Part shown: positions 1 to 64,000 of the stretch, one piece after another
Numbering within the stretch: position 1 is the stretch's first letter
Layout of the letters: each line of letters begins with the position of its first letter
Assembly: GCA_010671905.1 (NCBI GenBank)
Contig: JAAHII010000001.1
Span: 3,658,001 to 3,722,000 of the forward strand
From: Leptolyngbya sp. SIOISBB
GTDB lineage: Bacteria > Cyanobacteriota > Cyanobacteriia > Phormidesmidales > Phormidesmidaceae
Length of the DNA stretch: 64,000 nucleotides
Reading direction: 5' to 3'
Translations under genes and position numbers: made by a program
The notes under the pieces: model-generated
The model's input: only the letters and a program-made list of their open reading frames with translations
Told to the model about the DNA's origin: nothing
Database searches by the model: none

Positions 1-438
1 AAAGATAATCTTATCGACCTCGCTGTCGTAAAAGTCACGGATGCGGGCTTCTTGCTCGAAACCATTGTCCGCATAAAACTTCCGCACATAGTCGAAATCC
101 TGAGTACCGGCGGTTTCAACCAAGAGGATGCGTTCACCTTGATCCATGAGCCACTGTTCGACATGACTCAAGATCGCTTTTCCTCGTCCTTGTTTTTGCT
201 GGTCAGGATGGACAGCAATCCAATAAAGATTCCAAGTACCGTGGGTCATTTTTTCAGGGGCTAAGTAGGCGACTCCAACGGGTGCCGTGCCATCATCATC
301 AGTGAACCAAACATCTTCCTCGCCAGGTGACTGCATCATATCTGCGAGTAACTGAGTTTGATCTGGCTCGAAAAGGCCGGTGGCAGTAGCCAGGGCGATC
401 AAGGCATCGTGGTCGGCTGCAACAGTAGGTCGGATCAT
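1..438 (-). CDS. GNAT-family N-acetyltransferase (3' end outside window)
   Basis: Read from the minus strand, an ATG at 438 opens a frame that runs off the left edge of the window without a stop (146 codons visible). It starts MIRPTVAADHDALIALA, a typical GNAT beta1-alpha1 opening. It has the acetyl-CoA pyrophosphate-binding motif QKQGRGKAIL about residue 88 and a late VRKFYADNGF segment typical of the beta6/beta7 region. GNAT enzymes transfer acetyl from acetyl-CoA to an amine; the substrate cannot be told from the sequence. The neighbouring kinase gene is also on the minus strand, 104 bases upstream. Family call is firm, function open. Confidence 0.85.
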   Translation of the reverse strand, partial: MIRPTVAADHDALIALATATGLFEPDQTQLLADMMQSPGEEDVWFTDDDGTAPVGVAYLAPEKMTHGTWNLYWIAVHPDQQKQGRGKAILSHVEQWLMDQGERILLVETAGTQDFDYVRKFYADNGFEQEARIRDFYDSEVDKIIF

Positions 439-541
439 GTATATATCAACAGTCGCAAAATAAATGGTTTGATTATCTGATTAAACGTCATCGTGATACG
501 AGCCAATTCAACCAGGTTTCTGAGCCCGCCAGCGATGTCTC

Positions 542-1918
542 TCAGTGATTGGATTGGTCGTCGATAAAGGCTTTGATTTCAGAGGTAAGCCAGGCTTTTT
601 CCGGGGTTGAAAGGGACGTGCCGAATTTATGAATTTGCGTGCCTGCACTGAGGGCGATGGTTTTTACTGGCCGACTGTTTTGAGTGTAGGCCGTTGTCAG
701 TTCCACGCTATAGAGATCGCGGGCGGCCCCGCTGTGCTCCTGTCTCCATCTAAACAATTGACGGGTCAGGGTGTAGAGATCGTTCTGCACCTCTAACCTC
801 GTCTTCGCCGCAAACGCATTGAGTACCATCCACATCATGCCTGCCCCAACAGCCCAAAACGGGAGAGAAAACAGCACAAAAAAGATCGGTGCGCCACCAA
901 AGAAAGCTGCACTCGTCCAGACAAAGACAAAACCGTTCCAAAATAAGGCAAACAGCGCAATCCCGGCAGATTCGCCTCGGAGACCAGTTGGCGGAATGTA
1001 GAGCGACAGTCGACGCTTACTACGACTGAGTCTGATCTTGCTTCCCGATGGCTGGTGGAGTACGAGCGGGGTGCCATGGTGAGGAGATAATCGGTGACGA
1101 TGAGTCGACACCGGTTTAGTGAGTGCATCGAGGGCCATCTCTGCCGACTGAAATCGATCTTCGAGCAAAGGCTCCAGCAGACCATCGAGCCAGCCAGCGA
1201 ATTGTTCTGACACATTAACGACAGGGCGGAAGTCAATCTTTAAGCGCTTTTGGGGCAGATCACCGGGATTTTGATGGGTGAGCAAATTGAGCAGCGTTGC
1301 TCCTAAGCCGTACAAGTCAGTAGTGGGATACGCCTGCCCACGAAACTGTTCGGGGGCCATGTAGCCATAGGTGCCCACTACCGTGCTGCCAAAGGCGGTG
1401 GCTTCGCGATAGGCGGTCTGCACTGCGCCAAAATCGACTAGATAGATGCGCCCGTCGTTGCCGCGAATCAGGTTCTGGGGCTTGATGTCGCGGTGGATAA
1501 TGGGTGGATTCAGCCCGTGCAGATATTGCAGCACTTCCAGCACCTCGGCAGCGATGCGCTCGATTTCGGTTTCTGTAAAGCGAGCTCCTGCTGCCACTAG
1601 TTCCGCCAACGACGGACCTTCGGCAATTTCTTGAGCGATGTAAAACAGTCGGTTGTCGGCGATATCGACCTGAAAGTAATCGACGTAGTTGGGGATTGCT
1701 GGGTGATCTAGATCTTCTAAAACGCGAGCTTCGCGCTCAAAGAGTTCGAGCTTTTTCCAATCGTTCAGTCCCTTGAGTGACAGCTCCTTTAGCGCGACCT
1801 GTCGCCCGGTAAAAGCGTCTTCGGCCCGATAAGTGATGCCGCTGCCCCCGCGCCCTAATACGTTCATAATTTTGTAGCGAGCTTGAACGAGGGTGCCGAT
1901 GGGCTGGGGTTCGTGCAT
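542..1918 (-). CDS. Serine/threonine protein kinase with C-terminal membrane anchor
   Basis: The 458-residue product is a eukaryotic-type (Hanks) kinase. Residues 21-28 carry the glycine loop (LGRGGSGI), K44 lies in VALK, HRDIKPQN spans 142-149, DFG is at 162-164 and the activation-segment APE is at about 188-190, so all catalytic elements are present. After the kinase lobe (to about 270) come a basic linker, two hydrophobic segments (about 318-340 and 344-368) and a roughly 90-residue soluble tail, a layout seen in cyanobacterial kinases. It probably autophosphorylates and signals at the membrane; the tail and substrates are unknown. It is divergent from the small gene starting at 1989. Confidence 0.93.
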   Translation of the reverse strand: MHEPQPIGTLVQARYKIMNVLGRGGSGITYRAEDAFTGRQVALKELSLKGLNDWKKLELFEREARVLEDLDHPAIPNYVDYFQVDIADNRLFYIAQEIAEGPSLAELVAAGARFTETEIERIAAEVLEVLQYLHGLNPPIIHRDIKPQNLIRGNDGRIYLVDFGAVQTAYREATAFGSTVVGTYGYMAPEQFRGQAYPTTDLYGLGATLLNLLTHQNPGDLPQKRLKIDFRPVVNVSEQFAGWLDGLLEPLLEDRFQSAEMALDALTKPVSTHRHRLSPHHGTPLVLHQPSGSKIRLSRSKRRLSLYIPPTGLRGESAGIALFALFWNGFVFVWTSAAFFGGAPIFFVLFSLPFWAVGAGMMWMVLNAFAAKTRLEVQNDLYTLTRQLFRWRQEHSGAARDLYSVELTTAYTQNSRPVKTIALSAGTQIHKFGTSLSTPEKAWLTSEIKAFIDDQSNH

Positions 1919-1988
1919 GATTCTCGTTGGGGGACGGGTGACTTGATCTACAGTTTTCCCGCCTCCATTCGTGGGCGATCGCTAGAGG

Positions 1989-2318
1989 ATGAGCATCCTC
2001 CTTCGGTTGGATAAACTGGACGATGAAAATCTGAATCACCCCTATGCATTGGGCTGTTTAAAGCCGTTTATTGGCGCTGTGTTTGGAGTAGTAATGTTCA
2101 CCATTTTGAGTACCAAAGTGGTAGACGTGCTACCAGCGGGCTTTGACATCCATGCAGCAGCCCCTAATGGTGCTACGACTCGGCAGTATCGCGATCCCCT
2201 AGGGGGGATTGACTCCCAAGAAGTCTACAAAATTTTTGTGGCAGCATTCATTGCCGGAGTTAGCGAACGTCTTGCCAATGACACTCTTAAACCATTGACA
2301 GGCAAGAAAAACGAATGA
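1989..2318 (+). CDS. Small membrane protein, probably the C-terminal part of a larger cyanobacterial protein
   Basis: The 109-residue frame has one strong hydrophobic segment (CLKPFIGAVFGVVMFTIL, about 23-40) and a second weaker one near the end (YKIFVAAFIAGVSERLA). From memory, paired segments ending in a GxSER-type motif occur at the C-terminus of longer cyanobacterial membrane proteins, so I infer a remnant or a stand-alone module. The ATG lies only 70 bases from the divergent kinase start, leaving no room for a longer N-terminus. I see no good ribosome-binding site. The function is unknown, and it may be a decaying gene. Confidence 0.5.
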   Translation: MSILLRLDKLDDENLNHPYALGCLKPFIGAVFGVVMFTILSTKVVDVLPAGFDIHAAAPNGATTRQYRDPLGGIDSQEVYKIFVAAFIAGVSERLANDTLKPLTGKKNE

Positions 2319-2431
2319 AGCTTGAGCAATTTTTGCCTCTGGAACAGCTCAAGTCACAATCAGTTCAAAATGAGCGTGGGTTGATTGCTCTGCCGAGGAT
2401 AGTGATGATTATTCAGACTTGGGATTCTCTA

Positions 2432-2556
2432 GGGGCTGTCATCATTTAGAACCTGAATCCTGATGCAGAAAGCGGTTCAGCCCCTAGCTAAATTTATAGA
2501 GCGGGCGCGGTAATGCTTATACCGCAAGGTTTTCGAGTTTAATTGATGACGCGCCC
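2432..2556 (+). mobile_element. MITE-like element, copy A
   Basis: This is a 125-bp non-coding element beginning GGGGCTGTCATC and ending GATGACGCGCCC, so its ends are inverted repeats of each other with a few mismatches. It is flanked on both sides by TA (2430-2431 and 2557-2558), the target duplication typical of IS630/Tc1-mariner transposition. Its interior shares GCGGGCGCGG, AATGCTTA and ATTAATTGATGACGCG-type blocks with copies at 36434-36557 and 50966-51091. It is the most diverged copy. No transposase is present in the window. Confidence 0.85.
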
Positions 2557-2862
2557 TAGATAAAATAGAAACCTGATGAAAGCAAAGATGCCTATCTGCA
2601 GAGATAGATTTGGCAAGGCAGTATCAAATATTGTGTCTGGCAAAACCTGAGTGAAAAAGTTCAACATCCGAATGTGAAAGCCCCTTGTATCAAATTTTGC
2701 AGTTCTTGATAGGGTGTTTGAGCTTGGACTCATGAGCTGGTGTTTTTCACGGTTAATGCTTGAATTCAGGCAAATCCGAGTATCTTCGAAATCACAATGG
2801 GTACACTGCATAGCGGTGATAGTGGAACGATGCCTGAGTTTTATTGACATTAGATGTGTCAT
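2539..2862 (-). CDS. Diverged DUF3493-like protein with MITE-supplied C-terminus
   Basis: The last ~70 residues resemble the intact DUF3493 protein encoded at 7725-7991: REK...AKF aligns with REK...RKF, FFTQVL with FFTQLL, TALPNLSLQIG with SALPNLAVQLG, and FLFYL with FLFRL. About five residues are missing in the first hydrophobic segment. The frame ends YLGRVIN-stop, and GRVIN-stop is encoded by the MITE at 2432-2556. Removing the element and one TA gives YLENPKSE-stop (stop at 2409-2411), matching LESRKSQ of the paralogue. The start is uncertain because the first ~37 residues have no counterpart. It may be expressed with an altered tail or be a decaying copy. Confidence 0.55.
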   Translation of the reverse strand: MTHLMSIKLRHRSTITAMQCTHCDFEDTRICLNSSINREKHQLMSPSSNTLSRTAKFDTRGFHIRMLNFFTQVLPDTIFDTALPNLSLQIGIFAFIRFLFYLGRVIN

Positions 2863-3190
2863 GACTCCTCTGCGTACTCAGTTCTGATACTTAGTCTTCA
2901 GGAAAGTTGAGATCGCTTTTGGGAGTTCTAAGCTGGTGGTAGATCGCGATCGCTGGGAGCACTATCGTGATGATTTTGGAACGATGGCCTCTAGAAAGCC
3001 GATTTGGATGTGCCTATTGTCAGTGTCATACAAGCAAACCAGAAAGCACTGGGTGGACTCGTCAAGTCTTTGCAGGAAGAGTTATGCAGAAGGCCTTAAT
3101 TTTTTGCTACACAAGCCTTTCCGCCCACTATGATGTCGACTCGTTAAGATCGTTTACATACTCCAACCTGGCTGTTCCTTTTCCAATGTG
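2863..3190. other. Intergenic region upstream of the multisensor gene
   Basis: There are about 330 bases with no convincing gene. Short overlapping frames here have no recognisable protein features. If the multisensor protein was once longer at its N-terminus, this stretch does not contain a readable remnant of the missing kinase or ATPase portion in any frame I examined. Confidence 0.4.
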
Positions 3191-6100
3191 ATGTCATTTA
3201 TCAAGGATCTGCAAACGACTCAAACGAGCACCGCACTTGATTATGGCTATCCTAGCTATCGTTTTGTGCTCAGATTGCTAGATCGTGGTGAAACTTTGGC
3301 CATGCTTGACCACCAGGGCTTCGATGAAGACAACCTACTCGCGGCTTTGATGGCGGCTGATGATCACTCAGGGTTGTTTGCCTTCTACCTCTATGACCTC
3401 ATGTTGGCTTACTGGTTAGAGAATTGGGAGGGTGCTCTAGCCGCAATTTTGAAGTGCCAGCTTTATTTAGATGAGGATATCGAGTTTTCTGAAGTGCAGC
3501 AGTATTGGTGGTTTGCGACGCTGACCAGACTAGCAGTTTATCCCCACTCGACTCCCCAAAAGCAGCTGCGCAAACAGATTCAGCAAGGCCTTCAAAAGCT
3601 GAAGCAATGGGCTCATCATGAGCCCATGAAGACGCTGCACAAGTTTGATTTAGTGGAAGCGGAGCGTTATCGCGTATGGCAGCAGCCCACGATCGCCGCC
3701 GATTGCTACGAACGCGCCATCACCGGCGCTAAAGACAATGGCGATATTCAGGAAGCCGCATTAGCGAATGAATTAGCCGCTAAATTTTATCTGAACTGGG
3801 GTAAAGCAACCGCTGCTGCAGGCTACATGCAGGCGGCATATTACAACTATGCCCATTGGGGCGCTAAAGCTAAAACTCAAGATTTAGAACAACGCTACCC
3901 GCATTTGCTACAGTCTGTGCCTCAGAAACCCATGGTGAACCCAGTGGCAACGCTGGAGATGCTTGCTAAGCCGAATTTTCCTGCACCAGCGACAGTAGAC
4001 CGAGAGCCCATAGCTGACCAATATCTGAGTCATCTGAAGAGTGGATGCGATTTTGCAACCCTGATTAAAACATCGCAGGCGTTGTCTAAAACTGTGCAGC
4101 TGGATGACCTCTTGCAACAGCTCACGAAAATCATGCTGCAAACTTCAGGCGGCGATCGCTGCGTCCTCATCCTTCCCGACGACGCTGACTCATGGCAGAT
4201 CAATGCGATTGCGACCCCCACCAGGACTGAGCTTTGCCATATTCCGTTTGAGGACAGTACCGATGTGCCAGTCAAGCTGATCCAATACGTCAAAAACACC
4301 CAAGAGGTAGTCGTCATTGATGACCACAAGACCGACTTGCCGGTCATTGATCCATGGCTGACCCAGCAGCAGCTCAAAAGCGTGTTGGGCATCCCGATTC
4401 TCAACCAAGGACGATTGTTGGGAATTTTGCAGCTAAGCCATCAATCAGTTAGCGGCGTCTTTACCTACGATCGCATTTTGATGGTCAACTTTCTGTGTAT
4501 CCAAGCCGCGATCGCTCTTGCAAATGCTCGCCTTTATAACACGCTAGAAAACAACTCTCAAACCCTCGAAGCTAAAGTTGCCGAACGAACCACAGCTCTG
4601 CAAACTAGCGAAGAGCGTCTCCGCTTTGCCCTCAGGGCGGCCAACCAAGGCTTTTACGATATCAATCTGCAAACCGATGAGGTCGAGGTCAGTCCCGAAT
4701 ATGCGCTGATGCTGGGGTATGACCCAGCGACTTTTCGCGAGGGTATTGCGGCTTGGCAAGCCCGCTTGCATCCAGATGATGTGGCACGGACGAAGCAAGC
4801 TTACCGGGACTATAAAGCTGGCAAGACCGCTCAGTATAAAACCGAATTTCGCCTGCGCACCCGGCAAGGAGGTTGGAAGTGGATGCTGTCGATGGGGCAG
4901 TTTACGGCTTGGGATGAGGCTGGGCAACCGACCCACCTATTAGGCACTCACACCGACATTAGCGATCGCAAGTTTGCCGAAATTCAGCTAGCAGCTCAAA
5001 ACGCCCTCTTAGCCAAAATTGCTCAGGGGCAGCCGCTGACAGAGGTGTTGCATGCTCTGATTGAGACAGTGGAACATAACTCAGATGGGGTACTCTGTTC
5101 AGTTTTACTGCTCGACCAAGACCAGCGATTTCGACTAGGAGCGGCCCCGAGCTTGCCGAGTGCTTACAACCAGGCGCTGATCGGTCTGCAGATTGGCGAA
5201 GGTGTGGGATCTTGTGGCACTGCGGCTTTTCGTAACGAGACCGTGATTGTCGCCGATATTGCCACTGATCCGCTGTGGTGTCCTTACAGTGGCTTGGCGT
5301 TAAGCCATGGTTTACGAGCCTGTTGGTCCAGTCCAATTACGGCTCGCGAAGGAGAGGTGCTGGGTACCTTTGCGATGTATTACCGCCAGGTGAGATCGCC
5401 CCAACCTCATGAATTGCAGGTCATTACGCAAATGGCTCATATTGCCGGTATTGCGATCGAACGCCATCAGGCCGAGGCCAAACTGCGTCAGAGCGAAACG
5501 ACCTTACTCAGGGCGCAACAGGTCGCCCACGTTGGGAACTGGGAATTAGATTTGGCCAGTCAAACTCTGACTTGGTCTCCTGAAATGTTTCGTATGTACG
5601 GATTAGAGCCAGGTTCCCCAGCACCCTCGTATGGAGAATATCTGCGGCTACTGCCAGAGAGCGTTCGCGATCGTCTGCAACAGTGTGTAAAAGGTGCGAT
5701 CGCTGACAATGATGTCTCCACTCTAGAATACAGCCGCTCTCGCGCCGATGATTCGTTGGGGTACTACGAATGGCGAGCAGAGGTCGAACGAGATGCCGAG
5801 GGTCAAGCGACACAACTATTTGGCACCATGCTTGACATCACTGAACGCAAACAAACTGAACTAGCTCTGCAAAATCTGATTGCGGGAACCGCCGCCACTA
5901 CTGGTCAAGACCTCTTTCCAGCGTTGGTACAGCACATCGCCCAAGCCTTAGAAGTTGACTATGTTGTCATTGCACAAAAGGTTGATGATCAGCTGCAGAC
6001 AATCTCGTTTTGGGCCAATGGCGTTTTACTGCCTCAATATACCTATCCGTTGATCCAGACCCCCTGTGAGCAGGTGTTTATCAGCGGCGAATTTTTGTGT

Positions 6101-7624
6101 GAGCGTAATGTTCAGCAGGCATTTCCTGACGACTTAGACCTGGTCGAACTAGAGGCCGAAAGCTATCTCGGTGTGATATTGCCAGACGATCAGGGGCTAG
6201 CCTTGGGGCATTTGTTTATTCTTCATAAACAGCCCATTACCAACCTGCAGTTCGCAAAGCAAATTCTCCACGTCTTTGCTGCTCGTGCCGCTGCTGAGCT
6301 CGCCCGTCAGCAGGCCCAGGCTTTAATGACTCATAATGCTTTGCACGATCCGCTGACGGGATTACCCAATCGCACCCTGTTATCAGAACGGCTCGAACTG
6401 GCCATTCAACGGGCTCAAAGATTTGACAACTATCGCTACGCTGTGGTGTTTTTAGACCTTGATCGATTCAAAGTAATTAATGACAGCCTCGGCCATGTGG
6501 TGGGAGATCAGCTCTTAATCGCGATCGCCCAGCGATTAAAAGTGCATTTACGACACATCGATCTAGTCGCTCGACTGGGCGGTGACGAGTTTTTGATTCT
6601 CTTAGAAAACATCACCTGTACTAAAGAAGTGACTCACATTGCTGAGCGAATTTTGGCTGATTGTCAAACCCCTATCACGATTGATAGTCATCAAATTTTT
6701 ACCGGTCTCAGCATTGGTATTGTGATGGGCGATCACTCATATCAAAATGCTTCCGAGCTCATTCGTGATGCTGACATCGCGATGTACCAAGCGAAGTCTC
6801 AAGGGCAGAATTCCTATCGGTTCTTTGATACGGCCATGCATATCGAGGTGCTCAATCGCCTCACCCTAGAAACGGATCTGCGCAAAGCCCTTGATCAGCA
6901 AGAGCTGACGATTCATTATCAGCCGATTGTCAGTTTGCCCCATCAACGCCTCGTCGGCTGCGAAGCCCTCGTGCGCTGGCAGCATCCCACCCAGGGACTG
7001 ATTGGGCCGGATGAGTTTATTCCGGTGGCTGAGGAAACTGGCTTAATTGCCCTGATTGATAGTTGGGTGCTACAGCACGCTTGTCAACAGTTGGCTGATT
7101 GGCGGCAGCAATTTACCGATTATGCGGGCCTCAAAATGAACGTTAATCTTTCGGCGCAAGATCTGTATAAGGCGAATTTGCTGGAGGAAATGGATAAGGT
7201 TTTAGAGCATACTGGGCTATCGGGGCAGGCCATCACGCTAGAAATTACCGAGAGCATTCTGATCAAAGAGATTGGCCAAACCATCGATTTGTTGATGCAA
7301 CTGACCGCTAGAGGGGTGCAGATCAGTATTGATGATTTTGGGACAGGCTATTCTTCCCTGAGTTATCTACATCGCTTGCCTGTCAATAGTTTGAAGGTTG
7401 ACCGCTCATTTGTCAGCCAGATGGAAACCGAACCGCGCAACTATCAGGTGGTTAGCACCATTTTGACGCTGAGTCAGCAGCTAGGGCTGACGGCGATCGC
7501 TGAAGGAATTGAGACATCGCAACAGTTACACCGATTGCACGCCTTGGGCTGTCAATTGGGACAGGGCTACTTGTTCGCGAAACCATTAACTGCCCAAGAC
7601 ATCGAAACCCGTTTCCTTGGCTAA
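3191..7624 (+). CDS. Multisensor diguanylate cyclase/phosphodiesterase (GAF-PAS-GAF-PAS-GAF-GGDEF-EAL)
   Basis: The product (about 1477 residues; a GTG codon sits just before the chosen ATG) turns over the second messenger c-di-GMP. Residues 1-240 are helical and match the C-terminal stretch of giant cyanobacterial AAA/kinase sensors (ANELAAKFYLNWGKA...WGAKAK). GAF domains follow at about 280-430, 605-760 and 890-1045, and PAS domains at about 485-600 and 770-885. GGDEF is intact at about 1131, with an RHID inhibitory site five residues before it. EALVRW is at about 1259, and NLS, EITES, DDFGTGYSSL (about 1382) and KVDRSF are present, so the phosphodiesterase looks active as well. The protein appears to lack the N-terminal kinase and ATPase parts of its relatives. 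Confidence 0.92.
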   Translation: MSFIKDLQTTQTSTALDYGYPSYRFVLRLLDRGETLAMLDHQGFDEDNLLAALMAADDHSGLFAFYLYDLMLAYWLENWEGALAAILKCQLYLDEDIEFSEVQQYWWFATLTRLAVYPHSTPQKQLRKQIQQGLQKLKQWAHHEPMKTLHKFDLVEAERYRVWQQPTIAADCYERAITGAKDNGDIQEAALANELAAKFYLNWGKATAAAGYMQAAYYNYAHWGAKAKTQDLEQRYPHLLQSVPQKPMVNPVATLEMLAKPNFPAPATVDREPIADQYLSHLKSGCDFATLIKTSQALSKTVQLDDLLQQLTKIMLQTSGGDRCVLILPDDADSWQINAIATPTRTELCHIPFEDSTDVPVKLIQYVKNTQEVVVIDDHKTDLPVIDPWLTQQQLKSVLGIPILNQGRLLGILQLSHQSVSGVFTYDRILMVNFLCIQAAIALANARLYNTLENNSQTLEAKVAERTTALQTSEERLRFALRAANQGFYDINLQTDEVEVSPEYALMLGYDPATFREGIAAWQARLHPDDVARTKQAYRDYKAGKTAQYKTEFRLRTRQGGWKWMLSMGQFTAWDEAGQPTHLLGTHTDISDRKFAEIQLAAQNALLAKIAQGQPLTEVLHALIETVEHNSDGVLCSVLLLDQDQRFRLGAAPSLPSAYNQALIGLQIGEGVGSCGTAAFRNETVIVADIATDPLWCPYSGLALSHGLRACWSSPITAREGEVLGTFAMYYRQVRSPQPHELQVITQMAHIAGIAIERHQAEAKLRQSETTLLRAQQVAHVGNWELDLASQTLTWSPEMFRMYGLEPGSPAPSYGEYLRLLPESVRDRLQQCVKGAIADNDVSTLEYSRSRADDSLGYYEWRAEVERDAEGQATQLFGTMLDITERKQTELALQNLIAGTAATTGQDLFPALVQHIAQALEVDYVVIAQKVDDQLQTISFWANGVLLPQYTYPLIQTPCEQVFISGEFLCERNVQQAFPDDLDLVELEAESYLGVILPDDQGLALGHLFILHKQPITNLQFAKQILHVFAARAAAELARQQAQALMTHNALHDPLTGLPNRTLLSERLELAIQRAQRFDNYRYAVVFLDLDRFKVINDSLGHVVGDQLLIAIAQRLKVHLRHIDLVARLGGDEFLILLENITCTKEVTHIAERILADCQTPITIDSHQIFTGLSIGIVMGDHSYQNASELIRDADIAMYQAKSQGQNSYRFFDTAMHIEVLNRLTLETDLRKALDQQELTIHYQPIVSLPHQRLVGCEALVRWQHPTQGLIGPDEFIPVAEETGLIALIDSWVLQHACQQLADWRQQFTDYAGLKMNVNLSAQDLYKANLLEEMDKVLEHTGLSGQAITLEITESILIKEIGQTIDLLMQLTARGVQISIDDFGTGYSSLSYLHRLPVNSLKVDRSFVSQMETEPRNYQVVSTILTLSQQLGLTAIAEGIETSQQLHRLHALGCQLGQGYLFAKPLTAQDIETRFLG

Positions 7625-7724
7625 GGATTCAGAACTGAGTGTGCAAGTTGAAGCAGCATATCCATTGGTTGAAGCTCCACTGATAACGCCAACAATCATG
7701 GATAGGGATGGCAAACATCTTCAG

Positions 7725-7991
7725 CTACTGGCTTTTGCGACTTTCCAGTCGAAAGAGAAATACCATGAGGCCAACAACGCCCAGCTGCACGGCCAGATTC
7801 GGCAGAGCAGATCCGACATCGCGGCCCGCCAGTAACTGGGTAAAAAAGATAAACGCGCCGATCGCTCCTGATATGGCAAACGCCCCGTACACAAATTTGC
7901 GCAGCCCTTTGTAGGGGGCTTGTGCCTCTGCTTTTAAGCGCTCATATTTTTCACGGCTCATGCCTGAGGGAATGCGATCGCGATCTTCCAT
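7725..7991 (-). CDS. DUF3493 family protein
   Basis: The 88-residue protein opens with a charged stretch (SREKYERLKAEAQAPYKGLR) and then has two hydrophobic segments separated by AGRDVGSALPNLAVQLG. This is the DUF3493 signature conserved in cyanobacteria and chloroplast-bearing organisms. It is a small integral membrane protein of unknown role. It converges on the multisensor gene, with about 100 bases between. A second, diverged copy carrying a MITE lies at 2539-2862. Family assignment is from recall of the conserved motif. Confidence 0.85.
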   Translation of the reverse strand: MEDRDRIPSGMSREKYERLKAEAQAPYKGLRKFVYGAFAISGAIGAFIFFTQLLAGRDVGSALPNLAVQLGVVGLMVFLFRLESRKSQ

Positions 7992-8024
7992 GAAGGGTCA
8001 AACACAGTGTTGTACTAAATCTAA

Positions 8025-8060
8025 GGTACAGGGTTGAAGGATATGTTGACACCCTGTACC
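8025..8060. repeat. Perfect 10-bp inverted repeat
   Basis: GGTACAGGGT at 8025-8034 is the exact reverse complement of ACCCTGTACC at 8051-8060, with a 16-base loop. It lies between the 3' end of the lipoprotein gene and the start of the DUF3493 gene, both on the minus strand. There is no clear T-tract on that strand, so it is either a weak terminator for the lipoprotein gene or a regulatory hairpin upstream of the DUF3493 gene. Confidence 0.5.
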
Positions 8061-8095
8061 CTCGGCCTGACATCTATGCCCTAAAGCCTCTCACC

Positions 8096-8629
8096 CTAAT
8101 GGACTTCAGCCTTTTGTACAGAGCCGTCTTGGGGACCGAGTGAGAGTTTTAGAGGGCGATCACGTTCGTAAGCCTGCACGGCGCGACGATAAACCGTGTC
8201 ATTGGTCGGGAGCGTGGCGCTTTGCCCTTGTTGGTCAAAGGTCAGCGTATATTCGATGGACTTGTCGATGAGGGGCTCGGCATATTGTTCGCCGTCTTTG
8301 AGCCGGGCTTCCAATTCATCTACTGAGGGTTTGGGGGGCAAGGCCGGCCACCAGATGCCGTTAGAATCCTGTTCGCCAGTCGGATCAACCGTCGGTTCCC
8401 CATTCATGTTGACGAGGGAATTGGTTTCAAATTCTTCGATGCGGCCTTCACGCGGGCGGTCTTGGGTTACGCCCGCCGGAGTATATTCGGCTCGCCAGGT
8501 ATAGGTCGTGACAGCCATGGCTTGAAAGTCGTCGGTGACCACTTCGCCACAGCCCGCGATCGCGATCGCGCAGCCTAGACCCGTGGCGAGTCCTAACAGA
8601 TTTTGGGTTGTCTTGAGCACTGAAATCAT
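8096..8629 (-). CDS. Putative lipoprotein of unknown function
   Basis: The 177-residue product begins with a hydrophobic signal sequence ending in IAIAGCGEV, a lipobox with the acylated cysteine at about residue 27, so it is predicted to be a membrane-anchored lipoprotein. The mature part is polar and rich in acidic residues, with alternating beta-like stretches (AVTTYTWRAEYTPAG, YTLTFDQQGQSATLP). I recognise no enzymatic motif. It is followed after 95 bases by the DUF3493 gene, and the MFS transporter gene lies just upstream on the same strand (26-base gap), so transporter and lipoprotein may be co-transcribed. Confidence 0.7.
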   Translation of the reverse strand: MISVLKTTQNLLGLATGLGCAIAIAGCGEVVTDDFQAMAVTTYTWRAEYTPAGVTQDRPREGRIEEFETNSLVNMNGEPTVDPTGEQDSNGIWWPALPPKPSVDELEARLKDGEQYAEPLIDKSIEYTLTFDQQGQSATLPTNDTVYRRAVQAYERDRPLKLSLGPQDGSVQKAEVH

Positions 8630-8655
8630 CTTTGTATACTAGCGAAACAGCGTTA

Positions 8656-9909
8656 CTAAGAGTGGTTTTCTGGCGCGGCTAGCCGACGATCAAGATAGGC
8701 TAAGACCGCCAGTATAGGCACAACGGTGACTGCTGCCACCAACCAAAAGCCATCCGTGATGGGTTGACCTTGATCTAAGGCCCAGCCACCGATGGGCGGT
8801 CCGATAAAGTAACCCAATGCCCAACACATGGAGTTTACTGATAGATAGACGCCGCGCAGCGCTTCAGGTGCCAGCATCACCACAAAAGCTGCCGCTACTG
8901 GCGTATAGGCAGTAATCGCCAGCGCCATCACTGTGAGCGCCAGCCCAATGCCAATACTGGCCTGACCCACAATCCCCACTCCAGTCGCCCAAATCAAGGT
9001 AAACCCCAGCCCCCAGCAACAAGCGGAGACCATGAGCGCCCGTGGCTGCGATAAAGGTTTGAGCCACCGGGCGATGGGTAACTGTACCAGTGCCGTCAAG
9101 ATGACGTGGCCAGTGAACAGCAGGCTCAGAACTGACTCTGGCAAGCCTGCTCCGGTCGGGGTCGGGACAAACTTGTTGACGTAGACTGGCAAGGTGCTCT
9201 GGATTTGAGCAATATAGCTAGTGAAAACAATGTTGACCGTCACGTAAATCAGCAACAGGGCATCTTGTAACGCGATATTCCAGCCGTGCCAAAAATTGCG
9301 ATCGCTCCCCTGGCCTGGCCGCGTTTCCGCGATCGCTCCATAAATCAACCCAAAAAAGGCGAGAAACGAAATGCCATCCACCGCAAATAGCAGCCGGTAG
9401 CGCTGAGTTGTGGAAATTAGGACTCCACCCAGGATGACGCCGATTCCCAACCCAATATTGTCGGCTAGTCGCACCACCGCATAGGATTCATTGCGATCGT
9501 CGGCTGGGGTAATATCAGCCACGACGGCCTCAGTGGATGGCCAGTAAAAGCCCACCCCTAGACCCATCAGCAAATTGCCCATCACAAAGACGGGGAAATT
9601 GTTGGACATCAAAAAGATCACGTCTGCCAAAGCTGAGATCAAGGCTGATAACAGTAACGTTTTGCGACGGCCCCAGAATGCCGAATCGGTCATCGAGCCG
9701 CCCAAGAACCGTCCCACCAGACCCGAAAGCGCTTCGCTACCGACTCCTAATCCCACTTGTGTTGCGGATAAGCCGACCTCATTGACAAAAAAGATCGGTG
9801 CGTAAAACAACACGAACCCAATCCCAACTTGGGACAGCAGGCGCCCAGCGGCCAAAATCCAAACGCGGCGGTCGAGTTGTGGCAGCCAGCGGTGCCTCAA
9901 AAAATGCAC
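8656..9909 (-). CDS. Major facilitator superfamily transporter
   Basis: The 417-residue protein has about twelve hydrophobic segments. The loop between TM2 and TM3 reads GGSMTDSAFWGRRKTLLL, the MFS motif A region (G-x-x-x-D-x-x-G-R-R-K). A second acidic/basic region (DDRNESYAVVRLADNIG, about 135-152) is like that of drug:H+ antiporters of the TetA/MdtG type. It probably exports a small molecule or drug by proton antiport; the substrate is unknown. It begins at ATG 9909 and is followed by the lipoprotein gene 26 bases downstream. Confidence 0.85.
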   Translation of the reverse strand: MHFLRHRWLPQLDRRVWILAAGRLLSQVGIGFVLFYAPIFFVNEVGLSATQVGLGVGSEALSGLVGRFLGGSMTDSAFWGRRKTLLLSALISALADVIFLMSNNFPVFVMGNLLMGLGVGFYWPSTEAVVADITPADDRNESYAVVRLADNIGLGIGVILGGVLISTTQRYRLLFAVDGISFLAFFGLIYGAIAETRPGQGSDRNFWHGWNIALQDALLLIYVTVNIVFTSYIAQIQSTLPVYVNKFVPTPTGAGLPESVLSLLFTGHVILTALVQLPIARWLKPLSQPRALMVSACCWGLGFTLIWATGVGIVGQASIGIGLALTVMALAITAYTPVAAAFVVMLAPEALRGVYLSVNSMCWALGYFIGPPIGGWALDQGQPITDGFWLVAAVTVVPILAVLAYLDRRLAAPENHS

Positions 9910-9993
9910 AATCTAACCATCTTGTTAATAGAGCTTGGCATACATTTCCTGGCCTTTATGAACAGGCTGAGATCTTGCGTGTTATGGAATTTG

Positions 9994-10031
9994 CCCTCTC
10001 ATTGAGCAGTCTCATGCTCTCAATGAGAGGG
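9994..10031. repeat. 13-bp perfect inverted repeat in intergenic space
   Basis: CCCTCTCATTGAG (9994-10006) and CTCAATGAGAGGG (10019-10031) are exact reverse complements around a 12-base loop. It lies in the 308-base gap between the upstream methyltransferase gene and the MFS gene, both on the minus strand. There is no strong T-run on either side, so termination is possible but unproven. The rest of the gap (9910-10217) shows no gene. Confidence 0.55.
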
Positions 10032-10217
10032 ATACAGCCCTAGTTCGTGCATCATTCGTTGAGTCATTCAATCTGTGCTTACTTTGCGATCATTTTTTGA
10101 TAAAGAGATAATTTCCTGTTGTAGTTTGCATATTCTGAAGCAAGCAATTAAGCCCCAGTCAATTGATTGATACTCATCAGGCCAACCAGAGTCTATAGCT
10201 TCCTGAAATCACTCGCT

Positions 10218-11171
10218 TTAGCGTTTGCGTAGCCAGATACTACCGCCGGGATTTTTTAAGCAGAGGGGCATGTTTTCGGCGAAAAAAGATGCGTGAAAAT
10301 ATTCCATAAATGTATTCATGAGAACGATATCAAAGGCATCGTTATATTGTAAAAACCCTCTTAGTAAATAGGCTTCATTCCACGCTCGCCCTTCGTAGAG
10401 CCATGTTTTAGGGTACTCAAATGGAAAGAAAATATCATGAAAATGAATGTAAACACCAGATGATAGCCTCGGTAAAATTTCAAAAAATAGATAGTTAACG
10501 TCGCTACCAATCTTGCTAACGTGGGTCGAATCAATGAACAAAATGTCGTTAGGCTTCAGTTGTTCGAAAACCTCAAGATTGACATCTTGTAAGGGAGATG
10601 GAATCAATGTCATTGTTTGATGATCTTCAGGTCTTACCAGCGACTCTAAGAGCTGAGGATAGGGCTCAATAAAGATCGTCTGAACCGTTTGATCAAGATA
10701 CTGATCTCTGGTATCTAGACTTACACAAGATGAAAATCCAGAACCAACTTCAATAATGGTTTTTGGATTGGTATGGCGAATCATACAATATAAAAAAATG
10801 GCATCAGAGTAAGAATAAGACGGATTTTCAAAGTAGTATCGAAGTCCTTCTTTAGAGGTGGCTTGAAAAGGGATTTCCCGATAAAAGGGAATGAATTGAT
10901 GAAGTAGCTTCAATTGCTCGTCTTCATGCATGTTGATGCCTGATATTTCCTTGGGAGGAGGAGCGAAAATATCAGCCTCTTTGGAGGATATTTCTGCCAG
11001 ATCAGGAATCGGTGAATAGTAATGACCAGGAGGAACGAATCCAGCCTTCTCTTTCTGCATGGCTACTTCTGCTTGTAGTGCCAAAACCTCATGCCGAAGA
11101 GTGTTGCGCTCTGCAATGATTTTTCTCAGGCCGGGGAGCTTTTTGGCAGCTTTTTTAAGAATACTGAGCAT
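10218..11171 (-). CDS. Class I SAM-dependent methyltransferase (Methyltransf_24-like)
   Basis: The 317-residue product has a short basic N-terminus with a predicted coiled coil (KIIAERNTLRHEVLALQAEVAMQKEKA, about 18-43). A Rossmann-type methyltransferase domain follows: KTIIEVGSGFSSC (motif I, about 137-149), a following acidic strand (IFIEPYP) and DILFIDSTHVSKIGSDVNYL. Such enzymes often sit in glycan or secondary-metabolite clusters. The gene is visibly more A+T-rich than its neighbours and stands alone between large gaps, suggesting horizontal acquisition. The substrate is unknown. The coiled coil resembles those found on cell-surface glycan methyltransferases. Confidence 0.75.
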   Translation of the reverse strand: MLSILKKAAKKLPGLRKIIAERNTLRHEVLALQAEVAMQKEKAGFVPPGHYYSPIPDLAEISSKEADIFAPPPKEISGINMHEDEQLKLLHQFIPFYREIPFQATSKEGLRYYFENPSYSYSDAIFLYCMIRHTNPKTIIEVGSGFSSCVSLDTRDQYLDQTVQTIFIEPYPQLLESLVRPEDHQTMTLIPSPLQDVNLEVFEQLKPNDILFIDSTHVSKIGSDVNYLFFEILPRLSSGVYIHFHDIFFPFEYPKTWLYEGRAWNEAYLLRGFLQYNDAFDIVLMNTFMEYFHASFFAENMPLCLKNPGGSIWLRKR

Positions 11172-11617
11172 ATCGTATCTGGTAATTTAAGTTCTCATCT
11201 CTGCAGCTAAACGCAGCTAGTGACATCGAACTTAGAAGAGTTTCAAGCCGCTAACTTAGACTACCGTTAGCAACTTTACATAAGAGCATATCCTCTCAAT
11301 GGCAGCTCTACTCCGATTCACTAATGTGGCAGCCATCACAAGCCGCCGTCAGCTTAGACGATTGCAAATACTTGGCAGGCTGAAGCAGTAGGATTTTTGC
11401 TTCTGAAATCTGATTTCTGTGGTAGCGATCACGGGTTTTGCTGGTTTCTGCTTGCCTATAAAGTTGTCTATCATACATATTGCCTGATACCTGATAGGGG
11501 CTGTTTCTCTACCTTGACATTAGGCCTGTAGGGCGATTGCGCCGCTGCACTCGCTTCAGAAGTGCTGTCCAGCTGACTTGCACTTCTATGATGGGGCTGG
11601 CAAGCTGATAGCCATAC
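11172..11617. other. Intergenic region between divergent genes
   Basis: This 446-base spacer separates the minus-strand methyltransferase from the plus-strand DUF2157 gene and must hold both promoters. I see no RNA gene, repeat copy or convincing small ORF. Confidence 0.4.
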
Positions 11618-13108
11618 GTGGTGAAAGAAGTGGCCGTGGCATCAGATGACTTTCGTCGAGTTCTCCAACGAGAAGCTAGAGAGTGGCGATCTAGCGGGCT
11701 GATCTCCGACGAGCAATATGAGCAATTAGCGAACAAATATGAGTTTGCGACGATTGAGACAGCAGCTCGCGATCGCTTCATCATGATTTTGTTGGGGCTC
11801 GGTAGCATTCTCATTGGTATTGGGGCGATTACGTTTGTGGCGGCGAACTGGCAAGCGCTCTCGCAAACGGTAAAAGCGGGACTGCTCTTGATTGTCATGA
11901 TCATCTGTGACCTCAGTGGGTTTGGGTTGATCAATCGAGTGGGGCCGAATGACCGTTGGCGACGCTTGGGGCAGGCTTTATTGCTATTGGGGGCTTTACT
12001 CTTAGGTGCGAACCTGGCACTGATGGGGCAAATCGTCCACACCAGTAGTACGCGCTACGAGCTCTGCGTGATTTGGGCTTTGGGTGTATTGCTGATGGCT
12101 TACTCCATGCGCTTGCCGTTTCTGGGCATGTTGGCGCTGTTGATTCTCGGCACCGGTTATTGGAGCGGCCTATGGGATATGGTGTGGCTGCAAAACCGGC
12201 TGCTGGGGGTCTGGACCTTGCAAACGATGCCGTTGCTGATGGCAGCGCTCTTCATTCCGCTGTCGTACCGCTGTCGCTCGTCAGCACTATTTGCTCTGAG
12301 CGCGATCGCCTTGCTCTCGTCGCTGATAGTCCTGATTTTAGATATGGGGCGCTCGCTGCCGTATTTGATCGATGCGGTGGTGCTGATGATGCCATTTGCC
12401 TTGCTGTGGGCCTATGACGATCAACTGTGGCGATTAATTGGCCGGTGGGTAGAGCGATCGCTCTTACGCAGCTTAGTTCCTCGTTCCACCGCAGTTCCCG
12501 CTAGTACCGATGCTGATGCTGAAACCGATGAACTGTCCTTTCAACCCGTCGCACGGGGACTAACGCTGTTTGGCCTGAGCTTGATGTATTGGGTGCTCTC
12601 GTTTCGCGATGTGTGGTTGGCTTCCGCGAGTCGCAATTTGCTAGACGCGCAAGTGTTATGGCGCAATTCTGGACTGGTGGTGTTTACCCTGTTTGTGCTG
12701 TCCGTGTGGACGATCGGCGCATGGGCATATCTGGGCTGGCGACCACCGCGATCGTGGCGACTAGACGCCCTGAGCGCAACAGTTTTGGGATTTTTACTCA
12801 TTACCGCAACGCTCTTGTTTGCCACGTTTGTCGCGGGTCCACTGCCAGTCTTAGCCACCACAGTGATGAATATTTTATTGGCGGTCTTGTCTCTGGGGAT
12901 GATGCGCGAAGGCTTGGGCTCTGGCGCACGGGCACCTTTTTGGTGGGGGTTGGTGATGCTCACCCTACAGATTTTGAGTCGCGTCTTAGAATACGAAACA
13001 GGATTACTCGTGAAATCTTTGGTCTTTATCGTCTGTGGTGTCGGCGTCATGCTAATTGGATTATGGTTTGAGCGCTATGTCCGGACGTTGCGGGTCGATG
13101 CCCCATGA
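11618..13108 (+). CDS. DUF2157 domain membrane protein
   Basis: The 496-residue protein starts with a soluble stretch (LQREAREWRSSGLISDEQYEQLANKYE, about 13-39), the DUF2157 opening. About twelve to fourteen hydrophobic segments follow, beginning IMILLGLGSILIGIGAITFVAANW. An acidic cytoplasmic loop interrupts them at about 290-310 (DADAETDE). The function of the family is unknown. The start is GTG 11618; a second GTG follows immediately, so the N-terminus is uncertain by a few residues. Its stop overlaps the start of the GDYXXLXY gene by four bases (ATGA), a clear sign of translational coupling and a recurrent pairing for these two families. Confidence 0.85.
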   Translation: MVKEVAVASDDFRRVLQREAREWRSSGLISDEQYEQLANKYEFATIETAARDRFIMILLGLGSILIGIGAITFVAANWQALSQTVKAGLLLIVMIICDLSGFGLINRVGPNDRWRRLGQALLLLGALLLGANLALMGQIVHTSSTRYELCVIWALGVLLMAYSMRLPFLGMLALLILGTGYWSGLWDMVWLQNRLLGVWTLQTMPLLMAALFIPLSYRCRSSALFALSAIALLSSLIVLILDMGRSLPYLIDAVVLMMPFALLWAYDDQLWRLIGRWVERSLLRSLVPRSTAVPASTDADAETDELSFQPVARGLTLFGLSLMYWVLSFRDVWLASASRNLLDAQVLWRNSGLVVFTLFVLSVWTIGAWAYLGWRPPRSWRLDALSATVLGFLLITATLLFATFVAGPLPVLATTVMNILLAVLSLGMMREGLGSGARAPFWWGLVMLTLQILSRVLEYETGLLVKSLVFIVCGVGVMLIGLWFERYVRTLRVDAP

Positions 13109-13749
13109 CTCAGCTGTCTGAAAAACAGAGACGGCCGAGGTTGGGGCCGTGGGCGATCGCCCTACCGTTATTTATCCAAACACTGTTGATTATGGCGCTG
13201 CCCCTACAAGCGGCGATCACCACGCTATTAGGCACTACTGTCATTCTTCGGACTGTGCCCGTTGACCCCTATGATCCCTTCCGGGGCTACTACACAACGC
13301 TGCAGTATGACATCTCCCAGCGCGGCGTCCTTAGCACCTTAGAAGGATGGGAAGAGATTCAACCGAATTTAGAACCTACTGGCACCCATCGACTGCTGCG
13401 CCCCGGTCAAGCTTTTTACGTCGTGCTCTCTGACCAAACCCAGGTGGAAGCCCCCGGCGCGACCATTGTTGGTGAGCCTTGGACGCCCATTAGCGTCTCG
13501 CGCGAGCGGCCCCGTCAGCTACCCGCTCACCAGATTGCGTTGAAAGGTACCTACCGCAGTGATCAAATTGTGTATGGTCTGGAGCGCTATTACTTGCCTG
13601 AAGCCGAACGACTAGATCTGGATCGCCGCATTCGTGAAGCTCAAAATGGCGCAGAACAGCCACGGTTTTTTGTGGAAGTCCGGATTGGCCCTTTGGGCAA
13701 TGCCGTGCCCATTGCCCTATGGCTGCAGGGCGATCGCATCGAATTCTAA
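13105..13749 (+). CDS. GDYXXLXY domain protein
   Basis: The 214-residue product has one N-terminal membrane segment (ALPLFIQTLLIMALPLQAAI, about 18-37). A periplasmic domain follows, containing VDPYDPFRGYYTTLQYDIS (about 51-69), the variant here of the GDYxxLxY signature, with a second conserved part near ALKGTYRSDQIVYGLERYYLPE. The role is unknown; the family is commonly encoded directly after DUF2157 proteins, as here with an ATGA overlap. The pair probably acts together in the membrane or envelope. Confidence 0.85.
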   Translation: MTQLSEKQRRPRLGPWAIALPLFIQTLLIMALPLQAAITTLLGTTVILRTVPVDPYDPFRGYYTTLQYDISQRGVLSTLEGWEEIQPNLEPTGTHRLLRPGQAFYVVLSDQTQVEAPGATIVGEPWTPISVSRERPRQLPAHQIALKGTYRSDQIVYGLERYYLPEAERLDLDRRIREAQNGAEQPRFFVEVRIGPLGNAVPIALWLQGDRIEF

Positions 13750-13949
13750 GGCTTTAACGACTGCTGAACCTGACGCTGATAGACCGGGCAGTCGGAATAT
13801 CATGAATCACCCCCTGGAGCTAACAGACATATTTGTCACAATGGGAACGATCTGCCATTGGTGATGTTCACCAGAGCTCGCCCTTGGCGGCGGTTGAACT
13901 GGCCCCTCACCGTCATCTCTCTATCTTCCTCAACTTCTCGACCGTCACT

Positions 13950-16259
13950 ATGTCCCAAACCCCAACCTCACCGTTTCGCGCCTGGCAAAATCGTTGGTCT
14001 CGGCGGCGCGATCGCGCCGCGTCCGTCCTAGAAGCCGAGGACTCTGTGCTGTTGCGGGTATTGGTGCAACTGTTGGTGAGCGTGGGTATTGCGTCCGTCT
14101 CTGTGGCGGCGGCGGGGGTCACGCAAGCGTCGTATGGGAATCTGTTGGCCATTCCCCTCAGTGCTTTGGGCGGTTACTGGAGTTGGAAAGCCCGACATCA
14201 GCACAACATCGCGGTGAAGTTCTGTATTGCTTTTGGGATGTTGATGGCGTTGGGCATCTTTTTGGCAGATCTGGTCGGTAACCGGAGCGATCCCCGGATG
14301 CAGCTAGCGGAGTTACTCATTCACCTGCAGGTGCTGCATAGCTTTGATATGCCGCGCCGCAAAGACTTGGGATACTCCATGGTCATCGGTTTGATTTTAT
14401 TGGCAGTGGCGGCCACGGTGAGTCAGTCACTCACCTTTGCCCCCATGCTGATCGGTTTTTTGGCGATCGCCCTCCCGGTGCTGATGCTCGACTATCAATC
14501 GCGACTACAGTTGTTGACGCTACCGACCGGTGCTAGTCTGCGGTCGACCTTGACCCTCAAGCGGTTGGTGTGGCTCTTACTCTTAACTTTGGGGCTGGGC
14601 TTGGCCATTTTTGCCGCGCTGCCGCGTCTGCCTGGGTACCAAATTCGTAACTTTCCCATCAGCGCCACGGTTGATTTCCAGGGCGAATTTACGGGCGATG
14701 AGATTTTGAATCCTGGCTATTCTGTGGGATCAAGCCTGTCTCCCGATTTGGCGGGGGCGGCAGGGACCGCTGGCGATAGTACGCAGATTCAGGGGGCGGC
14801 TCCAGCGCAAGGACCCGGCGAGTTTGATAACACTAGCTACTACGGTTTTAGTCAGCAGATGAACCAAAATCTGCGCGGTACCTTAGAGCCGCGGGTGCTC
14901 ATGCGCGTGCGATCGCAAGCACCGGGTTTTTGGCGGGTTTTGTCCTTTGACCGGTATACGGGGCAAGGGTGGGAAATTTCTCGGGATGATGAGGTGGAGG
15001 TGTTTGAGCGGTCAAGCGTCTCTTTCCAAACGAAACTACCCACTGCCGCGTATAACATGCTGCATTACAACACTCAAGGTCGACAGCGCCAAGTGGTTCA
15101 GACTTATACGATTGTGCATGACTTGCCCAATTTGATTCCGGCACTGTACCAAGCCGATGAGCTCTATTTTCCCACGCGAGAAGTGGCCATTGATGCTGAA
15201 GGGTCTCTCCGCTCGCCCATTCCGCTCGCTCAAGGGGTCACCTATAGTGTGGTCTCCGACGTGCCCTATCGCGATCGCACCGATCTACGCCAGGCTCCAA
15301 AAGCCTATGACGATGAGATGAGGCAGGTCTATCTGCAGGTGCCATCTACGATTCGCGATCGCGTGCGCCAGCAGACAGAGGCGCTATTGGCTCAGTCCCC
15401 TAAGCCCTTGACCGATCCCTACGAAAAGACTCTGTACCTGGCCCAAAGCCTGAAGCAAAACTACATGATTCAAGCTGAGTTGCCTTTCTTCGCTGACGAT
15501 GAAGACCTGGTGGAAGCATTCTTGTTCACCTACGAAGGGGGGTATCCCGACCACTTTTCCACGGTGCTGACGGTGATGTTGCGCAGTATTGGGATTCCGG
15601 CACGTCTGGTGACTGGCTTTGGCAGCGGCCGCTTTAACCCGTTCACGGGGTACTACGTGGTTAGCAACACCGATGCTTATGCAATCACCGAGGTCTTTTT
15701 TCCAGGATTCGGCTGGTTTGGTTTTGATCCGATTCCAGGGCACGAAGTCTTACCGCCATCGATCAAAGATAGTCAAACGTTTTCGGTGTTGCGACAGTTT
15801 TGGAATTGGGTCGCCGGTTGGCTCCCCTCACCGGTCACGGGTTGGCTCTCCAATGTGGTGACTGGACTGATCGCTCTCTTTTCCAGGCTGGTGCGCTTTT
15901 TTAGTGAAGGGCTAGTCGGCTTCTTTGCGGCGCTGCTCACCTTGACTGGTCTAGCCTTTTTGAGCTGGTTGACCTGGCAAGGATGGCAACGCTGGCGACA
16001 ACAGGTTCGCCTACGGAAACTGCCTGCGGTGGAACGACTCTATCAGCAAATGTTGGCTTGGCTCGCGGCCCAGGGTCATCCTAAGCGACCGACTCAGACC
16101 CCCCTGGAATATGCGCAGGCCCTGAGCCAACGGTCTCAATTTGCGAAGGGAGAACAGGTGATGGCGATCGTGCAAACTTATATCGGTTGGCGTTACGGTG
16201 CCGCCTCCACTGACTCAGCAGCCCTACAGCAACAGCTCAAAGCCCTCAAAAAATCCTGA
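13950..16259 (+). CDS. TgpA-like transglutaminase-fold membrane protein lacking catalytic Cys and His
   Basis: The chosen start (ATGTCCCAA at 13950) gives 769 residues. An earlier in-frame start would add a 39-residue tail unlike the family. Six or so membrane segments (about 30-225) precede an extracytoplasmic region ending in a transglutaminase fold (about 470-600), then one more membrane segment (about 655-680) and a DUF4129-like C-terminus. In active relatives the domain reads GYC-E-Y-F and DAHAW. Here it reads GGYPDHFST, with Pro at about 533, and DAYAIT, with Tyr at about 577; the FDP aspartate (about 593) is kept. It is therefore probably a non-catalytic, structural or binding protein. 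It lies 200 bases after the GDYXXLXY gene. Confidence 0.85.
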   Translation: MSQTPTSPFRAWQNRWSRRRDRAASVLEAEDSVLLRVLVQLLVSVGIASVSVAAAGVTQASYGNLLAIPLSALGGYWSWKARHQHNIAVKFCIAFGMLMALGIFLADLVGNRSDPRMQLAELLIHLQVLHSFDMPRRKDLGYSMVIGLILLAVAATVSQSLTFAPMLIGFLAIALPVLMLDYQSRLQLLTLPTGASLRSTLTLKRLVWLLLLTLGLGLAIFAALPRLPGYQIRNFPISATVDFQGEFTGDEILNPGYSVGSSLSPDLAGAAGTAGDSTQIQGAAPAQGPGEFDNTSYYGFSQQMNQNLRGTLEPRVLMRVRSQAPGFWRVLSFDRYTGQGWEISRDDEVEVFERSSVSFQTKLPTAAYNMLHYNTQGRQRQVVQTYTIVHDLPNLIPALYQADELYFPTREVAIDAEGSLRSPIPLAQGVTYSVVSDVPYRDRTDLRQAPKAYDDEMRQVYLQVPSTIRDRVRQQTEALLAQSPKPLTDPYEKTLYLAQSLKQNYMIQAELPFFADDEDLVEAFLFTYEGGYPDHFSTVLTVMLRSIGIPARLVTGFGSGRFNPFTGYYVVSNTDAYAITEVFFPGFGWFGFDPIPGHEVLPPSIKDSQTFSVLRQFWNWVAGWLPSPVTGWLSNVVTGLIALFSRLVRFFSEGLVGFFAALLTLTGLAFLSWLTWQGWQRWRQQVRLRKLPAVERLYQQMLAWLAAQGHPKRPTQTPLEYAQALSQRSQFAKGEQVMAIVQTYIGWRYGAASTDSAALQQQLKALKKS

Positions 16260-16401
16260 CTCCTGATGAGAATGTCAGGCACCACAAACGTGGAATTCAT
16301 GTGACCACATCAAGATCAATCAACTTGAGGATTAGTCTTAGCAAATCTGATTTCGGGATCAGACGTCAGTAACGCTGTTACCGGCCTATTGAGCCTCCAA
16401 G

Positions 16402-16496
16402 CCTCTTCTGGGAGGAGGGGTGTCAAAGGCGCATTAGGGGTCTTCAACTGCGCTAACGGGCGATCCCACCCACCCCTCAGCCCCTCCCAGGAGAGG
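16402..16496. repeat. Imperfect inverted repeat (intergenic palindromic element)
   Basis: The arm beginning CCTCTTCTGGGAGGAGGGG at 16402 is complemented by CCCCTCCCAGGAGAGG ending at 16496, with CACCCCTCAG extending the pairing. The middle is about 50 bases. Sequences of the CTCCTGGGAGGGG type are familiar dispersed intergenic repeats in cyanobacterial genomes (recall, not checked). It lies in the 366-base gap between convergent genes (TgpA-like and a methyltransferase). An 86-codon frame over it is a by-product of the repeat. Confidence 0.55.
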
Positions 16497-16625
16497 AAAT
16501 ATCTGGCTTTAGTCTGAACACGACCTGACGTTAGCAAGGGTCGATTAGCTGAGTAAGTCCAGAGACGCCAGCTCATGCCGCGATCAAAAACCGTGTGTCA
16601 ATAGTCGGCAGTAAGTTCGTGATCG

Positions 16626-17579
16626 CTACTCGGGTTTTTGGGCCAAAATGGCGCGATGTCGCGGATCGGTCTCGTGGGTGGTCACGTGCTGGTAGCCTAG
16701 CTCGGTCAGCGCTGCTTCGATATCGAAGGTGTAGTAGTCGTCGCTCCAGGGTTCGGTGCTCTTCATCAGAGTGAAAATGACCGGTGGCAAGTTTTGGATC
16801 ACGGGTGATTTGGGGTTGTTGTCAGCGATCGCGAGGGTGCCCCCAGGACGCAGTAACCGCAGAGCTTCTTGAAAAATGGCGCGACTGGCGGTGCGAGGCA
16901 GTTCGTGAGTGATGAACTGCATAGAAATCAGGTCAAAGGAAGCTGACGGCAGACCCGTATTTTCGGCTGTGGTATGCAGCCAATGAGCAATTTCTTGTTG
17001 GGTATCACGGGCTTGAGCCACTGTCAGCATGTAGGGAGACAGGTCAAGGCCAGTGGTTTGGACGGTGGGAGAGCGCTGCTGGAGCCAATGATGCAGCGTT
17101 AGGGTCGAGATGCCCACAGAGCAACCGACATCTAACGCATCCTGAACGGGCTGGGTCAAATAATTGGCTAAGACGGTATGAAAGCTACTGCGTAGGCGGT
17201 CTTGAGCAGCTTGCCAAGTGAGATTTTCCTCGGGCCAGACCCGGAGCGCCATGGAGTACGTGGCCGACTCCGCTTCAAAGGCAGCTTGCCAGCACAAATT
17301 ACCCGCATCGTAGGCGTGAAAGGGCACTTGATAATAGTCGGGATAGGTGACCTCAGAATTTTGCAGGCCACTCAACTGGGCCGCAATATCTGAGGCTGCG
17401 TATTCCGCGCAGGTTTGCCGCCAGGGAATCCCGTTTTTTTCAGCGGTTTTGATCAGCACCTGCCGCGCTTGTCGCTTCATCAGCGCATAGAGCGGTTTGG
17501 TCTGAATGAGCCGATTAACAACTTTCGAGAGGAAGTCATCACCGGCCCAAGCTGGTTTTTGGGGACTGCTTGCCGTCAT
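16626..17579 (-). CDS. Class I SAM-dependent methyltransferase
   Basis: The 317-residue enzyme has the classic motif I DALDVGCSVGISTLTLHHWL (about 141-160), an acidic residue ending beta2 (TGLDLSPYML), and a Methyltransf_11/25-like motif FDLISMQFITHELP, followed by LRLLRPGGTLAIADNNPKS. The N-terminal ~130 residues (helical, with YPDYYQVPFHAYDAGNLCWQAA) are conserved in cyanobacterial homologues as I remember them, and may cover the active site. The substrate is unknown. The gene ends facing the TgpA-like gene; the COP23 gene is 55 bases upstream-side on the same strand. Confidence 0.8.
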   Translation of the reverse strand: MTASSPQKPAWAGDDFLSKVVNRLIQTKPLYALMKRQARQVLIKTAEKNGIPWRQTCAEYAASDIAAQLSGLQNSEVTYPDYYQVPFHAYDAGNLCWQAAFEAESATYSMALRVWPEENLTWQAAQDRLRSSFHTVLANYLTQPVQDALDVGCSVGISTLTLHHWLQQRSPTVQTTGLDLSPYMLTVAQARDTQQEIAHWLHTTAENTGLPSASFDLISMQFITHELPRTASRAIFQEALRLLRPGGTLAIADNNPKSPVIQNLPPVIFTLMKSTEPWSDDYYTFDIEAALTELGYQHVTTHETDPRHRAILAQKPE

Positions 17580-17634
17580 ACGGGGCGATCGCTCAACACG
17601 TCGCCCTCATCCTACGCGATTATCCTAGGGGGAT

Positions 17635-18357
17635 TCAAAAATTATCCGGGTTTAAAGGTCGTCCACTGCGCTGGTTGAGCTGTGTGCCGGTGCCGCCATC
17701 TGCCGCATCTAAAAAGGGTTGCAGGTTAATACCACGGTTGCCATTGAGGGGGCTGGAGGTCCGGTTGGGGAAGCCGAGCGCCTCACCAATGTCGTCTAGG
17801 AGAGTATCGCCCTCAGTGAAGGTGGTAACCCCTTGCGTGGTTTGTCCCTGGTCGGCCAGCACCAGATTGTCAAAGACACGATCGCGGGTGATTACTGGAT
17901 CTTGCCCCTGCGGTACCGTAAACACAATCCGGCAACTGGCATTGGCTTCAGTAGTTACGCAGACAGTGTTATAGCCATTTTCGAGACCGGTTTGCAGTTC
18001 TAGCAGCCCATCGGGACGATACATTTCCAAGCGACGGCTGATTTCAGTACATCGTCGTTCGGCAGGCCATGCGCTCCCCATATCTTCGGGGGTCGCCCAA
18101 GCGTATAAATTACCGGGTTGGCTCACCGGCGCATACATCACCGTGGGCTGCCCATTGTTCATTTCACAGGTAAAGCGGACTTCATCATCTGGCAGCGAGA
18201 TCGTATCTTCCGCGTCTTCTGATTCTGGCTGTTCGGTCGTGTCGGGGGACTCATTAGTCTCTGGGTTCGTTTGTGCCCATCCTGGTACAGCGGTGCCGAT
18301 CAGCACCAAGCCAGTGGTGAGCCCAGCGGAAACCCAACTTTGCCATTGATCCGTCAT
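17635..18357 (-). CDS. COP23-domain secreted protein
   Basis: The 240-residue product starts with a signal peptide (VSAGLTTGLVLIGTAVPGWAQ, cleavage near residue 29) and an acidic linker (about 30-58). The COP23 domain spans about 60-190: RFTCEMNNGQPTVMY, PAERRCTEISRRLEMYRPDG, NTVCVTTE, SCRIVFTVPQGQDP. Four cysteines are placed as in the family and may form disulfides. COP23 (circadian oscillating protein of 23 kDa) was first described as a membrane-associated protein in Cyanothece/Synechococcus RF-1; its function is not known. The tail (to 240) is low-complexity and Asn/Gly-rich. Confidence 0.85.
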   Translation of the reverse strand: MTDQWQSWVSAGLTTGLVLIGTAVPGWAQTNPETNESPDTTEQPESEDAEDTISLPDDEVRFTCEMNNGQPTVMYAPVSQPGNLYAWATPEDMGSAWPAERRCTEISRRLEMYRPDGLLELQTGLENGYNTVCVTTEANASCRIVFTVPQGQDPVITRDRVFDNLVLADQGQTTQGVTTFTEGDTLLDDIGEALGFPNRTSSPLNGNRGINLQPFLDAADGGTGTQLNQRSGRPLNPDNF

Positions 18358-18441
18358 GATGAATTGCTCCTGTTAGCGATCGCTACCTACAACATGCCCA
18401 AAGGTATTGACGCAATCAGAAGGCAAGAGGTTCCGACCAGC

Positions 18442-19536
18442 TCATCGTGAATCGACGACTTCTAAATTGGGTGTCGTCGGCTCTGACAACACTGGAGCTG
18501 GGGCCTCAGGAGTGCTGGGTGGAGTGGTCAAGGGAGTGGTGGGTGGCAACTGATCGAGCTGATCCCAGACCGTTTGCAACAATTCGTCAAGATGTTGTCC
18601 AGCCACTGCCGAAATGGTGAAAATTTGGCACCCGGTTGCTTCGGCCATGAGTTCTCCCAGCACAGCAGCGTCGTCCGCAGACATGGCGTCAATTTTATTG
18701 AGGGCCAGAATTTGGGGGCGATCGCTCAAACCATGACCATAGGCGGTTAATTCTTGTTGAATGGTGTGATAGTCGCTTAATGGATCGGGGGCCGTAGCAT
18801 CGACTAAATGCAGCAACAATCTGGTGCGCTCGATATGGCGCAAAAACTCATGTCCTAACCCCAGACCTTCATGGGCACCCGCAATCAAGCCGGGAATGTC
18901 GGCAAACACCGTCCCGTCACCGGTAGGCTTACGCACGACTCCCAAATTGGGCACGAGCGTGGTAAACGGATAGTTCGCCACTTTCGGACGGGCCGCCGAA
19001 AGCGCGGAGATCAGAGTTGATTTCCCCGCATTGGGGAGACCGATAATGCCAACTTCAGCGAGGAGCTTGAGTTCCAGACGAATTCGGCGAGACTCGCCTT
19101 CTAAGCCGGGTAGCGCGTACTCCGGTGCCCGATTGCGATTGCTAAGAAAATGGCGATTACCGAGGCCTCCTTTGCCGCCAGCAGCAACACAAAGAGTTTG
19201 CTGGGGAGCCGTCAAATCACCGAGCAATTCATCCGTCTCAGCATCATAGATAGCCGTACCGCAGGGGACTTCGATATAGCGGTCAGCGCCACAGGCTCCG
19301 GTGCGGTTACTCGGGCCGCCTCGCGCCCCTGGCTTAGCCTTAAATTCATGGGCAAAGCGAAAATCAAGGAGCGTTTGTAGATGAGTCGCGGTGATCAAGT
19401 AGACGGAGCCCCCATTGCCGCCATTGCCGCCCGATGGCCCCCCAGCAGGCACATACTTTTCACGGCGAAAGGCCACGATGCCATCGCCGCCTTGACCGCC
19501 GGTAACGGTCACTTCTACTAAATCTACAAACTTCAC
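18442..19536 (-). CDS. obg: Obg-family GTPase ObgE/CgtA
   Basis: This is a 364-residue ribosome-associated GTPase that helps 50S assembly and stress control. The glycine-rich Obg fold is at 1-158 ([25 protein letters not shown]). The G domain follows: G1 GLPNAGKST (about 167), G2 with NYPFTTL, G3 [11 protein letters not shown]4 NKID (about 280) and G5 ISA. The C-terminus is short and Pro/Thr-rich rather than the OCT domain found in some bacteria. It is preceded at the upstream side by a 284-base gap. Confidence 0.96.
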
Positions 19537-19820
19537 AATGGTCTTACCTTCAAACTTGAATTCTGAGGCGATCGCTCAACCGTGGCTTGATCAGGAGAGT
19601 ATCATCGGCCAGCGTCACGGCAGCCTGCTACGGCCTGCAAACTGAAACGTTGTCGTCATCTGAGGCCACGCATCGCAGTTACCTGCAGACTCCAATCTCT
19701 ATCCTAATAGCGATGTACCGGAAATGACACCGCTCTCAAAACAGCACCCGCATCATGATCAACATGGGGGACATAGTGTTAGATCCATCAGCGATCGCTA
19801 AGAGTTTTTCAATGGCTGTT

Positions 19821-20534
19821 CTAGGCCTCTTTGCTGAGAGGCAAATCAGTGCCGCCAGGTAAGCAAATGAGGCCATCGCCATGGGTTGTGAGTACCCCTT
19901 GCTGCCGCAGCTTGCCCATCAAACGAGTGACGGTGACACGGGTAGAGCCGATCGCACTGCCAATTTGCGCATGGGTGAGGGGAAAGGGCAGATAATAGCC
20001 TTCGGGGGAAGCTTCGCCAAACTCTTCGACCAGTAAGGTTAAGAAGCCAATCAAGCGATCAATCGTGCGCCGTTGTCCCAACGTGCTGAGCCATAATAGT
20101 TTGCGCTGATGCTGATGTCGAAAGGCCTCCAGCACCTCACGGCGAAAATGTGGCCAGTTGTCCAAATCATGCCAGTACAGCCAGATCACAGCGGTTTGAT
20201 CAACGTGGGCAAAACTTTGTAACGAAAAGGGTGACTGGGCAATGATTTCGAACGGTTGTCCCGGTCCGACAAAGCCGAGAAAGGCTTCTTCATCTTGGGC
20301 CATTAATGGCGTTGACGGGGTTTCTTCCTCTTCCGTCGCAACATCAACACTAAGCTGGGCACTGCCGGTTAACCGCACCGCCCCACGCTGGACTAAATAA
20401 AGCAGGCCAGGTCGTGACGGGATGCGCTCATCTTTGACAAAAGTCCGACAGCGATAATGCTCTTGGGCCCAATCTGAAATTCGTTGCCATGTGAGAAAGG
20501 GGCGTGCCTGATTAGCCGATGATGTTGGGTACAT
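19821..20534 (-). CDS. Crp/Fnr family transcriptional regulator
   Basis: The 237-residue protein has an N-terminal cyclic-nucleotide-binding-like beta-barrel (about 30-145; LLYLVQRGAVRLTGSAQ and EEAFLGFVGPGQPFEII). A C-terminal winged helix-turn-helix follows (about 175-225) with recognition region THAQIGSAIGSTRVTVTRLMGKL, the Crp/Fnr type that resembles NtcA. A canonical cAMP-binding RxS motif is not evident, and no Fnr-like cysteine cluster is seen, so the ligand is unknown. It differs from NtcA by its longer acidic insertion (VATEEEETPSTP, about 63-74). It is divergent from the DALR-like gene across a 317-base spacer. Confidence 0.88.
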   Translation of the reverse strand: MYPTSSANQARPFLTWQRISDWAQEHYRCRTFVKDERIPSRPGLLYLVQRGAVRLTGSAQLSVDVATEEEETPSTPLMAQDEEAFLGFVGPGQPFEIIAQSPFSLQSFAHVDQTAVIWLYWHDLDNWPHFRREVLEAFRHQHQRKLLWLSTLGQRRTIDRLIGFLTLLVEEFGEASPEGYYLPFPLTHAQIGSAIGSTRVTVTRLMGKLRQQGVLTTHGDGLICLPGGTDLPLSKEA

Positions 20535-20851
20535 ATAAGCGCTCGGATTTTAGGACTAAACTGACCTTGCAGACTCGCACTGACTTATTGGAGAACCTCC
20601 AACCACCGCTCTAGCTTAACTATTCACGAGCAGTCGGGAGAGCCCGAGAAAAAATCCAGTGTTTAAATGGGGAATTTACTGAAAAAATTGCACATAATTT
20701 ATCTCATATTAAAACAAACTCTACGTATTATTTCTAGCAAGTCAACCCTCGGCATTGTTCGGCAGTTGTCCTGTATCAAGAACGATGGCTGACAGCGATG
20801 GGCTGACCAGGCCGCTAGAGCCCTTGATGCTTTGCTCCATAGGCTGAACTG
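20535..20851. promoter_or_regulatory. Divergent promoter region, AT-rich centre
   Basis: A 317-base spacer separates the Crp/Fnr gene (minus) and the ArgRS-like gene (plus). Its centre (about 20650-20740) is clearly A+T-rich against the surroundings, as expected for promoters of both genes. I cannot assign exact -35/-10 elements. Confidence 0.4.
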
Positions 20852-21724
20852 ATGTCTTCTCAGGTCCTACTAGATACCTGGCTAGCCAGGAATTCACCGA
20901 AGCAACTGTTGCAAAAAGCACTTTTGGCTACCTTGAAAAAGACTCTGACGAGCTTACCCTGGTCGCCCGATTTTTGCACGCTCTCCTTGAGTGATTTACA
21001 AGTCGTAGCCGGGAGACACTGGCAATACGAATCGGCGATCGCCCATCCCTTGGCAGCGATGCTGGGCACAGATGCCACGACTCTGGCACCTCGATTGGCG
21101 ACTGAGATGACTGCTGGCCTCGCCCATCAGAACCCAGCGGCGATCGCCACCGGGCTGCAAAGTGAAGTGAACTCGGCGGATCGGCTGACGTTCATCCTCT
21201 CATCCGAGGGGCTGCAAGGCTGGTTGCATCATTGGCTGCACAGTTCGTTACCAGCACTACTGACCGTTGAGGAGGAGCCTCAACCTCACTCGGAGGCCCG
21301 ATCTGGTAACTGGCCGTTGTGCGATCGACTACAGCTATCGTTGCCCATGCTGCTGCAATGGGCCGATACTCGTTGTCAGCAGTGGCAGGCAGAGTGTTCA
21401 CCCATGGGGCAGTCGTCGGCCATGGCTAGGTCAGCGGTAGATCCTCTGGTGGTAGACGCTGTATGGACATTTTTGTTGCCAGCGGTGATGCACGGTTTGG
21501 ATCAGCTCGCCGCTGGCCCGTTGACGAGCAAGACGGGCCAGCGAGTGGGTTATCGCTTGGCAGTGCGCGTCTACGAACTGGATGCGCATTTGGCGGACTG
21601 GCGATCTCAGGAGATGTGGGGGCAGGCACTGGTGGCGAGGTCAGCAGCGCTGCTGGCGACCCAAAAAGCCCTGCAGTTACTGCTGGCGACCACATTTCGA
21701 CAGGCTCCGTGCAAGGCCCTCTGA
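20852..21724 (+). CDS. ArgRS-like protein with DALR anticodon-binding domain, lacking the catalytic core
   Basis: The 290-residue protein resembles the two ends of arginyl-tRNA synthetase without its catalytic part. Residues 50-130 recall the N-terminal additional domain (YESAIAHPLAAMLG, GWLHHWL). The C-terminus (about 230-285; YRLAVRVYELDAHLADW, ARSAALLATQKALQLLL) recalls the DALR anticodon-binding helices. There is no HIGH or KMSKS motif. I believe similar stand-alone proteins exist in cyanobacteria, but the role is unknown; RNA binding is inferred. Family call is moderate. Confidence 0.55.
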   Translation: MSSQVLLDTWLARNSPKQLLQKALLATLKKTLTSLPWSPDFCTLSLSDLQVVAGRHWQYESAIAHPLAAMLGTDATTLAPRLATEMTAGLAHQNPAAIATGLQSEVNSADRLTFILSSEGLQGWLHHWLHSSLPALLTVEEEPQPHSEARSGNWPLCDRLQLSLPMLLQWADTRCQQWQAECSPMGQSSAMARSAVDPLVVDAVWTFLLPAVMHGLDQLAAGPLTSKTGQRVGYRLAVRVYELDAHLADWRSQEMWGQALVARSAALLATQKALQLLLATTFRQAPCKAL

Positions 21725-22065
21725 TATGAGGGAGCAGGTTTAAGAGATCGTAGGCAAAGTTTAGGCAAGTCAGTCTGACTGCTTAAGGATTGCAGCGATT
21801 GGATCAGAAAGCCACCTTGGCAAAACGGAGAAGCTGGTAACTTTGGCCCGATCGCGCGGTAGGAATAGTGAGAATTAGGACCACTTCTCTGTTGTCATAA
21901 TCTCTGACACTCGCGGAAAAGCCGCACGACTGGCTGCTTTCTAGCCTAGCCAGGACATTAAAATTTCCCCACAGTCAGGAACTGTCCGATTACGAGGATG
22001 CTCTAATACTGGGGGTTGGTTATGATTAATCACACTTGTCCTGGTGGTGTTGCCCCCTTACCTCC
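21725..22065. other. Intergenic region before dnaG
   Basis: About 340 bases without a credible gene. It should contain the dnaG promoter. Between 21940 and 22020 the sequence is AT-richer. No repeat copy or RNA gene was recognised. Confidence 0.35.
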
Positions 22066-23982
22066 ATGTCTACCCCACGCCTCCATCCCGATACGATCGC
22101 CGCAGTTCGTGATCGCGCTGACCTGGTCGATATTGTGTCTGAACATGTCGTGCTGAAAAAGCAGGGCAAAGATTATGTCGGCCTCTGTCCCTTTCACGAT
22201 GACAAGTCCCCCAGTTTTAGCGTCAGCCCGGCAAAGCAGTTTTACTATTGCTTTTCCTGTGGAGCGGGGGGCAATGCCTACAAATTTTTGATGGAGTTGG
22301 GGCAGAGATCGTTCACCGATGTGGTACTGGATCTGGCCAAACGCTATCAGGTGCCGGTCCAAACCTTAGAGCCCGAAAAGCGTCAAGAGCTGCAGCGACA
22401 GCTGACGCTGCGGGAGCAGCTGTACGAAATTCTCGCAGTCACTACGAGTTTTTATGAACATGCCCTGCGCCGCCCTGATGGCGCGAAGGCGTTGACCTAT
22501 TTGACCCAGCAGCGGGGACTGACTGACGAAACTACTCAACAGTTCCAACTCGGCTATGCGCCCGGGGGGTGGCAAACCTTATACGCCTATTTAGTGGAGC
22601 AAAAGCACTTTCCGGTCGCCCTGGTAGAGCAAGCGGGTCTGATTGTGCCCCGCACGTCTGGTAGTGGCTATTACGATCGGTTTCGCGATCGCCTGATGAT
22701 CCCCATTCACGATACGCGGGGCCGGGTGATTGGCTTTGGGGGCCGCGCCCTCTCCGATGAAGACAAACCCAAATACCTCAATTCCCCCGATACAGAATTA
22801 TTCGATAAGGGACAAACGCTGTACGGTCTCGATAAGGCGCGGTCCGCGATCGCCAAGCAAGACCGAGCCGTGGTGGTAGAAGGCTATTTTGACGTGATTG
22901 CGCTGCATGCGGCTGGGAGTCCGACGGCGGTAGCGGCTTTAGGCACGGCGTTTAATGCCAATCAGGTGCGGCAACTGCTGCGCTACACCGAATCGAAACA
23001 AGTGATCCTCAACTTTGACGCTGACGCGGCTGGGGTGAAGGCGGCGCAGCGGGCGATTGGTGAAGTGGAAGCCATGGCTTACCGGGGGGAAGTGCAGTTG
23101 CGGGTGCTTAATATTCCCGATGGCAAGGACCCAGACGAATATTTACAGCATCATCCCATTGAGGCTTATACCGCTTTACTCGACCAGGCATCCCTCTGGA
23201 TTGATTGGCAGATTCAGCAAATTGTGGCCGGTCGGGATCTGAGTCAGGCCGACCAGTTTCAGCAGTGTTCTCAAGCGATTGTCGAGCTACTGAGCGAAAT
23301 TGCGAACGCTGACACGCGCACCCATTACGTGCGTCAATGCGCGGAGTTATTCAGCCATGGGGACGGTCGCCTCGTTCCCTTGCTAGCCGAAAATCTGATG
23401 GTGCAGGTGCGCCGACAGCGGCGATCCCCTAACGGTGATGGTCCCCGTCCGCGCCTATCCTTTACCCAAACCAGTACTCTCGAACAGGCAGAAGCGGCGC
23501 TACTGCGGGTCTTTATTCACAGTGCTGAGCATCGTTCAGAGGTGTTAACGGTGCTCGATAACCGGGATTTACAGTTCAGCTTTTCCCATCATCGGGCCTT
23601 GTGGCAAGCGCTGCGAGCGCAAGTCGCGACGGCTCCAGATGATTTGGTGGGGTGGTTGCGCGATCGCACGGCTGAGTCGGCGGTGTTGGCCCAAACGCAA
23701 CATCTGTTCTACCTCGATGAAAAAAAGCAGCGGGATATCTTGAGGGCTCCCCTAGTGATTCGGGCGGCGGCGGCTTGTATTGAGCAAACCCTTTGCGAAA
23801 AGCGCTATCGCCACTTTTTACAACTCTGGACTGAGGGCGATTCGGGCCAATCTGCAGATCAACAAGCCTATTACCAAAACCAAATTTATGCCGAAAAGCG
23901 CCGGATCGCCGAGCTCGAAAAAGAACGGCAGACCACCTTTGAAGATCTGGCGAGAATGCCCTGGGTCGGAGTTGATGGCTGA
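22066..23982 (+). CDS. dnaG: DNA primase
   Basis: ATG 22066 is preferred over an upstream in-frame TTG and gives 638 residues starting MSTPRLHPDTIAAVRDR. The CHC2 zinc-binding domain is at about 40-65 (CPFHDD...YYCFSCGAGG). The catalytic core follows, with GRVIGFGGRALSDE and PKYLNSPDT. The TOPRIM domain (about 260-345) carries VVVEGYFDVIAL and NFDADAAGVKAA, the acidic metal-binding residues. The C-terminal helicase-interaction domain ends at about 630. It synthesises RNA primers at the replication fork with DnaB. Confidence 0.96.
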   Translation: MSTPRLHPDTIAAVRDRADLVDIVSEHVVLKKQGKDYVGLCPFHDDKSPSFSVSPAKQFYYCFSCGAGGNAYKFLMELGQRSFTDVVLDLAKRYQVPVQTLEPEKRQELQRQLTLREQLYEILAVTTSFYEHALRRPDGAKALTYLTQQRGLTDETTQQFQLGYAPGGWQTLYAYLVEQKHFPVALVEQAGLIVPRTSGSGYYDRFRDRLMIPIHDTRGRVIGFGGRALSDEDKPKYLNSPDTELFDKGQTLYGLDKARSAIAKQDRAVVVEGYFDVIALHAAGSPTAVAALGTAFNANQVRQLLRYTESKQVILNFDADAAGVKAAQRAIGEVEAMAYRGEVQLRVLNIPDGKDPDEYLQHHPIEAYTALLDQASLWIDWQIQQIVAGRDLSQADQFQQCSQAIVELLSEIANADTRTHYVRQCAELFSHGDGRLVPLLAENLMVQVRRQRRSPNGDGPRPRLSFTQTSTLEQAEAALLRVFIHSAEHRSEVLTVLDNRDLQFSFSHHRALWQALRAQVATAPDDLVGWLRDRTAESAVLAQTQHLFYLDEKKQRDILRAPLVIRAAAACIEQTLCEKRYRHFLQLWTEGDSGQSADQQAYYQNQIYAEKRRIAELEKERQTTFEDLARMPWVGVDG

Positions 23983-24244
23983 TGCGCCTACCTGGAGCCG
24001 TGAGGGCTCGCGATCGCCGTTAGTTTTACTCAGAGCAGCGTGTAGAGAGCTGATTGGTCAGACGATTCAGCGACTTGAGCGGCGTTCCATCGCCGCCAGT
24101 GGTGATGGAGGCTGGGCGCTTCACTAATCATTGTCGTCTGCGGATGCGACAGGCTGTCGGTACATGAGTGTGTGGTGGTCGTTGGCTGGCTGGGGAATGG
24201 TCAAAACGCTGTAGGGTGATGGGACAGTATGGAGGCGCAACGGC

Positions 24245-24868
24245 ATGAATGGACGGATCATCAAGATGGGTGTGGCCCTGACCGCCAGCTACCTGGCGTT
24301 TGGGACAGCGGCGGCGATCGCGCAAAACGCCTTCCCTTCACAGGAGTTGTTGGCTGAGTCCGTGGCTGAGTCCGTGGACGCCGCTGCCGAGGCCGACTCT
24401 GAGCCCGCCCCGTTCGAAGCCTTCGTGGTGCCTGGGCAATTTGCCTTGGAGATACCCACTGGTTGGACCACTCAAGTGTCTGCCAGCGAAGACATGGCGA
24501 TTATCACCAACTATGACAGGGCCACGAGTGCTCCGGCACTGACCGACATCAAAACTGAAATTACGGTGGTGGCGGAGCCGCCCGATGTGTATGTGAGCCG
24601 GGAACTGGATAGCCTGATCGAACAGGCGTTGGCCGGAGCGTATGAGATTGATCGCTACGGCATCACCAGCATCGGCGGCAAGGAAGCCTTTCGGATCTGG
24701 ATGGTGCAACTGCCGGGCGACTTTGCTCAACAGGCCATTACCTTTGTGGGCGATGGCCAGGGCAGCACGGCTAAAATTGTGTCGTCTTACAATGACGATT
24801 CGCCAGCAACGAAGGACTTGATTTTGCACATGCATGGCTCCTTTGATTTTGTCGCTCCAGGAGAATAA
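24245..24868 (+). CDS. Secreted protein of unknown function
   Basis: The 207-residue product opens with a signal peptide (MGVALTASYLAFGTAAAIAQ, cleavage near residue 27). A short tandem duplication (LAESVAESVDAA) and an acidic linker follow, then a beta-rich domain (about 60-200: FALEIPTGWTTQVS, AIITNYDR, KTEITVVAEPPDVYV, GITSIGGKEAFRIWMVQLPG). The fold looks like the PsbP/DcrB-like superfamily, but that is an impression from the beta-strand pattern, not a motif match. It sits between dnaG and a glutamine amidotransferase gene on the same strand. Confidence 0.7.
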   Translation: MNGRIIKMGVALTASYLAFGTAAAIAQNAFPSQELLAESVAESVDAAAEADSEPAPFEAFVVPGQFALEIPTGWTTQVSASEDMAIITNYDRATSAPALTDIKTEITVVAEPPDVYVSRELDSLIEQALAGAYEIDRYGITSIGGKEAFRIWMVQLPGDFAQQAITFVGDGQGSTAKIVSSYNDDSPATKDLILHMHGSFDFVAPGE

Positions 24869-24910
24869 GCTTTCTAGAGTACAGAGCAACGCGATCGGGC
24901 TCCTGACCTT

Positions 24911-25636
24911 ATGAATAGCTCTCGGCAAATTTTAGTCATCGTGCATCAGGCGACCTCAAGCCCTGGCTTGGTGGGTGCCCAGCTGCGATCGCAGGGTTAT
25001 CGGCTCGATAGCCGTTGCCCAGCTCTGGGTGATCCTCTGCCGACTACCCTGGCTGATTATGACGGCGCGATCGTCTTTGGTGGCCCGATGAGTGCCAACG
25101 ATGACGAGACTCTGCCGTTTATTCGCGCTGAACTCGACTGGGTGGCGATGGCAGTGGCGTCAGGCAAGCCCTATTTAGGGATCTGTTTAGGGGCACAACT
25201 CTTGGCCCGTGTCCTCGGGGCACGAGTGTCGTTGCATCCCCAGGGGCAGCGTGAAATTGGCTACTACGACTTGTCGCCTAGCCCTATGGGTTCCCCCTAT
25301 TTCACTCAGCCGATGGCAGTCTATCAGTGGCATAACGAAGGCTTTGAGCTCCCCCGTGACGCGGTTTCTCTCGCGATCGGGCAGACCTTTCCGCATCAGG
25401 CTTTTCAATACGGTGATACCGCCTTTGGCTTGCAGTTTCATCCAGAAATGACGACCCAGCTGATGGCTGAGTGGACGACCCGCGGTGCCGATCAGCTGAC
25501 CTTGCCTGGGGCGCATCCCCGCGATCGCCATTTTGCGGATCATCAGCGTCATGGTCCCCTCGTTGAACAGTGGCTGGATGAGTTTCTGGTGCTCTGGCTG
25601 AGGAGCGCGGCATGGCAGCGATCGCAATCGGCTTAG
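24911..25636 (+). CDS. Class I glutamine amidotransferase
   Basis: The 241-residue protein has all three residues of a class I (triad) GATase: the nucleophile in YLGICLGAQLLARVLGA (Cys about 97) and His-x-Glu in FGLQFHPEMTTQ (about 178-180). GGPMSANDD marks the oxyanion region (about 57-65). It hydrolyses glutamine to supply ammonia or acts as a gamma-glutamyl hydrolase. It is a stand-alone domain related to GuaA N-terminal domains; no synthase partner is adjacent. Confidence 0.88.
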   Translation: MNSSRQILVIVHQATSSPGLVGAQLRSQGYRLDSRCPALGDPLPTTLADYDGAIVFGGPMSANDDETLPFIRAELDWVAMAVASGKPYLGICLGAQLLARVLGARVSLHPQGQREIGYYDLSPSPMGSPYFTQPMAVYQWHNEGFELPRDAVSLAIGQTFPHQAFQYGDTAFGLQFHPEMTTQLMAEWTTRGADQLTLPGAHPRDRHFADHQRHGPLVEQWLDEFLVLWLRSAAWQRSQSA

Positions 25637-25777
25637 TCGTCATGGTCGAGAGACTGCGGTGCAACGGGGAGGGAGCTCGCCGCGCTCGCCGGATGCCCGT
25701 CATCGCCGGATGCCGCCGCGCCTTGTGGAAAAGTTTTCGATACTCTGTGGAAATCTGGACTCACCTGGGAGAGCTTT

Positions 25778-26641
25778 GTGAAAGTTGGGATGATCGGGAC
25801 GGGATTGATGGGCGCACCGATGGCGCTCACATTACGGCGGGGTGGTCATATTGTCGTGGCCTACAACCGTTCTGCAGCCAAGCTGCAACCGCTGGCCGCA
25901 CAAGGCATTACGATTGCCGCGACCGCCGCAGAGGTGTTCAAAACCTGTGACTGCACGATTTTGATGTTGGCCGATGCGGTCGCGCTCGCCGCCACGCTCT
26001 TCACGCCAGACACTCAAGCGGCCCTCGCGCAGCACACCCTGATCCAAATGGGCACGATCGCGCCTGATCAGAGCCGTGATCTGCAGACCCAGGTCGTCGC
26101 GGCGCAAGGGCAGTATTTAGAAGCGCCGGTGCTCGGCAGTATTCCCCAAGCGCGGGACGGTAGCCTGATTGTGATGGTGGGCAGCACGTCCGAACAGTTT
26201 GCGCAGTGGCAGCCGGTGTTGACCTGTCTGGGAGAGCAGATTTTGCACATCGGCCCAGTCGGGGCGGGAGCAGCGGTCAAATTGGCCATGAACCAGCTGA
26301 TCGGGTCGTTGACAACGGCTTTTGCCCTCAGCCTGGCTTTGGTAGAACGAGAACACATTCCCGTCGATACTTTTATGGGCATTGTGCGTAAAAGCGCTCT
26401 CTATGCTCCGACCTTTGATAAGAAGTTGAGCCGCATGTGCGATCGCAACTTTAGCAACCCCAACTTCCCTACCAAACATTTGTTGAAAGATATGCGGTTG
26501 TTCAGTCATGCCGCTGAGTCAGCAGGGCTCGACCCGACGCTCGCCGACACCGTGGCGGCAGTCGCGCAGCAAGCGATCGCCCAAGGTTTAGCCGACGCCG
26601 ATTACTCTGCGCTGTACACGGCGGTGAATTCAGAAGTATGA
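25778..26641 (+). CDS. NAD(P)-dependent oxidoreductase, 3-hydroxyisobutyrate dehydrogenase family
   Basis: The 287-residue enzyme (GTG start) has the Rossmann motif VGMIGTGLMGAPMALTL (about 3-19). The substrate-binding signature is present in variant form (APVLGSIPQARDGSLIVMVG, about 117-136). The catalytic lysine region is GAGAAVKLAMNQLIGS (Lys about 170). The C-terminal helical domain ends near SALYTAVN. The substrate could be 3-hydroxyisobutyrate, tartronate semialdehyde, glyoxylate or succinic semialdehyde; sequence alone does not decide. It converges on the AraC regulator gene. Confidence 0.88.
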   Translation: MKVGMIGTGLMGAPMALTLRRGGHIVVAYNRSAAKLQPLAAQGITIAATAAEVFKTCDCTILMLADAVALAATLFTPDTQAALAQHTLIQMGTIAPDQSRDLQTQVVAAQGQYLEAPVLGSIPQARDGSLIVMVGSTSEQFAQWQPVLTCLGEQILHIGPVGAGAAVKLAMNQLIGSLTTAFALSLALVEREHIPVDTFMGIVRKSALYAPTFDKKLSRMCDRNFSNPNFPTKHLLKDMRLFSHAAESAGLDPTLADTVAAVAQQAIAQGLADADYSALYTAVNSEV

Positions 26642-26759
26642 GAAGGGTCTTTGCCCTCAATACAACTTGGTCACTCGATGAGAGCAGCTCGGCTCACTCT
26701 AACGATGGCGTGACGGCGCTTTTATTGCCGCCTTCCGCCTTCCGAACTCCACTCCACCG

Positions 26760-27608
26760 CTACTTTGGTGTGGGTTGGCAACCGCGAGCATATTGGCCGG
26801 GGGTGACGCCAACCATTTTTTTGAAATGGCGATGCAGGTGGCTTTGGTCGTTAAAACCAGTCGCGATCGCGGCATCCGTGATGGCACAGCCCGTCACCAA
26901 TAGCTGCTTAGCCCGTTGCACCCGCACATGATTGAGGTAGGCGTGGGGCGGCAGGCCAGTGTGCTTACGAAAGGTGCGGAGGAGACGTAAAGGCTTGAGA
27001 TTGACAAGTTGGGCCAATTCTTGGAGAGAGATATTGTGGGCGTAGTGAGCAGTGAGATATTCACGGACTTGTTCGACCAGGCGGTGTTCTTGACCAATGC
27101 TGGCGGGAGTGGGGCGATCGCTGGCGTAATACCGTACCAACTTGGCCATGCTCCACAAAAACTGCGACTCTCGTTCTAAGGCTGACGGTGAAGTTTCTAA
27201 CATCTGATGTAAGGCCACCAGATGTTGACTGAGCCGTCGATCATGGATGATCGGCGCGGCAAAGTAGGGCAAGTTGAGCGATCGCTCGGTCAGCTCTCGG
27301 GCGGCCTGCTGTAGCCAATCGACCGCGGGCAAGAGTGTCCGATAAGTCCAACCCGTTTCTAAAACGGCTTGGCCCGTGTGCATTTCACCTGGCTGAACAA
27401 TGCCAACACTGCCCGCTGGGACAATGTGAGTCGCCCCGCGATAGTCAAACGCCATGGCCCCTGACTCGACGATCGCAATGCCATAGCCTTCGTGGGCATG
27501 ACGCGAAAAGGCATAGTTCACATACGTTGCCCGCAGCATTTCAAGATTTCGCAATGCCGGATCACGCCAGAATTTAGTTGATTCTTGGGGCCGGGCAGAG
27601 TGATTCAC
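26760..27608 (-). CDS. AraC-family transcriptional regulator
   Basis: The 282-residue protein has an AraC-type cupin sensor domain (about 25-155; SRHAHEGYGIAIVESG and IVQPGEMHTGQAV). Two helix-turn-helix motifs follow at the C-terminus (about 185-275; SLQELAQLVNLKPLRLLRTF and DAAIATGFNDQSHLHRHFKK). It most likely binds an unknown small-molecule effector. It lies tail-to-tail with the dehydrogenase gene, so it does not obviously control it. The next 400 bases upstream hold no gene. Confidence 0.9.
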   Translation of the reverse strand: MNHSARPQESTKFWRDPALRNLEMLRATYVNYAFSRHAHEGYGIAIVESGAMAFDYRGATHIVPAGSVGIVQPGEMHTGQAVLETGWTYRTLLPAVDWLQQAARELTERSLNLPYFAAPIIHDRRLSQHLVALHQMLETSPSALERESQFLWSMAKLVRYYASDRPTPASIGQEHRLVEQVREYLTAHYAHNISLQELAQLVNLKPLRLLRTFRKHTGLPPHAYLNHVRVQRAKQLLVTGCAITDAAIATGFNDQSHLHRHFKKMVGVTPGQYARGCQPTPK

Positions 27609-28017
27609 GGCAGGTAAACGCTAGCAAACGATCGGTGCGCTCTACTGTAGCGTTCGTCGGCTCGGGTGTCTTGTACGTTTTTGCAGATTTTGCTAACTCG
27701 GTCGATCATGATCCCATCGTGCTACCCCCAAAGATCTACAGCCGAGGCTCTTTGGGGGGTATTTGTAGGAGCCGACATGGCATCGATCTGGCAAAGCCTT
27801 CCAGGTATTCAAGGCACAGGCTTGGCAAGTTAAGGCTTGCCGCGATTGATAGGGTGGCTTACTTGCTCAAGATCGCCACGGGTCGGCCACAACCTTGGTG
27901 GTGGGAGAACTTTTCCGCGACTTTTACGTCTTGCTCACTTATCTAGCGCTGGAATCCGGCTGTGCAGATTTCGGGCTAGACCATGAACGCCACAATAATG
28001 ATGATCAGGAGGCCGTG
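27609..28017. other. Intergenic region with a strong hairpin
   Basis: About 410 bases with no convincing gene. At 27722-27762 TACCCCCAAAG is followed by CTTTGGGGGGTA about 17 bases later, an 11-bp near-perfect stem that ends in TTTG. It may be a terminator or attenuator on the plus strand. An overlapping open frame (27578-27946) looks non-coding. Confidence 0.45.
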
Positions 28018-28578
28018 ATGCTGACTCGTACCATGAGTTTGATGCCGCTGTTAGTGACCCCGCTGTTGCCGTTAATGCTCCCCGCCATGGCCAGTGCGCA
28101 AACATCGACGATACAAACCACTAATCAGCTGCAGGTCGTTACCCAAACTGACGAAACCCTCTATTTTGATCCTGACACCCTCTATGAATTGCCCTTGGTG
28201 GTGGAATCTTCAGTCACGGTGAATGGGCGTCAATTGCCTGCCGGTACCGTGATCCAGGGTCGACTAGAGCCGGTTTCCGGGGGGTTGCAATACATTGCGA
28301 CAGGCATTACGGCCGGTGGCTTGAATCAGCCGTTCACAGCGGTGTCTGACCTATTGGCTGATGTGAAAGATCCGCGTGAAGCGTCTGCCGGAGCGATCGC
28401 AGGCGATGCCGCGATCGGAGCAGCTGGTGGAGCCGTCGTCGGTGCGGTGATCGGAGATGGCGTCAGCCTGTGGGAAATTTTGGGAGGAGCGGTCGCGGGC
28501 GTCGCTGTGGGCAATGTCACTGCGCAGCGAGTGGTCATGATTGAGCCCGACGAGCCCATCATTCTGCAAGTGCAATAA
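28018..28578 (+). CDS. Secreted glycine-zipper protein of unknown function
   Basis: The start at 28018 is chosen because it is preceded by AGGAGG at the right distance and is followed by a signal peptide (LLVTPLLPLMLPAMASAQ). This gives 186 residues. The central part is beta-rich (VVTQTDETLYFDPDTLYELPL). A long glycine-zipper region follows at about 125-170 (AGAIAGDAAIGAAGGAVVGAVIG...GGAVAGVAVG), typical of membrane-inserting or outer-membrane-associated proteins. The function is unknown. It ends at the terminator at 28619-28662. Confidence 0.75.
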   Translation: MLTRTMSLMPLLVTPLLPLMLPAMASAQTSTIQTTNQLQVVTQTDETLYFDPDTLYELPLVVESSVTVNGRQLPAGTVIQGRLEPVSGGLQYIATGITAGGLNQPFTAVSDLLADVKDPREASAGAIAGDAAIGAAGGAVVGAVIGDGVSLWEILGGAVAGVAVGNVTAQRVVMIEPDEPIILQVQ

Positions 28579-28618
28579 AGTCGGATCGACCCTCTCCCAG
28601 CGGCACCATCATGCTTGA

Positions 28619-28662
28619 AACGGCCTAGTCCTTGGCCTGTCTTTCGAGGGCTAGGCCGTTTT
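28619..28662 (+). terminator. Rho-independent terminator
   Basis: AACGGCCTAG (28619-28628) and CTAGGCCGTT (28651-28660) are exact complements; the plus strand continues TTATT. It lies 40 bases after the glycine-zipper gene stop and reads out from it. Confidence 0.75.
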
Positions 28663-29136
28663 ATTGGTCGTGCGAAATCTTTTGAGCCAGAGTTGTCAGC
28701 TCTCTGGCTGGCTGCTCCTGGAGCTCCGGGTGACCAACAGGAAATTGGGAGCGCGCGGGCAGTGCGGGCTACAACCGCTCCTCGGTTGAGATGAAGCGGT
28801 GGTCAGGTTGCCTCGTGGCGGCATCTCCAGCACACATCAGAAGCAGAACCAGCATTGTCAAAGCAGCGGGTGCTGGCCACGGCAGGTCGCTGGTTGATCT
28901 GCTCCGATCAAAGGCTGGGGTGTGAAGGCTCCGCGATCGCGACCAGACTGGCCCAAAAAGTTGCAAATCTGCTGCCTTACGCTATTTTATGGAAGCCAGT
29001 GACAGAATCTTGCCCGAAAAGTGGCAAAATGACTTGCTGACTGGCATCGAGAACGTTACTATGTCGCTGAATCTAGGGTGTGTGGATGAACCGCGACCCT
29101 GGTGATGGTGTGCGTGTTTGGTCTGGGAGTGAGTGT
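28663..29136. other. Intergenic region upstream of the ftsL-like/ftsI pair
   Basis: About 470 bases with no credible gene. It must carry the promoter of the cell-division pair. The base composition is mixed, and no RNA structure was recognised. Confidence 0.35.
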
Positions 29137-29649
29137 ATGTCTGCGGCCTTAAAGTCTGAAGTGTTAGAACCCCGGCCTCGGTCATCCGGCTACCCTGCAA
29201 CTCGTAGACGTGAGCGGCGGCTCACCGTCGTGCCCACCGTCCCCGCTTCACCGCTGGCATTTCCTCCCGTTCAAGAACGCGATCGCCCCCTCTGGCTCAA
29301 GGCTTTGGTGATTGGGCAACGGGTTTCGCTAGGGGTGGCTGGGGTGACGGTAGCGGTGGCGCTGTCAGCTTATGCTGTGACCGTCGATGCAAATCGTCGA
29401 CTGACCGTGGCGACGGCATCGTTCGGCCAACTGCAAGATCATCAACAGCAGTTGATCACTGCCAACGCTGTGTTTAAGAATCATTTGGCTGAGACCGCGA
29501 TCGCGGCCATGAATGACGGCACGTTGCACCCGAAAGATGTGATTTTTCTCGAAGCTATTGAGCCCGCCGAGACCACCTTGAATGCGCCCACTGCTCAGAC
29601 GACGAACGCGATCACGCCAGACCGCCGCTTGTTTCCGAAGGGCTATTAG
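29137..29649 (+). CDS. FtsL-like bitopic membrane protein
   Basis: The start at ATG 29137 gives 170 residues with a basic N-terminal tail, one membrane segment (RVSLGVAGVTVAVALSAYAV, about 91-110) and a short alpha-helical periplasmic region (RLTVATASFGQLQDHQQQLI). The topology, size and position directly before the transpeptidase gene (25-base gap) match FtsL, the septal scaffold partner of FtsI. Sequence similarity to FtsL is weak, as usual for that family, so the call is by context. It is probably co-transcribed with ftsI. Confidence 0.6.
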   Translation: MSAALKSEVLEPRPRSSGYPATRRRERRLTVVPTVPASPLAFPPVQERDRPLWLKALVIGQRVSLGVAGVTVAVALSAYAVTVDANRRLTVATASFGQLQDHQQQLITANAVFKNHLAETAIAAMNDGTLHPKDVIFLEAIEPAETTLNAPTAQTTNAITPDRRLFPKGY

Positions 29650-29674
29650 TTGCTCCTGCTTGTGAGGTTTGCCC

Positions 29675-31501
29675 ATGGGATCTACCCGTACTGCTAGGCG
29701 CCATCGGCGAGGGTTGCCCCGGCATCAGCGGCCACGTCAAATGGCTCAGTCGGCACCAAAACCACAATCGCGATCGCGCAATTCTCAAGAACGGCTAGTA
29801 CGGCGGATCGCGATCGTCTGGAGCGTATTGCTGGTAGCAACGCTCGGGCTCATGATGCGACTGGGATACTTGCAACTGCTGCAAGGGGATATCCTCCGGG
29901 AAATGGCCCAGACGCAACAGGCTTACCGCCTGGAGCCGAGTGTGACGCGTCGCCCCATTGTCGATACTCAAGGCACCCCACTGGCAGTAGATCGGCTGGT
30001 GTATACCCTATATGGTCATCCGGCCTTGTTTCGTCAGCCCATTGGCGTGGTCGCTCAAACTCTCGCGCCGGTTCTGGATTTACCTGCGGGGGCCTTGGCC
30101 GAACAGCTCAAGAGCCAGCAAACCGGCGTGCGCTTGGTGGACGACCTGTCAGAAGATACGGCTCGCCGCATTCAACAACTCCGGCTCGACGGGTTAGAGT
30201 TGATTCCCACGCAACAGCGGTTTTATCCGCAACAAGATTTGTTTTCGCAGATTGTCGGTTTCATTAATTTGGATGGCGATGCCCAGACTGGGCTAGAAGC
30301 GGAGTATCAAGATCGCCTGCGACTCCCTGAGCCGCAGTTGCCCACCGTGGTTGGCCCGACCTTACCGGTGTCTAATCTCCCGGCAGAAGCCGCCCCGCAG
30401 CAGATGCAGTTGACTCTGGATAGTCGACTGCAGCGAGTGGCTCAAGAAGCGCTCCGCAAAACCCTACGTCAGTTTGCGGCGAAACGCGGGACGGTGATGG
30501 TGATGGATGTGCATAGCGGTGCCCTGCGTGCCTTTGCCGTGGAACCGACCTTTGACCCGAACCGGTATTTTGATGCTGATTTAGCCTGGCTCAAGAACTG
30601 GGCCATTACTGACTTATATGAACCGGGGTCGACCTTTAAGCCGATTAACGTGGCGATCGCGCTGGAAGCGGGTGTGATTACGCCTGAGGACACGATTTAT
30701 GACGAAGGGCGAATTCAAATCGGTGACTGGACAATTCAAAACTCGGACTATGAGGCTTCTGGTCGCATTGGCACCCTGAGTATGACAGAAGTGCTGAAAC
30801 ACTCCAGCAATGTCGGCATGGTCCACATTATGGACAAAATGCCTGCCGCTGACTTTTATCGCTGGTTAGAAAAGCTAGAGCTTGACCAACCGACGGGGAT
30901 TGGTTTGTCGGCCGAAAATGCCGGACCGCTGAAAGACCGTGATCAGTTTGTCAATAGCTGGGTCGATGCGGCGACGGCGTCCTTTGGTCAGGGCATGGTG
31001 CTGACCCCAATGAAGCTCCTGCAGTTACAAGCAGCGATCGCTAATGGCGGCTATCTGGTGACTCCAACCGTGGTGGAGGGCATGGTGAATGGGCAAGGCG
31101 GTTTTACCTGGCAACCGGTGCCGTCAACCCCCAAACAGGTCTTTTCTGCAGAAACCAGTGATGCTGTTTTGAAGATGATGGAAGCGGTCGTGGCCGATGG
31201 CACGGGTAAACCCGCCCAAATTTCGGGTTATCGCATTGCGGGGAAAACGGGTACTGCCCAAAAAGTGAATGAGTTTGGGGCCTACGGTTCGGGACGAATT
31301 ACCAGCTTTGTCAGTTTGTTGCCGGTTGAGCAACCGCGATTTGTCGTCCTTGCTGTCATTGATGAACCCGTTGGCGATGATGCTTACGGCTCGACAGTAG
31401 CGGCTCCTCTGGTGAAGACCGTGATGGAATCGCTAGTCGTGTTGGAAGGGATTCCCCCCTCGGCCCCCCAGGCGTTGAATGGTGTGCTATCGCCGGAATA
31501 A
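29675..31501 (+). CDS. ftsI: Peptidoglycan D,D-transpeptidase FtsI (class B PBP)
   Basis: The ATG at 29675 (with GTGAGGT upstream) gives 608 residues. A basic cytoplasmic tail (1-45) and one membrane segment (about 47-68, IAIVWSVLLVATLGLMMRLG) are followed by the PBP dimerisation domain. The transpeptidase domain has SxxK in EPGSTFKPINVA (about 319-322), SxN in HSSNVGMV and KTGT in RIAGKTGTAQK. It cross-links septal peptidoglycan in division and would work with an FtsW/FtsL set. No PASTA domain is present. Confidence 0.95.
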   Translation: MGSTRTARRHRRGLPRHQRPRQMAQSAPKPQSRSRNSQERLVRRIAIVWSVLLVATLGLMMRLGYLQLLQGDILREMAQTQQAYRLEPSVTRRPIVDTQGTPLAVDRLVYTLYGHPALFRQPIGVVAQTLAPVLDLPAGALAEQLKSQQTGVRLVDDLSEDTARRIQQLRLDGLELIPTQQRFYPQQDLFSQIVGFINLDGDAQTGLEAEYQDRLRLPEPQLPTVVGPTLPVSNLPAEAAPQQMQLTLDSRLQRVAQEALRKTLRQFAAKRGTVMVMDVHSGALRAFAVEPTFDPNRYFDADLAWLKNWAITDLYEPGSTFKPINVAIALEAGVITPEDTIYDEGRIQIGDWTIQNSDYEASGRIGTLSMTEVLKHSSNVGMVHIMDKMPAADFYRWLEKLELDQPTGIGLSAENAGPLKDRDQFVNSWVDAATASFGQGMVLTPMKLLQLQAAIANGGYLVTPTVVEGMVNGQGGFTWQPVPSTPKQVFSAETSDAVLKMMEAVVADGTGKPAQISGYRIAGKTGTAQKVNEFGAYGSGRITSFVSLLPVEQPRFVVLAVIDEPVGDDAYGSTVAAPLVKTVMESLVVLEGIPPSAPQALNGVLSPE

Positions 31502-31557
31502 TGAGTACGGTTTCGGGAAAAATCTGAGCTGTCTACGACATCGCCGCCGAGCGGGTA

Positions 31558-32805
31558 TCACTGTTCGTTGAGCCACTGTTTGATGCGATCGCTTAACGCG
31601 TTCACCTCTTCCTCCAAAGTGAAATAGTGGACACAAGCCCGGACACAGTGGGGATGTAGCAAAATCCGTAAGAGCATGGTTTCAGCTTCCAGATCTTTGA
31701 CTAACTGCACGTGCTGTTGAGGGCTGGGCTGACCTGCCGCATCCAAGATTTCAAACGCAATTAATCCCGACTGGGGTGCGGTGGCTGATACCATCCGAAC
31801 GCTTGGGTGTGCTTGTAACTGTTGCCATAGGGCCGCACTCAGCTCGCAAATGCGCTGAAACCGGACTTCGGGTGTGCCCCATGCTTGATGGAGTGTCAAC
31901 GCCGCTTGCAAGCCTGCCAGCAACGGATAGTCTGAGGTGGCAACTTCATAGCGCTGGCCGTTGGGTTGCCAGCCAATGGGATTGGCCTGCGCATCGGTTT
32001 GAATACTCCGCCAACCGATAAACGTCGGGGCAATGGTTTCCTGCGCCGCTGGTCTGACATACAGTCCCCCCAGTCCGGCGGGCCCGCAGCACCACTTATG
32101 ACCCGTAAAGGCGTAAAAATCAACCTCGGTGGCGGTGAGATCCAACGGCATCATGCCGACAGACTGGGCCGCATCAACCAACACCCAGACGGGGGTAGGC
32201 GTGTGAGCATGGCACCGCTGCACAATTTCCGCTAGGGGCAACAATTGCCCGGTGTTCCACAGGATGTGGCTGACCACCAACAGTCGCGTGTGAGGCTGCA
32301 GCGCCGCCTCAATGACCGCGACTGGGTCGCCTCCTTGGGCCGTTGCCAGGATAGGACAAAAATCGACTGCAACTTGAAAGCGGCGGCTGATTTCCTGAAC
32401 GGCTGCAATGATTCCAGGATGTTCACAATCGGTTAGCAAAATGCGATCGCCGGCCTGCCAGTCCATCCCCCATAAGGGAATGTTGCAGCCCACTGTCACA
32501 TCTTCCGTCAGGGTCATAGCCGCCACCGGGACATGTAGCAAGTCTGCCAAGGTCTTTCGCATCGCCAGGGTTGATTGCTGAATCCACTGATTGGTGCGAC
32601 CCGAAAATGGCCCGGCAGTTTGTAGGGTGCGGTGGGCCTGGTCAATGGCGGTCAAAGCGGCTGCCGGCATGGGCCCCTGACCACCAAAATTGAAATAGGA
32701 CTTGTTCGCTAGAGCAGGAAACTGGGCGCGTAGGGTTTGCAGACGGGCGGTGATGTCAGGGGAAGCACTCGCAACCATAATGTTTGGAGGAATCAGCCTA
32801 TTCAC
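31558..32805 (-). CDS. Class V aminotransferase (cysteine desulfurase/isopenicillin N epimerase-like)
   Basis: The 415-residue PLP enzyme has the class V fold, with the lysine in FTGHKWCCGPAGLGGLYV (Lys about 231), which forms the internal aldimine. VLVDAAQSVGMMPLDL supplies the PLP-binding Asp and Gln. An alternative ATG nine codons inside the frame (32778, MVASASPD) would give 406 residues and fits the family better. It could be a cysteine desulfurase-like, kynureninase-like or epimerase-like enzyme; no partner gene settles it. It is divergent from the nuclease gene, with 380 bases between. Confidence 0.85.
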   Translation of the reverse strand: MNRLIPPNIMVASASPDITARLQTLRAQFPALANKSYFNFGGQGPMPAAALTAIDQAHRTLQTAGPFSGRTNQWIQQSTLAMRKTLADLLHVPVAAMTLTEDVTVGCNIPLWGMDWQAGDRILLTDCEHPGIIAAVQEISRRFQVAVDFCPILATAQGGDPVAVIEAALQPHTRLLVVSHILWNTGQLLPLAEIVQRCHAHTPTPVWVLVDAAQSVGMMPLDLTATEVDFYAFTGHKWCCGPAGLGGLYVRPAAQETIAPTFIGWRSIQTDAQANPIGWQPNGQRYEVATSDYPLLAGLQAALTLHQAWGTPEVRFQRICELSAALWQQLQAHPSVRMVSATAPQSGLIAFEILDAAGQPSPQQHVQLVKDLEAETMLLRILLHPHCVRACVHYFTLEEEVNALSDRIKQWLNEQ

Positions 32806-33185
32806 TCTACCAGGCGAATTTCGTATTCACGGCAGATGCATCCCGGTCCCCCGCAGCCGCACCCTTGGATCAACCGAGCGGAATATTTTGACCCAACCCA
32901 TAATGCTGTATAACTGTCAATAGGTCGTGTTTGATCGGACTGCAATTGCAGTGCGCATCAAAATCAACTGGCCGGTCTGTTTTGGACAATTCTGATCAAA
33001 CTGTATGGTTCTGCTTGGCCACTTTCTTTGTGACGCTGCTCACCATCGACCTAGTCGGGTCGTCAGGGCGGTGATGGCTGGGCAACAGCATTCTCTAAAG
33101 CGACTATCCCCTCAGCAGCGACCCCACTGGCAATCATTCACCTCCCATCACACTCTTGTCTGTTAGCGGCCCCTTACCAAACCAC

Positions 33186-34781
33186 ATGATGGCAGGGGTT
33201 GGCTACTTAAAGCCCCTGACCGAATCGCGTCGCTTGCCTGACCATTCCTTTGCTACAACATCTGAGCCTCAGCCTTTTTGGGTGACGGACTTTTTGCTGC
33301 TGCAATATCAGCGATGTTCGCGGCGGGCTTATCTCGATACTCATCGCGATCGCGCCGAGGCGGATCCGCCGAGTGATTACTTGCAAAAAATCAAACAAGA
33401 CAGTGCTGAGCACCGTTTAGCGGTGTTAGAGGACTATGACGGCTTTCAGCGTCCGGACTATCCCCCCTCGTGATTGGCGTAAAGGAGCGCAGGCGACAGT
33501 GGCGTTGATGGCCGCTGGGGCCGATTACATTGTGGGTGGTGTGCTGATTGATGCGATCGAGCAGGACGTGTACTTGGTCAGCTGTCCCGATATTTTGGTG
33601 AAACAGGGTGGCTGGTCGGTCTGGGGTGATTGGCAGTATGCTCCCGTAGATATCAAACTGGGTAAAAAGCCGAAGCTGGACTATCAAGTCGTCGCGACTT
33701 ATCACGCCTATGTGTTGGCTCACACCCAGGGCAACTGGCCCCACGAAAGCTGGTTAGCTCTGCGAGAAGGGCGCTACCATTCCGTTGACCTCGATCAGCA
33801 ACTGCCAAAATTTAGCGACGTGCTCAATGCTTGCCTCTTCGATTTACGCTGCGAAGTCGCTCCAGAAGTGTTTATTGCCCACAGTCGGTGCGATCTCTGT
33901 CATTGGTTTAGCCAGTGTTACCAGGCGGCTAGCGCCACGTCTCACCTGTCTTTGCTGCCTGGGGTGACGCCTGCTCGCTACACCCATCTCAAAGCCCAAA
34001 GTTTGTTGACCTTGACTGACCTTGCCCAGGCTCATCCCCGACAGTTAGCCTATCTGCCCGGCTTTGGTGATGCTGTCGCCGAAAAGCTCATCCACCAAGC
34101 GCAGGCCACGCTGTATGACCAGGCGATCGCGCGCACGCCTCATAACCCAGACGACTCCTTTATCTTGTCGCCTCAAGACTTGCCCAGTGCTGAGGTCGAA
34201 CTCTATTTCGATATTGAAGCCGCGCCGGACGTCGACGTGATCTATCTCCACGGCGTTCTAGTGGTGAATCATCGCCAACAGACTGAAGCATTCCACCCGC
34301 TATTGGCAGAGTCCCCCTGATCAGGGAGCGTGATGCGTGGGAGCAGTTCCTAGAGTTAGTGTTGCAATATCCTCAAGCGCCGATCTACCATTTTTGTCCC
34401 TATGAGGCTCAAACAGCTCGCAAGCTCACTCAGCATTACAGCTGCCTAGGACACACTGATCTCCAAAAACTCCTCAACCGGTTTGTCGACATTCACTGGT
34501 GCGTCACCGAGGCGGTCACCCTGCCGGTGGAAAGTTACGCTCTCAAGCATATTGCCCGCTGGATGGGCTTTGAATGGCGAGATAGTGACGCCAATGGTGC
34601 CCAATCGATCTGCTGGTATAACGACTGGCTCACGACGGGCGATCGCGCCCATCTCGAAGCGATCTTGCGCTACAACGAAGACGACTGCCGTGCCACGTAT
34701 CATGTCAAACATTGGCTGACAGAATTTGCCAAACCCCACTGGCAAGCCGCCCAGATTCCCTATCTCACCGTGTCGGCTTAG
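33186..34781 (+). pseudogene. TM0106-family RecB-like nuclease interrupted by two frameshifts
   Basis: Three consecutive frames make one protein. 33186-33470 encodes the N-terminus (FWVTDFLLLQYQRCSRRAYLD). The shifted frame to about 34312 has DIKLGKKPKLDYQVV (the PD-(D/E)xK nuclease core), RCDLCHWFSQC (with the early Cys, a likely Fe-S cluster) and a helix-hairpin-helix (LAYLPGFGDAVAEKL). The original frame then resumes to 34781 with an RNase H-like end (RYNEDDCRATYHV). The first shift is one surplus C in the C6 run at 33462-33467. The second is one missing C in the C5 run at 34313-34317. The shifts are opposite and restore the frame. True mutation or sequencing error cannot be told apart here. 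Confidence 0.85.
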
Positions 34782-34854
34782 ACCGCCAACATTTTCTTGG
34801 GAAATGTTTGACAAAGTGTCCATTCAAAGACAAGATAAAGATCGCCCAATTCAA

Positions 34855-34928
34855 GGGCCTGTAGTTCAATTGGTTAGAGCACCGCCCTGTCACGGCGGAA
34901 GTTGCGGGTTCGAATCCCGTCAGGCCCG
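34855..34928 (+). tRNA. tRNA-Asp (GUC)
   Basis: The 74-nt cloverleaf has a seven-base acceptor stem (GGGCCTG with CAGGCCC) and a discriminator G at 34928. The anticodon stem is CCGCC/GGCGG with loop CTGTCAC, anticodon GTC at 34889-34891. The T arm carries GGTTCGAATCC. The 3' CCA is not encoded. It stands alone, without adjacent tRNA genes. Confidence 0.97.
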
Positions 34929-35289
34929 TTCTAAAAGCTAATCTAACGCAACGTTTGCAAGTTTAAAGATGAGACTTCCTCCTTTAGACGGCGACTGTAT
35001 TTTGGCGGAGCCTATTCGAAAGATATACAACGGGCTCAACTTGAACAGCCATCATCCTATTTATTCTGAGATGATTGAAGGATGACGCAAGTTCCGTAAA
35101 TTGTAAGACTCAGAGCTGGTAGTCCATTGCTCCTTTGTTAGCGCTGCAATTTTGGGGTCAGTATTTTCGTGCATCCCATATTGCTGTTGCCAGAGGCTTG
35201 CGAACGATAAGTTCAAGGTTGACCACTGTTTATCCATGCCGACGTTGAGTTGAAATGTCGCGCAAAACTAATTCTTTGAGAGCAAACGC
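34929..35289. other. Intergenic region after tRNA-Asp
   Basis: About 360 bases with no convincing gene, repeat copy or tRNA. It should include the promoter of the 35290 gene. Confidence 0.35.
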
Positions 35290-35685
35290 ATGACTGCAAA
35301 GATGCTGGCAAAGCGATTGCGCAAAGCGCTGCTAGAAAACGGTGAGATGGCTGAAGCTTTGTATGAGTATGAGCTGCAGGAAAATCTCGATTACTGGTAC
35401 AAGGGACTACTTCGCGACCAAGATGATTACGTCTTTATCGTGACCGAAAATTCCGGTGATGTCGCCATGGTGATCATTACGACGGATAAGATCATCTATG
35501 TGAATGAGAGAGCCAGAGACAAATTGATGGAATTGTGGCCAGCTTATTACGCTCAAAACATTGAGCAATTAATTCCCGCGATGGTGCAAGATTTAGCGGG
35601 CGGTCACTTCTTTGAAACAGGGGTCAAAACCGTCGACAACACTAAGCAAAAAGGCCCAAAAAAGTCAGGGCGCTGGAAAACATGA
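35290..35685 (+). CDS. Conserved-looking hypothetical protein
   Basis: The 131-residue soluble protein has a basic helical start (MTAKMLAKRLRKALLENGEMAEALYEYELQ would be the opening helix pair) and then an alpha/beta part (DDYVFIVTENSGDVAMVIITTDKIIYVNERARDKLMELWP). It has a polar, Lys-rich tail. I recognise no family; codon use looks genuine. No signal peptide or membrane segment. It is a lone gene flanked by long gaps. Confidence 0.6.
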   Translation: MTAKMLAKRLRKALLENGEMAEALYEYELQENLDYWYKGLLRDQDDYVFIVTENSGDVAMVIITTDKIIYVNERARDKLMELWPAYYAQNIEQLIPAMVQDLAGGHFFETGVKTVDNTKQKGPKKSGRWKT

Positions 35686-35846
35686 TGGGAGAGATCAGAA
35701 ATGGGGCCTGTCTACTTCAAGGGCGTTGCTGCTGCCACGTATGAACTGATTGCTGAAAAACATGAAGTCTCGTTCGGCATTTTGGGTATGAATTGAATCA
35801 CTGGCAGGAAGAATGACACGAGTTGATTCAATCTCGATAGCGGAGA

Positions 35847-35863
35847 GCGGGCATCTTGCCCGC
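35847..35863. repeat. Short palindrome, GCGGGCATCTTGCCCGC
   Basis: GCGGGCA and TGCCCGC are exact arms around TCT. The same core (CGGGCATCTTGCCCG) recurs at 57032-57048, so it is a dispersed intergenic palindromic repeat. It lies in the gene-poor 515-base stretch 35686-36200, where I see no gene. Confidence 0.65.
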
Positions 35864-36200
35864 GATCTAAAATACCGGATTCATACTTCGATTCAGCAAC
35901 GCCGCTAGATCTTTATCCAGATCAGAATTTTGCTGGCAGTGAGGGGCATCTTATAAGTGCTCGCGTTATGACACAGCCGCGATCACGAGTAACGATAAGT
36001 CCCGATTCAACTGGTTTACAAGCTCACTTTGCTATGAAGCAGGGGCTTTTACATTGAAGGTAGTGAAATAACTTTACGCAATTACCGTCATAGCCTACCT
36101 TTATAAGTGTTGCGCTGTATTAAGCTGCTTTCTGCATTCTTGATGGCTGCCTGAGACGTACAACACAGCAAGGTCGATATCTTCACAACTCCCGATTACG

Positions 36201-36434
36201 ATGATGCAATCTGTTGTCACGAGAATAGCAGTATGGCTGTTAGCTGAGGTGGTGCTAACCGCATTGGGCACCGATGACATTGCCGACTATGGCGAGTATG
36301 TCTTTAAGGATAAAAGCCTCTTACCTTCCCAGCAGTTGGCCCTTTCCGAATATGTCTGTGCCAACGGCATCTGTACGCCAAGGCCCATTAACTACCGCCT
36401 TGACTCAGCAGTTGTTGCGAGCAACTTCGCTTAG
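36201..36434 (+). CDS. Possible small secreted/membrane protein, ending at a MITE
   Basis: The 77-residue frame has a hydrophobic start (RIAVWLLAEVVLTALG) and a soluble part with two cysteines (EYVCANGICTPRP). Its stop TAG at 36432-36434 is formed by the TA target plus the first G of MITE copy B. Removing the MITE and one TA still gives TAG. Family unknown; the low score reflects that it may not be translated. Confidence 0.4.
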   Translation: MMQSVVTRIAVWLLAEVVLTALGTDDIADYGEYVFKDKSLLPSQQLALSEYVCANGICTPRPINYRLDSAVVASNFA

Positions 36435-36557
36435 GGCGCGTCATCGATTAATCCCAGAAGCCTGTGGGGCAGCATTTCCGCGCCCGCATTCACTCCCTAG
36501 GCTAGGGGTTGTCGTTCCTTTGCTGAAAGGGGTTGGCCGCGCCCGGATGACAGGCCC
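36434..36557 (-). mobile_element. MITE-like element, copy B
   Basis: A 124-bp element flanked by TA (36432-36433 and 36558-36559). Its ends GGGCGCGTCATC and GATGACAGGCCC (as read here on the plus strand) are near-perfect inverted repeats. Read from the minus strand it aligns along its length with copy C (50966-51091), with shared CCTTTCAGCAAAG, ACGACA, GAATGCGGGCGCGG and TTCTGGGATTAAT blocks. No coding content. Confidence 0.9.
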
Positions 36558-36559
36558 TA

Positions 36560-37215
36560 GGGCAGGAACGCCTGCTGCACCGTGTCACTGCATAACCCGT
36601 TTCCCTGAGCGGATTTGCGACTGGGCTGGTATCGTTCAGTTTTTTTGATGTCCTTTGCCGAACCACTGGTTGTTGCCCACCGATGATGCTTCCAGTCAGA
36701 ACGCGCAATATGGACCCTGCATTTTTTTAGTGTTGTGCTTTTCTCCAGGGCGGCTGATTGAGGTGTTGGGTCGCGTCTTCTCGGAACAAAACGATCGACA
36801 CTTCTGCCGTCCAGTCTCCCTCTCCTGCAACCCCGCTCGCTCGTGTCGACTGGGAAAATCCTCATTTTCCGCTATTGTGTAGTTAGGAACTTGTTAGTCA
36901 CTTCTGCGTCCAACAGTTTGAAGAATAGGTGATCGCGTTTACAATATTTCTCGGTGGGTTGGGTAGGTTCTCTGTCTGGATATTGAGAGTCTTAAGCGGC
37001 TTTTTGCCCCTGATTCGCTTCAGAAATGCAGCATCACAGGTTTGATGTGTTGGTTGGCAGCTGTGCTGTAGAGGAAGGGTTCTAGACGGTTCGCTGACTA
37101 GACTCGGCTTTGGTTTCAACATTTTTGAATAGCTTGCTTAGAATCCGGCGCGATCGCGCTGTCATTTTGAGTAGCTGATTTTGCGATCGCGCTTGCTCGG
37201 AGAAAGATAGTCCCT
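36560..37215. other. Long intergenic region upstream of the HtrA-like protease
   Basis: About 650 bases after MITE copy B with no convincing gene. Several short frames exist on both strands but have no recognisable features. The last 100 bases (37130-37215) contain two GCGATCGC-type sites and must hold the promoter of the protease gene. Confidence 0.4.
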
Positions 37216-38463
37216 ATGCGACCTTCAAATTCATCTGAACCCGCTACCCATCATGCCTTTCCCAAGGGCAGACGTATGAAGACCTACGGTGTATTAACCC
37301 TATTGGGCACCAGTGCTTTGGTGCTGTTTAATCACACCACCCCTTCGGAAGCGCGCCTATCAGCTTGGCTGCAGACCGAGCTGCCGCCGCTGGCTCAAGA
37401 TGTTTCGGTAACAGTTGCTCAAGTATCGTCGCCCGCCTTCCAGAGTACGAGTTTTATTGCTGACGCGGTAGAACGAGTGGGGCCTTCGGTGGTGCGCATT
37501 GATGCCTCACGAACGGTGGTTCAACGCAACCCAGAAATTTTTGGTAGTCCCTTCTTTCGAGAGTTCTTTGGCGATTTTGGGGGCGTTCCGCAACAACCCC
37601 GCACTCGCGTTGAACGAGGGACCGGATCAGGTTTCATTATTGATGCTGAGGGGCTCATTCTGACCAATGCCCACGTGATCGAAGGGGCCGATCGAGTGCT
37701 GGTCACGCTCAAAGATGGTCGGGAGCTCACGGGCGAAGTGCTAGGCGAAGATCGCCTGACCGATCTAGCCGTGATTCGCGTTGAGGCCTCTGGATTGCCG
37801 ACGGTGACTTTAGGCGATTCTGAACAATTGCGTCCGGGGGAATGGGCGATCGCGATCGGCAATCCACTCGGACTCGACAATACGGTGACCGCTGGCATTA
37901 TCAGTGCCACGGGACGATCTAGCACTCAAATCCGCGTGCCTGATAAGCGGGTCAGCTTTATCCAAACCGATGCGGCGATCAATCCCGGTAATTCTGGGGG
38001 GCCATTGCTGAATGAGCAGGGACAGGTCATCGGCGTAAATACCGCGATCATCGGGGGTGCCCAGGGCTTAGGCTTTGCCATCCCCATTAATGCGGCGCAA
38101 GAAATTGCCCGTGAACTGATTGCCAACGGCAAGGTTGACCATCCTTATATCGGCATCCAGATGCGATCGCTCACCCCTGCTCTCCGTGAGATCTTAAACA
38201 GTCAAAATTCTCGGGAGCTGCAAATCTCCGCCAATAGTGGTGTGGTGGTGCTTGGTATACAAGCCAATTCCCCAGCGGCTCAGGCCGGGTTGCGCCCTGG
38301 CGATGTGATTCAATCACTGGGCGGCCAAACGATTCAAAATGCGGAAGCTGTCCAAACCATCGTGCAAGATACCAATATTGGTGAGCCGTTGGTGGCAGTG
38401 ATTGATCGCCAGGGACGGCAGCTTGAAGTGACGTTGCGTCCGGCGGCTTTACCGATTCGATAA
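37216..38463 (+). CDS. HtrA/Deg-family trypsin-like serine protease (HhoA/HhoB/HtrA-like)
   Basis: The 415-residue product has an N-terminal membrane/signal segment (TYGVLTLLGTSALVLFNHT, about 23-41). The protease domain has its triad in TNAHVIEGADRV (His), EDRLTDLAVIRV (Asp) and INPGNSGGPLL (Ser). One PDZ domain ends the protein (about 310-410; GVVVLGIQANSPAAQAGLRPGDVI). These proteases degrade misfolded proteins in the periplasm or thylakoid lumen. The start may be ATG 37276 instead, which puts the hydrophobic segment nearer the N-terminus. Confidence 0.94.
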   Translation: MRPSNSSEPATHHAFPKGRRMKTYGVLTLLGTSALVLFNHTTPSEARLSAWLQTELPPLAQDVSVTVAQVSSPAFQSTSFIADAVERVGPSVVRIDASRTVVQRNPEIFGSPFFREFFGDFGGVPQQPRTRVERGTGSGFIIDAEGLILTNAHVIEGADRVLVTLKDGRELTGEVLGEDRLTDLAVIRVEASGLPTVTLGDSEQLRPGEWAIAIGNPLGLDNTVTAGIISATGRSSTQIRVPDKRVSFIQTDAAINPGNSGGPLLNEQGQVIGVNTAIIGGAQGLGFAIPINAAQEIARELIANGKVDHPYIGIQMRSLTPALREILNSQNSRELQISANSGVVVLGIQANSPAAQAGLRPGDVIQSLGGQTIQNAEAVQTIVQDTNIGEPLVAVIDRQGRQLEVTLRPAALPIR

Positions 38464-38623
38464 GTCAGCCCAGACGTTTGGGGAAGGTCGATTGGCTAGA
38501 AGGTAACAAGCCTGCTCCTCGCGATTTTGTTGCCAAATGGAACAACTCTGGCACGATGAAGTGAGATGGGGCAGAGTATTCATAACAACGATTACAGCAG
38601 CATTTGCAATGTGGCCTTTTGTG

Positions 38624-39184
38624 ATGCGTCGAAAACAGCTATCTGTCCTGACTTTGGGTGATCCTCGGTTGCGGCTCGCTGCCCAACCCGTGGAAAACAT
38701 TGACGATCGCCTGCAGCAACTCATCAATAATTTGCTATGGACTGCCGAGAAAGCGAATGGAGTGGGCATTGCGGCACCCCAAGTGGGTGAATCGCTGCAG
38801 CTCTTTATCGTGGCGTCTTATCCAAATCTCCGGTATCCCCATGCTCCCCGCATGCAACCAACTCCCATGATTAACCCTCGCATCATGGCGCATTCTGATG
38901 AGCAGGTGATCGGTTGGGAAGGCTGCCTGAGTGTTCCAGACCAACGAGGGCAGGTCGATCGCTGGCGAGAAATTGAAGTGGAATATCGCGATCTGCACGG
39001 CCATCTGAAACGTCAGGTTTTTACGGATTTTGTGGCTCGTATCTTTCAGCACGAACTCGATCATCTCCAGGGGACGGTGTTTGTCGATCACGTGGATGAT
39101 CCCGTAACGCTGCTGACCGATGCCGAATATTTTGCTCAGTTAGACAGTATGCCGGTCATTGCTGGTCCATCAGAGCAGGCTTAA
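38624..39184 (+). CDS. def: Peptide deformylase
   Basis: The ATG at 38624 (MRRKQLSVLTLGDPRLR) gives 186 residues; an earlier start at 38537 would add an unlikely tail. The three metal-site motifs are all present: GVGIAAPQVG, WEGCLSVPDQRG and FQHELDHLQG. It removes the formyl group from N-terminal methionine of new proteins, using Fe(II)/Zn held by Cys and two His. It is a type-1-like enzyme. Confidence 0.94.
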   Translation: MRRKQLSVLTLGDPRLRLAAQPVENIDDRLQQLINNLLWTAEKANGVGIAAPQVGESLQLFIVASYPNLRYPHAPRMQPTPMINPRIMAHSDEQVIGWEGCLSVPDQRGQVDRWREIEVEYRDLHGHLKRQVFTDFVARIFQHELDHLQGTVFVDHVDDPVTLLTDAEYFAQLDSMPVIAGPSEQA

Positions 39185-39210
39185 CTGACCCAAGCTGAGG
39201 AGTGGCGTTG

Positions 39211-39660
39211 ATGAGTCAATGGTGGATTGACAAACCCTGCTTACTGGGGATCCACAACCCCACCAATCGTGAACTCGAACAGCTCTACTCAGAGGGGTTC
39301 AGCGTTTTGGTGTCGTTTTTGCAAGCTGCAGAACAAAGGCCTTGCTATGACATCCCTCATATTGAAGCCTGGGGTTATAAGCGCTATACCATTCCAGTCA
39401 AAGATTTTGCCCCCCCTACTTTGGCGCAACTTGAGCAGTTCATCAATTTGGTAAACCAAACCCTACCCGATGCGAAGATGATCATTCATTGCGGGGGTGG
39501 TAGTGGTCGGACCGGCACCTTTGCGGCGGCGTACTGGGTGGCGAAAGGGATGACTGCTGCAGACGCGATTAAACTTGTCCGCCAAGCGCAACCCCATGCG
39601 GTTGAAACCATTGAACAACAAGGAGCCGTGGCCAGTTATGAAAAGCAACTCCAGTTTTAG
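39211..39660 (+). CDS. Dual-specificity protein tyrosine phosphatase
   Basis: The ATG at 39211, with GAGGAG upstream, is preferred over a GTG at 39202; it gives 149 residues. The active-site loop is IIHCGGGSGRTGTFAA (HCx5R, Cys and Arg present). A general-acid Asp is in VKDFAPPT. It belongs to the DSP fold and likely dephosphorylates phosphotyrosine, phosphoserine or a nucleotide. It is placed between def and rph on the same strand (26 and 95 bases apart), possibly one operon. Confidence 0.85.
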   Translation: MSQWWIDKPCLLGIHNPTNRELEQLYSEGFSVLVSFLQAAEQRPCYDIPHIEAWGYKRYTIPVKDFAPPTLAQLEQFINLVNQTLPDAKMIIHCGGGSGRTGTFAAAYWVAKGMTAADAIKLVRQAQPHAVETIEQQGAVASYEKQLQF

Positions 39661-39755
39661 GCGACTCTCAATCTTGATTGTTCGCCGCTCGTCCTGCTAA
39701 CTGGCTATTATTCTCATGTATTCTGAGTGAGGTTTGGCAAATTGAGGCAGCATCG

Positions 39756-40475
39756 ATGGCATGGCAGCGTCCTGATGGTCGACAAGCAAACGAACTGCGA
39801 CCGGTTTCTTTTGAGTTAGATTTCACGCGGTTTGCTGCCGGTTCTGTCTTGACCCGTTGTGGCAATACCCAAGTCCTTTGCACCGTTTCTATTGAAGATC
39901 GGGTGCCGCCGTTTCTCCGCGATTCGGGTCGGGGCTGGCTGACTGCCGAATACCGTATGTTGCCGGGGGCGACACCAGAACGGCAGCGGCGGGAACTGAT
40001 GAAGCTGTCGGGCCGCACCCAAGAAATTCAAAGATTGATTGGCCGCAGCCTGCGATCGACCCTGGACTTTGGTGCGTTGGGTGAACGCACGATCACCATT
40101 GATGCGGATGTTTTGCAAGCTGATGCTGGCACCCGTACGGCCTCCATTACCGGTGGCTATGTGGCACTAAAACACGCGTTGACGAAGCTGGTCGCCGCAG
40201 GCGAACTCGCGGCTATGCCGTTAGCGAATGAAGTTGCGGCGATTTCTGTCGGCATTGTCGAAGGGGAAGCGCTGCTCGATCTGAAATATGAAGAGGATGT
40301 GGCCGCTGCCGTTGATTGCAATGTGATCCTGAATGGCAATTTAGACATCATTGAAGTGCAGGGCACGGCAGAAGAAGGCAGCTACTCGCGATCGCAACTG
40401 AATGAGCTGCTCGATCTAGCCGAAACAGGAATCCAAGATTTGCTCGTTCAGCAACGTCAGGTGTTTGATGATTAA
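39756..40475 (+). CDS. rph: Ribonuclease PH
   Basis: The ATG at 39756 ([19 protein letters not shown]) gives 239 residues, the usual length. It carries the phosphorolytic RNase PH signature [28 protein letters not shown] and [18 protein letters not shown]. It trims nucleotides from the 3' end of tRNA precursors using phosphate, forming a hexamer. The preceding 95 bases contain its likely start region; an earlier in-frame ATG at 39678 would add 26 residues unlike the family. Confidence 0.95.
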
Positions 40476-40845
40476 AGCCAGTGAGAGGGATCAGTAACTG
40501 TCAGTTGGATGACTAGAACTGCTGACCAATTTGACTGGGCAAAAAATGTCATGAAAGCGCAACTCTTAGGAGCCCACAATGGCTCAAGTGATGGCGCATA
40601 AAGTGTCGGGATATCAATCTAATGCAGGGGACAGCAGGCGATTCCTGTCGGTTTATCCTGCTACCTAGCATTGTCTCAATAGTTTGCCTGTAAAGAATTT
40701 CAAGGATCTCATAAAGAGAACCCCGGCATTCATATTGGTGCCAGATGAATCTCGTACTATAGTGAAAGTCTTACCTGCTACTTTGTACTTCTCAACAGTT
40801 TCGTACGGCACAAATTAGCAACAACTTTTGCCCACTTAAGTACGT
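40476..40845. other. Intergenic region upstream of acetolactate synthase
   Basis: A 370-base gap that should include the ilvB promoter. I searched it for a leader peptide or T-box-like structure and found neither clearly. No repeat copy. Confidence 0.35.
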
Positions 40846-42711
40846 GTGTTCACAAATTCCATGACAACTTCTGTTACAGCACTTGATAACGTGACGACTC
40901 AACGAGTGACTGGTGGCTTTGCGCTCATCGATAGCCTTGAACGTCATGGGGTTGAGCATATTTTCGGGTATCCAGGTGGCGCCATTCTGCCCGTGTATGA
41001 CGAGCTATACAAAGCAGAAGAGCGAGGGGGCATTAGTCATATTTTGGTGCGGCACGAGCAGGGGGCTTCTCACGCGGCTGATGGCTATTCGCGGGCGACG
41101 GGTAAAGTCGGTGTCTGTTTTGGTACCTCGGGTCCCGGGGCGACGAACTTGGTGACGGGGATCGCGACGGCCGCGATGGACTCGATTCCCATGGTGGTGA
41201 TTACGGGGCAGGTTCCGCGTCCAGCGATCGGCACTGATGCCTTTCAAGAGACGGATATCTTTGGCATTACGCTTCCGATCGTGAAGCATTCCTACGTCGT
41301 GCGATCGCCCAAAGATATGGCCAAGGTGGTGGCCGAAGCATTTTACATTGCCCAAAGTGGGCGTCCTGGTCCTGTGCTCATCGACGTTCCCAAAGATGTG
41401 GGTCTAGAAGAGTTTGATTACATTCCCGTCGAGCCGGGAGATGTGCATCTCCCTGGTTTTAAGCCAACAGTGAAGGGCAATCCTCGGCAAATTGATCATG
41501 CCATTCGGCTGCTGCGCCGGGCCAAGCAGCCGCTACTTTATGTGGGTGGCGGTGCCATTACCGCTGGTGCTCATACTGAAATCAAGGAATTAGCGGAGTA
41601 CTTTGCCATTCCTGTGACGACGACGTTGATGGGTAAAGGGGCTTTTGACGAGCATCATCCACTAGCAGTCGGCATGTTGGGGATGCATGGTACGGCCTAT
41701 GCGAACTTTTCCGTGAGTGAATGTGATTTGTTGATTGCCGTCGGTGCGCGCTTTGACGATCGCGTGACCGGCAAGCTCGATGAGTTTGCCTCACGGGCTA
41801 AGGTGATTCACATCGACATTGACCCGGCAGAGGTGGGCAAAAATCGCATTCCTAACGTCCCCATCGTGGGCGATGTGCGCCGCGTTTTGCAAAATTTGCT
41901 CAAGCGCTTGCATGAAGCTAATAAGCCTGCTGATCCTGAACAAACTCGGGCCTGGCGCGATCGCATTCAGCGTTGGCGTGAAGATTACCCACTGGTTGTG
42001 CCGACCTATGACGACATGATTTCTCCTCAAGAGGTGATTGTGGAATTATGTCGCCAAGCACCCCAGGCTTACTACACTACGGATGTTGGTCAGCACCAAA
42101 TGTGGGCGGCACAGTTCCTCAAAAATGGTCCGCGTCGTTGGATCTCAAGCGCGGGGCTCGGCACCATGGGCTTTGGTATGCCCGCCGCGATGGGGGTGCA
42201 GGTGGCTCATCCTGATGAGGTGACGATTTGCATCAGCGGTGATGCTAGCTTCCAGATGAATCCTCAGGAGCTAGGAACCTTGGCGCAATACGGTATTAAT
42301 GTCAAAACCGTCATCATCAACAATGGCTGGCAAGGGATGGTCCGTCAGTGGCAGCAAGCTTTCTATGGGGAACGCTATTCATCCTCTAATATGCAGTCTG
42401 GGATGCCGGATTTTGAAATGTTGGCTAAAGCCTACGGTGTTAAAGGCATCGTGGTACAAGACAAAGCTGATTTGCAAACTGCGATCGCTGGAATGCTCGC
42501 CTACGATGGCCCGGTTTTGATGGATGTCCACGTGCGTAAAGATGAGAATTGTTACCCCATGGTGGCTCCGGGTAAAAGTAATGCCCAGATGCTAGGACTG
42601 CCGCAAAAATCTCCGGATGTGCAAACCATTGAGCTGATGTACTGCAGCAACTGTGGCGCTAAAAATCCCTCTAGTCACACTTTCTGCCCGGAGTGTGGCA
42701 CGAAGCTTTAG
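40846..42711 (+). CDS. ilvB: Acetolactate synthase large subunit with C-terminal zinc ribbon
   Basis: The 621-residue enzyme joins two pyruvates (or pyruvate and 2-oxobutyrate) in branched-chain amino-acid synthesis. The start is GTG 40846 or ATG 40861. The N-terminal TPP half has [18 protein letters not shown] and the TPP-binding region reads [20 protein letters not shown]...INN. After the usual end (about 595) it carries a C-terminal extension with two CxxC pairs: YCSNCGAKN...FCPECGTKL. The ribbon is unusual for the enzyme; I cannot tell whether cyanobacterial orthologues share it. No small subunit gene is adjacent. Confidence 0.95.
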
Positions 42712-42740
42712 CGCTGAGATAACGAACATCCACATCCGAT

Positions 42741-42776
42741 AAAAAGGAGAACAAACAAGTGTTTGCTCTCCTTTTT
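42741..42776 (+). terminator. Terminator after ilvB
   Basis: AAAAAGGAGAACAAAC pairs with GTTTGCTCTCCTTTTTT (one bulge) around a short AAGT loop; the plus strand ends in a T-run. It lies 30 bases after the ilvB stop. Confidence 0.75.
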
Positions 42777-42913
42777 TATGAACGCCAACCGTAACTAAAT
42801 GGTTAGTTGAGGCTGTATACCGATTCTCTAAAATCGAGCTACACATCCTGCCCCCCTTCACCCTTGCCCCGTAGCCCTCCACTACAAGCTGGATCTATTC
42901 TGGAGAACTGGTG

Positions 42914-43972
42914 TTACTCTCGCTCAGGATCGGCGGCTAACAGCTGCAACCGCACCATATGAGACAGAGGACTTTCAGGATCGCCGAGTTGGACTTCTAA
43001 GGTTTGGCTCGTCAAAGGTTCTAAATGGCTGAGGAGGCTACGGAGGTTGGGGGTACTCGCACCACTATCGACAAATACCCGTTCTGCGAGCTTGTTCATC
43101 TGGGTCCAAGCGCCATAGAGTTTGGCGGTGGCCTGTTCGAGCTGAGCCGCTTGCTTGACCAGATCAGCGGTGGCATTCAGACAGCCGATGCGGAGCGCTT
43201 CTTCTAGTGCTTGCTCCAAATCCAGATTGTCACTGTTGAGGGCTTGCACCTGCACCGCGGCTTCCAGATATTTGGCGAGGTAACGCGCTTCTGCCGTGAC
43301 CTGTTTGAGGGTATCGATGTCAGGATTCAGCATCACTTCCGTCTTCAGGGTTTCCTGATGGGGCGGCGGCAGCTTTTGCATTTCTTTGACTAACGGCGCG
43401 AGGTAGCGGGTAGGAATCGTATTATTCGCCGCTTTTTCCTTCAGTTCTGTGGGCAGCAAATCGGAACTCATCGCTGTCCATTCGTCCGAGATTTGACGCA
43501 CTTCACGACGGGTAATGTGTTCGCCCCGTTGAGCGGCATCGCTGACCAACTGCTGCACTTCTGGTGCTGATTGGGCGGTTTCGACAAAGGCGCGTTTGCT
43601 GAAGTTATTGACCGCTTGGGGCTCTAACATGCCTTCTTGGAGCAGGGTGTCGGCGCTGTCCGCCAATTCAATCAATGAGTAGGCCTGACTTTTGGTGATC
43701 TCGCGCTCGCGTAACCAATTCAAAAAGCCGGTACCGCGGCCATCGCCCCTCCGCTTTTCACGATCTCGCACGGTGCGCAAAATTCGGCCTCGCCAGATAT
43801 CGGTTTGCAGGTCAAAGCGATCGCACACTTGCCAAGCATTTTCGATCTGCTGCTGAAACTCATACTCTGATAAGTTTTCATCTTCTGGATTGGGCAACTG
43901 AAACGTCAAATCAGTACTGGGGTCAAGGGCCGCAGTGATTTGATCAGCAGCAGGGCGAGAGGCAGCGTTCAT
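42914..43972 (-). CDS. Hypothetical protein, possibly DNA-binding
   Basis: The 352-residue, entirely soluble and mostly helical protein has a central segment GFLNWLREREITKSQAYSLIELADSAD (about 82-108) that resembles the helix-turn-helix of ParB/KorB/DUF3102-like proteins. Acidic helices follow (about 195-300), and the tail is predicted as disordered. I do not recognise it further. Nothing nearby (chromosome partition or plasmid genes) supports a partition role, so DNA binding is a guess from the segment only. Confidence 0.7.
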   Translation of the reverse strand: MNAASRPAADQITAALDPSTDLTFQLPNPEDENLSEYEFQQQIENAWQVCDRFDLQTDIWRGRILRTVRDREKRRGDGRGTGFLNWLREREITKSQAYSLIELADSADTLLQEGMLEPQAVNNFSKRAFVETAQSAPEVQQLVSDAAQRGEHITRREVRQISDEWTAMSSDLLPTELKEKAANNTIPTRYLAPLVKEMQKLPPPHQETLKTEVMLNPDIDTLKQVTAEARYLAKYLEAAVQVQALNSDNLDLEQALEEALRIGCLNATADLVKQAAQLEQATAKLYGAWTQMNKLAERVFVDSGASTPNLRSLLSHLEPLTSQTLEVQLGDPESPLSHMVRLQLLAADPERE

Positions 43973-44102
43973 AGACTCTGGAATAACAGCACAGGGTCAA
44001 CATTCTCCCATGAGATGTTGGTGAATTCCTGCCTGGGTGATCACGCATCTCGGGCAAAGCCGGTCGCGATCGCCCTACAGCACATCAACTACCCGCCTAA
44101 AA

Positions 44103-44137
44103 CAAGCCCCCTTACCGTCATGCGGTAAGGGGGCTTG
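44103..44137 (-). terminator. Strong terminator for the minus-strand gene
   Basis: A 15-bp perfect stem (CAAGCCCCCTTACCG 44103-44117 with CGGTAAGGGGGCTTG 44123-44137, loop TCATG). Reading the minus strand, the stem is followed by TTTTAG, a T-rich tail. It lies 27 bases beyond the stop of the 44165-44425 gene, so it terminates that transcript before the 42914-43972 gene. Confidence 0.85.
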
Positions 44138-44164
44138 CGTCTCATTCAGGGGATGCTCAACCCT

Positions 44165-44425
44165 TTATTTCAGAGTTGACTCTTGCAAAGGACTGTATGC
44201 CAAGTAAGGCTTCGACTGCTGATTTAAGGTGTGACCTTTCTGCTGCTTGATCGATTTGACGACAGCTTTGCGAACAATATTGGGGAGCGTAATGGGCCAA
44301 ATCGATGCGGCAAACGCAATAAATAACCATGCCTGCAGGTCATCCTTACGGGCATTATCGTCCTGATAAAACTTGGTTGAGATAAAGCTAAAGACCAAAG
44401 CGGCGGTGGCGGAATAGATCAACAT
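44165..44425 (-). CDS. Small membrane protein of unknown function
   Basis: The 86-residue product has two hydrophobic segments (about 1-17, LIYSATAALVFSFIST, and about 32-52, AWLFIAFAASIWPITLPNIV), then a basic, polar tail. It is a small inner or thylakoid membrane protein. I have no family. It has its own terminator at 44103-44137. Confidence 0.65.
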   Translation of the reverse strand: MLIYSATAALVFSFISTKFYQDDNARKDDLQAWLFIAFAASIWPITLPNIVRKAVVKSIKQQKGHTLNQQSKPYLAYSPLQESTLK

Positions 44426-44828
44426 GGTTAGGTGATGATGACTAAATGGTAGACGTGATTAAGCGAGATTAAAGTGATTTCACTTAAGAAACTTGATAGG
44501 ACCTAGGGAGCTTTTAAGTCCCTCGCCTGTGCTGTCAAGGTCTGTCTGTTTCCGTATATCAGTTAATGTAGTTGATCCGAGGATGGACTCCCGTCCGTTG
44601 AAATGCGGAAAGATTGTGCCCTAACCGCCGAGCACAGTCGCGGTTCTACGAGCGACTACGGAAGCAGGGCTCAGGTGTGAGGCTGCTATTGGCTTGAGAG
44701 CTCGAAATTGTGATGAGGTCTGGAATTTGATGCCGACACGAAACATGTTTAGGCAGCTCCATCAAACCGGCGATCGCTCCCTTAACCACATGCCATTGGC
44801 CACATCCACTTTGCGCGGGCGATCGCAG
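44426..44828. other. Intergenic region downstream of the hydrolase operon
   Basis: About 400 bases with no convincing gene or repeat copy on either strand. A short frame at 44694-44891 overlaps the lysozyme gene end and looks spurious. Confidence 0.35.
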
Positions 44829-45530
44829 CTACAGAAAAACTGTGTAGTCTTCGCTGAGGTACAAAGCCCGCTCGGCTCTACGACGCCGTAATAGACCAGG
44901 TAAAAATTGACCGCCCGCATTGACCCAACGCAAAAACTCGTCCGCTGCCCCAGCAAAATCACCGGCGTTATGCTTCCGGAGCAGAGTGGAATCTCGATAG
45001 GCTCCTAAGCCGACGTTGAAGGCAAATGACACCATGGCTGAATATTGATCAGAGTTGGTCGCGATCGTCAGTCCTCGGGTGACCCCGGCCTCAAATAAAT
45101 CCAAATCTCGGCGCAAAATTTCATCTGCTTCCGCTTCGGTAATCACCATGCCTGGAACGACCTGGGGCGGCCCCGCCATCGAAGTGTGGCCATAACCAAT
45201 GGTCCAAATGCCGACCGAGTCTTGGTAGGCTTGCAGCTCTAAGCCTTCAAAACTTTTGACGATAATAATGCCATCTTCGTTGATCTGGCCGGTGGTCGGC
45301 GGTGGCGCGGGTGGATCAGGTATGGGTTCGGGTTCAGGAGCGCCCGTGCCCATCGAAAAGGTGATGGCCGTGGGGGCATCAGGACGCATCAGCCATTGCT
45401 CTAGCGCGGTGGCATCGGCAACTTGTTCTTGAGGATTAGTCGAAGAGGGATATTTGGTCAGGCGCGAAATCCAGTACCCACCCTCCATCAGATAAAACGC
45501 TTTGTCAGTTTCTTTAATCCAAGTGCCCAT
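44829..45530 (-). CDS. GH24 (T4-type) lysozyme with shared N-terminal domain
   Basis: The start at 45530 (ATGGGCACTTGG, with GGGGAG upstream) gives 233 residues. Residues 1-65 (MGTWIKETDKAFYLM...MGTGAPEPEP) match the N-terminus of the M15 protein directly upstream. The rest is a phage-type lysozyme: FEGLELQAYQDSVGIWTIGY holds the Glu, Asp and Thr in the same spacing as the T4 lysozyme triad. It should cleave the glycan strand of peptidoglycan. There is no signal peptide, so how it reaches the wall is unknown. Its start is 14 bases after the stop of the M15 gene. Confidence 0.9.
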   Translation of the reverse strand: MGTWIKETDKAFYLMEGGYWISRLTKYPSSTNPQEQVADATALEQWLMRPDAPTAITFSMGTGAPEPEPIPDPPAPPPTTGQINEDGIIIVKSFEGLELQAYQDSVGIWTIGYGHTSMAGPPQVVPGMVITEAEADEILRRDLDLFEAGVTRGLTIATNSDQYSAMVSFAFNVGLGAYRDSTLLRKHNAGDFAGAADEFLRWVNAGGQFLPGLLRRRRAERALYLSEDYTVFL

Positions 45531-45544
45531 GATCGATGTCTCCC

Positions 45545-47029
45545 CTAGTATCCGTATTCCCAACGGGCGCGATAGCCGCGCATATCGATGTGTGTAAAGA
45601 CGCTGGAACTCGCCAAGCCACCCCGGTTGCCCCACCACGGGTCTAAGTCAGCAAAAACGTCGAAAGGATGAACACCTGGCACCACAAAATCGAGGGCATC
45701 CCCCGTCATGTGGCGCGAATTCGAGGCACCGCCGACGGCTGCGTTGGTGACTGGATCGCGATACCAAGAATTGATCTGAATTGGACGATTGCCATATCGA
45801 CGGCGGATATCTTCCATGACTCGCGTCATATCAAGGATGTTGTAAATCACTGAGGCTGTCGTCGGTCGACGATAAAAGCCGGTGGCGGGCTCGGCATGTA
45901 GAGCTTCACCCCAGGTAAAGTTGCCGCGTTCGCCAAACTGATTGACAAAATAAATTGGGTCATTGGAATAATAGGTGCCATCGAACCCTGGAAATTGCAT
46001 GGGGATACCACGATCGCCGGCTTCTCCGCCGCCACCCGGATTTTCATCCTCGGGTTGGTTGCCGATTTCAGTGCCTGCGATCGCGATATCGGGGACAAAG
46101 CAATACCAGGTATTCCGTTTGTCTGGCCCTAAAAATGCGCCTTGTAATGCCACTCTCACATGCATATTCTCAGGCTGTGAATACGAATTGATTAAAAAGA
46201 CTGTCTTATTTTTGACGAACACCTTTTCATTTGCCGACAGTTCCGAAGATTGCACTGGCTGCACTTTAAAGAGTGTGTCACTCACCACTGCTAAAGTTTG
46301 GCGCTGTCCCAGAATGTTGATGTCTGGGGTGAAGGCATACCAGGTAGTGCGTTCATCCGGTCCCAGTGAGGCATCGGCCAATTCAATTTTGGTGTGGTTA
46401 CCAGCGGCGGGCTCAAAACTGATGAGTCTTAACTGCGTGCCGTTTTTGACAAACACTTTGGCAGAGTCAGGCAAATCAATTGACAGTTTCGGCTCAGTTT
46501 TGAACAAGGTGTCACTGGTCACGGTCAGCAGTACGCGAGTCAGCAACTCCACAGCAGGCACGAATACATACCAGCGAGTGGTTTGGCCATCGCCCAGCGT
46601 GGGCTCCAATAATTCAATTTCCCAATGGTTGCTGCCGACATCGGTGTAGAACTGAATGTCAAACTTCGTGTCGTTCTTGACCAATACCTTTTCTTTATCG
46701 GTGAGTTGACTCGAATCCTTAAGTGCCAGCTTGAAGTAAGTGTCGACCGTCGTCCGTATCTGCATGCCCTTGAATTCTGGAATGGGTGGCACCACGGGTG
46801 GCACGACTGGATCGTCTGGCTGGGGCTGGGGCTCGGGCTCACCTGTCCCCACTGAGATCGTCATGCGGGCTGGTTTGTCAGGGCGCTGAAACCAACTCTT
46901 CATCGTGGCAATGTTGGCGACTTCCTCTAGAGGATTCGTCGATGAAGGCTGTTTGAAAACCGCATCAATATAGTAGTTGTCGTCCATCAGGTAGATGGCT
47001 TTGTCGGTTTCCTTAATCCAGGTTCCCAT
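45545..47029 (-). CDS. M15-family peptidoglycan peptidase with three internal repeats and shared N-terminal domain
   Basis: The 494-residue product has three parts. Residues 1-65 (MGTWIKETDKAIYLMDDNYY...STNPLEEVA) are shared with the downstream lysozyme and precede a Pro-rich linker. Three copies of a ~75-residue module follow (about 90-320), each with a TxDTLFK start, an EKVFVKN strand and a TTWYxFxPDI end. The C-terminal M15_3 domain (about 345-494) has SRHMTGDALDF (HxxxxxxD) and FTHIDMRG (third zinc ligand), so it is likely an active D-Ala-D-Ala type peptidase. There is no signal peptide. GAGGAG precedes the ATG. Confidence 0.9.
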   Translation of the reverse strand: MGTWIKETDKAIYLMDDNYYIDAVFKQPSSTNPLEEVANIATMKSWFQRPDKPARMTISVGTGEPEPQPQPDDPVVPPVVPPIPEFKGMQIRTTVDTYFKLALKDSSQLTDKEKVLVKNDTKFDIQFYTDVGSNHWEIELLEPTLGDGQTTRWYVFVPAVELLTRVLLTVTSDTLFKTEPKLSIDLPDSAKVFVKNGTQLRLISFEPAAGNHTKIELADASLGPDERTTWYAFTPDINILGQRQTLAVVSDTLFKVQPVQSSELSANEKVFVKNKTVFLINSYSQPENMHVRVALQGAFLGPDKRNTWYCFVPDIAIAGTEIGNQPEDENPGGGGEAGDRGIPMQFPGFDGTYYSNDPIYFVNQFGERGNFTWGEALHAEPATGFYRRPTTASVIYNILDMTRVMEDIRRRYGNRPIQINSWYRDPVTNAAVGGASNSRHMTGDALDFVVPGVHPFDVFADLDPWWGNRGGLASSSVFTHIDMRGYRARWEYGY

Positions 47030-47357
47030 GATGGTCGTCTCCTCAATCAGGCGGTTTCACGCGATCGCCCTCTCAGGGCACTGGGTAACCCCGATTGCTT
47101 CCCAGCTGGTGAAACTGTTTCATTATGTCTCGACATGGCCAAAGCAGAACTCTGACATGTTCTGAAAATGCGATAAAGCTCGATCTCAGTCAGCAATACA
47201 CTCCTTGGTTGACTGGATGAAGGGACTGCTAGCCAAGGTTGTGACGTACTGGCGGCTGTCTCCTGGCATTCGTTTCAAGGTAGCGATTTAGGATCAGGGC
47301 GATCGCGATAACCTTTGCGAAACCGCTACAATCAACGGCGTTGAGCAAATCATTTTT
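47030..47357. promoter_or_regulatory. Divergent promoter region of the hydrolase operon and mtnP
   Basis: A 328-base spacer between the M15 gene (minus) and mtnP (plus). It must hold both promoters; I cannot mark exact elements. A GCGATCGC site is at about 47300. Confidence 0.35.
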
Positions 47358-48233
47358 ATGACAGCACAGGCAACCATCGGCATCATCGGCGGCAGCGGTC
47401 TCTACAAAATGGACGCCCTTACCGATATCGAAGAAGTGCGGCTGGAGACTCCCTTTGGGGATCCTTCGGACGCCTTGATTGTCGGCACTCTGGAAGGGAC
47501 TCGAGTGGCCTTTTTAGCCCGGCACGGTCGCAACCATACGCTCATGCCCTCAGAGTTGCCCTTTCGTGCCAACGTTTACGCGATGAAGCAACTCGGGGTG
47601 CAATATCTGATCTCGGCGTCGGCCGTAGGCTCTTTGAAAGCAGCAGCTAAGCCCTTGGACATGGTGGTGCCAGACCAATTCATCGATCGCACCAAAAACC
47701 GCGTTTCCACCTTTTTTGGTGAGGGTATTGTGGCCCATATTGCCTTTGGCGACCCGATTTGTCATGGGTTAGCCAAAGTGGTGGCTGATGCGGCGACCAG
47801 TCTCAACTTGCCCGACGTGACCTTGCATCGTGGCGGCACCTACGTCTGTATGGAGGGGCCAGCCTTTTCTACCAAAGCGGAATCGAATTTGTATCGCAGC
47901 TGGGACGCCACCATTATTGGCATGACCAACCTCCCCGAAGCGAAACTTGCGCGGGAAGCGGAAATCGCCTACGCGACTCTTGCCCTCGTCACCGATTACG
48001 ACTGCTGGCATCCTGAACATGACAGCGTCACCGTCGAAATGGTCATCGGTAATCTACAAAAGAATGCCAAGAACGCTCAGGAAGTGATTCGGGCGGCAGT
48101 GCGTAGCTTGGCGCAAAGTCCCCCTGCCTCGGAAGCCCATGATGCCTTGAAATATGCGGTGATTACCCCTCTAGATAAAGCCCCTGCCGAGACGTTAGAA
48201 AAGCTAGATTTACTGCTGAAAAAATATCGATAA
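47358..48233 (+). CDS. mtnP: S-methyl-5'-thioadenosine phosphorylase
   Basis: The 291-residue enzyme splits methylthioadenosine with phosphate to adenine and 5-methylthioribose-1-phosphate in the methionine salvage pathway. Phosphate-site motifs are GGSGLYKM (about 10-17) and [19 protein letters not shown] (about 55-73). SASAVGSLK and [14 protein letters not shown] follow, and [14 protein letters not shown] carries the Asn/Met pocket. Its length is right for the family. It stands alone with no other methionine salvage gene visible. Confidence 0.93.
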
Positions 48234-48287
48234 CAGATCCAGCATCGAGGAGTTCAGCCGTCTGGGTTGAGTGGTGAACAGAGATAA

Positions 48288-48629
48288 TTAGCGATCGCTG
48301 CTCTGAGCTTCTAACTCCGCCATCCGAGTCTGCAGATCGCGCACGTCTTGTCTCAGTTCAATCGCGAGGGTGGCTAAGTTATCGAACTGTTCTTCAAGTG
48401 ACGGTTCGTTTAAATTGCTAGGAGTGTTAGCGGGTAAGGCGGGAGCGGTCTGAGGAAGATTGCTGCGGGCAGCCAGTTGGTTGAGGCGCGATCGCACCTG
48501 CGAGAGCTCTGACTCTAGCCGGTCAATGCGCGACTCTAACTGGAGATTGGTGCCATATCCCCAACTGTTCAATGTCAGTCCTAGCCAGCACGCCAGCACT
48601 AGCAGCGCTATCCAGAATCTCCGTTTCAT
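48288..48629 (-). CDS. Single-pass coiled-coil protein
   Basis: The 113-residue product has a membrane anchor (WIALLVLACWLGLTLNSWG, about 5-23) followed by a coiled coil (LESRIDRLESELSQVRSRLNQL) and, after a Pro-rich hinge, a second helix (about 83-108). It faces the periplasm or lumen and probably binds other proteins or itself. The family is unknown. Confidence 0.65.
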   Translation of the reverse strand: MKRRFWIALLVLACWLGLTLNSWGYGTNLQLESRIDRLESELSQVRSRLNQLAARSNLPQTAPALPANTPSNLNEPSLEEQFDNLATLAIELRQDVRDLQTRMAELEAQSSDR

Positions 48630-48888
48630 TTCTGCTACAGCGTATGGGGAAACTCAGCCAACTTGATGTAGTGAAACTCATAGAATAGTGTCGTTTTTGG
48701 AAACAGCCTAGCGAATCTGGGTGGCGAGTCTTGAGCCAAATTTCAGATTAGAGTGTAAGGGCACGGATCGTCAGGACAGTAAGAACGTTGTGTTCTCCTC
48801 GGCTGCCTTCCTCCCTGACTTGGCGAATTTGGCTTGGATGCCGCTCTCTCCCTGTGACCAAGCCCCATGCTGTATCCTTTGACAGCAC

Positions 48889-49308
48889 TCAAGTCGGCAT
48901 CAGGCTCGATTGGGCTTGTACGATCGCAACTCGACCATAACGGGGATCAATTTCTAGGCCCCAGATATTAAGGAGGCGATCGCGCTCTAACGCATACTCA
49001 GTTGATTCGCCAGGGCTCAGGGTGAGGCAGGTTTCAAAAATGGCCTTGCGATGTTCCAACGGTAGAAAGGTGGTTTCTCCTAAGTTGAGGGACGCCTCGT
49101 TTTGAAAGGAGACCCGGCCTTCATGATTCAGAATGCCAGCCGGGGTGGGGCAATGATCGCAAAAACTCACGGCCAGAAACCAGCGGGCATCGGCGATGCG
49201 ATCGAACACTCGCTCTGGGCGGGGATGCTGCAACACGCGATAACCGCCCGCCACTGACAGAATCGTGCCGCCCAAAAATCCACAAACCACATTGGTATTT
49301 GAATCCAT
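48889..49308 (-). CDS. PAS-like single-domain protein
   Basis: The 139-residue protein has a short, Cys-containing N-terminus (VVCGFLGGTIL) and then a PAS-like pattern: FCDHCPTPAGILNHEGRVSFQNEASLNLG (about 50-78) looks like the start of a PAS fold, and RLLNIWGLEIDPRYGRVAIV resembles its last strands. If right it is an isolated sensor module; the Cys residues could hold a ligand. The call is by pattern, not a firm family match. Confidence 0.5.
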   Translation of the reverse strand: MDSNTNVVCGFLGGTILSVAGGYRVLQHPRPERVFDRIADARWFLAVSFCDHCPTPAGILNHEGRVSFQNEASLNLGETTFLPLEHRKAIFETCLTLSPGESTEYALERDRLLNIWGLEIDPRYGRVAIVQAQSSLMPT

Positions 49309-49604
49309 TGCTGCTCTCCCAGAATTTGCAATGAGCGCTTAAGCCAGTGACACCTTGGGGAAACTAGCCACGGCATAGTTCAACGACAGGATTTCAAGGT
49401 GTGGGCCATTGTCATGGATACAGAGCGGCGCACTGCATGAGGGTGACAATATCTACCACTTCAAGATATTCAAAGTCAAGATATGCAAACTGTAGAACTC
49501 CCAGAACCGGCAGTAGCCCCTTGCAGTTGCCGCTGTCCTAGCCCCCCGACTCCCTCACCCATGTTTAATGATGTGCTAATTCACGCTGACTTGTATCGCG
49601 GGGG

Positions 49605-50459
49605 TTAGTCATCCAGTTGTTCGTTGAGCAGCAGCGCGATCGCTGTCCGCCAGACCAAATAGCCCCGGTCATTTAAATGTAGACCATCGGTCGTCAGGTC
49701 AGGCCGGAGCGCCCCTTCACCATCGGCAAAGAGCGGATACAGGTTGAGATAATAAATGTTCTCGGCCTCGGCCATGTTGGCGATCGCGGTGTTGACGGCT
49801 TGAATGCGATCGTTCGGCAGTTGCAAGAGGCGATCGCGGCCTTCCCAGGTGGCGCGCTCTGCCCCGTGAGGCAAAATGGATTGCACGATGATGTCAGCTT
49901 CTGGATGCTGCTGCTTCAGATACTGCACTGACTTTTCAAGATTTTGCGCAATTTCTTTTTCTGGTCTTTGAGCAATCAGGTCGTTGATCCCCACCATGAC
50001 AAAGATACTGTCCAGCTGAGTGCCATCCAAGGCATCTAACCGACGCAGCAACATGTCGGAGTTTTCACCCGAAATGCCTTGATTCAGCCAGGTGCGGCGT
50101 CCTGGCAGTAGCTCTTGAGGAAACCATAGGGAAATCGAATCGCCCATTAAGACCGTGAGTCGAGGGGCATCGGCATGGGCTCTGGCTTCTTGCCGTAGCA
50201 GAGCGACCCATTGCTGATAGTTCAGCAGCTCGCGATCGCCGACTGCCGTCACGAGCCTCTCTCCTGAGTCGTTGGTGGAGACGGAGGCATTAGCTTGCGG
50301 TAGCACGGATGTTGCCGTCGGGATGGTCTTGGTATCGGCGGTGGGGCGATCGCGGCCCCAACTCAGCACCACTGCCATCACCAACAGGCAGTTCATCGCT
50401 AGCGATAGCAGTACCCAATAGGGCACCTTTTCCAGTCGTTCCAGCACTTTCATGAACAT
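49605..50459 (-). CDS. SGNH/GDSL-family hydrolase
   Basis: The 284-residue protein has a membrane segment (YWVLLSLAMNCLLVMAVVL, about 14-32), so its catalytic domain lies outside. Block I GDSISLW supplies the catalytic Ser (about 107). Block III VMVGINDLI has the Asn, and block V DGLHLNDRGY has the Asp and His. Such enzymes hydrolyse esters, often O-acetyl groups on polysaccharides. The substrate is unknown. Confidence 0.88.
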   Translation of the reverse strand: MFMKVLERLEKVPYWVLLSLAMNCLLVMAVVLSWGRDRPTADTKTIPTATSVLPQANASVSTNDSGERLVTAVGDRELLNYQQWVALLRQEARAHADAPRLTVLMGDSISLWFPQELLPGRRTWLNQGISGENSDMLLRRLDALDGTQLDSIFVMVGINDLIAQRPEKEIAQNLEKSVQYLKQQHPEADIIVQSILPHGAERATWEGRDRLLQLPNDRIQAVNTAIANMAEAENIYYLNLYPLFADGEGALRPDLTTDGLHLNDRGYLVWRTAIALLLNEQLDD

Positions 50460-50965
50460 GGCGTCATGGAGAATGGCTCAAATTGTATCAAGCACCCAAG
50501 GCTTGCATCGTTCGCTTAATTAAACGGTAAACGCAAAATGAGGAATTGCGGCCTAATATTTCAGAGCAATCTTACAAGCTGTCTCCCCAGTTGGATGCGG
50601 TAATGAGTACGAATTTTCCACTAGAGATCAGAGGCTGTCGTCACTGAGCGGTTAAAGACTTTCCCCAGGAGGGATGTAGCTGCCACTGGCTGAAAGCAAG
50701 GGGGTAACCAGTAAAGGAAATTCTGTAAAGGCGTTTGTACGTTGCTGGTCAGGGCGCACAGCCTTGCGCCCTGACGAAATATCGACAGTCTGGAATATCC
50801 TGTACGACCATGAAATAACCCTGCTACTCTCAACATACAAGGGGCCAGGGATGTTCATTTCTAAACGCTTCTGTGGTGGCTTGACGATGTGCCTTAGTTG
50901 CTGGCTAGGGCGATCGCGAGATTCGCCTCTTAATTCGGGATATGCCCCTACTGGCAACTGCTCTA
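50460..50965. other. Intergenic region with a perfect 11-bp hairpin
   Basis: About 500 bases with no gene. A perfect stem GTCAGGGCGCA (50748-50758) with TGCGCCCTGAC (50765-50775), loop CAGCCT, lies about 190 bases before MITE copy C. It may be a terminator or a repeat-derived hairpin. Nothing else is seen. Confidence 0.5.
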
Positions 50966-51091
50966 GGGCCTGTCATCCGGTCGCGGTCCAATCCTTTCAG
51001 CAAAGAAACGACAGCCCCTCGCCTGTTGAGTGCATGCGGGCGCGGCAATGCTTAGCCCCAAAGGTTTCTGGGATTAATTGATGACGCGCTC
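50966..51091 (+). mobile_element. MITE-like element, copy C
   Basis: A 126-bp element flanked by TA (50964-50965 and 51092-51093). Its ends GGGCCTGTCATC and GATGACGCGCTC are near-perfect inverted repeats. It aligns along its full length with copy B and less well with copy A. The inner end abuts the TAG stop (51091-51093) of the gene at 51091-51510: the G is supplied by the element's final C on the plus strand. Confidence 0.9.
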
Positions 51092-51510
51092 TAACGCTTG
51101 CGGTACAGCATTTCGCCGTTGACGTATTCGTAGGGGATATCATAAGTCTGTAGCGCCAGATTGAGTTTTGTGACCACAGGCTTAATTTGCTGCTGCTCGA
51201 TGATGCCGAGCACCCAAAAAGAATATTCGATTAGCGTCAAGACTTTCTCGGCATCGGGCTCACTGCAAAAATGAGCACACAAATTATCGACTGCATCCTG
51301 GCCGTCTTGCGGCATGATGTTGAGTTTTTTGATCAGCGTTTCGCAAAATAAAACAACTTTTTTGTTGTTTCTAAACTGATCGATGTTGCCTAACGCCTCA
51401 AACCAAAATCGAATGATCAGAGTTCTTAATTGGATAGGGGGTGTCGGAATCGTTTCCAAGTAGCCCACTTTCTGTTGTAGCTCCGCTCGCCGCTCCATAA
51501 ATGTCAGCAT
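51091..51510 (-). CDS. Hypothetical helical protein, MITE at its stop codon
   Basis: The 139-residue soluble protein is mostly helical (HRAELQQKVG..., LRTLIIRFWFEALGNIDQF, CETLIKKLNIMP) and ends YEYVNGEMLYRKR. I do not recognise a family; the helical N-terminus and the -YEYVNG- end faintly recall the N-terminal domain of AbiJ-like abortive-infection proteins, but this is only an impression. Its stop TAG is created by TA plus the MITE's first G. Without the MITE the stop is still TAG, so the gene is probably complete. Confidence 0.6.
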   Translation of the reverse strand: MLTFMERRAELQQKVGYLETIPTPPIQLRTLIIRFWFEALGNIDQFRNNKKVVLFCETLIKKLNIMPQDGQDAVDNLCAHFCSEPDAEKVLTLIEYSFWVLGIIEQQQIKPVVTKLNLALQTYDIPYEYVNGEMLYRKR

Positions 51511-51702
51511 TTCATCGCCCTAAGACTTGGGTCACTGTCCCCAATCTAGTCATCATGTCTGAGGAGGGAGGCCCGTGACTTTGCGGGATCGACAGGCGAC
51601 GTTTACTCAAAAACCCGCACATATACTCTGGTTAGAGTGAGCATGCAGGTGGCGGAAAGACTTGCCAGTCTCACTACGTCAGATTACAGACTGCTATGTA
51701 GG

Positions 51703-52794
51703 CTATACGTTAAAGCGGAAGAGCATGACATCGCCTTCTTGAACCACGTAATCCTTGCCCTCACTACGGAGTAATCCTTTTTCTTTGACGCCGTTCATAG
51801 TCCCGGCTGCGACTAAATCTTGGTAGGCGACAGTTTCTGCTCGGATAAAGCCACGCTCAAAGTCCGTGTGAATAACCCCAGCAGCTTGGGGGGCTGACAT
51901 GCCCGCTTTGATTGTCCAGGCGCGGGTTTCTTTGGGGCCGGTCGTGAAATAGGTTTGCAGGCCCAGCAATTCGTAGGTGGCGCGAATGAGTGATTGCAGG
52001 CCCCCTTCTTCGACCCCCAGCGATTCGAGAAAATCGGCTCGATCCTCTTCCGGCAGTTCGACCAATTCAGATTCGACTTGGGCGGAAATGATGACGACCT
52101 CAGCACCTTCGGCAGCGGCGATCGCTTTCACTTTTTCCACATAATCATTACCCGTGGCCAAATCATCTTCATTCACATTCGTCGCGTAAATGACGGGCTT
52201 ACGAGTGAGCAGTCCCAGCGGTTTGATCAGCAGTTCTTCTTCGGCCTCTAGATCAACGGTGCGAGCCGTTTTGCCTTCATTCAAAACCGGCATCAGCTTT
52301 TCTAGCACCGCGACTTCAGCTTGAATTTCTTTATCCTTCTTAGCTTGTTTGCGGGCGCGATCTAATCGTTTTTCGACCTGGGAGAGGTCAGAGAGCGTCA
52401 GTTCTAAATTGATGATCTCGGCGTCGCGAGCTGGGTCAATGGAGCCGGAAACATGAATGATGTCATCGTTTTGAAAACAACGAACGACGTGAACGATCGC
52501 GTCTACTTCGCGAATATTGGCCAAAAACTGGTTGCCCAATCCTTCACCTTTACTGGCACCCTCGACCAGGCCAGCAATATCGACAAATTCGACTCGCGCC
52601 GGAACGATCTCAGCGGATTCAGAAATTTTTGCCAATACGTCTAAGCGGGGATCGGGAACCGCCACGACGCCTACATTGGGCTCAATGGTGCAAAAGGGAA
52701 AATTCGCAGCTGTGGCCTTAGCGTTCGCGACCACAGCATTAAACAGGGTTGATTTTCCGACGTTGGGTAGCCCGACAATTCCGGCTCTGAGCAT
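51703..52794 (-). CDS. ychF: Ribosome-associated ATPase YchF (OLA1-type)
   Basis: The 363-residue P-loop protein starts MLRAGIVGLPNVGKSTLFN (G1 at about 8-17). It has G3 VDIAGLVEGASKGEG and the ATP-preferring NVNE in place of NKxD. The C-terminal TGS domain (about 275-363) ends IHTDFERGFIRAETVAY...EGDVMLFRFNV. It is a conserved ATPase of unsettled role, tied to ribosome function and oxidative stress. It is about 160 bases from the helical gene. Confidence 0.95.
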   Translation of the reverse strand: MLRAGIVGLPNVGKSTLFNAVVANAKATAANFPFCTIEPNVGVVAVPDPRLDVLAKISESAEIVPARVEFVDIAGLVEGASKGEGLGNQFLANIREVDAIVHVVRCFQNDDIIHVSGSIDPARDAEIINLELTLSDLSQVEKRLDRARKQAKKDKEIQAEVAVLEKLMPVLNEGKTARTVDLEAEEELLIKPLGLLTRKPVIYATNVNEDDLATGNDYVEKVKAIAAAEGAEVVIISAQVESELVELPEEDRADFLESLGVEEGGLQSLIRATYELLGLQTYFTTGPKETRAWTIKAGMSAPQAAGVIHTDFERGFIRAETVAYQDLVAAGTMNGVKEKGLLRSEGKDYVVQEGDVMLFRFNV

Positions 52795-53049
52795 AGCGAT
52801 CGCACTGACACTGCAAATAAACCTTTACCAGCATAGAGGATGTTTGGAAGGGAGTTGGCCGGTCAGAGTGTCGAGTCCTGAGTTCAGCAGGGATTGTGCA
52901 GAAAACTGGGTCTGGTCAGCCTGAGGTTGTGATCCTTCGGTTTTGGGTTTTTAGTTCCGGGTTTTGGAAAATCAGCCGATCCACCTACCTCGCCGACTTC
53001 TCCCCTGATCTTCCCCTCATACTCCCTGACCCCGCACTCTCATACGCCT

Positions 53050-53268
53050 TCACTCTTCTTCAAGGGTTTCGATCAGCAAATCGACCTGTTTCTGTTTTGC
53101 TTGGAGGAAGTCTTCGCATTGGCGCAAGTGCTGTACGGCCTGTTCAAATTCTTCAAACACGGCAGCGAGGGGCAGTTCGCCTTGTTCAAGGCGAGTAACG
53201 GTGGCTTCAATTTTTTCGACGGTGGCTTCGTAGGACCAATTTTTCGGGGTTTGAGCAGATTTGGGCAT
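53050..53268 (-). CDS. xseB: Exodeoxyribonuclease VII small subunit
   Basis: ATG 53268 (MPKSAQTPKNWSYEATVEKIE) gives 72 residues, the family length; the earlier ATG at 53304 adds an unlikely 12 residues. The FEATVEKIEATVTRLEQGELPL-like motif (SYEATVEKIEA...QGELPL) and EQAVQHLRQCEDFL are typical. The gene is about 110 bases downstream of xseA on the same strand, forming the usual XseA-XseB operon. The complex degrades single-stranded DNA. Confidence 0.9.
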   Translation of the reverse strand: MPKSAQTPKNWSYEATVEKIEATVTRLEQGELPLAAVFEEFEQAVQHLRQCEDFLQAKQKQVDLLIETLEEE

Positions 53269-53378
53269 GACGTTTGAGAGGCTTTGGAGATGGAGGTGCG
53301 GCATGGTTGTGGGGGCGAGGCATTCGAGATGTCACCGGTTGCAGGAGCCGACAATGTCACTGCTCGAATGCCGCGCCC

Positions 53379-54605
53379 CTACGGCGATCGCTGTTTGACC
53401 TCTACGGTTAGCGATCCCTGCGCCAATTGCACTTGCAACTGTTCGCCTACGTTGACTTGTTTGGCGTTATCAATCACGCGATCTCTCTCGGCTCTGACCA
53501 CTGCATAGCCACGCTTTAGCACGGCTTCTGGATTTAGGGTTTGTAAGGTCTGGGCCAGATGACGGTGTTGTTGCTGAGCCGTTTGCAAGCGATGGTTTAC
53601 CAGTTGTCGCAGCTGCTGTTTTTGCCAGGTTAAGCGCAGGCGCTCTTGGTCTAGATGGCGATCCAGGCGCAGTTGCTCTAACCGACGGCGCAGGTCGGCA
53701 ACTTGCTCGTAGTGCATCTGCACCGCTGACTGCAAAGCACCTTTGACGGCCTGACGGCGATCTTCATGATCAGCCCATACATCCGCCAGGTGAGGCACCG
53801 AGCATTCAGCGGCGGCAGTGGGGGTGTGGGCGTAGACATCGGCAGCGAGGTCGGCGAGGGTTTCATCCCGTTCGTGGCCAATGCCCGTCACGACCGGCAT
53901 GGGGCAAGTGGCGATCGCTCGCACCACTTGTTCATCATCAAAGGCATCCAAATCTTCCCGTGCGCCCCCGCCCCGCGCCACAATCAGGAGCTCGGCTCGT
54001 GCATCCTGGCTTACTCGGTCAATGGCTGCCGCAATCGATTGGGGGGCCTGAGCGCCTTGCACAATTGCCGGTGATAGTAGCACTTGCAGTCCGGGTTGGC
54101 GCTGCTGCAGCGTGCGCTGAATATCTCCCCAGGCCGCCGCTTGGGCCGATGTCACGACCGCAATGCGTTGGGGATAGGTGGGCAAAGACCGCTTCAAATC
54201 TTCATCAAATAAGCCTTCGGCGGTGAGTCGCTCATAGAGTTGGCGGCGTTTGAGAGCCTGCAATCCAGCCCCAGCAGGTAAGAGCTGTAGGGTACTGAGT
54301 TGGTACTGCCCACGGGCTGGATAGACTCGAATTTGCCCAAGGAGCAACACCTGTTCCCCAGCGGTCGGAACGGTTGCTAGCTTGGGGCGTTGCGATCGCC
54401 ACACGACTGCCTGAATCGCCGCAGATGCTTCCGGATCTTGCAGGGTAAAAAAGATATGCCCGTTGCGATCGTTCGCGCTGGAAACCTCGCCCATGACCCA
54501 AATGTGACTTAACTGCGGGTCTTGTTCTAAGAGGGCTTGAATGTAATCGGTAACCCCCGCCACGCTAAGGGCGGTGTCAGGAACAGCAACAGGAATTCGT
54601 GACAT
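53379..54605 (-). CDS. xseA: Exodeoxyribonuclease VII large subunit
   Basis: The 408-residue protein has an N-terminal OB fold (about 12-110; LSHIWVMGEVSSANDRNGHIFFTL). The catalytic region follows (RIAVVTSAQAAAWGDIQRTL, LLIVARGGGAREDLDAFDDEQV, MPVVTGIGHERDETLADLAADVYAHTPTAAAE), and a coiled-coil stalk closes it (about 265-370) before the YAVVRAERDRVI end. It forms exonuclease VII with XseB and works on single-stranded DNA in repair. It is divergent from recA across a 160-base spacer. Confidence 0.95.
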   Translation of the reverse strand: MSRIPVAVPDTALSVAGVTDYIQALLEQDPQLSHIWVMGEVSSANDRNGHIFFTLQDPEASAAIQAVVWRSQRPKLATVPTAGEQVLLLGQIRVYPARGQYQLSTLQLLPAGAGLQALKRRQLYERLTAEGLFDEDLKRSLPTYPQRIAVVTSAQAAAWGDIQRTLQQRQPGLQVLLSPAIVQGAQAPQSIAAAIDRVSQDARAELLIVARGGGAREDLDAFDDEQVVRAIATCPMPVVTGIGHERDETLADLAADVYAHTPTAAAECSVPHLADVWADHEDRRQAVKGALQSAVQMHYEQVADLRRRLEQLRLDRHLDQERLRLTWQKQQLRQLVNHRLQTAQQQHRHLAQTLQTLNPEAVLKRGYAVVRAERDRVIDNAKQVNVGEQLQVQLAQGSLTVEVKQRSP

Positions 54606-54668
54606 TTCTCACGGGATGACGCAACAGTAGTGGGCAAGCTTTAAAAACAAGATGACAGTCGATATTTT

Positions 54669-54682
54669 AGTACATCTGTATG
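54669..54682. promoter_or_regulatory. Candidate LexA (SOS) box before recA
   Basis: AGTACATCTGTATG fits the published cyanobacterial LexA pattern RGTAC-N3-DGTWCB at all but one position. A -10-like TATGAT follows at 54683-54688, and recA starts at 54766. The site lies in the 160-base spacer shared with xseA. Binding is not shown. Confidence 0.55.
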
Positions 54683-54765
54683 TATGATTGAAAGGATGAA
54701 AATAGCAAAATTGTCGTTAGACTAATCGTTAACTTTGCTCAGCACTCTGCGACCTAAGGGACTGT

Positions 54766-55833
54766 ATGGCTAAGACTACCACTGGTAACTCCGAGAAAGA
54801 TAAAGCCCTAAATATGGTGCTCACTCAAATTGAGCGCAATTTTGGCAAAGGCTCCATCATGAAGCTGGGCGATGCTAGCCGGATGAAAGTGGCGACTGTG
54901 CCCACTGGAGCCCTGACGCTAGATATGGCGCTAGGCGGTGGATTGCCCAAAGGCCGAGTGATTGAAATCTACGGGCCAGAAAGCTCGGGTAAAACGACGT
55001 TGGCGCTGCATGCCCTGGCGGAAGTACAAAAGCAAGGGGGCACTGCGGCCTTTGTCGATGCCGAACACGCTCTTGATCCGGTCTATGCCGAAGCGTTAGG
55101 GGTCGATATTGAAGAGCTGCTGGTCTCGCAACCCGACACCGGGGAAGCCGCTTTAGAAATTGTGGATCAGCTGGTGCGATCATCCGCGATCGACATTGTG
55201 GTGGTGGATTCCGTCGCCGCCCTCGTCCCCCGTGCGGAAATTGAAGGGGAAATGGGGGATGCCCACGTCGGTTTGCAGGCTCGCTTGATGAGCCAAGCCC
55301 TGCGGAAGATCACCGGCAACATCGGTAAATCGGGCTGTACTGTCATTTTCCTCAATCAGCTCCGTCTCAAGATCGGTGTTGTCTACGGCAACCCAGAAAC
55401 CACAACAGGCGGTAACGCGCTGAAGTTTTACGCCTCAGTGCGGCTAGATATTCGCCGGATTCAAACTTTGAAAAAGGGGACAGAAGAATACGGGATTCGC
55501 GCCAAGGTCAAAGTGGCAAAAAATAAAGTTGCTCCACCTTTCCGTATTGCCGAATTTGATGTGATTTTTGGTCAGGGGATTTCGAGCTTAGGCTGTATTG
55601 TTGACCTCGCTGAAAAGCACGACATCATTGTGCGCAAAGGCGCTTGGTATAGCTACAACGGCGAAAACATCAGCCAAGGCCGCGACAACGCCATCAAGCT
55701 GCTGCAAGAGAAGCCCGAACTAGCCTTGGAAATTGAGAACAAGGTGAAGCAGAAGCTAGAAATTGGCGAGTTTGCTGAAGCCAATGGCAAAGGTGACAAT
55801 GACGACTTTGATGATATGCCTGACGACGATTAG
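54766..55833 (+). CDS. recA: Recombinase A
   Basis: The 355-residue recombinase has the Walker A motif [12 protein letters not shown] (about 65-76), the conserved [10 protein letters not shown] and [21 protein letters not shown] (Walker B) and the L2 region [20 protein letters not shown]. It catalyses strand exchange and activates LexA cleavage. The C-terminus is acidic ([13 protein letters not shown]), as usual. Start [13 protein letters not shown] is standard. Confidence 0.98.
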
Positions 55834-56263
55834 GGGCGATATGCCGTCGAAGCTCTGGCTTTAGTGGTTGCGCCATTGAATCACGGATCGGCGGATCGAC
55901 TTCTGAGCAATCTACTCGTTTTGCTTGGGACTGAGCTGGCTCGGTTGTCCTACTGATCTTTGAGCTGTGATGGGGAGCGATCGCGCTTAACCGCTTCAAA
56001 CCATGAGGTGGATTTGCTGCATTGGTCCACCTATCTCGCTGCCAGTTTGCCGCTCGGCTAGACCGCGTCGCTATCCGAGAAATCCACCAAGATGTGATGT
56101 CGTTGCGGGCAAGTTTCGCTCGGTTTCAATATGAATTATCAGGGACGCTTGCTCTCTACAGTCCTTGAAAAATGAAGCTTTAGGCTTTTCCTCTTTGGGC
56201 GTAATATGAACTGGAGGAAGCAACTTTACATCTCTGCAAGATTAGCAACTGTTTTTAACTACC
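55834..56263. other. Intergenic region between recA and chlM
   Basis: About 430 bases with no credible gene; several short frames run through it on the minus strand without features. The last 100 bases must include the chlM promoter. Confidence 0.35.
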
Positions 56264-56950
56264 ATGACCAATGCTGTCGACGATAAGTCCATCGTTCGCG
56301 AATATTTCAACGCTACGGGGTTTGACCGGTGGCGCCGTATCTACGGCAATGGTGAAGTCAATAAGGTGCAGCGCGATATCCGCGAAGGTCATCAGCTAAC
56401 TATCGATACGGTCATGTCTTGGTTAGAGGCTGATGGCAATGTCAAGGGCTTATCGATCTGTGATGCCGGATGTGGCGTCGGCAGTCTCAGCATTCCGTTG
56501 GCCCAAGCAGGGGCGCTGGTGAGTGCCAGCGATATCTCTCAAAAAATGGTGAGCGAAGCTTATCAGCGATCTCGGGTGGCCCTCCCAACGGGTCCATTGC
56601 CCGTTTTCTGCACATCGGATTTAGAATCGCTCATGGGCTGGCATCACACCGTGATTTGTTTGGATGTGCTGATTCATTACCCGCAAGACAAAGCCGCCGA
56701 TATGATTGAACATCTCAGTTCTCTGGCGGAGTCTCGGCTCATTCTCAGCTTTGCCCCCAAAACAGTTTTTTATAGTGCTCTGAAGAAAGTCGGCAGCTTT
56801 TTCCCTGGACCCAGTAAAGCGACTCGGGCCTATCTCCATGCGGAGAAGGATATCGTCAACATTCTGGAATCTTTGGGCTGGAAGATTGAACGGAAAGCGA
56901 TGAATAAGACCCAGTTCTACTTTTCGCGGTTAATTGAGGCCGTTCGTTAG
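56264..56950 (+). CDS. chlM: Magnesium-protoporphyrin IX methyltransferase
   Basis: The 228-residue enzyme moves a methyl from SAM to the 13-propionate of Mg-protoporphyrin IX, a committed step of chlorophyll synthesis. It starts DKSIVREYFNATGFDRWRRIYG, the ChlM/BchM signature, and has motif I LSICDAGCGVGSLSIPLA (about 63-80). LDVLIHYPQDKAADMIEHL and the tail KTQFYFSRLIEAVR follow. It is a lone gene; no other chlorophyll gene adjoins it. Confidence 0.95.
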   Translation: MTNAVDDKSIVREYFNATGFDRWRRIYGNGEVNKVQRDIREGHQLTIDTVMSWLEADGNVKGLSICDAGCGVGSLSIPLAQAGALVSASDISQKMVSEAYQRSRVALPTGPLPVFCTSDLESLMGWHHTVICLDVLIHYPQDKAADMIEHLSSLAESRLILSFAPKTVFYSALKKVGSFFPGPSKATRAYLHAEKDIVNILESLGWKIERKAMNKTQFYFSRLIEAVR

Positions 56951-56978
56951 CGAGTGAATGCACGCTGTTATGGCTGCT

Positions 56979-57079
56979 ATAGCGATCCTGCGTGACCGTG
57001 AAGAGTCTTATGGTCATCGTCTTGTTGGCACACGGGCATCTTGCCCGTTTTACCTTCATGAATCAATTCGGATCGCTAT
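56979..57079. repeat. Nested palindromic repeat element
   Basis: Outer arms ATAGCGATCC (56979-56988) and GGATCGCTAT (57070-57079) are exact complements. Inside, ACGGGCATCTTGCCCGT (57032-57048) is a second palindrome whose core equals the one at 35847-35863. The inner palindrome is followed by TTTT, so it may also terminate chlM. Confidence 0.65.
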
Positions 57080-57206
57080 CTGCGGCATCTACTGGGTGGC
57101 GGCGTGGTGTTGCCTGGATGCCCGTCAGTAAAACTTAAAAGCATTACTGCTGGCGAGTCTGGCGATGCTGTAACGTTGGGAACCGTTGAGCACAGGAGCA
57201 ATCACT

Positions 57207-59018
57207 ATGAGTCAACGTCGATGGATCAGGAGGTTGTTGATCGGCCTGGGACTCGTGTGCTTACTTGCGTTCGGAGCCTGGTTCCCCGGCATGGGGCGAT
57301 CGCAAACGCCCAGCCACATCGCTATGGGGACCGGAGGGGCCGTTGCCAGCGTCGATGAGCGCGCGACTCAAATCGGCCTAGAGGTTTTGCGAACGGGCGG
57401 CAATGCCGTTGACGCTGCGGTCGCCACAGCAGCGGCTTTGGGCGTCACTGATCCCTTCTCAGCAGGCATTGGGGGCGGTGGCTTTATGCTGATTTACCGT
57501 CCTGAAAGCGATACCGTCATCACGCTAGATGGCCGAGAGGAGGCCCCGGCAACGGTGAAGCCTGATTTGTTTCGCGATCCCGATAGCGATGCGGGTGAAA
57601 ATTTGCCCTTTTTTCCTAATCGCATCTCCAGTGGGCTCGCCGTCGGAGTGCCGGGGACGCCACTGAACTGGGCGACAGCTCTAGAACGGTATGGAACGCG
57701 ATCGCTCGCCGACAGTCTCGAACCGGCTATTGCCTTGGCTGAATCGGGCTTTACGGTGGATGAAACCTTTGCCAGTCAGATTGAACGCAATCAGGAACGG
57801 TTTGCTGCATTTACCAGCACTCGCGACCTTTACCTACCAGAGGGCGACGTGCCTCCGGTAGGGAGCCAGTTTCGCAACCCTGACATCGCTGCAACTTATC
57901 GCCGCTTGGCCACCGAGGGCGTCAATGATTTTTATCGAGGGGAGATTGCTCAAGCCATTGCCCAAACCGTGCAAGCGCCTCCTGTCGTTGAGGTACCGCC
58001 CTTCACAGTGTGGCCAGGAGACATGACCACCGGGGATCTAGACCGTTACGAAGTGCGGGTGCGTCTCCCCGTTAAAAGCATCTATCGAGGTTATCAAATC
58101 TATGGCATGGGGTTGCCCAGCAGTGGTGGCATCACCGTGGCGCAAACCTTGAAGTTACTGGAAGGCTTTGACCTTGGGGAGATGGAACCGGCCGCCGCAT
58201 TGCACTGGCTGATTGAGGCGGAGCGGTTAGCCTTCAGCGATCGCAATGCCTATCTAGGCGATCCTGAATATGTGGATGCGCCGTTGGCGGGTTTGTTGAA
58301 CGACGACTACCTGGCTGAACGGCGATCGCAGTTGCCGTCCACTGCCCCTGTTGATGTCGCTAACTTTCGAGCGATCGCGGGGAATCCCCTGCCTTATCAG
58401 CGAGATCCCAGTCCCAGCTTGACCCAGCCTCCTGAAGTGTCGCAAACCTATGAACCAGGGGGTATCTCCACGACCCATCTCACGGTGGTGGATGGTGACG
58501 GCATGGCCGTGTCCTACACCCTTACGCTGGAATCAACGGGTGGTTCGGGCATCGTCGTCCCAGGCTACGGCTTCATTTTGAACAATGAACTGACCGACTT
58601 TAATCTAGATGTGCCCCATCCCAATGTGCCAGAAGCGGGCAAGCGCCCCCGCAGCAGCATGGCCCCGACCATCGCCTTGGCTCCGGATGGGAGCCTGTTG
58701 GCGTTTGGGTCCCCGGGCGGCTCAACTATCATCACGACGGTTTTGAATATTGCGGTCAATCTGATCGACTTTGACTTTGGCCTGGATGAAGCGATCGCGG
58801 CTCCCCGCTTGTCACAACGCAACAGTGGCATCACTTTGGTAGATCAAGGCTTTGAGCTGACCGAACTTGGCAGTAGTCTATTGTCCCAGGGCCATCAATT
58901 GACTACTGCCAAGGAAATTGGCGCTGCAACCGGCATTATTGTCAATTCAGAGGGGATGGCCATGGCGGTAGCAGAACCGGTACGACGCGGAGGTGGCAGT
59001 GCGTTAGCCTTGCCGTAA
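57207..59018 (+). CDS. ggt: Gamma-glutamyltransferase
   Basis: ATG 57207 (MSQRRWIRRLLIGLG) gives 603 residues starting with a signal/membrane segment (about 6-28). An Ntn-hydrolase, it self-cleaves before the Thr of GGISTTHLTVVDGDG (Thr about 420), the new N-terminal nucleophile. SGGITVAQTLKLLEG, SGIVVPGYGFILNNELTDF and FGSPGGSTIITTVL are typical. It transfers or hydrolyses gamma-glutamyl groups of glutathione outside the cytoplasm. It lies 126 bases before the Hlip gene. Confidence 0.93.
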   Translation: MSQRRWIRRLLIGLGLVCLLAFGAWFPGMGRSQTPSHIAMGTGGAVASVDERATQIGLEVLRTGGNAVDAAVATAAALGVTDPFSAGIGGGGFMLIYRPESDTVITLDGREEAPATVKPDLFRDPDSDAGENLPFFPNRISSGLAVGVPGTPLNWATALERYGTRSLADSLEPAIALAESGFTVDETFASQIERNQERFAAFTSTRDLYLPEGDVPPVGSQFRNPDIAATYRRLATEGVNDFYRGEIAQAIAQTVQAPPVVEVPPFTVWPGDMTTGDLDRYEVRVRLPVKSIYRGYQIYGMGLPSSGGITVAQTLKLLEGFDLGEMEPAAALHWLIEAERLAFSDRNAYLGDPEYVDAPLAGLLNDDYLAERRSQLPSTAPVDVANFRAIAGNPLPYQRDPSPSLTQPPEVSQTYEPGGISTTHLTVVDGDGMAVSYTLTLESTGGSGIVVPGYGFILNNELTDFNLDVPHPNVPEAGKRPRSSMAPTIALAPDGSLLAFGSPGGSTIITTVLNIAVNLIDFDFGLDEAIAAPRLSQRNSGITLVDQGFELTELGSSLLSQGHQLTTAKEIGAATGIIVNSEGMAMAVAEPVRRGGGSALALP

Positions 59019-59078
59019 AAGGGTTTCTCTACCAAAAGAAAGAATATTGAAGAAATATTGCAATTCTTTCGAGAAATG

Positions 59079-59094
59079 GTTTACATTTGTAAAC
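59079..59094. promoter_or_regulatory. Candidate regulatory palindrome upstream of the Hlip gene
   Basis: GTTTACATTTGTAAAC has exact 7-base arms (GTTTACA/TGTAAAC) around TT. It lies 50 bases before the Hlip start and shares TTTACA with the published HLR1 element (RpaB site), though the second half is inverted, not direct. A light- or stress-responsive site is a guess. Confidence 0.4.
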
Positions 59095-59144
59095 AAGAAG
59101 CTCGTAAGGCTTTTCACTCCCTTAAAGCAATAGAGGTTTTTGAC

Positions 59145-59288
59145 ATGACTGAAGAGCAAGGAAAGTTTGGTTTTACTGAGATTGCCGAGAACTGGAATGG
59201 CCGTTTGGCAATGCTCGGATTTGTGATCGGAATCGCCACTGAAGTCATCACTGGCCAGGGCATCTTGGCTCAGCTGGGTCTGATGTAA
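59145..59288 (+). CDS. High-light-inducible protein (Hlip/Scp)
   Basis: ATG 59145 gives a 47-residue one-helix protein. [25 protein letters not shown] (about 15-39) is the Hlip/CAB motif, with the Glu-Asn-Arg chlorophyll-binding residues (ExxNxR) on one helix. These proteins bind chlorophyll and carotenoid to protect the photosystems and escort pigment under light stress. A strong terminator follows at 59383-59413. Confidence 0.92.
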
Positions 59289-59382
59289 TCATGACAGTTT
59301 GGTTTTAGCATCGTGTTCCTGAGGTTTTAAGGGATATCGGTTCTAAATTTTCTGGAGACCATGTCTCCCCATTAGAGGTTCT

Positions 59383-59413
59383 AAGGGCAAGTACAACGTA
59401 CTTGCCCTTTTTT
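59383..59413 (+). terminator. Strong Rho-independent terminator
   Basis: AAGGGCAAGTAC (59383-59394) pairs perfectly with GTACTTGCCCTT (59398-59409) around AAC; four Ts follow. It is placed 95 bases after the Hlip stop. Confidence 0.85.
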
Positions 59414-59705
59414 GTATCGATCTTCAGAAGCAGTGTTGGGCGTCCACAGACCCCGAGGTCAGGGACACTAGGCGCGTAGCGACTTTTTGTTGGCTGAAAG
59501 TGCCCCGACCGGTCGATTGCCCCTGGCGTGTTCAGCGTTGGTACATGGTACTGACTGTAGAGTTGGGGGATTCAACATCAGTAATTGAATCCCAGGGGCT
59601 TATAAGCAGTCCTGCTGGCTGAATCTTGACGGCTGCTACCCGTTGTCAGCGTCTTCACTTGAGTACCCTGATAGGGTAAGCACAGTTGGGCGATCGCCCG
59701 CTCAG
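59414..59705. other. Intergenic region before glutaminase
   Basis: About 290 bases between the Hlip terminator and the glutaminase start. No gene or repeat copy; it must include the glutaminase promoter. Confidence 0.35.
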
Positions 59706-60734
59706 ATGCAATTGCTTAAAGGGATGGGAAACGTGGGGCCACCGATTCAATCTTTTTTGGAATCGCTGTATGAAGCATATCGCAGTTTGAATGCGGGACA
59801 GGTGGCTAGCTATATTCCAGAACTGGCCAAGGCGGATGCCAGCCAGTTTGCCATCAGTGTCGTCACCCTGGATGGCCGCGTCTTTCAAGTCGGTGATTGC
59901 CAACAAGAATTCACCATTCAGTCCATTTCCAAAGTGTTTGCCTATGGTATGGCGCTAGAAGAGTGGGGCCGCGATCGTGTGCTGGAAAAGGTGGGCGTCG
60001 AACCCACTGGCGATCCGTTCAATTCCCACATTCGCTTGGACGAAACCTCGCATCGCCCGGATAATCCAATGGTTAATGCCGGGGCGATCGCTACGACTAG
60101 TCTCGTCAAAGGCAGCAGTCCGACGGAACGGCTCAATCGCTTGCTCGCTATGTTTCGGCGCTATGTTGGCAGAGATGTCTACGTGGATATTTCTACCTTC
60201 TTATCTGAGCGCGCAACGGGACATCGGAATCGGGCGATCGCGCATCTGATGCTCAACTTTGGCATGCTCAACGGCGATATCGAAGAGGCGCTTGACCTAT
60301 ATTTTCAACAATGTGCTCTGCTCGTGACCTGTCAGGATTTGGCGACGATGGCGGCGGCACTGGCTAATCGGGGCCAGCACCCCATCACGGGCGAACGGGT
60401 CTTGCGGGCGGAATATGTGCGCGATGTGCTTAGCGTGATGTACACCTGCGGCATGTATAACTTTGCGGGGGAATGGGCCTTTCGGGTGGGCATTCCGGCG
60501 AAAAGTGGCGTCTCCGGTGGGTTGATTGCCGTCATCCCAAATCAGGCTGGCATTGCCGTCTTTTCGCCCCCGTTAGATGAGAACGGCAACAGCGTTCGCG
60601 GCGTCAAAGTCTTTGAAGCGCTCTCACAAAAATACGGCTTTCACATGTTTGATCTGTCGATGGGCCATTGTCATTTTCATGACAGCCTCTTGTCTGACTC
60701 AGCGGAAAAGTTAGATCAAGAGCAACTGCTATAG
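59706..60734 (+). CDS. glsA: Glutaminase A
   Basis: ATG 59706 gives 342 residues; a TTG at 59643 would add 21. It hydrolyses glutamine to glutamate and ammonia. The serine-dependent beta-lactamase-like active site is [14 protein letters not shown] (SxxK), with [15 protein letters not shown] and [16 protein letters not shown]. The length and motifs match the family closely. It is a lone gene. Confidence 0.94.
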
Positions 60735-60997
60735 CAGAATTCGGAATGCTGAGGTCGGAATTCGGAATTGAAAGATTTGTCAGATGGCGATTACAGCGAT
60801 CTGGAGTAATCTCAACAAACTGCTGATCGCTATAGACCAGTAGCATTTGTGGTCGCGAATACTTTCATGCTTCAAAACTATTGAGCCAACTTCAATATTC
60901 CTATTACTGAGTTATGCAAAATGTGAGAGCCATGCCACCTCAGCAGCAAGCCATGAATGCTTCTGACCTATGCAAGCCATGACCCACAAGGTGATCG
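60735..60997. other. Intergenic region with CTATAG repeats
   Basis: The 263-base gap holds CTATAGC near 60730, GAATTCGGAAT-type short direct repeats (about 60738-60770) and ATCGCTATAG at about 60827-60836, so the ends are weakly inverted. It looks like a degraded intergenic repeat; no gene is seen. Confidence 0.4.
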
Positions 60998-61246
60998 CTA
61001 CGTCGGCACTAACTCACCGGGACGCAGCTTCGACCACTTGCCCATCTCTTGCTTAAAGCTGTCGCAGCCGACGACATCCCATTCCATTTCGATCATGTCG
61101 CCATCTTGGCGGATGTTGACATTGATGGTGGGGTTGTTCGCCTCAAAGTCCGGCGATTCCGTCAGGTTGGGCTGCTGGTGTTGAGTTTCGACCGCGTTGT
61201 AGGTTGAACAGCGATCGACGTAGTGGCAATTCACACAAATGCACAT
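60998..61246 (-). CDS. ycf34: Ycf34 family protein
   Basis: The 82-residue protein starts MCICVNCHYVDRCSTYNAVE, with the four-cysteine pattern conserved in Ycf34; a fifth Cys is at about 60. The protein is found in cyanobacteria and red-algal plastids and has been reported to bind an Fe-S cluster and affect photosynthetic electron transport. It is the only gene between glutaminase and the CCA transferase, on the opposite strand. Confidence 0.9.
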   Translation of the reverse strand: MCICVNCHYVDRCSTYNAVETQHQQPNLTESPDFEANNPTINVNIRQDGDMIEMEWDVVGCDSFKQEMGKWSKLRPGELVPT

Positions 61247-61408
61247 TGGATCTTTTCCGAAGAAACGGCCTACTGTGGAACAAGAGAGTGCTAAGTTTTT
61301 GCTAATCTAGCGCAACTTGCCGACTGACTGCTTTGCGAGTGGGGGGCAATGTTGCAAAATGAAAAGCTGTGTCTTCACCGCTCGTGAACCTCTGAGCCCA
61401 GAAGACTG

Positions 61409-62755
61409 TTGTCTACCCGTTCTCCTTCATTGCAAGCTGTTTCCCTCGATCAATCTCCCTTTGCTGCCGCTGCGCTGTCCGTGAGCTCTGTTTTATCGCC
61501 TCAGACCTGGCCCTTTGAGCTGTCCCTCCTGCCGGAATCGGCGCACCTGGTGGGCGGTAGCGTGCGCGATGCCCTGCTTGGCCGCAAAGCCGATTATTTA
61601 GATTTGGACTTTGTAGTACCTAGCCACGCGGTCGAAACGGCGCGAGCGATCGCCCGTCACTATGACGCCGGGTTTGTGGTGCTAGATCCCCATAATCAGA
61701 TTGCGCGAGTCGTCTTTGAACACGCCACGGTGGATTTTGCTCAGCAGGTAGGCGATAGCCTGGAATCCGATTTGCACCGGCGGGACTTTACCGTCAACGC
61801 GATCGCCTACCATCCCCATACCGAGCAGGTGTTTGATCCGCTGGGGGGCTGTGCCGACCTCGAACGGCGAGTTTTGCGGATGATTGCGGCAGATAACTTG
61901 GCCGATGATCCGCTACGGCTGCTGCGGGCCTATCGCCAAGCAGCGCAACTGAATTTCATGTTGGATGAGCCGACCCGTTCCACCATCCACGAACTTGCGC
62001 CGCTATTGGGCAAGGTAGCAGCAGAACGAGTGCGTGGGGAACTGGATAGCTTATTGAGCAAGCCAGAGGGCACGCCGTTGATGAAACTGGCGTGGGCCGA
62101 CGACGTCCTCGGTACCTGGTTGCCCAATCTGTCTGCGGTACAAATTCAGCAGTTGGTGGCTGTGGATGCGGCGGCCGCGCAACTACAGGAGTATCATCCC
62201 GCGTTTGCCGCCTTGCTCAAGGGCTGGATTAAAGAGCAGACGCCACCGGGCTTTCATCGGAGTTGGTTTAAGGCGGCGAAGCTGAGTCGCATCCTGTCAC
62301 CGAATGGGGCGATCGCTGAGGCCGAACTGACCCACTTTAAATACAGCCGAGCCGAGCAGCAGGCCGTGTTGGCCATTCTCCGGGGTTGGGAACCGCTACA
62401 AGCGATCGCTCAGGGTAACGACTCTCGGCGCCAACAATATGTCCTGTTCAAAACGGTGGGCAACAGCTTTATCGCATTGGCCCTAGTAGCCCTGGCAGAA
62501 GGGAGTCCCTTCCCACTATTGGCAGAGCTGATCGATCGATTTCTTGATCCAGCAGATCCCGTCGCACATCCCCATGCCTTAGTCAGCGGTCGGGATTTAA
62601 TTCAGCAATTGGGTCTACGACCGGGGCCGCATATTGGTCGACTGCTCAGTGAGGCGGAAGTTGCTCACGCAGAGGGCAAAATCACCACCCCCTCAGAAGC
62701 GCTGGAGTGGCTAGCCCTTCAAGCAGATATGCCGTTGGATCATCCTTCTCGATAG
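61409..62755 (+). CDS. cca: CCA tRNA nucleotidyltransferase
   Basis: The 448-residue class II enzyme (TTG start; no better ATG) adds or repairs the 3' CCA of tRNA. The head has HLVGGSVRDALLGRKADYLDLDFVV (about 46-70, GGxVRD and DxD catalytic motif). RRDFTVNAIAYHP and DDPLRLLRAYRQAAQLNF (motif C, B) follow, then helical body and tail. The encoded tRNA-Asp in this window lacks CCA, consistent with a need for it. Confidence 0.93.
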   Translation: MSTRSPSLQAVSLDQSPFAAAALSVSSVLSPQTWPFELSLLPESAHLVGGSVRDALLGRKADYLDLDFVVPSHAVETARAIARHYDAGFVVLDPHNQIARVVFEHATVDFAQQVGDSLESDLHRRDFTVNAIAYHPHTEQVFDPLGGCADLERRVLRMIAADNLADDPLRLLRAYRQAAQLNFMLDEPTRSTIHELAPLLGKVAAERVRGELDSLLSKPEGTPLMKLAWADDVLGTWLPNLSAVQIQQLVAVDAAAAQLQEYHPAFAALLKGWIKEQTPPGFHRSWFKAAKLSRILSPNGAIAEAELTHFKYSRAEQQAVLAILRGWEPLQAIAQGNDSRRQQYVLFKTVGNSFIALALVALAEGSPFPLLAELIDRFLDPADPVAHPHALVSGRDLIQQLGLRPGPHIGRLLSEAEVAHAEGKITTPSEALEWLALQADMPLDHPSR

Positions 62756-62933
62756 GCATGTTTTTAGGTGTGATGGTCTGGGACACTGCACTCAGGTGGG
62801 GGGCCGCAGCCTGGATGCGGGGTTGCTACCAGCAGAGTTCGAGGTGCAGGGTGTAGCGGCACTCTGGGGATTTTAGGGCTCGAAGGGCGTTCTCTCGCGT
62901 GCGTGTCAATTTTGGGCGATCGCCTGTTTGCAG

Positions 62934-64000
62934 CTACAACGGCGCGGGGTTACCCACCAACATAAAGGCAGCCCAGTTGATGGGATCGGGATATTGTTCT
63001 TGGGTCTGTAACATCGCTTGTCGCAAGGCTTGGGCTTTATTCTGACCTTGTGATAGCTCAGCGTAAAAGGCTTTCATCAGGGCGGCGGTGGGTTCATCGG
63101 GGACGGCCCACAGTGAGACGACAGTGCTCTTAGCGCCAGCGGCAAACAGTGATCGCGACAGGCCCACGACGCCATCGCCGGTGACTTCTCCCAAGCCGGT
63201 ATCACAGGCGCTGAGGACTACTAGTTGGGCATCTAGCGACAGATTCGCGATTTCGCGAGCGGTGAGTAGGCCATCGTCCGTGTCAGAGGGGGCCAAGGCG
63301 ATCGCGCCGAGAATGGGAATGCGATCGGTGGTGTCCACATAGTCCAGCAGGCCATGGGTGGCGAGGTGGATGACATCGGCTTGTGGCATTTCGGCCACGA
63401 TTTTAGACTCGGTGGCATCACTGCCAATGATCGCCTTGGTTTGAAAGAGTTGGGCAATTTCCTCGGCTTCAGCCTCGGCACCCGGTAGGGGTTGCAAGTC
63501 TCCTTCGAGGGTGGGAACCGGCGGCATGGTGGGATTACCGACTACTAAGGAAGTCGGGGTCGCCGTCACCGTCGGTGCCTCTAGGGTGAATTCCAGGAGT
63601 TGGATGGCGGGCGTCGTCAGCAGCGTATGTTGTTCGATGAGGTAGTTACCGTCGGCATCTTGCAGGGCCGCAAAGGGGAGATAAAATAGCGACTCGTGGG
63701 GTACCAACACCACTAAGTCATCGGGATCATCCGGCAGCGCATCGGCAATAGGGGCAATGAGTCGCTCGTGAAGTTCGTTCAAGTAGGAAGTCGATGGAGC
63801 GCTATCGGCCTGCACAACCCCAATGCCACGAGTGCGTCCATAGGCTCCGATCGCTGAGCGGCTCTGTTGCACCTGGTCATTCAAGCTGAGATCGACCCCG
63901 GCTAGGGAGATCTCTTCAAAGGTCACAGCACCATCGGGGGCAATCACCCACACAAAGACCCGGCCCGCCTGGCCACGCTGTCGCCCCTGTACGGTGAAGT
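62934..64000 (-). CDS. CHAT-domain protein (5' end outside window)
   Basis: The frame is open from 62934 to the right edge of the window, and the sequence upstream of the internal GTG at 63953 continues without stop, so the N-terminus (probably TPR repeats) is missing. The CHAT caspase-like domain has the catalytic pair His in ADVIHLATHGLLDY and Cys in LVVLSACDTGLGEVTGDGV, then GLSRSLFAAGAKSTVVSLWAVPDEPTAALMKAFY. It is likely an active cysteine protease-like protein; the target and role (signalling or defence) are unknown. Confidence 0.88.
   Translation of the reverse strand, partial: FTVQGRQRGQAGRVFVWVIAPDGAVTFEEISLAGVDLSLNDQVQQSRSAIGAYGRTRGIGVVQADSAPSTSYLNELHERLIAPIADALPDDPDDLVVLVPHESLFYLPFAALQDADGNYLIEQHTLLTTPAIQLLEFTLEAPTVTATPTSLVVGNPTMPPVPTLEGDLQPLPGAEAEAEEIAQLFQTKAIIGSDATESKIVAEMPQADVIHLATHGLLDYVDTTDRIPILGAIALAPSDTDDGLLTAREIANLSLDAQLVVLSACDTGLGEVTGDGVVGLSRSLFAAGAKSTVVSLWAVPDEPTAALMKAFYAELSQGQNKAQALRQAMLQTQEQYPDPINWAAFMLVGNPAPL

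Follow-up and report, generated by a model that had tools for sequence, protein, structure and literature searches.

Modular endolysins of phages that infect diderm hosts combine a binding domain with a catalytic domain and have no signal peptide. Wall hydrolases have also been predicted among toxins associated with eCIS (PMC8213781), and a report on the thylakoid-anchored contractile injection system (tCIS) names two putative effectors with DUF4157 (PMC8894136). In Anabaena, AmiC1 and AmiC2 are among the changed exoproteome proteins (PMC10936207). Here we describe a pair of adjoining wall hydrolase genes in Leptolyngbya sp. SIOISBB, found in a window of 64,000 nucleotides (the whole stretch of DNA analyzed, C1:3658001-3722000). 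The two proteins begin with a common domain of ~60 residues that, as judged by sequence comparison, is an undescribed cyanobacterial module.

The pair comprises an M15 peptidase gene and a GH24 lysozyme gene on the same strand, separated by 14 nt (Table 1). A longer GTG start is listed for the GH24 gene at 45638, which would make it overlap the M15 gene. Each of the starts adopted here is preceded by a Shine-Dalgarno-like element, and that of gene 2 shares one base with the stop codon of gene 1. Ten flanking ORFs were scanned: six match families of a housekeeping type (peptide deformylase, RNase PH, TPP enzyme, phosphorylase superfamily, GDSL lipase, and trypsin/PDZ protease), one yielded only weak coiled-coil matches, and three were matchless. 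No phage family was matched by any of the ten, a scan that small unannotated holins could escape, and inspection of the window's ORF list by eye recognized no holin, phage or injection gene. Neither P0001 nor P0002 matched a PADLOC defense model.

Table 1. Features of the gene pair, in window coordinates.
Feature	Position	Strand	Basis or detail
Gene 1, leaderless M15 peptidase, 494 aa (P0001)	45545..47029	-	ORF, Pfam, motifs
Gene 2, leaderless GH24 lysozyme, 233 aa (P0002)	44829..45530	-	ORF from conserved ATG, Pfam, motifs
Shine-Dalgarno-like GAGGAG	47039..47044	-	9 nt 5' of gene 1 ATG
Shine-Dalgarno-like GGGGAG	45540..45545	-	9 nt 5' of gene 2 ATG
N-terminal domain of gene 1, residues 1-60	46850..47029	-	Genome search, 60-mer comparison
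SH3-like repeat 1 of gene 1, residues 88-162	46544..46768	-	Fold taken from repeat 2 model
SH3-like repeat 2 of gene 1, residues 164-242	46304..46540	-	AlphaFold pLDDT 95
SH3-like repeat 3 of gene 1, residues 245-322	46064..46297	-	Fold taken from repeat 2 model
M15 catalytic region of gene 1, residues 369-494	45548..45925	-	Peptidase_M15_3; 1lbu E 1.9e-6
N-terminal domain of gene 2, residues 1-60	45351..45530	-	Genome search, AlphaFold model
Pro-rich linker of gene 2, residues 61-81	45288..45350	-	
GH24 catalytic domain of gene 2, residues 82-233	44832..45287	-	PF00959; 6et6 E 1.4e-36

Both catalytic assignments lie well above their Pfam cut-offs: residues 390-482 of gene 1 matched Peptidase_M15_3 (PF08291; E 2.7e-16, 60.1 bits versus a cut-off of 23.2), and residues 92-220 of gene 2 matched Phage_lysozyme (PF00959; E 1.1e-46, 158.6 bits versus 22.3). 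The signatures of the two families are also intact. Gene 1 displays SxHxxGxAxD as SRHMTGDALD at residue 438, together with H480, which we take to be the M15 zinc motif and its downstream His; gene 2 retains the spacing E95-8-D104-5-T110, which presumably marks the GH24 catalytic residues, after T4 lysozyme. Gene 1 additionally contains three predicted SH3-like repeats. Among the best fold matches to the model of repeat 2 are bacterial SH3 domains from wall enzymes (VIA Z at most 7.1, best Foldseek E 0.019); eukaryotic SH3 domains are listed there too, and no Pfam SH3 match occurs in gene 1. Given these weak scores and the eukaryotic matches, the repeats show fold resemblance only.

An earlier note on this DNA, made from its letters alone, had described an M15 peptidase and a GH24 lysozyme 14 bases apart with a common N-terminal domain, without secretion signals and with no holin, phage or injection-system gene nearby. 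These points hold. The ORFs, Pfam and the 55% identity between the first 60 residues of the two proteins agree on the pair; its enzyme identities are backed by the Pfam scores and intact signatures (activity being predicted); the hydropathy scan detects no hydrophobic N-terminal segment in either enzyme; and the ORF list and the scan of ten flanking genes concur on the surroundings.

A search of the Leptolyngbya genome with one of the two domains recovered the other with E 5e-26, so their likeness is far above chance, plus two further copies (four in the genome). The AlphaFold model of the domain (gene 2 residues 1-65) is confident (pLDDT 90.8), and comparison with known structures returned nothing convincing (Foldseek PDB best E 0.67, BFVD 0.08, VIA Z 4.2). 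A missing fold match does not by itself make a new fold; with no convincing relative of the predicted fold, no function can be transferred from it. Pantothenate kinases and L,D-transpeptidases are not claimed as relatives, their fold scores being unconvincing, and ribosomal S16, the best match of the domain profile against PDB chains (E 0.012), was judged to be chance. No model of Pfam, NCBIfam, PHROG or PADLOC covers the domain in the carriers scanned. The earlier note had named a known export or wall-binding family as a refuting case, and the first three libraries gave no match to one. Nor was a description found in the literature searched, which leaves most subscription journals outside its coverage.

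Within the window's family, 61 of 63 genomes encode the domain; in the sample taken of the class, 75 of 376 do. From these matches a subset of 123 distinct domain ORFs was fetched, close relatives being counted separately, and 109 of them carry a wall-lytic region, each classed by phmmer against representatives (E 1e-4) and not by Pfam individually. The recurrence on wall-active enzymes that the earlier note had proposed to look for is thus what we find. The lytic types are GH24, M15, M23, Amidase_2, Amidase_3, GH19-type, M74-like, and a phage-endolysin type, with representatives of GH24, M15_3, M23, Amidase_2 and Amidase_3 scoring above their Pfam cut-offs. The other assignments have different bases: the eight M74-like ORFs (L103/L098/L107/L115-type) score 17.8-19 bits against a Peptidase_M74 cut-off of 25; the four of GH19-type combine a PHROG match with a Pfam match below cut-off; L125, the phage-endolysin type, was classed by PHROG alone; L154 and L155, which match no Pfam family, were called Amidase_3-like through similarity to L118; and L110 was placed in M23 through likeness to the L159 protein. 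Subtracting the M74-like ORFs, L154, L155 and L125 leaves 98 of 123. The remaining 14 fetched ORFs are cut off, broken, (nearly) domain-only, end in an unidentified region, or have their end behind an N run.

Related M15-GH24 gene pairs are compact as well, with gaps of 2-31 nt in seven loci, and in three ORFs the two enzymes are fused into one protein with two domain copies each (Pfam check on one). The carrier type encountered most frequently is a GH24 gene with an M16 peptidase gene next to it, an arrangement found in 41 of the clustered loci, the M16 identity of the neighbor being established by Pfam in two. Three carriers with public annotation are labeled amidases only. A large WD40-repeat protein lies near six clustered loci (L098, L108, L112, L113, L116 and L152), with WD40 identified by Pfam in L113 and an NTPase-like middle recognized by eye. 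WD40 genes are common in cyanobacteria; for this reason, and because three of the loci belong to one genus, we claim no functional link. The earlier note had also called this the window's best candidate for an undescribed system: no model of the libraries searched covers the domain, but a system of two genes is too narrow a description because the pair is one of many carriers.

Leaders were assessed by hydropathy scan only. The 12-residue mean reaches at most 0.31 in P0001 and 0.58 in P0002 over the first 60 residues, compared to 1.62 and 1.90 over the first 40 in two amidases of the same genome. The domain lies at the first Met in all 123 fetched ORFs, a count that is partly by construction, as ORFs were started at a Met no more than 3 residues from the domain start; over residues 1 to 40 of these ORFs the mean stays below 1.5 throughout. 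A C-terminal copy was observed in none of the carriers. Many frames are open upstream, so longer starts of carriers are possible. Relatives that lack the domain are mostly leaderless as well. No clear leader was found in 15 close M15 relatives, where the mean peaks at 1.48 in a protein read from an upstream start (L170, L171, L173 and L178 could begin further upstream than assumed). This set excludes the more distant L180, L181, L184, L185 and L186, none of which reaches 1.5 from its printed start. Among 20 hand-picked domain-less GH24 loci, 14 have no clear leader, L188 being borderline (1.52).

We interpret the pair as conserved chromosomal, leaderless, endolysin-like wall hydrolases whose domain most likely serves for recognition or anchoring, a tentative reading that we place at a probability of about 0.45. 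The GH24 enzyme would cut glycan strands and the M15 enzyme peptides, and together they would take the sacculus apart, as far as activity can be predicted from domains and intact motifs. The N-terminal domain would hold varied catalytic domains, via the proline-rich linker, to a common target, which may be the wall itself or some partner associated with it. Synthesized in the cytoplasm and lacking a Sec signal, the enzymes would act once in the periplasm, which they might reach upon membrane failure (death of sacrificial cells, trichome breakage) or else by some other route. A recognition role is favored by the sharing of one domain among unrelated wall-lytic families (109 of 123 ORFs) and by the modules that take its place in domain-less relatives, namely a jacalin lectin in the jacalin-GH24-M15 proteins L204 and L206 and SH3-like repeats in others, three GH24 relatives having been judged by eye. 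Further points in favor of the overall reading are the M15-GH24 pairing and fusions, the near-universal presence of the domain in the family, the recurrent M16 neighbor, the lack of the domain in viral GH24 relatives, and the 57-88% identity that it retains across seven related pairs. Other observations argue against it. Wall-binding modules are often basic, and a net charge of -1 and -2 makes the two domains slightly acidic; in each of 14 comparisons among the seven related pairs the domain (57-88% identity) has diverged more than the catalytic region (68-89%); its constant position near the Met and the lack of a C-terminal copy would also be predicted for a tag or packaging signal; and since gene 1 already has three SH3-like repeats, an additional wall-binding module is not obviously needed.

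The position near the Met also fits a delivery tag, one of the roles suggested in the earlier note. On this reading the domain would mark leaderless wall hydrolases for export or loading along a path that has gone unrecognized. Its occurrence at the first Met of carriers whose hydropathy stays below that of the genome's own amidases, and on many catalytic types, fits such a role, but most domain-less relatives show no clear leader either (15 M15 and 14 of 20 GH24), and the fused proteins keep an internal copy without a Met (3/3, 74-84 bits). The proposal is weakened on both counts and we regard it as doubtful. Contractile injection systems would offer one such route. In a search with one profile (PF04984, E 1e-4; some genomes fragmentary), sheath matches turned up more often in the window's family (37 of 52 genomes) than in class genomes outside it (114 of 312, assuming from list order that no family genome is among the unlisted negatives), and more often among all carriers (45 of 72) than in other genomes of the class (106 of 292). 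This excess stems from the window's own family and vanishes outside it, where 8 of 20 carriers have a match (the other 12 lack a listed one, the sample membership of each not being shown); as nearly every family genome carries the domain, family and carriage are inseparable here. Conversely, the search gave no sheath match in 15 of the 52 family carriers. The proximity to eCIS or tailocin loci suggested as a check in the earlier note did not emerge either: neighbor clustering recognized neither injection-system genes beside carriers nor secretion genes among their recurrent neighbors, and the genome's own sheath matches (C1:3158928, 4547233 and 4549397) lie at least 498 kb from the window, so position speaks against the link. 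A broader version, in which the domain is a signal or docking module of an undescribed route that brings folded leaderless hydrolases to the wall, or serves their co-loading for programmed self-lysis, seems unlikely to us; if true, many cyanobacterial wall hydrolases would bypass Sec and Tat by an undescribed mechanism.

Adjoining genes with the same domain, and the fusion of both enzymes in three ORFs, would also be expected if the domain let carriers assemble into homo- or hetero-oligomers and thereby united muramidase and peptidase in a single complex. We consider such pairing improbable, as the commonest carrier, GH24, adjoins an M16 and not an M15 gene, and domain types track catalytic type: in a tree of the domain (60 columns, FastTree; unclassified carriers treated as one class), the nearest neighbor is of the same catalytic class for 99 of 121. 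The tree is used for this count only and is weakly resolved: the 26 M15 carriers are split, their largest nearly pure clade holding 13 of 14. A control role, in which the domain would hold the enzymes in an inactive or tethered state within the cytoplasm until the cell lyses, agrees with the domain's conservation and with the apparently cytoplasmic origin of the enzymes, but domain-less leaderless relatives apparently manage without it, which makes such control quite improbable. Descent from phage is suggested by matches to PHROG endolysins (PHROG 7 for P0002, E 1.3e-60; PHROG 894 for P0001) and by 26 viral GH24 relatives, the best 62% identical. Even so, ordinary or domesticated prophage endolysins carrying a piece of phage lysis machinery are a highly improbable explanation: the domain is absent from all 26 viral relatives, from IMG/VR (three domain queries) and from 50,697 phage records (two queries, which gave nothing beyond three rows from Vibrio phages, E 0.7), it is near-universal in the family, and neither the ten flanking ORFs nor neighbor clustering around carriers revealed a phage or holin cluster. 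Nothing, therefore, points to the lysis cassette that the earlier note had named as a refuting case.

Together, the results define a domain family that the libraries searched do not contain and that identifies a large group of wall hydrolases in cyanobacteria. They raise the question of why leaderless endolysin-like enzymes are conserved on the chromosome, and by which path they come to the wall, with a bearing on cell death, trichome breakage and cell-cell lysis of cyanobacteria. A plasmid of Leptolyngbya boryana NIES-2135 also carries a copy, on an amidase (BAY59415.1), which makes the domain accessible in a culture-collection strain.

Set against described systems, the pair shares with tCIS and eCIS effectors the property of being leaderless proteins that would need release or injection, but by Pfam its proteins have no DUF4157 and the window has no sheath gene. 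The predicted SH3-like repeats of gene 1 recall SH3b autolysins and lysostaphin-type hydrolases, whereas the shared N-terminal domain has a different predicted topology. Like AmiC1 and AmiC2, these are chromosomal cyanobacterial wall hydrolases; unlike the window's enzymes, amidases of the same genome have N-terminal leaders (PF01520 loci L234 and L235, the two examined of three). The best NCBIfam match of the GH24 part is the Bartonella gene transfer agent endolysin BgtA (NF058676; 170.2 bits, below the curated cut-off of 315, covering residues 82-229 only). Modular phage endolysins come close in architecture, being likewise leaderless with a small N-terminal domain, a linker and a C-terminal catalytic domain. 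The window pair differs from them in having an N-terminal domain not present in the viral sets searched and no holin or phage genes recognized nearby, in being chromosomal and near-universal in its family, and in placing two complementary enzymes side by side.

Both reading frames of the gene pair described in the earlier note are real, at the positions and with the 14-nt intergenic distance claimed there: a gene for an M15 peptidase (494 aa) is followed by one for a GH24 lysozyme (233 aa). Purine-rich ribosome-binding sequences are alike at both ATGs, with the same nine-base spacing, and that of the GH24 gene overlaps the stop of the M15 gene, features of the sequence that fit coupled translation of the two genes. 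The proposed common N-terminal module (N-domain) also held up: the N-terminal 60-mers of the two proteins are 55% identical, and in a search of their own genome one detects the other at E 5e-26. Pfam scans of ten flanking ORFs gave housekeeping-type matches in six and a phage family in none, in agreement with the claim that no phage gene lies nearby. The 352-aa ORF adjoining the pair has no Pfam match. An acetolactate-synthase-type protein in the window carries three TPP-enzyme domains and a C-terminal match to a zinc ribbon over the Pfam cut-off, a tail unusual for an enzyme of this type.

Coordinates of the gene pair and of other features in the window, the same genome (C1, contig coordinates) and loci fetched from related or the same genomes (L-numbers)
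Feature	Position	Strand	Basis or remark
M15 gene	window 45545-47029	(-)	reading frame; Pfam Peptidase_M15_3 well over cut-off
GH24 gene	window 44829-45530	(-)	reading frame; Pfam Phage_lysozyme well over cut-off
Acetolactate-synthase-type protein	window 40846-42711	(+)	
352-aa ORF	window 42914-43972	(-)	
N-domain-GH24 gene, own genome	C1:810517		
90-aa ORF, N-domain and short tail, own genome	C1:4773282; L157:5232-5501		
Phage-tail-sheath-type matches, own genome	C1:3158928 and C1:4547233-4549696		three matches, two places
Tandem 65-aa and 67-aa ORFs	L122:2726-3221		N-domain alone
N-domain with diverged Amidase_3-like region	L154:4527-5279		
N-domain with diverged Amidase_3-like region	L155:5001-5747		

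A check for a known domain family, suggested in the earlier note, returned no Pfam, NCBIfam or PHROG model covering the N-domain in the carriers (ORFs with the domain) that were scanned, and no PADLOC model covering it in the two window proteins. The genome holds two copies besides the pair, and a profile of all four found the domain in 61/63 Phormidesmidaceae genomes (the window's family; 45/45 of the good ones) and in 75 of 388 genomes of the class Cyanobacteriia. With a broader, 32-row profile it was found in 75/376 class genomes, 55 in the family and 20 outside; a draw across the phylum gave 7/292, all seven within the class. A comparison of profiles shows that the divergent copies are homologous (probability 99.3, E 3.7e-20). 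A two-peptide-pattern scan over contigs of 84,980 species, which would miss such divergent copies, yielded 68 loci, every one titled cyanobacterial. The N-domain was not found in searches of IMG/VR viruses or of phage records, where three hits to Vibrio phages, at E 0.7, were taken as chance. One plasmid search was empty and another gave three Leptolyngbya records, in which the genes are annotated as N-acetylmuramoyl-L-alanine amidase. That nearly every genome of the family has the domain, and that its neighbours are conserved, points to vertical inheritance and to a housekeeping function, not to use as a weapon. Copies that consist of little else also occur, as tandem ORFs in one locus and as the 90-aa ORF, which may be a remnant of a hydrolase gene.

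To survey its partners, fetched loci were searched with the N-domain alone and the region downstream was then classified, a procedure that does not favour any catalytic type. Among 123 distinct ORFs, 109 have a wall-lytic region, the recurrence on wall-active enzymes that the earlier note had proposed looking for: GH24 (63), M15 or M15-like (23), Amidase_3 (8), Amidase_2 (5), GH19-type (4), fused GH24 and M15 (3), M23-type (2) and phage-endolysin type (1). Representatives of GH24, M15_3, M23, Amidase_2 and Amidase_3 exceed Pfam cut-offs; the GH19-type and phage-endolysin-type classes rest on PHROG endolysin matches, and eight M15-like carriers on Peptidase_M74 below cut-off (four scanned). Six of the other 14 are truncated by a contig end; the remaining eight comprise two domain-only ORFs, two in which only a short tail follows the domain, two whose frames appear broken, one with an unidentified region at its end and one running into an N stretch. 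The frame past that stretch reads, by eye, as penicillin-binding-protein-like, which we take as an assembly or masking effect; this could be the sole carrier linked to a wall-building rather than a wall-cutting enzyme. In two loci (L154, L155) the region after the N-domain is a diverged Amidase_3-like one with no Pfam match, lying between RodZ-like and argB-like genes (by eye). Several wall hydrolases (M15, GH19-type, Amidase_2) cluster near a large WD40-repeat protein in L112, L113 and L116, together with a lipase-like gene (by eye). More clusters lie in L151 and L152; their genes look, mostly by eye, like wall hydrolases, and only some have the N-domain.

Seven related loci, in addition to the window, have M15 and GH24 carriers side by side, 2 to 31 nt apart, and three ORFs join both enzymes in a single polypeptide with two N-domain copies (in L095, N-domain, five SH3-like repeats, M15, N-domain, GH24). 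Proteins in two other family genomes (L204, L206) combine a jacalin lectin, GH24 and M15 without an N-domain; neither has a clear leader. These adjoining genes, fusions and lectin proteins make joint cutting of glycan and peptide a recurrent theme, as judged from sequence. The two-gene arrangement recurs, but is not the usual context of the N-domain: the most frequent carrier, seen in 41 clustered loci, is a GH24 gene accompanied by a gene for an M16 peptidase (this neighbour confirmed by Pfam in L057 and L156, the latter a copy in the window's own genome).

The idea that the N-domain is a delivery tag, replacing a signal peptide or serving an injection system, draws on its position, with a Met no more than three residues from its start in 123/123 ORFs, and on the lack of signal peptides. 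The pair has no recognisable leader, as the earlier note had stated, and over the first 40 residues from that Met the hydropathy mean (12-residue windows) stays below 1.5 in all 123 carriers (maximum 1.44); the scan is crude, with a small margin to the weaker of two own-genome amidases whose leaders served as positive controls (1.62 and 1.90). A third amidase locus, in which another gene had the longest frame, was left out of the controls. Were the domain a substitute for a signal peptide, however, relatives lacking it would be expected to have a leader, and 15 close domain-less M15 relatives, one in the same genome, show no clear one (hydropathy mean ≤1.48, whether scored from the start closest to the SH3-like repeats or from earlier listed starts). 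Among 20 hand-picked domain-less GH24 ORFs, 14 lack a strongly hydrophobic segment, one being borderline at 1.52; six have one (1.8 or more).

A domain serving an injection system should track sheath genes. All 52 family genomes compared carry the N-domain, 37 with a sheath (PF04984) match and 15, several near-complete, with none; sheath genes are therefore not required for it. An association between the two may still exist: matches are more frequent in the family than in the class outside it (37/52 against 114/312), a comparison in which family and N-domain carriage coincide, and occur in 8/20 carriers outside the family. Proximity to injection or tailocin loci was not borne out: no secretion, holin or injection genes were recognised among recurrent carrier neighbours, and the three own-genome sheath matches all lie outside the window. 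Those matches, far from the window, may belong to a contractile system of that genome. Moreover, the internal N-domain copy in the three fused ORFs has no Met yet scores 74-84 bits, so the domain need not be terminal to be of use. In favour of a delivery tag there is the placement at the first Met; the idea as a whole is weakened and appears rather unlikely.

We favour instead a recognition module, for three reasons: lectin or SH3-like modules hold the same front place in relatives, the N-domain is shared by catalytic domains with different target bonds, and it is followed by a flexible Pro-rich linker. AlphaFold (54 rows) predicts three strands, a helix and a strand (pLDDT 90.8, pTM 0.74), with no convincing fold match in structure searches. 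The model of one of the repeats in the M15 protein (pLDDT 95) is all-beta and resembles SH3 domains; its bacterial matches (VIA Z 7.1 to 5, values that unrelated small folds can reach; Foldseek E from 0.019) belong to NlpC/P60-type enzymes, endolysins, lysostaphin and ALE-1, and eukaryotic SH3 domains match as well. With their motifs intact, both proteins are probably active enzymes, which the N-domain would bind to the wall or envelope. On the simplest reading, requiring no new machinery, they would be set free at cell death.

Searches of the open-licence literature showed no paper on the N-domain. The catalytic parts are already known, as is the overall plan of a leaderless enzyme combining binding with catalysis. 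New, within the searches made, are the N-domain family and its cyanobacterial restriction, its occurrence on wall-lytic enzymes of many families, and a chromosomal muramidase-peptidase pair.
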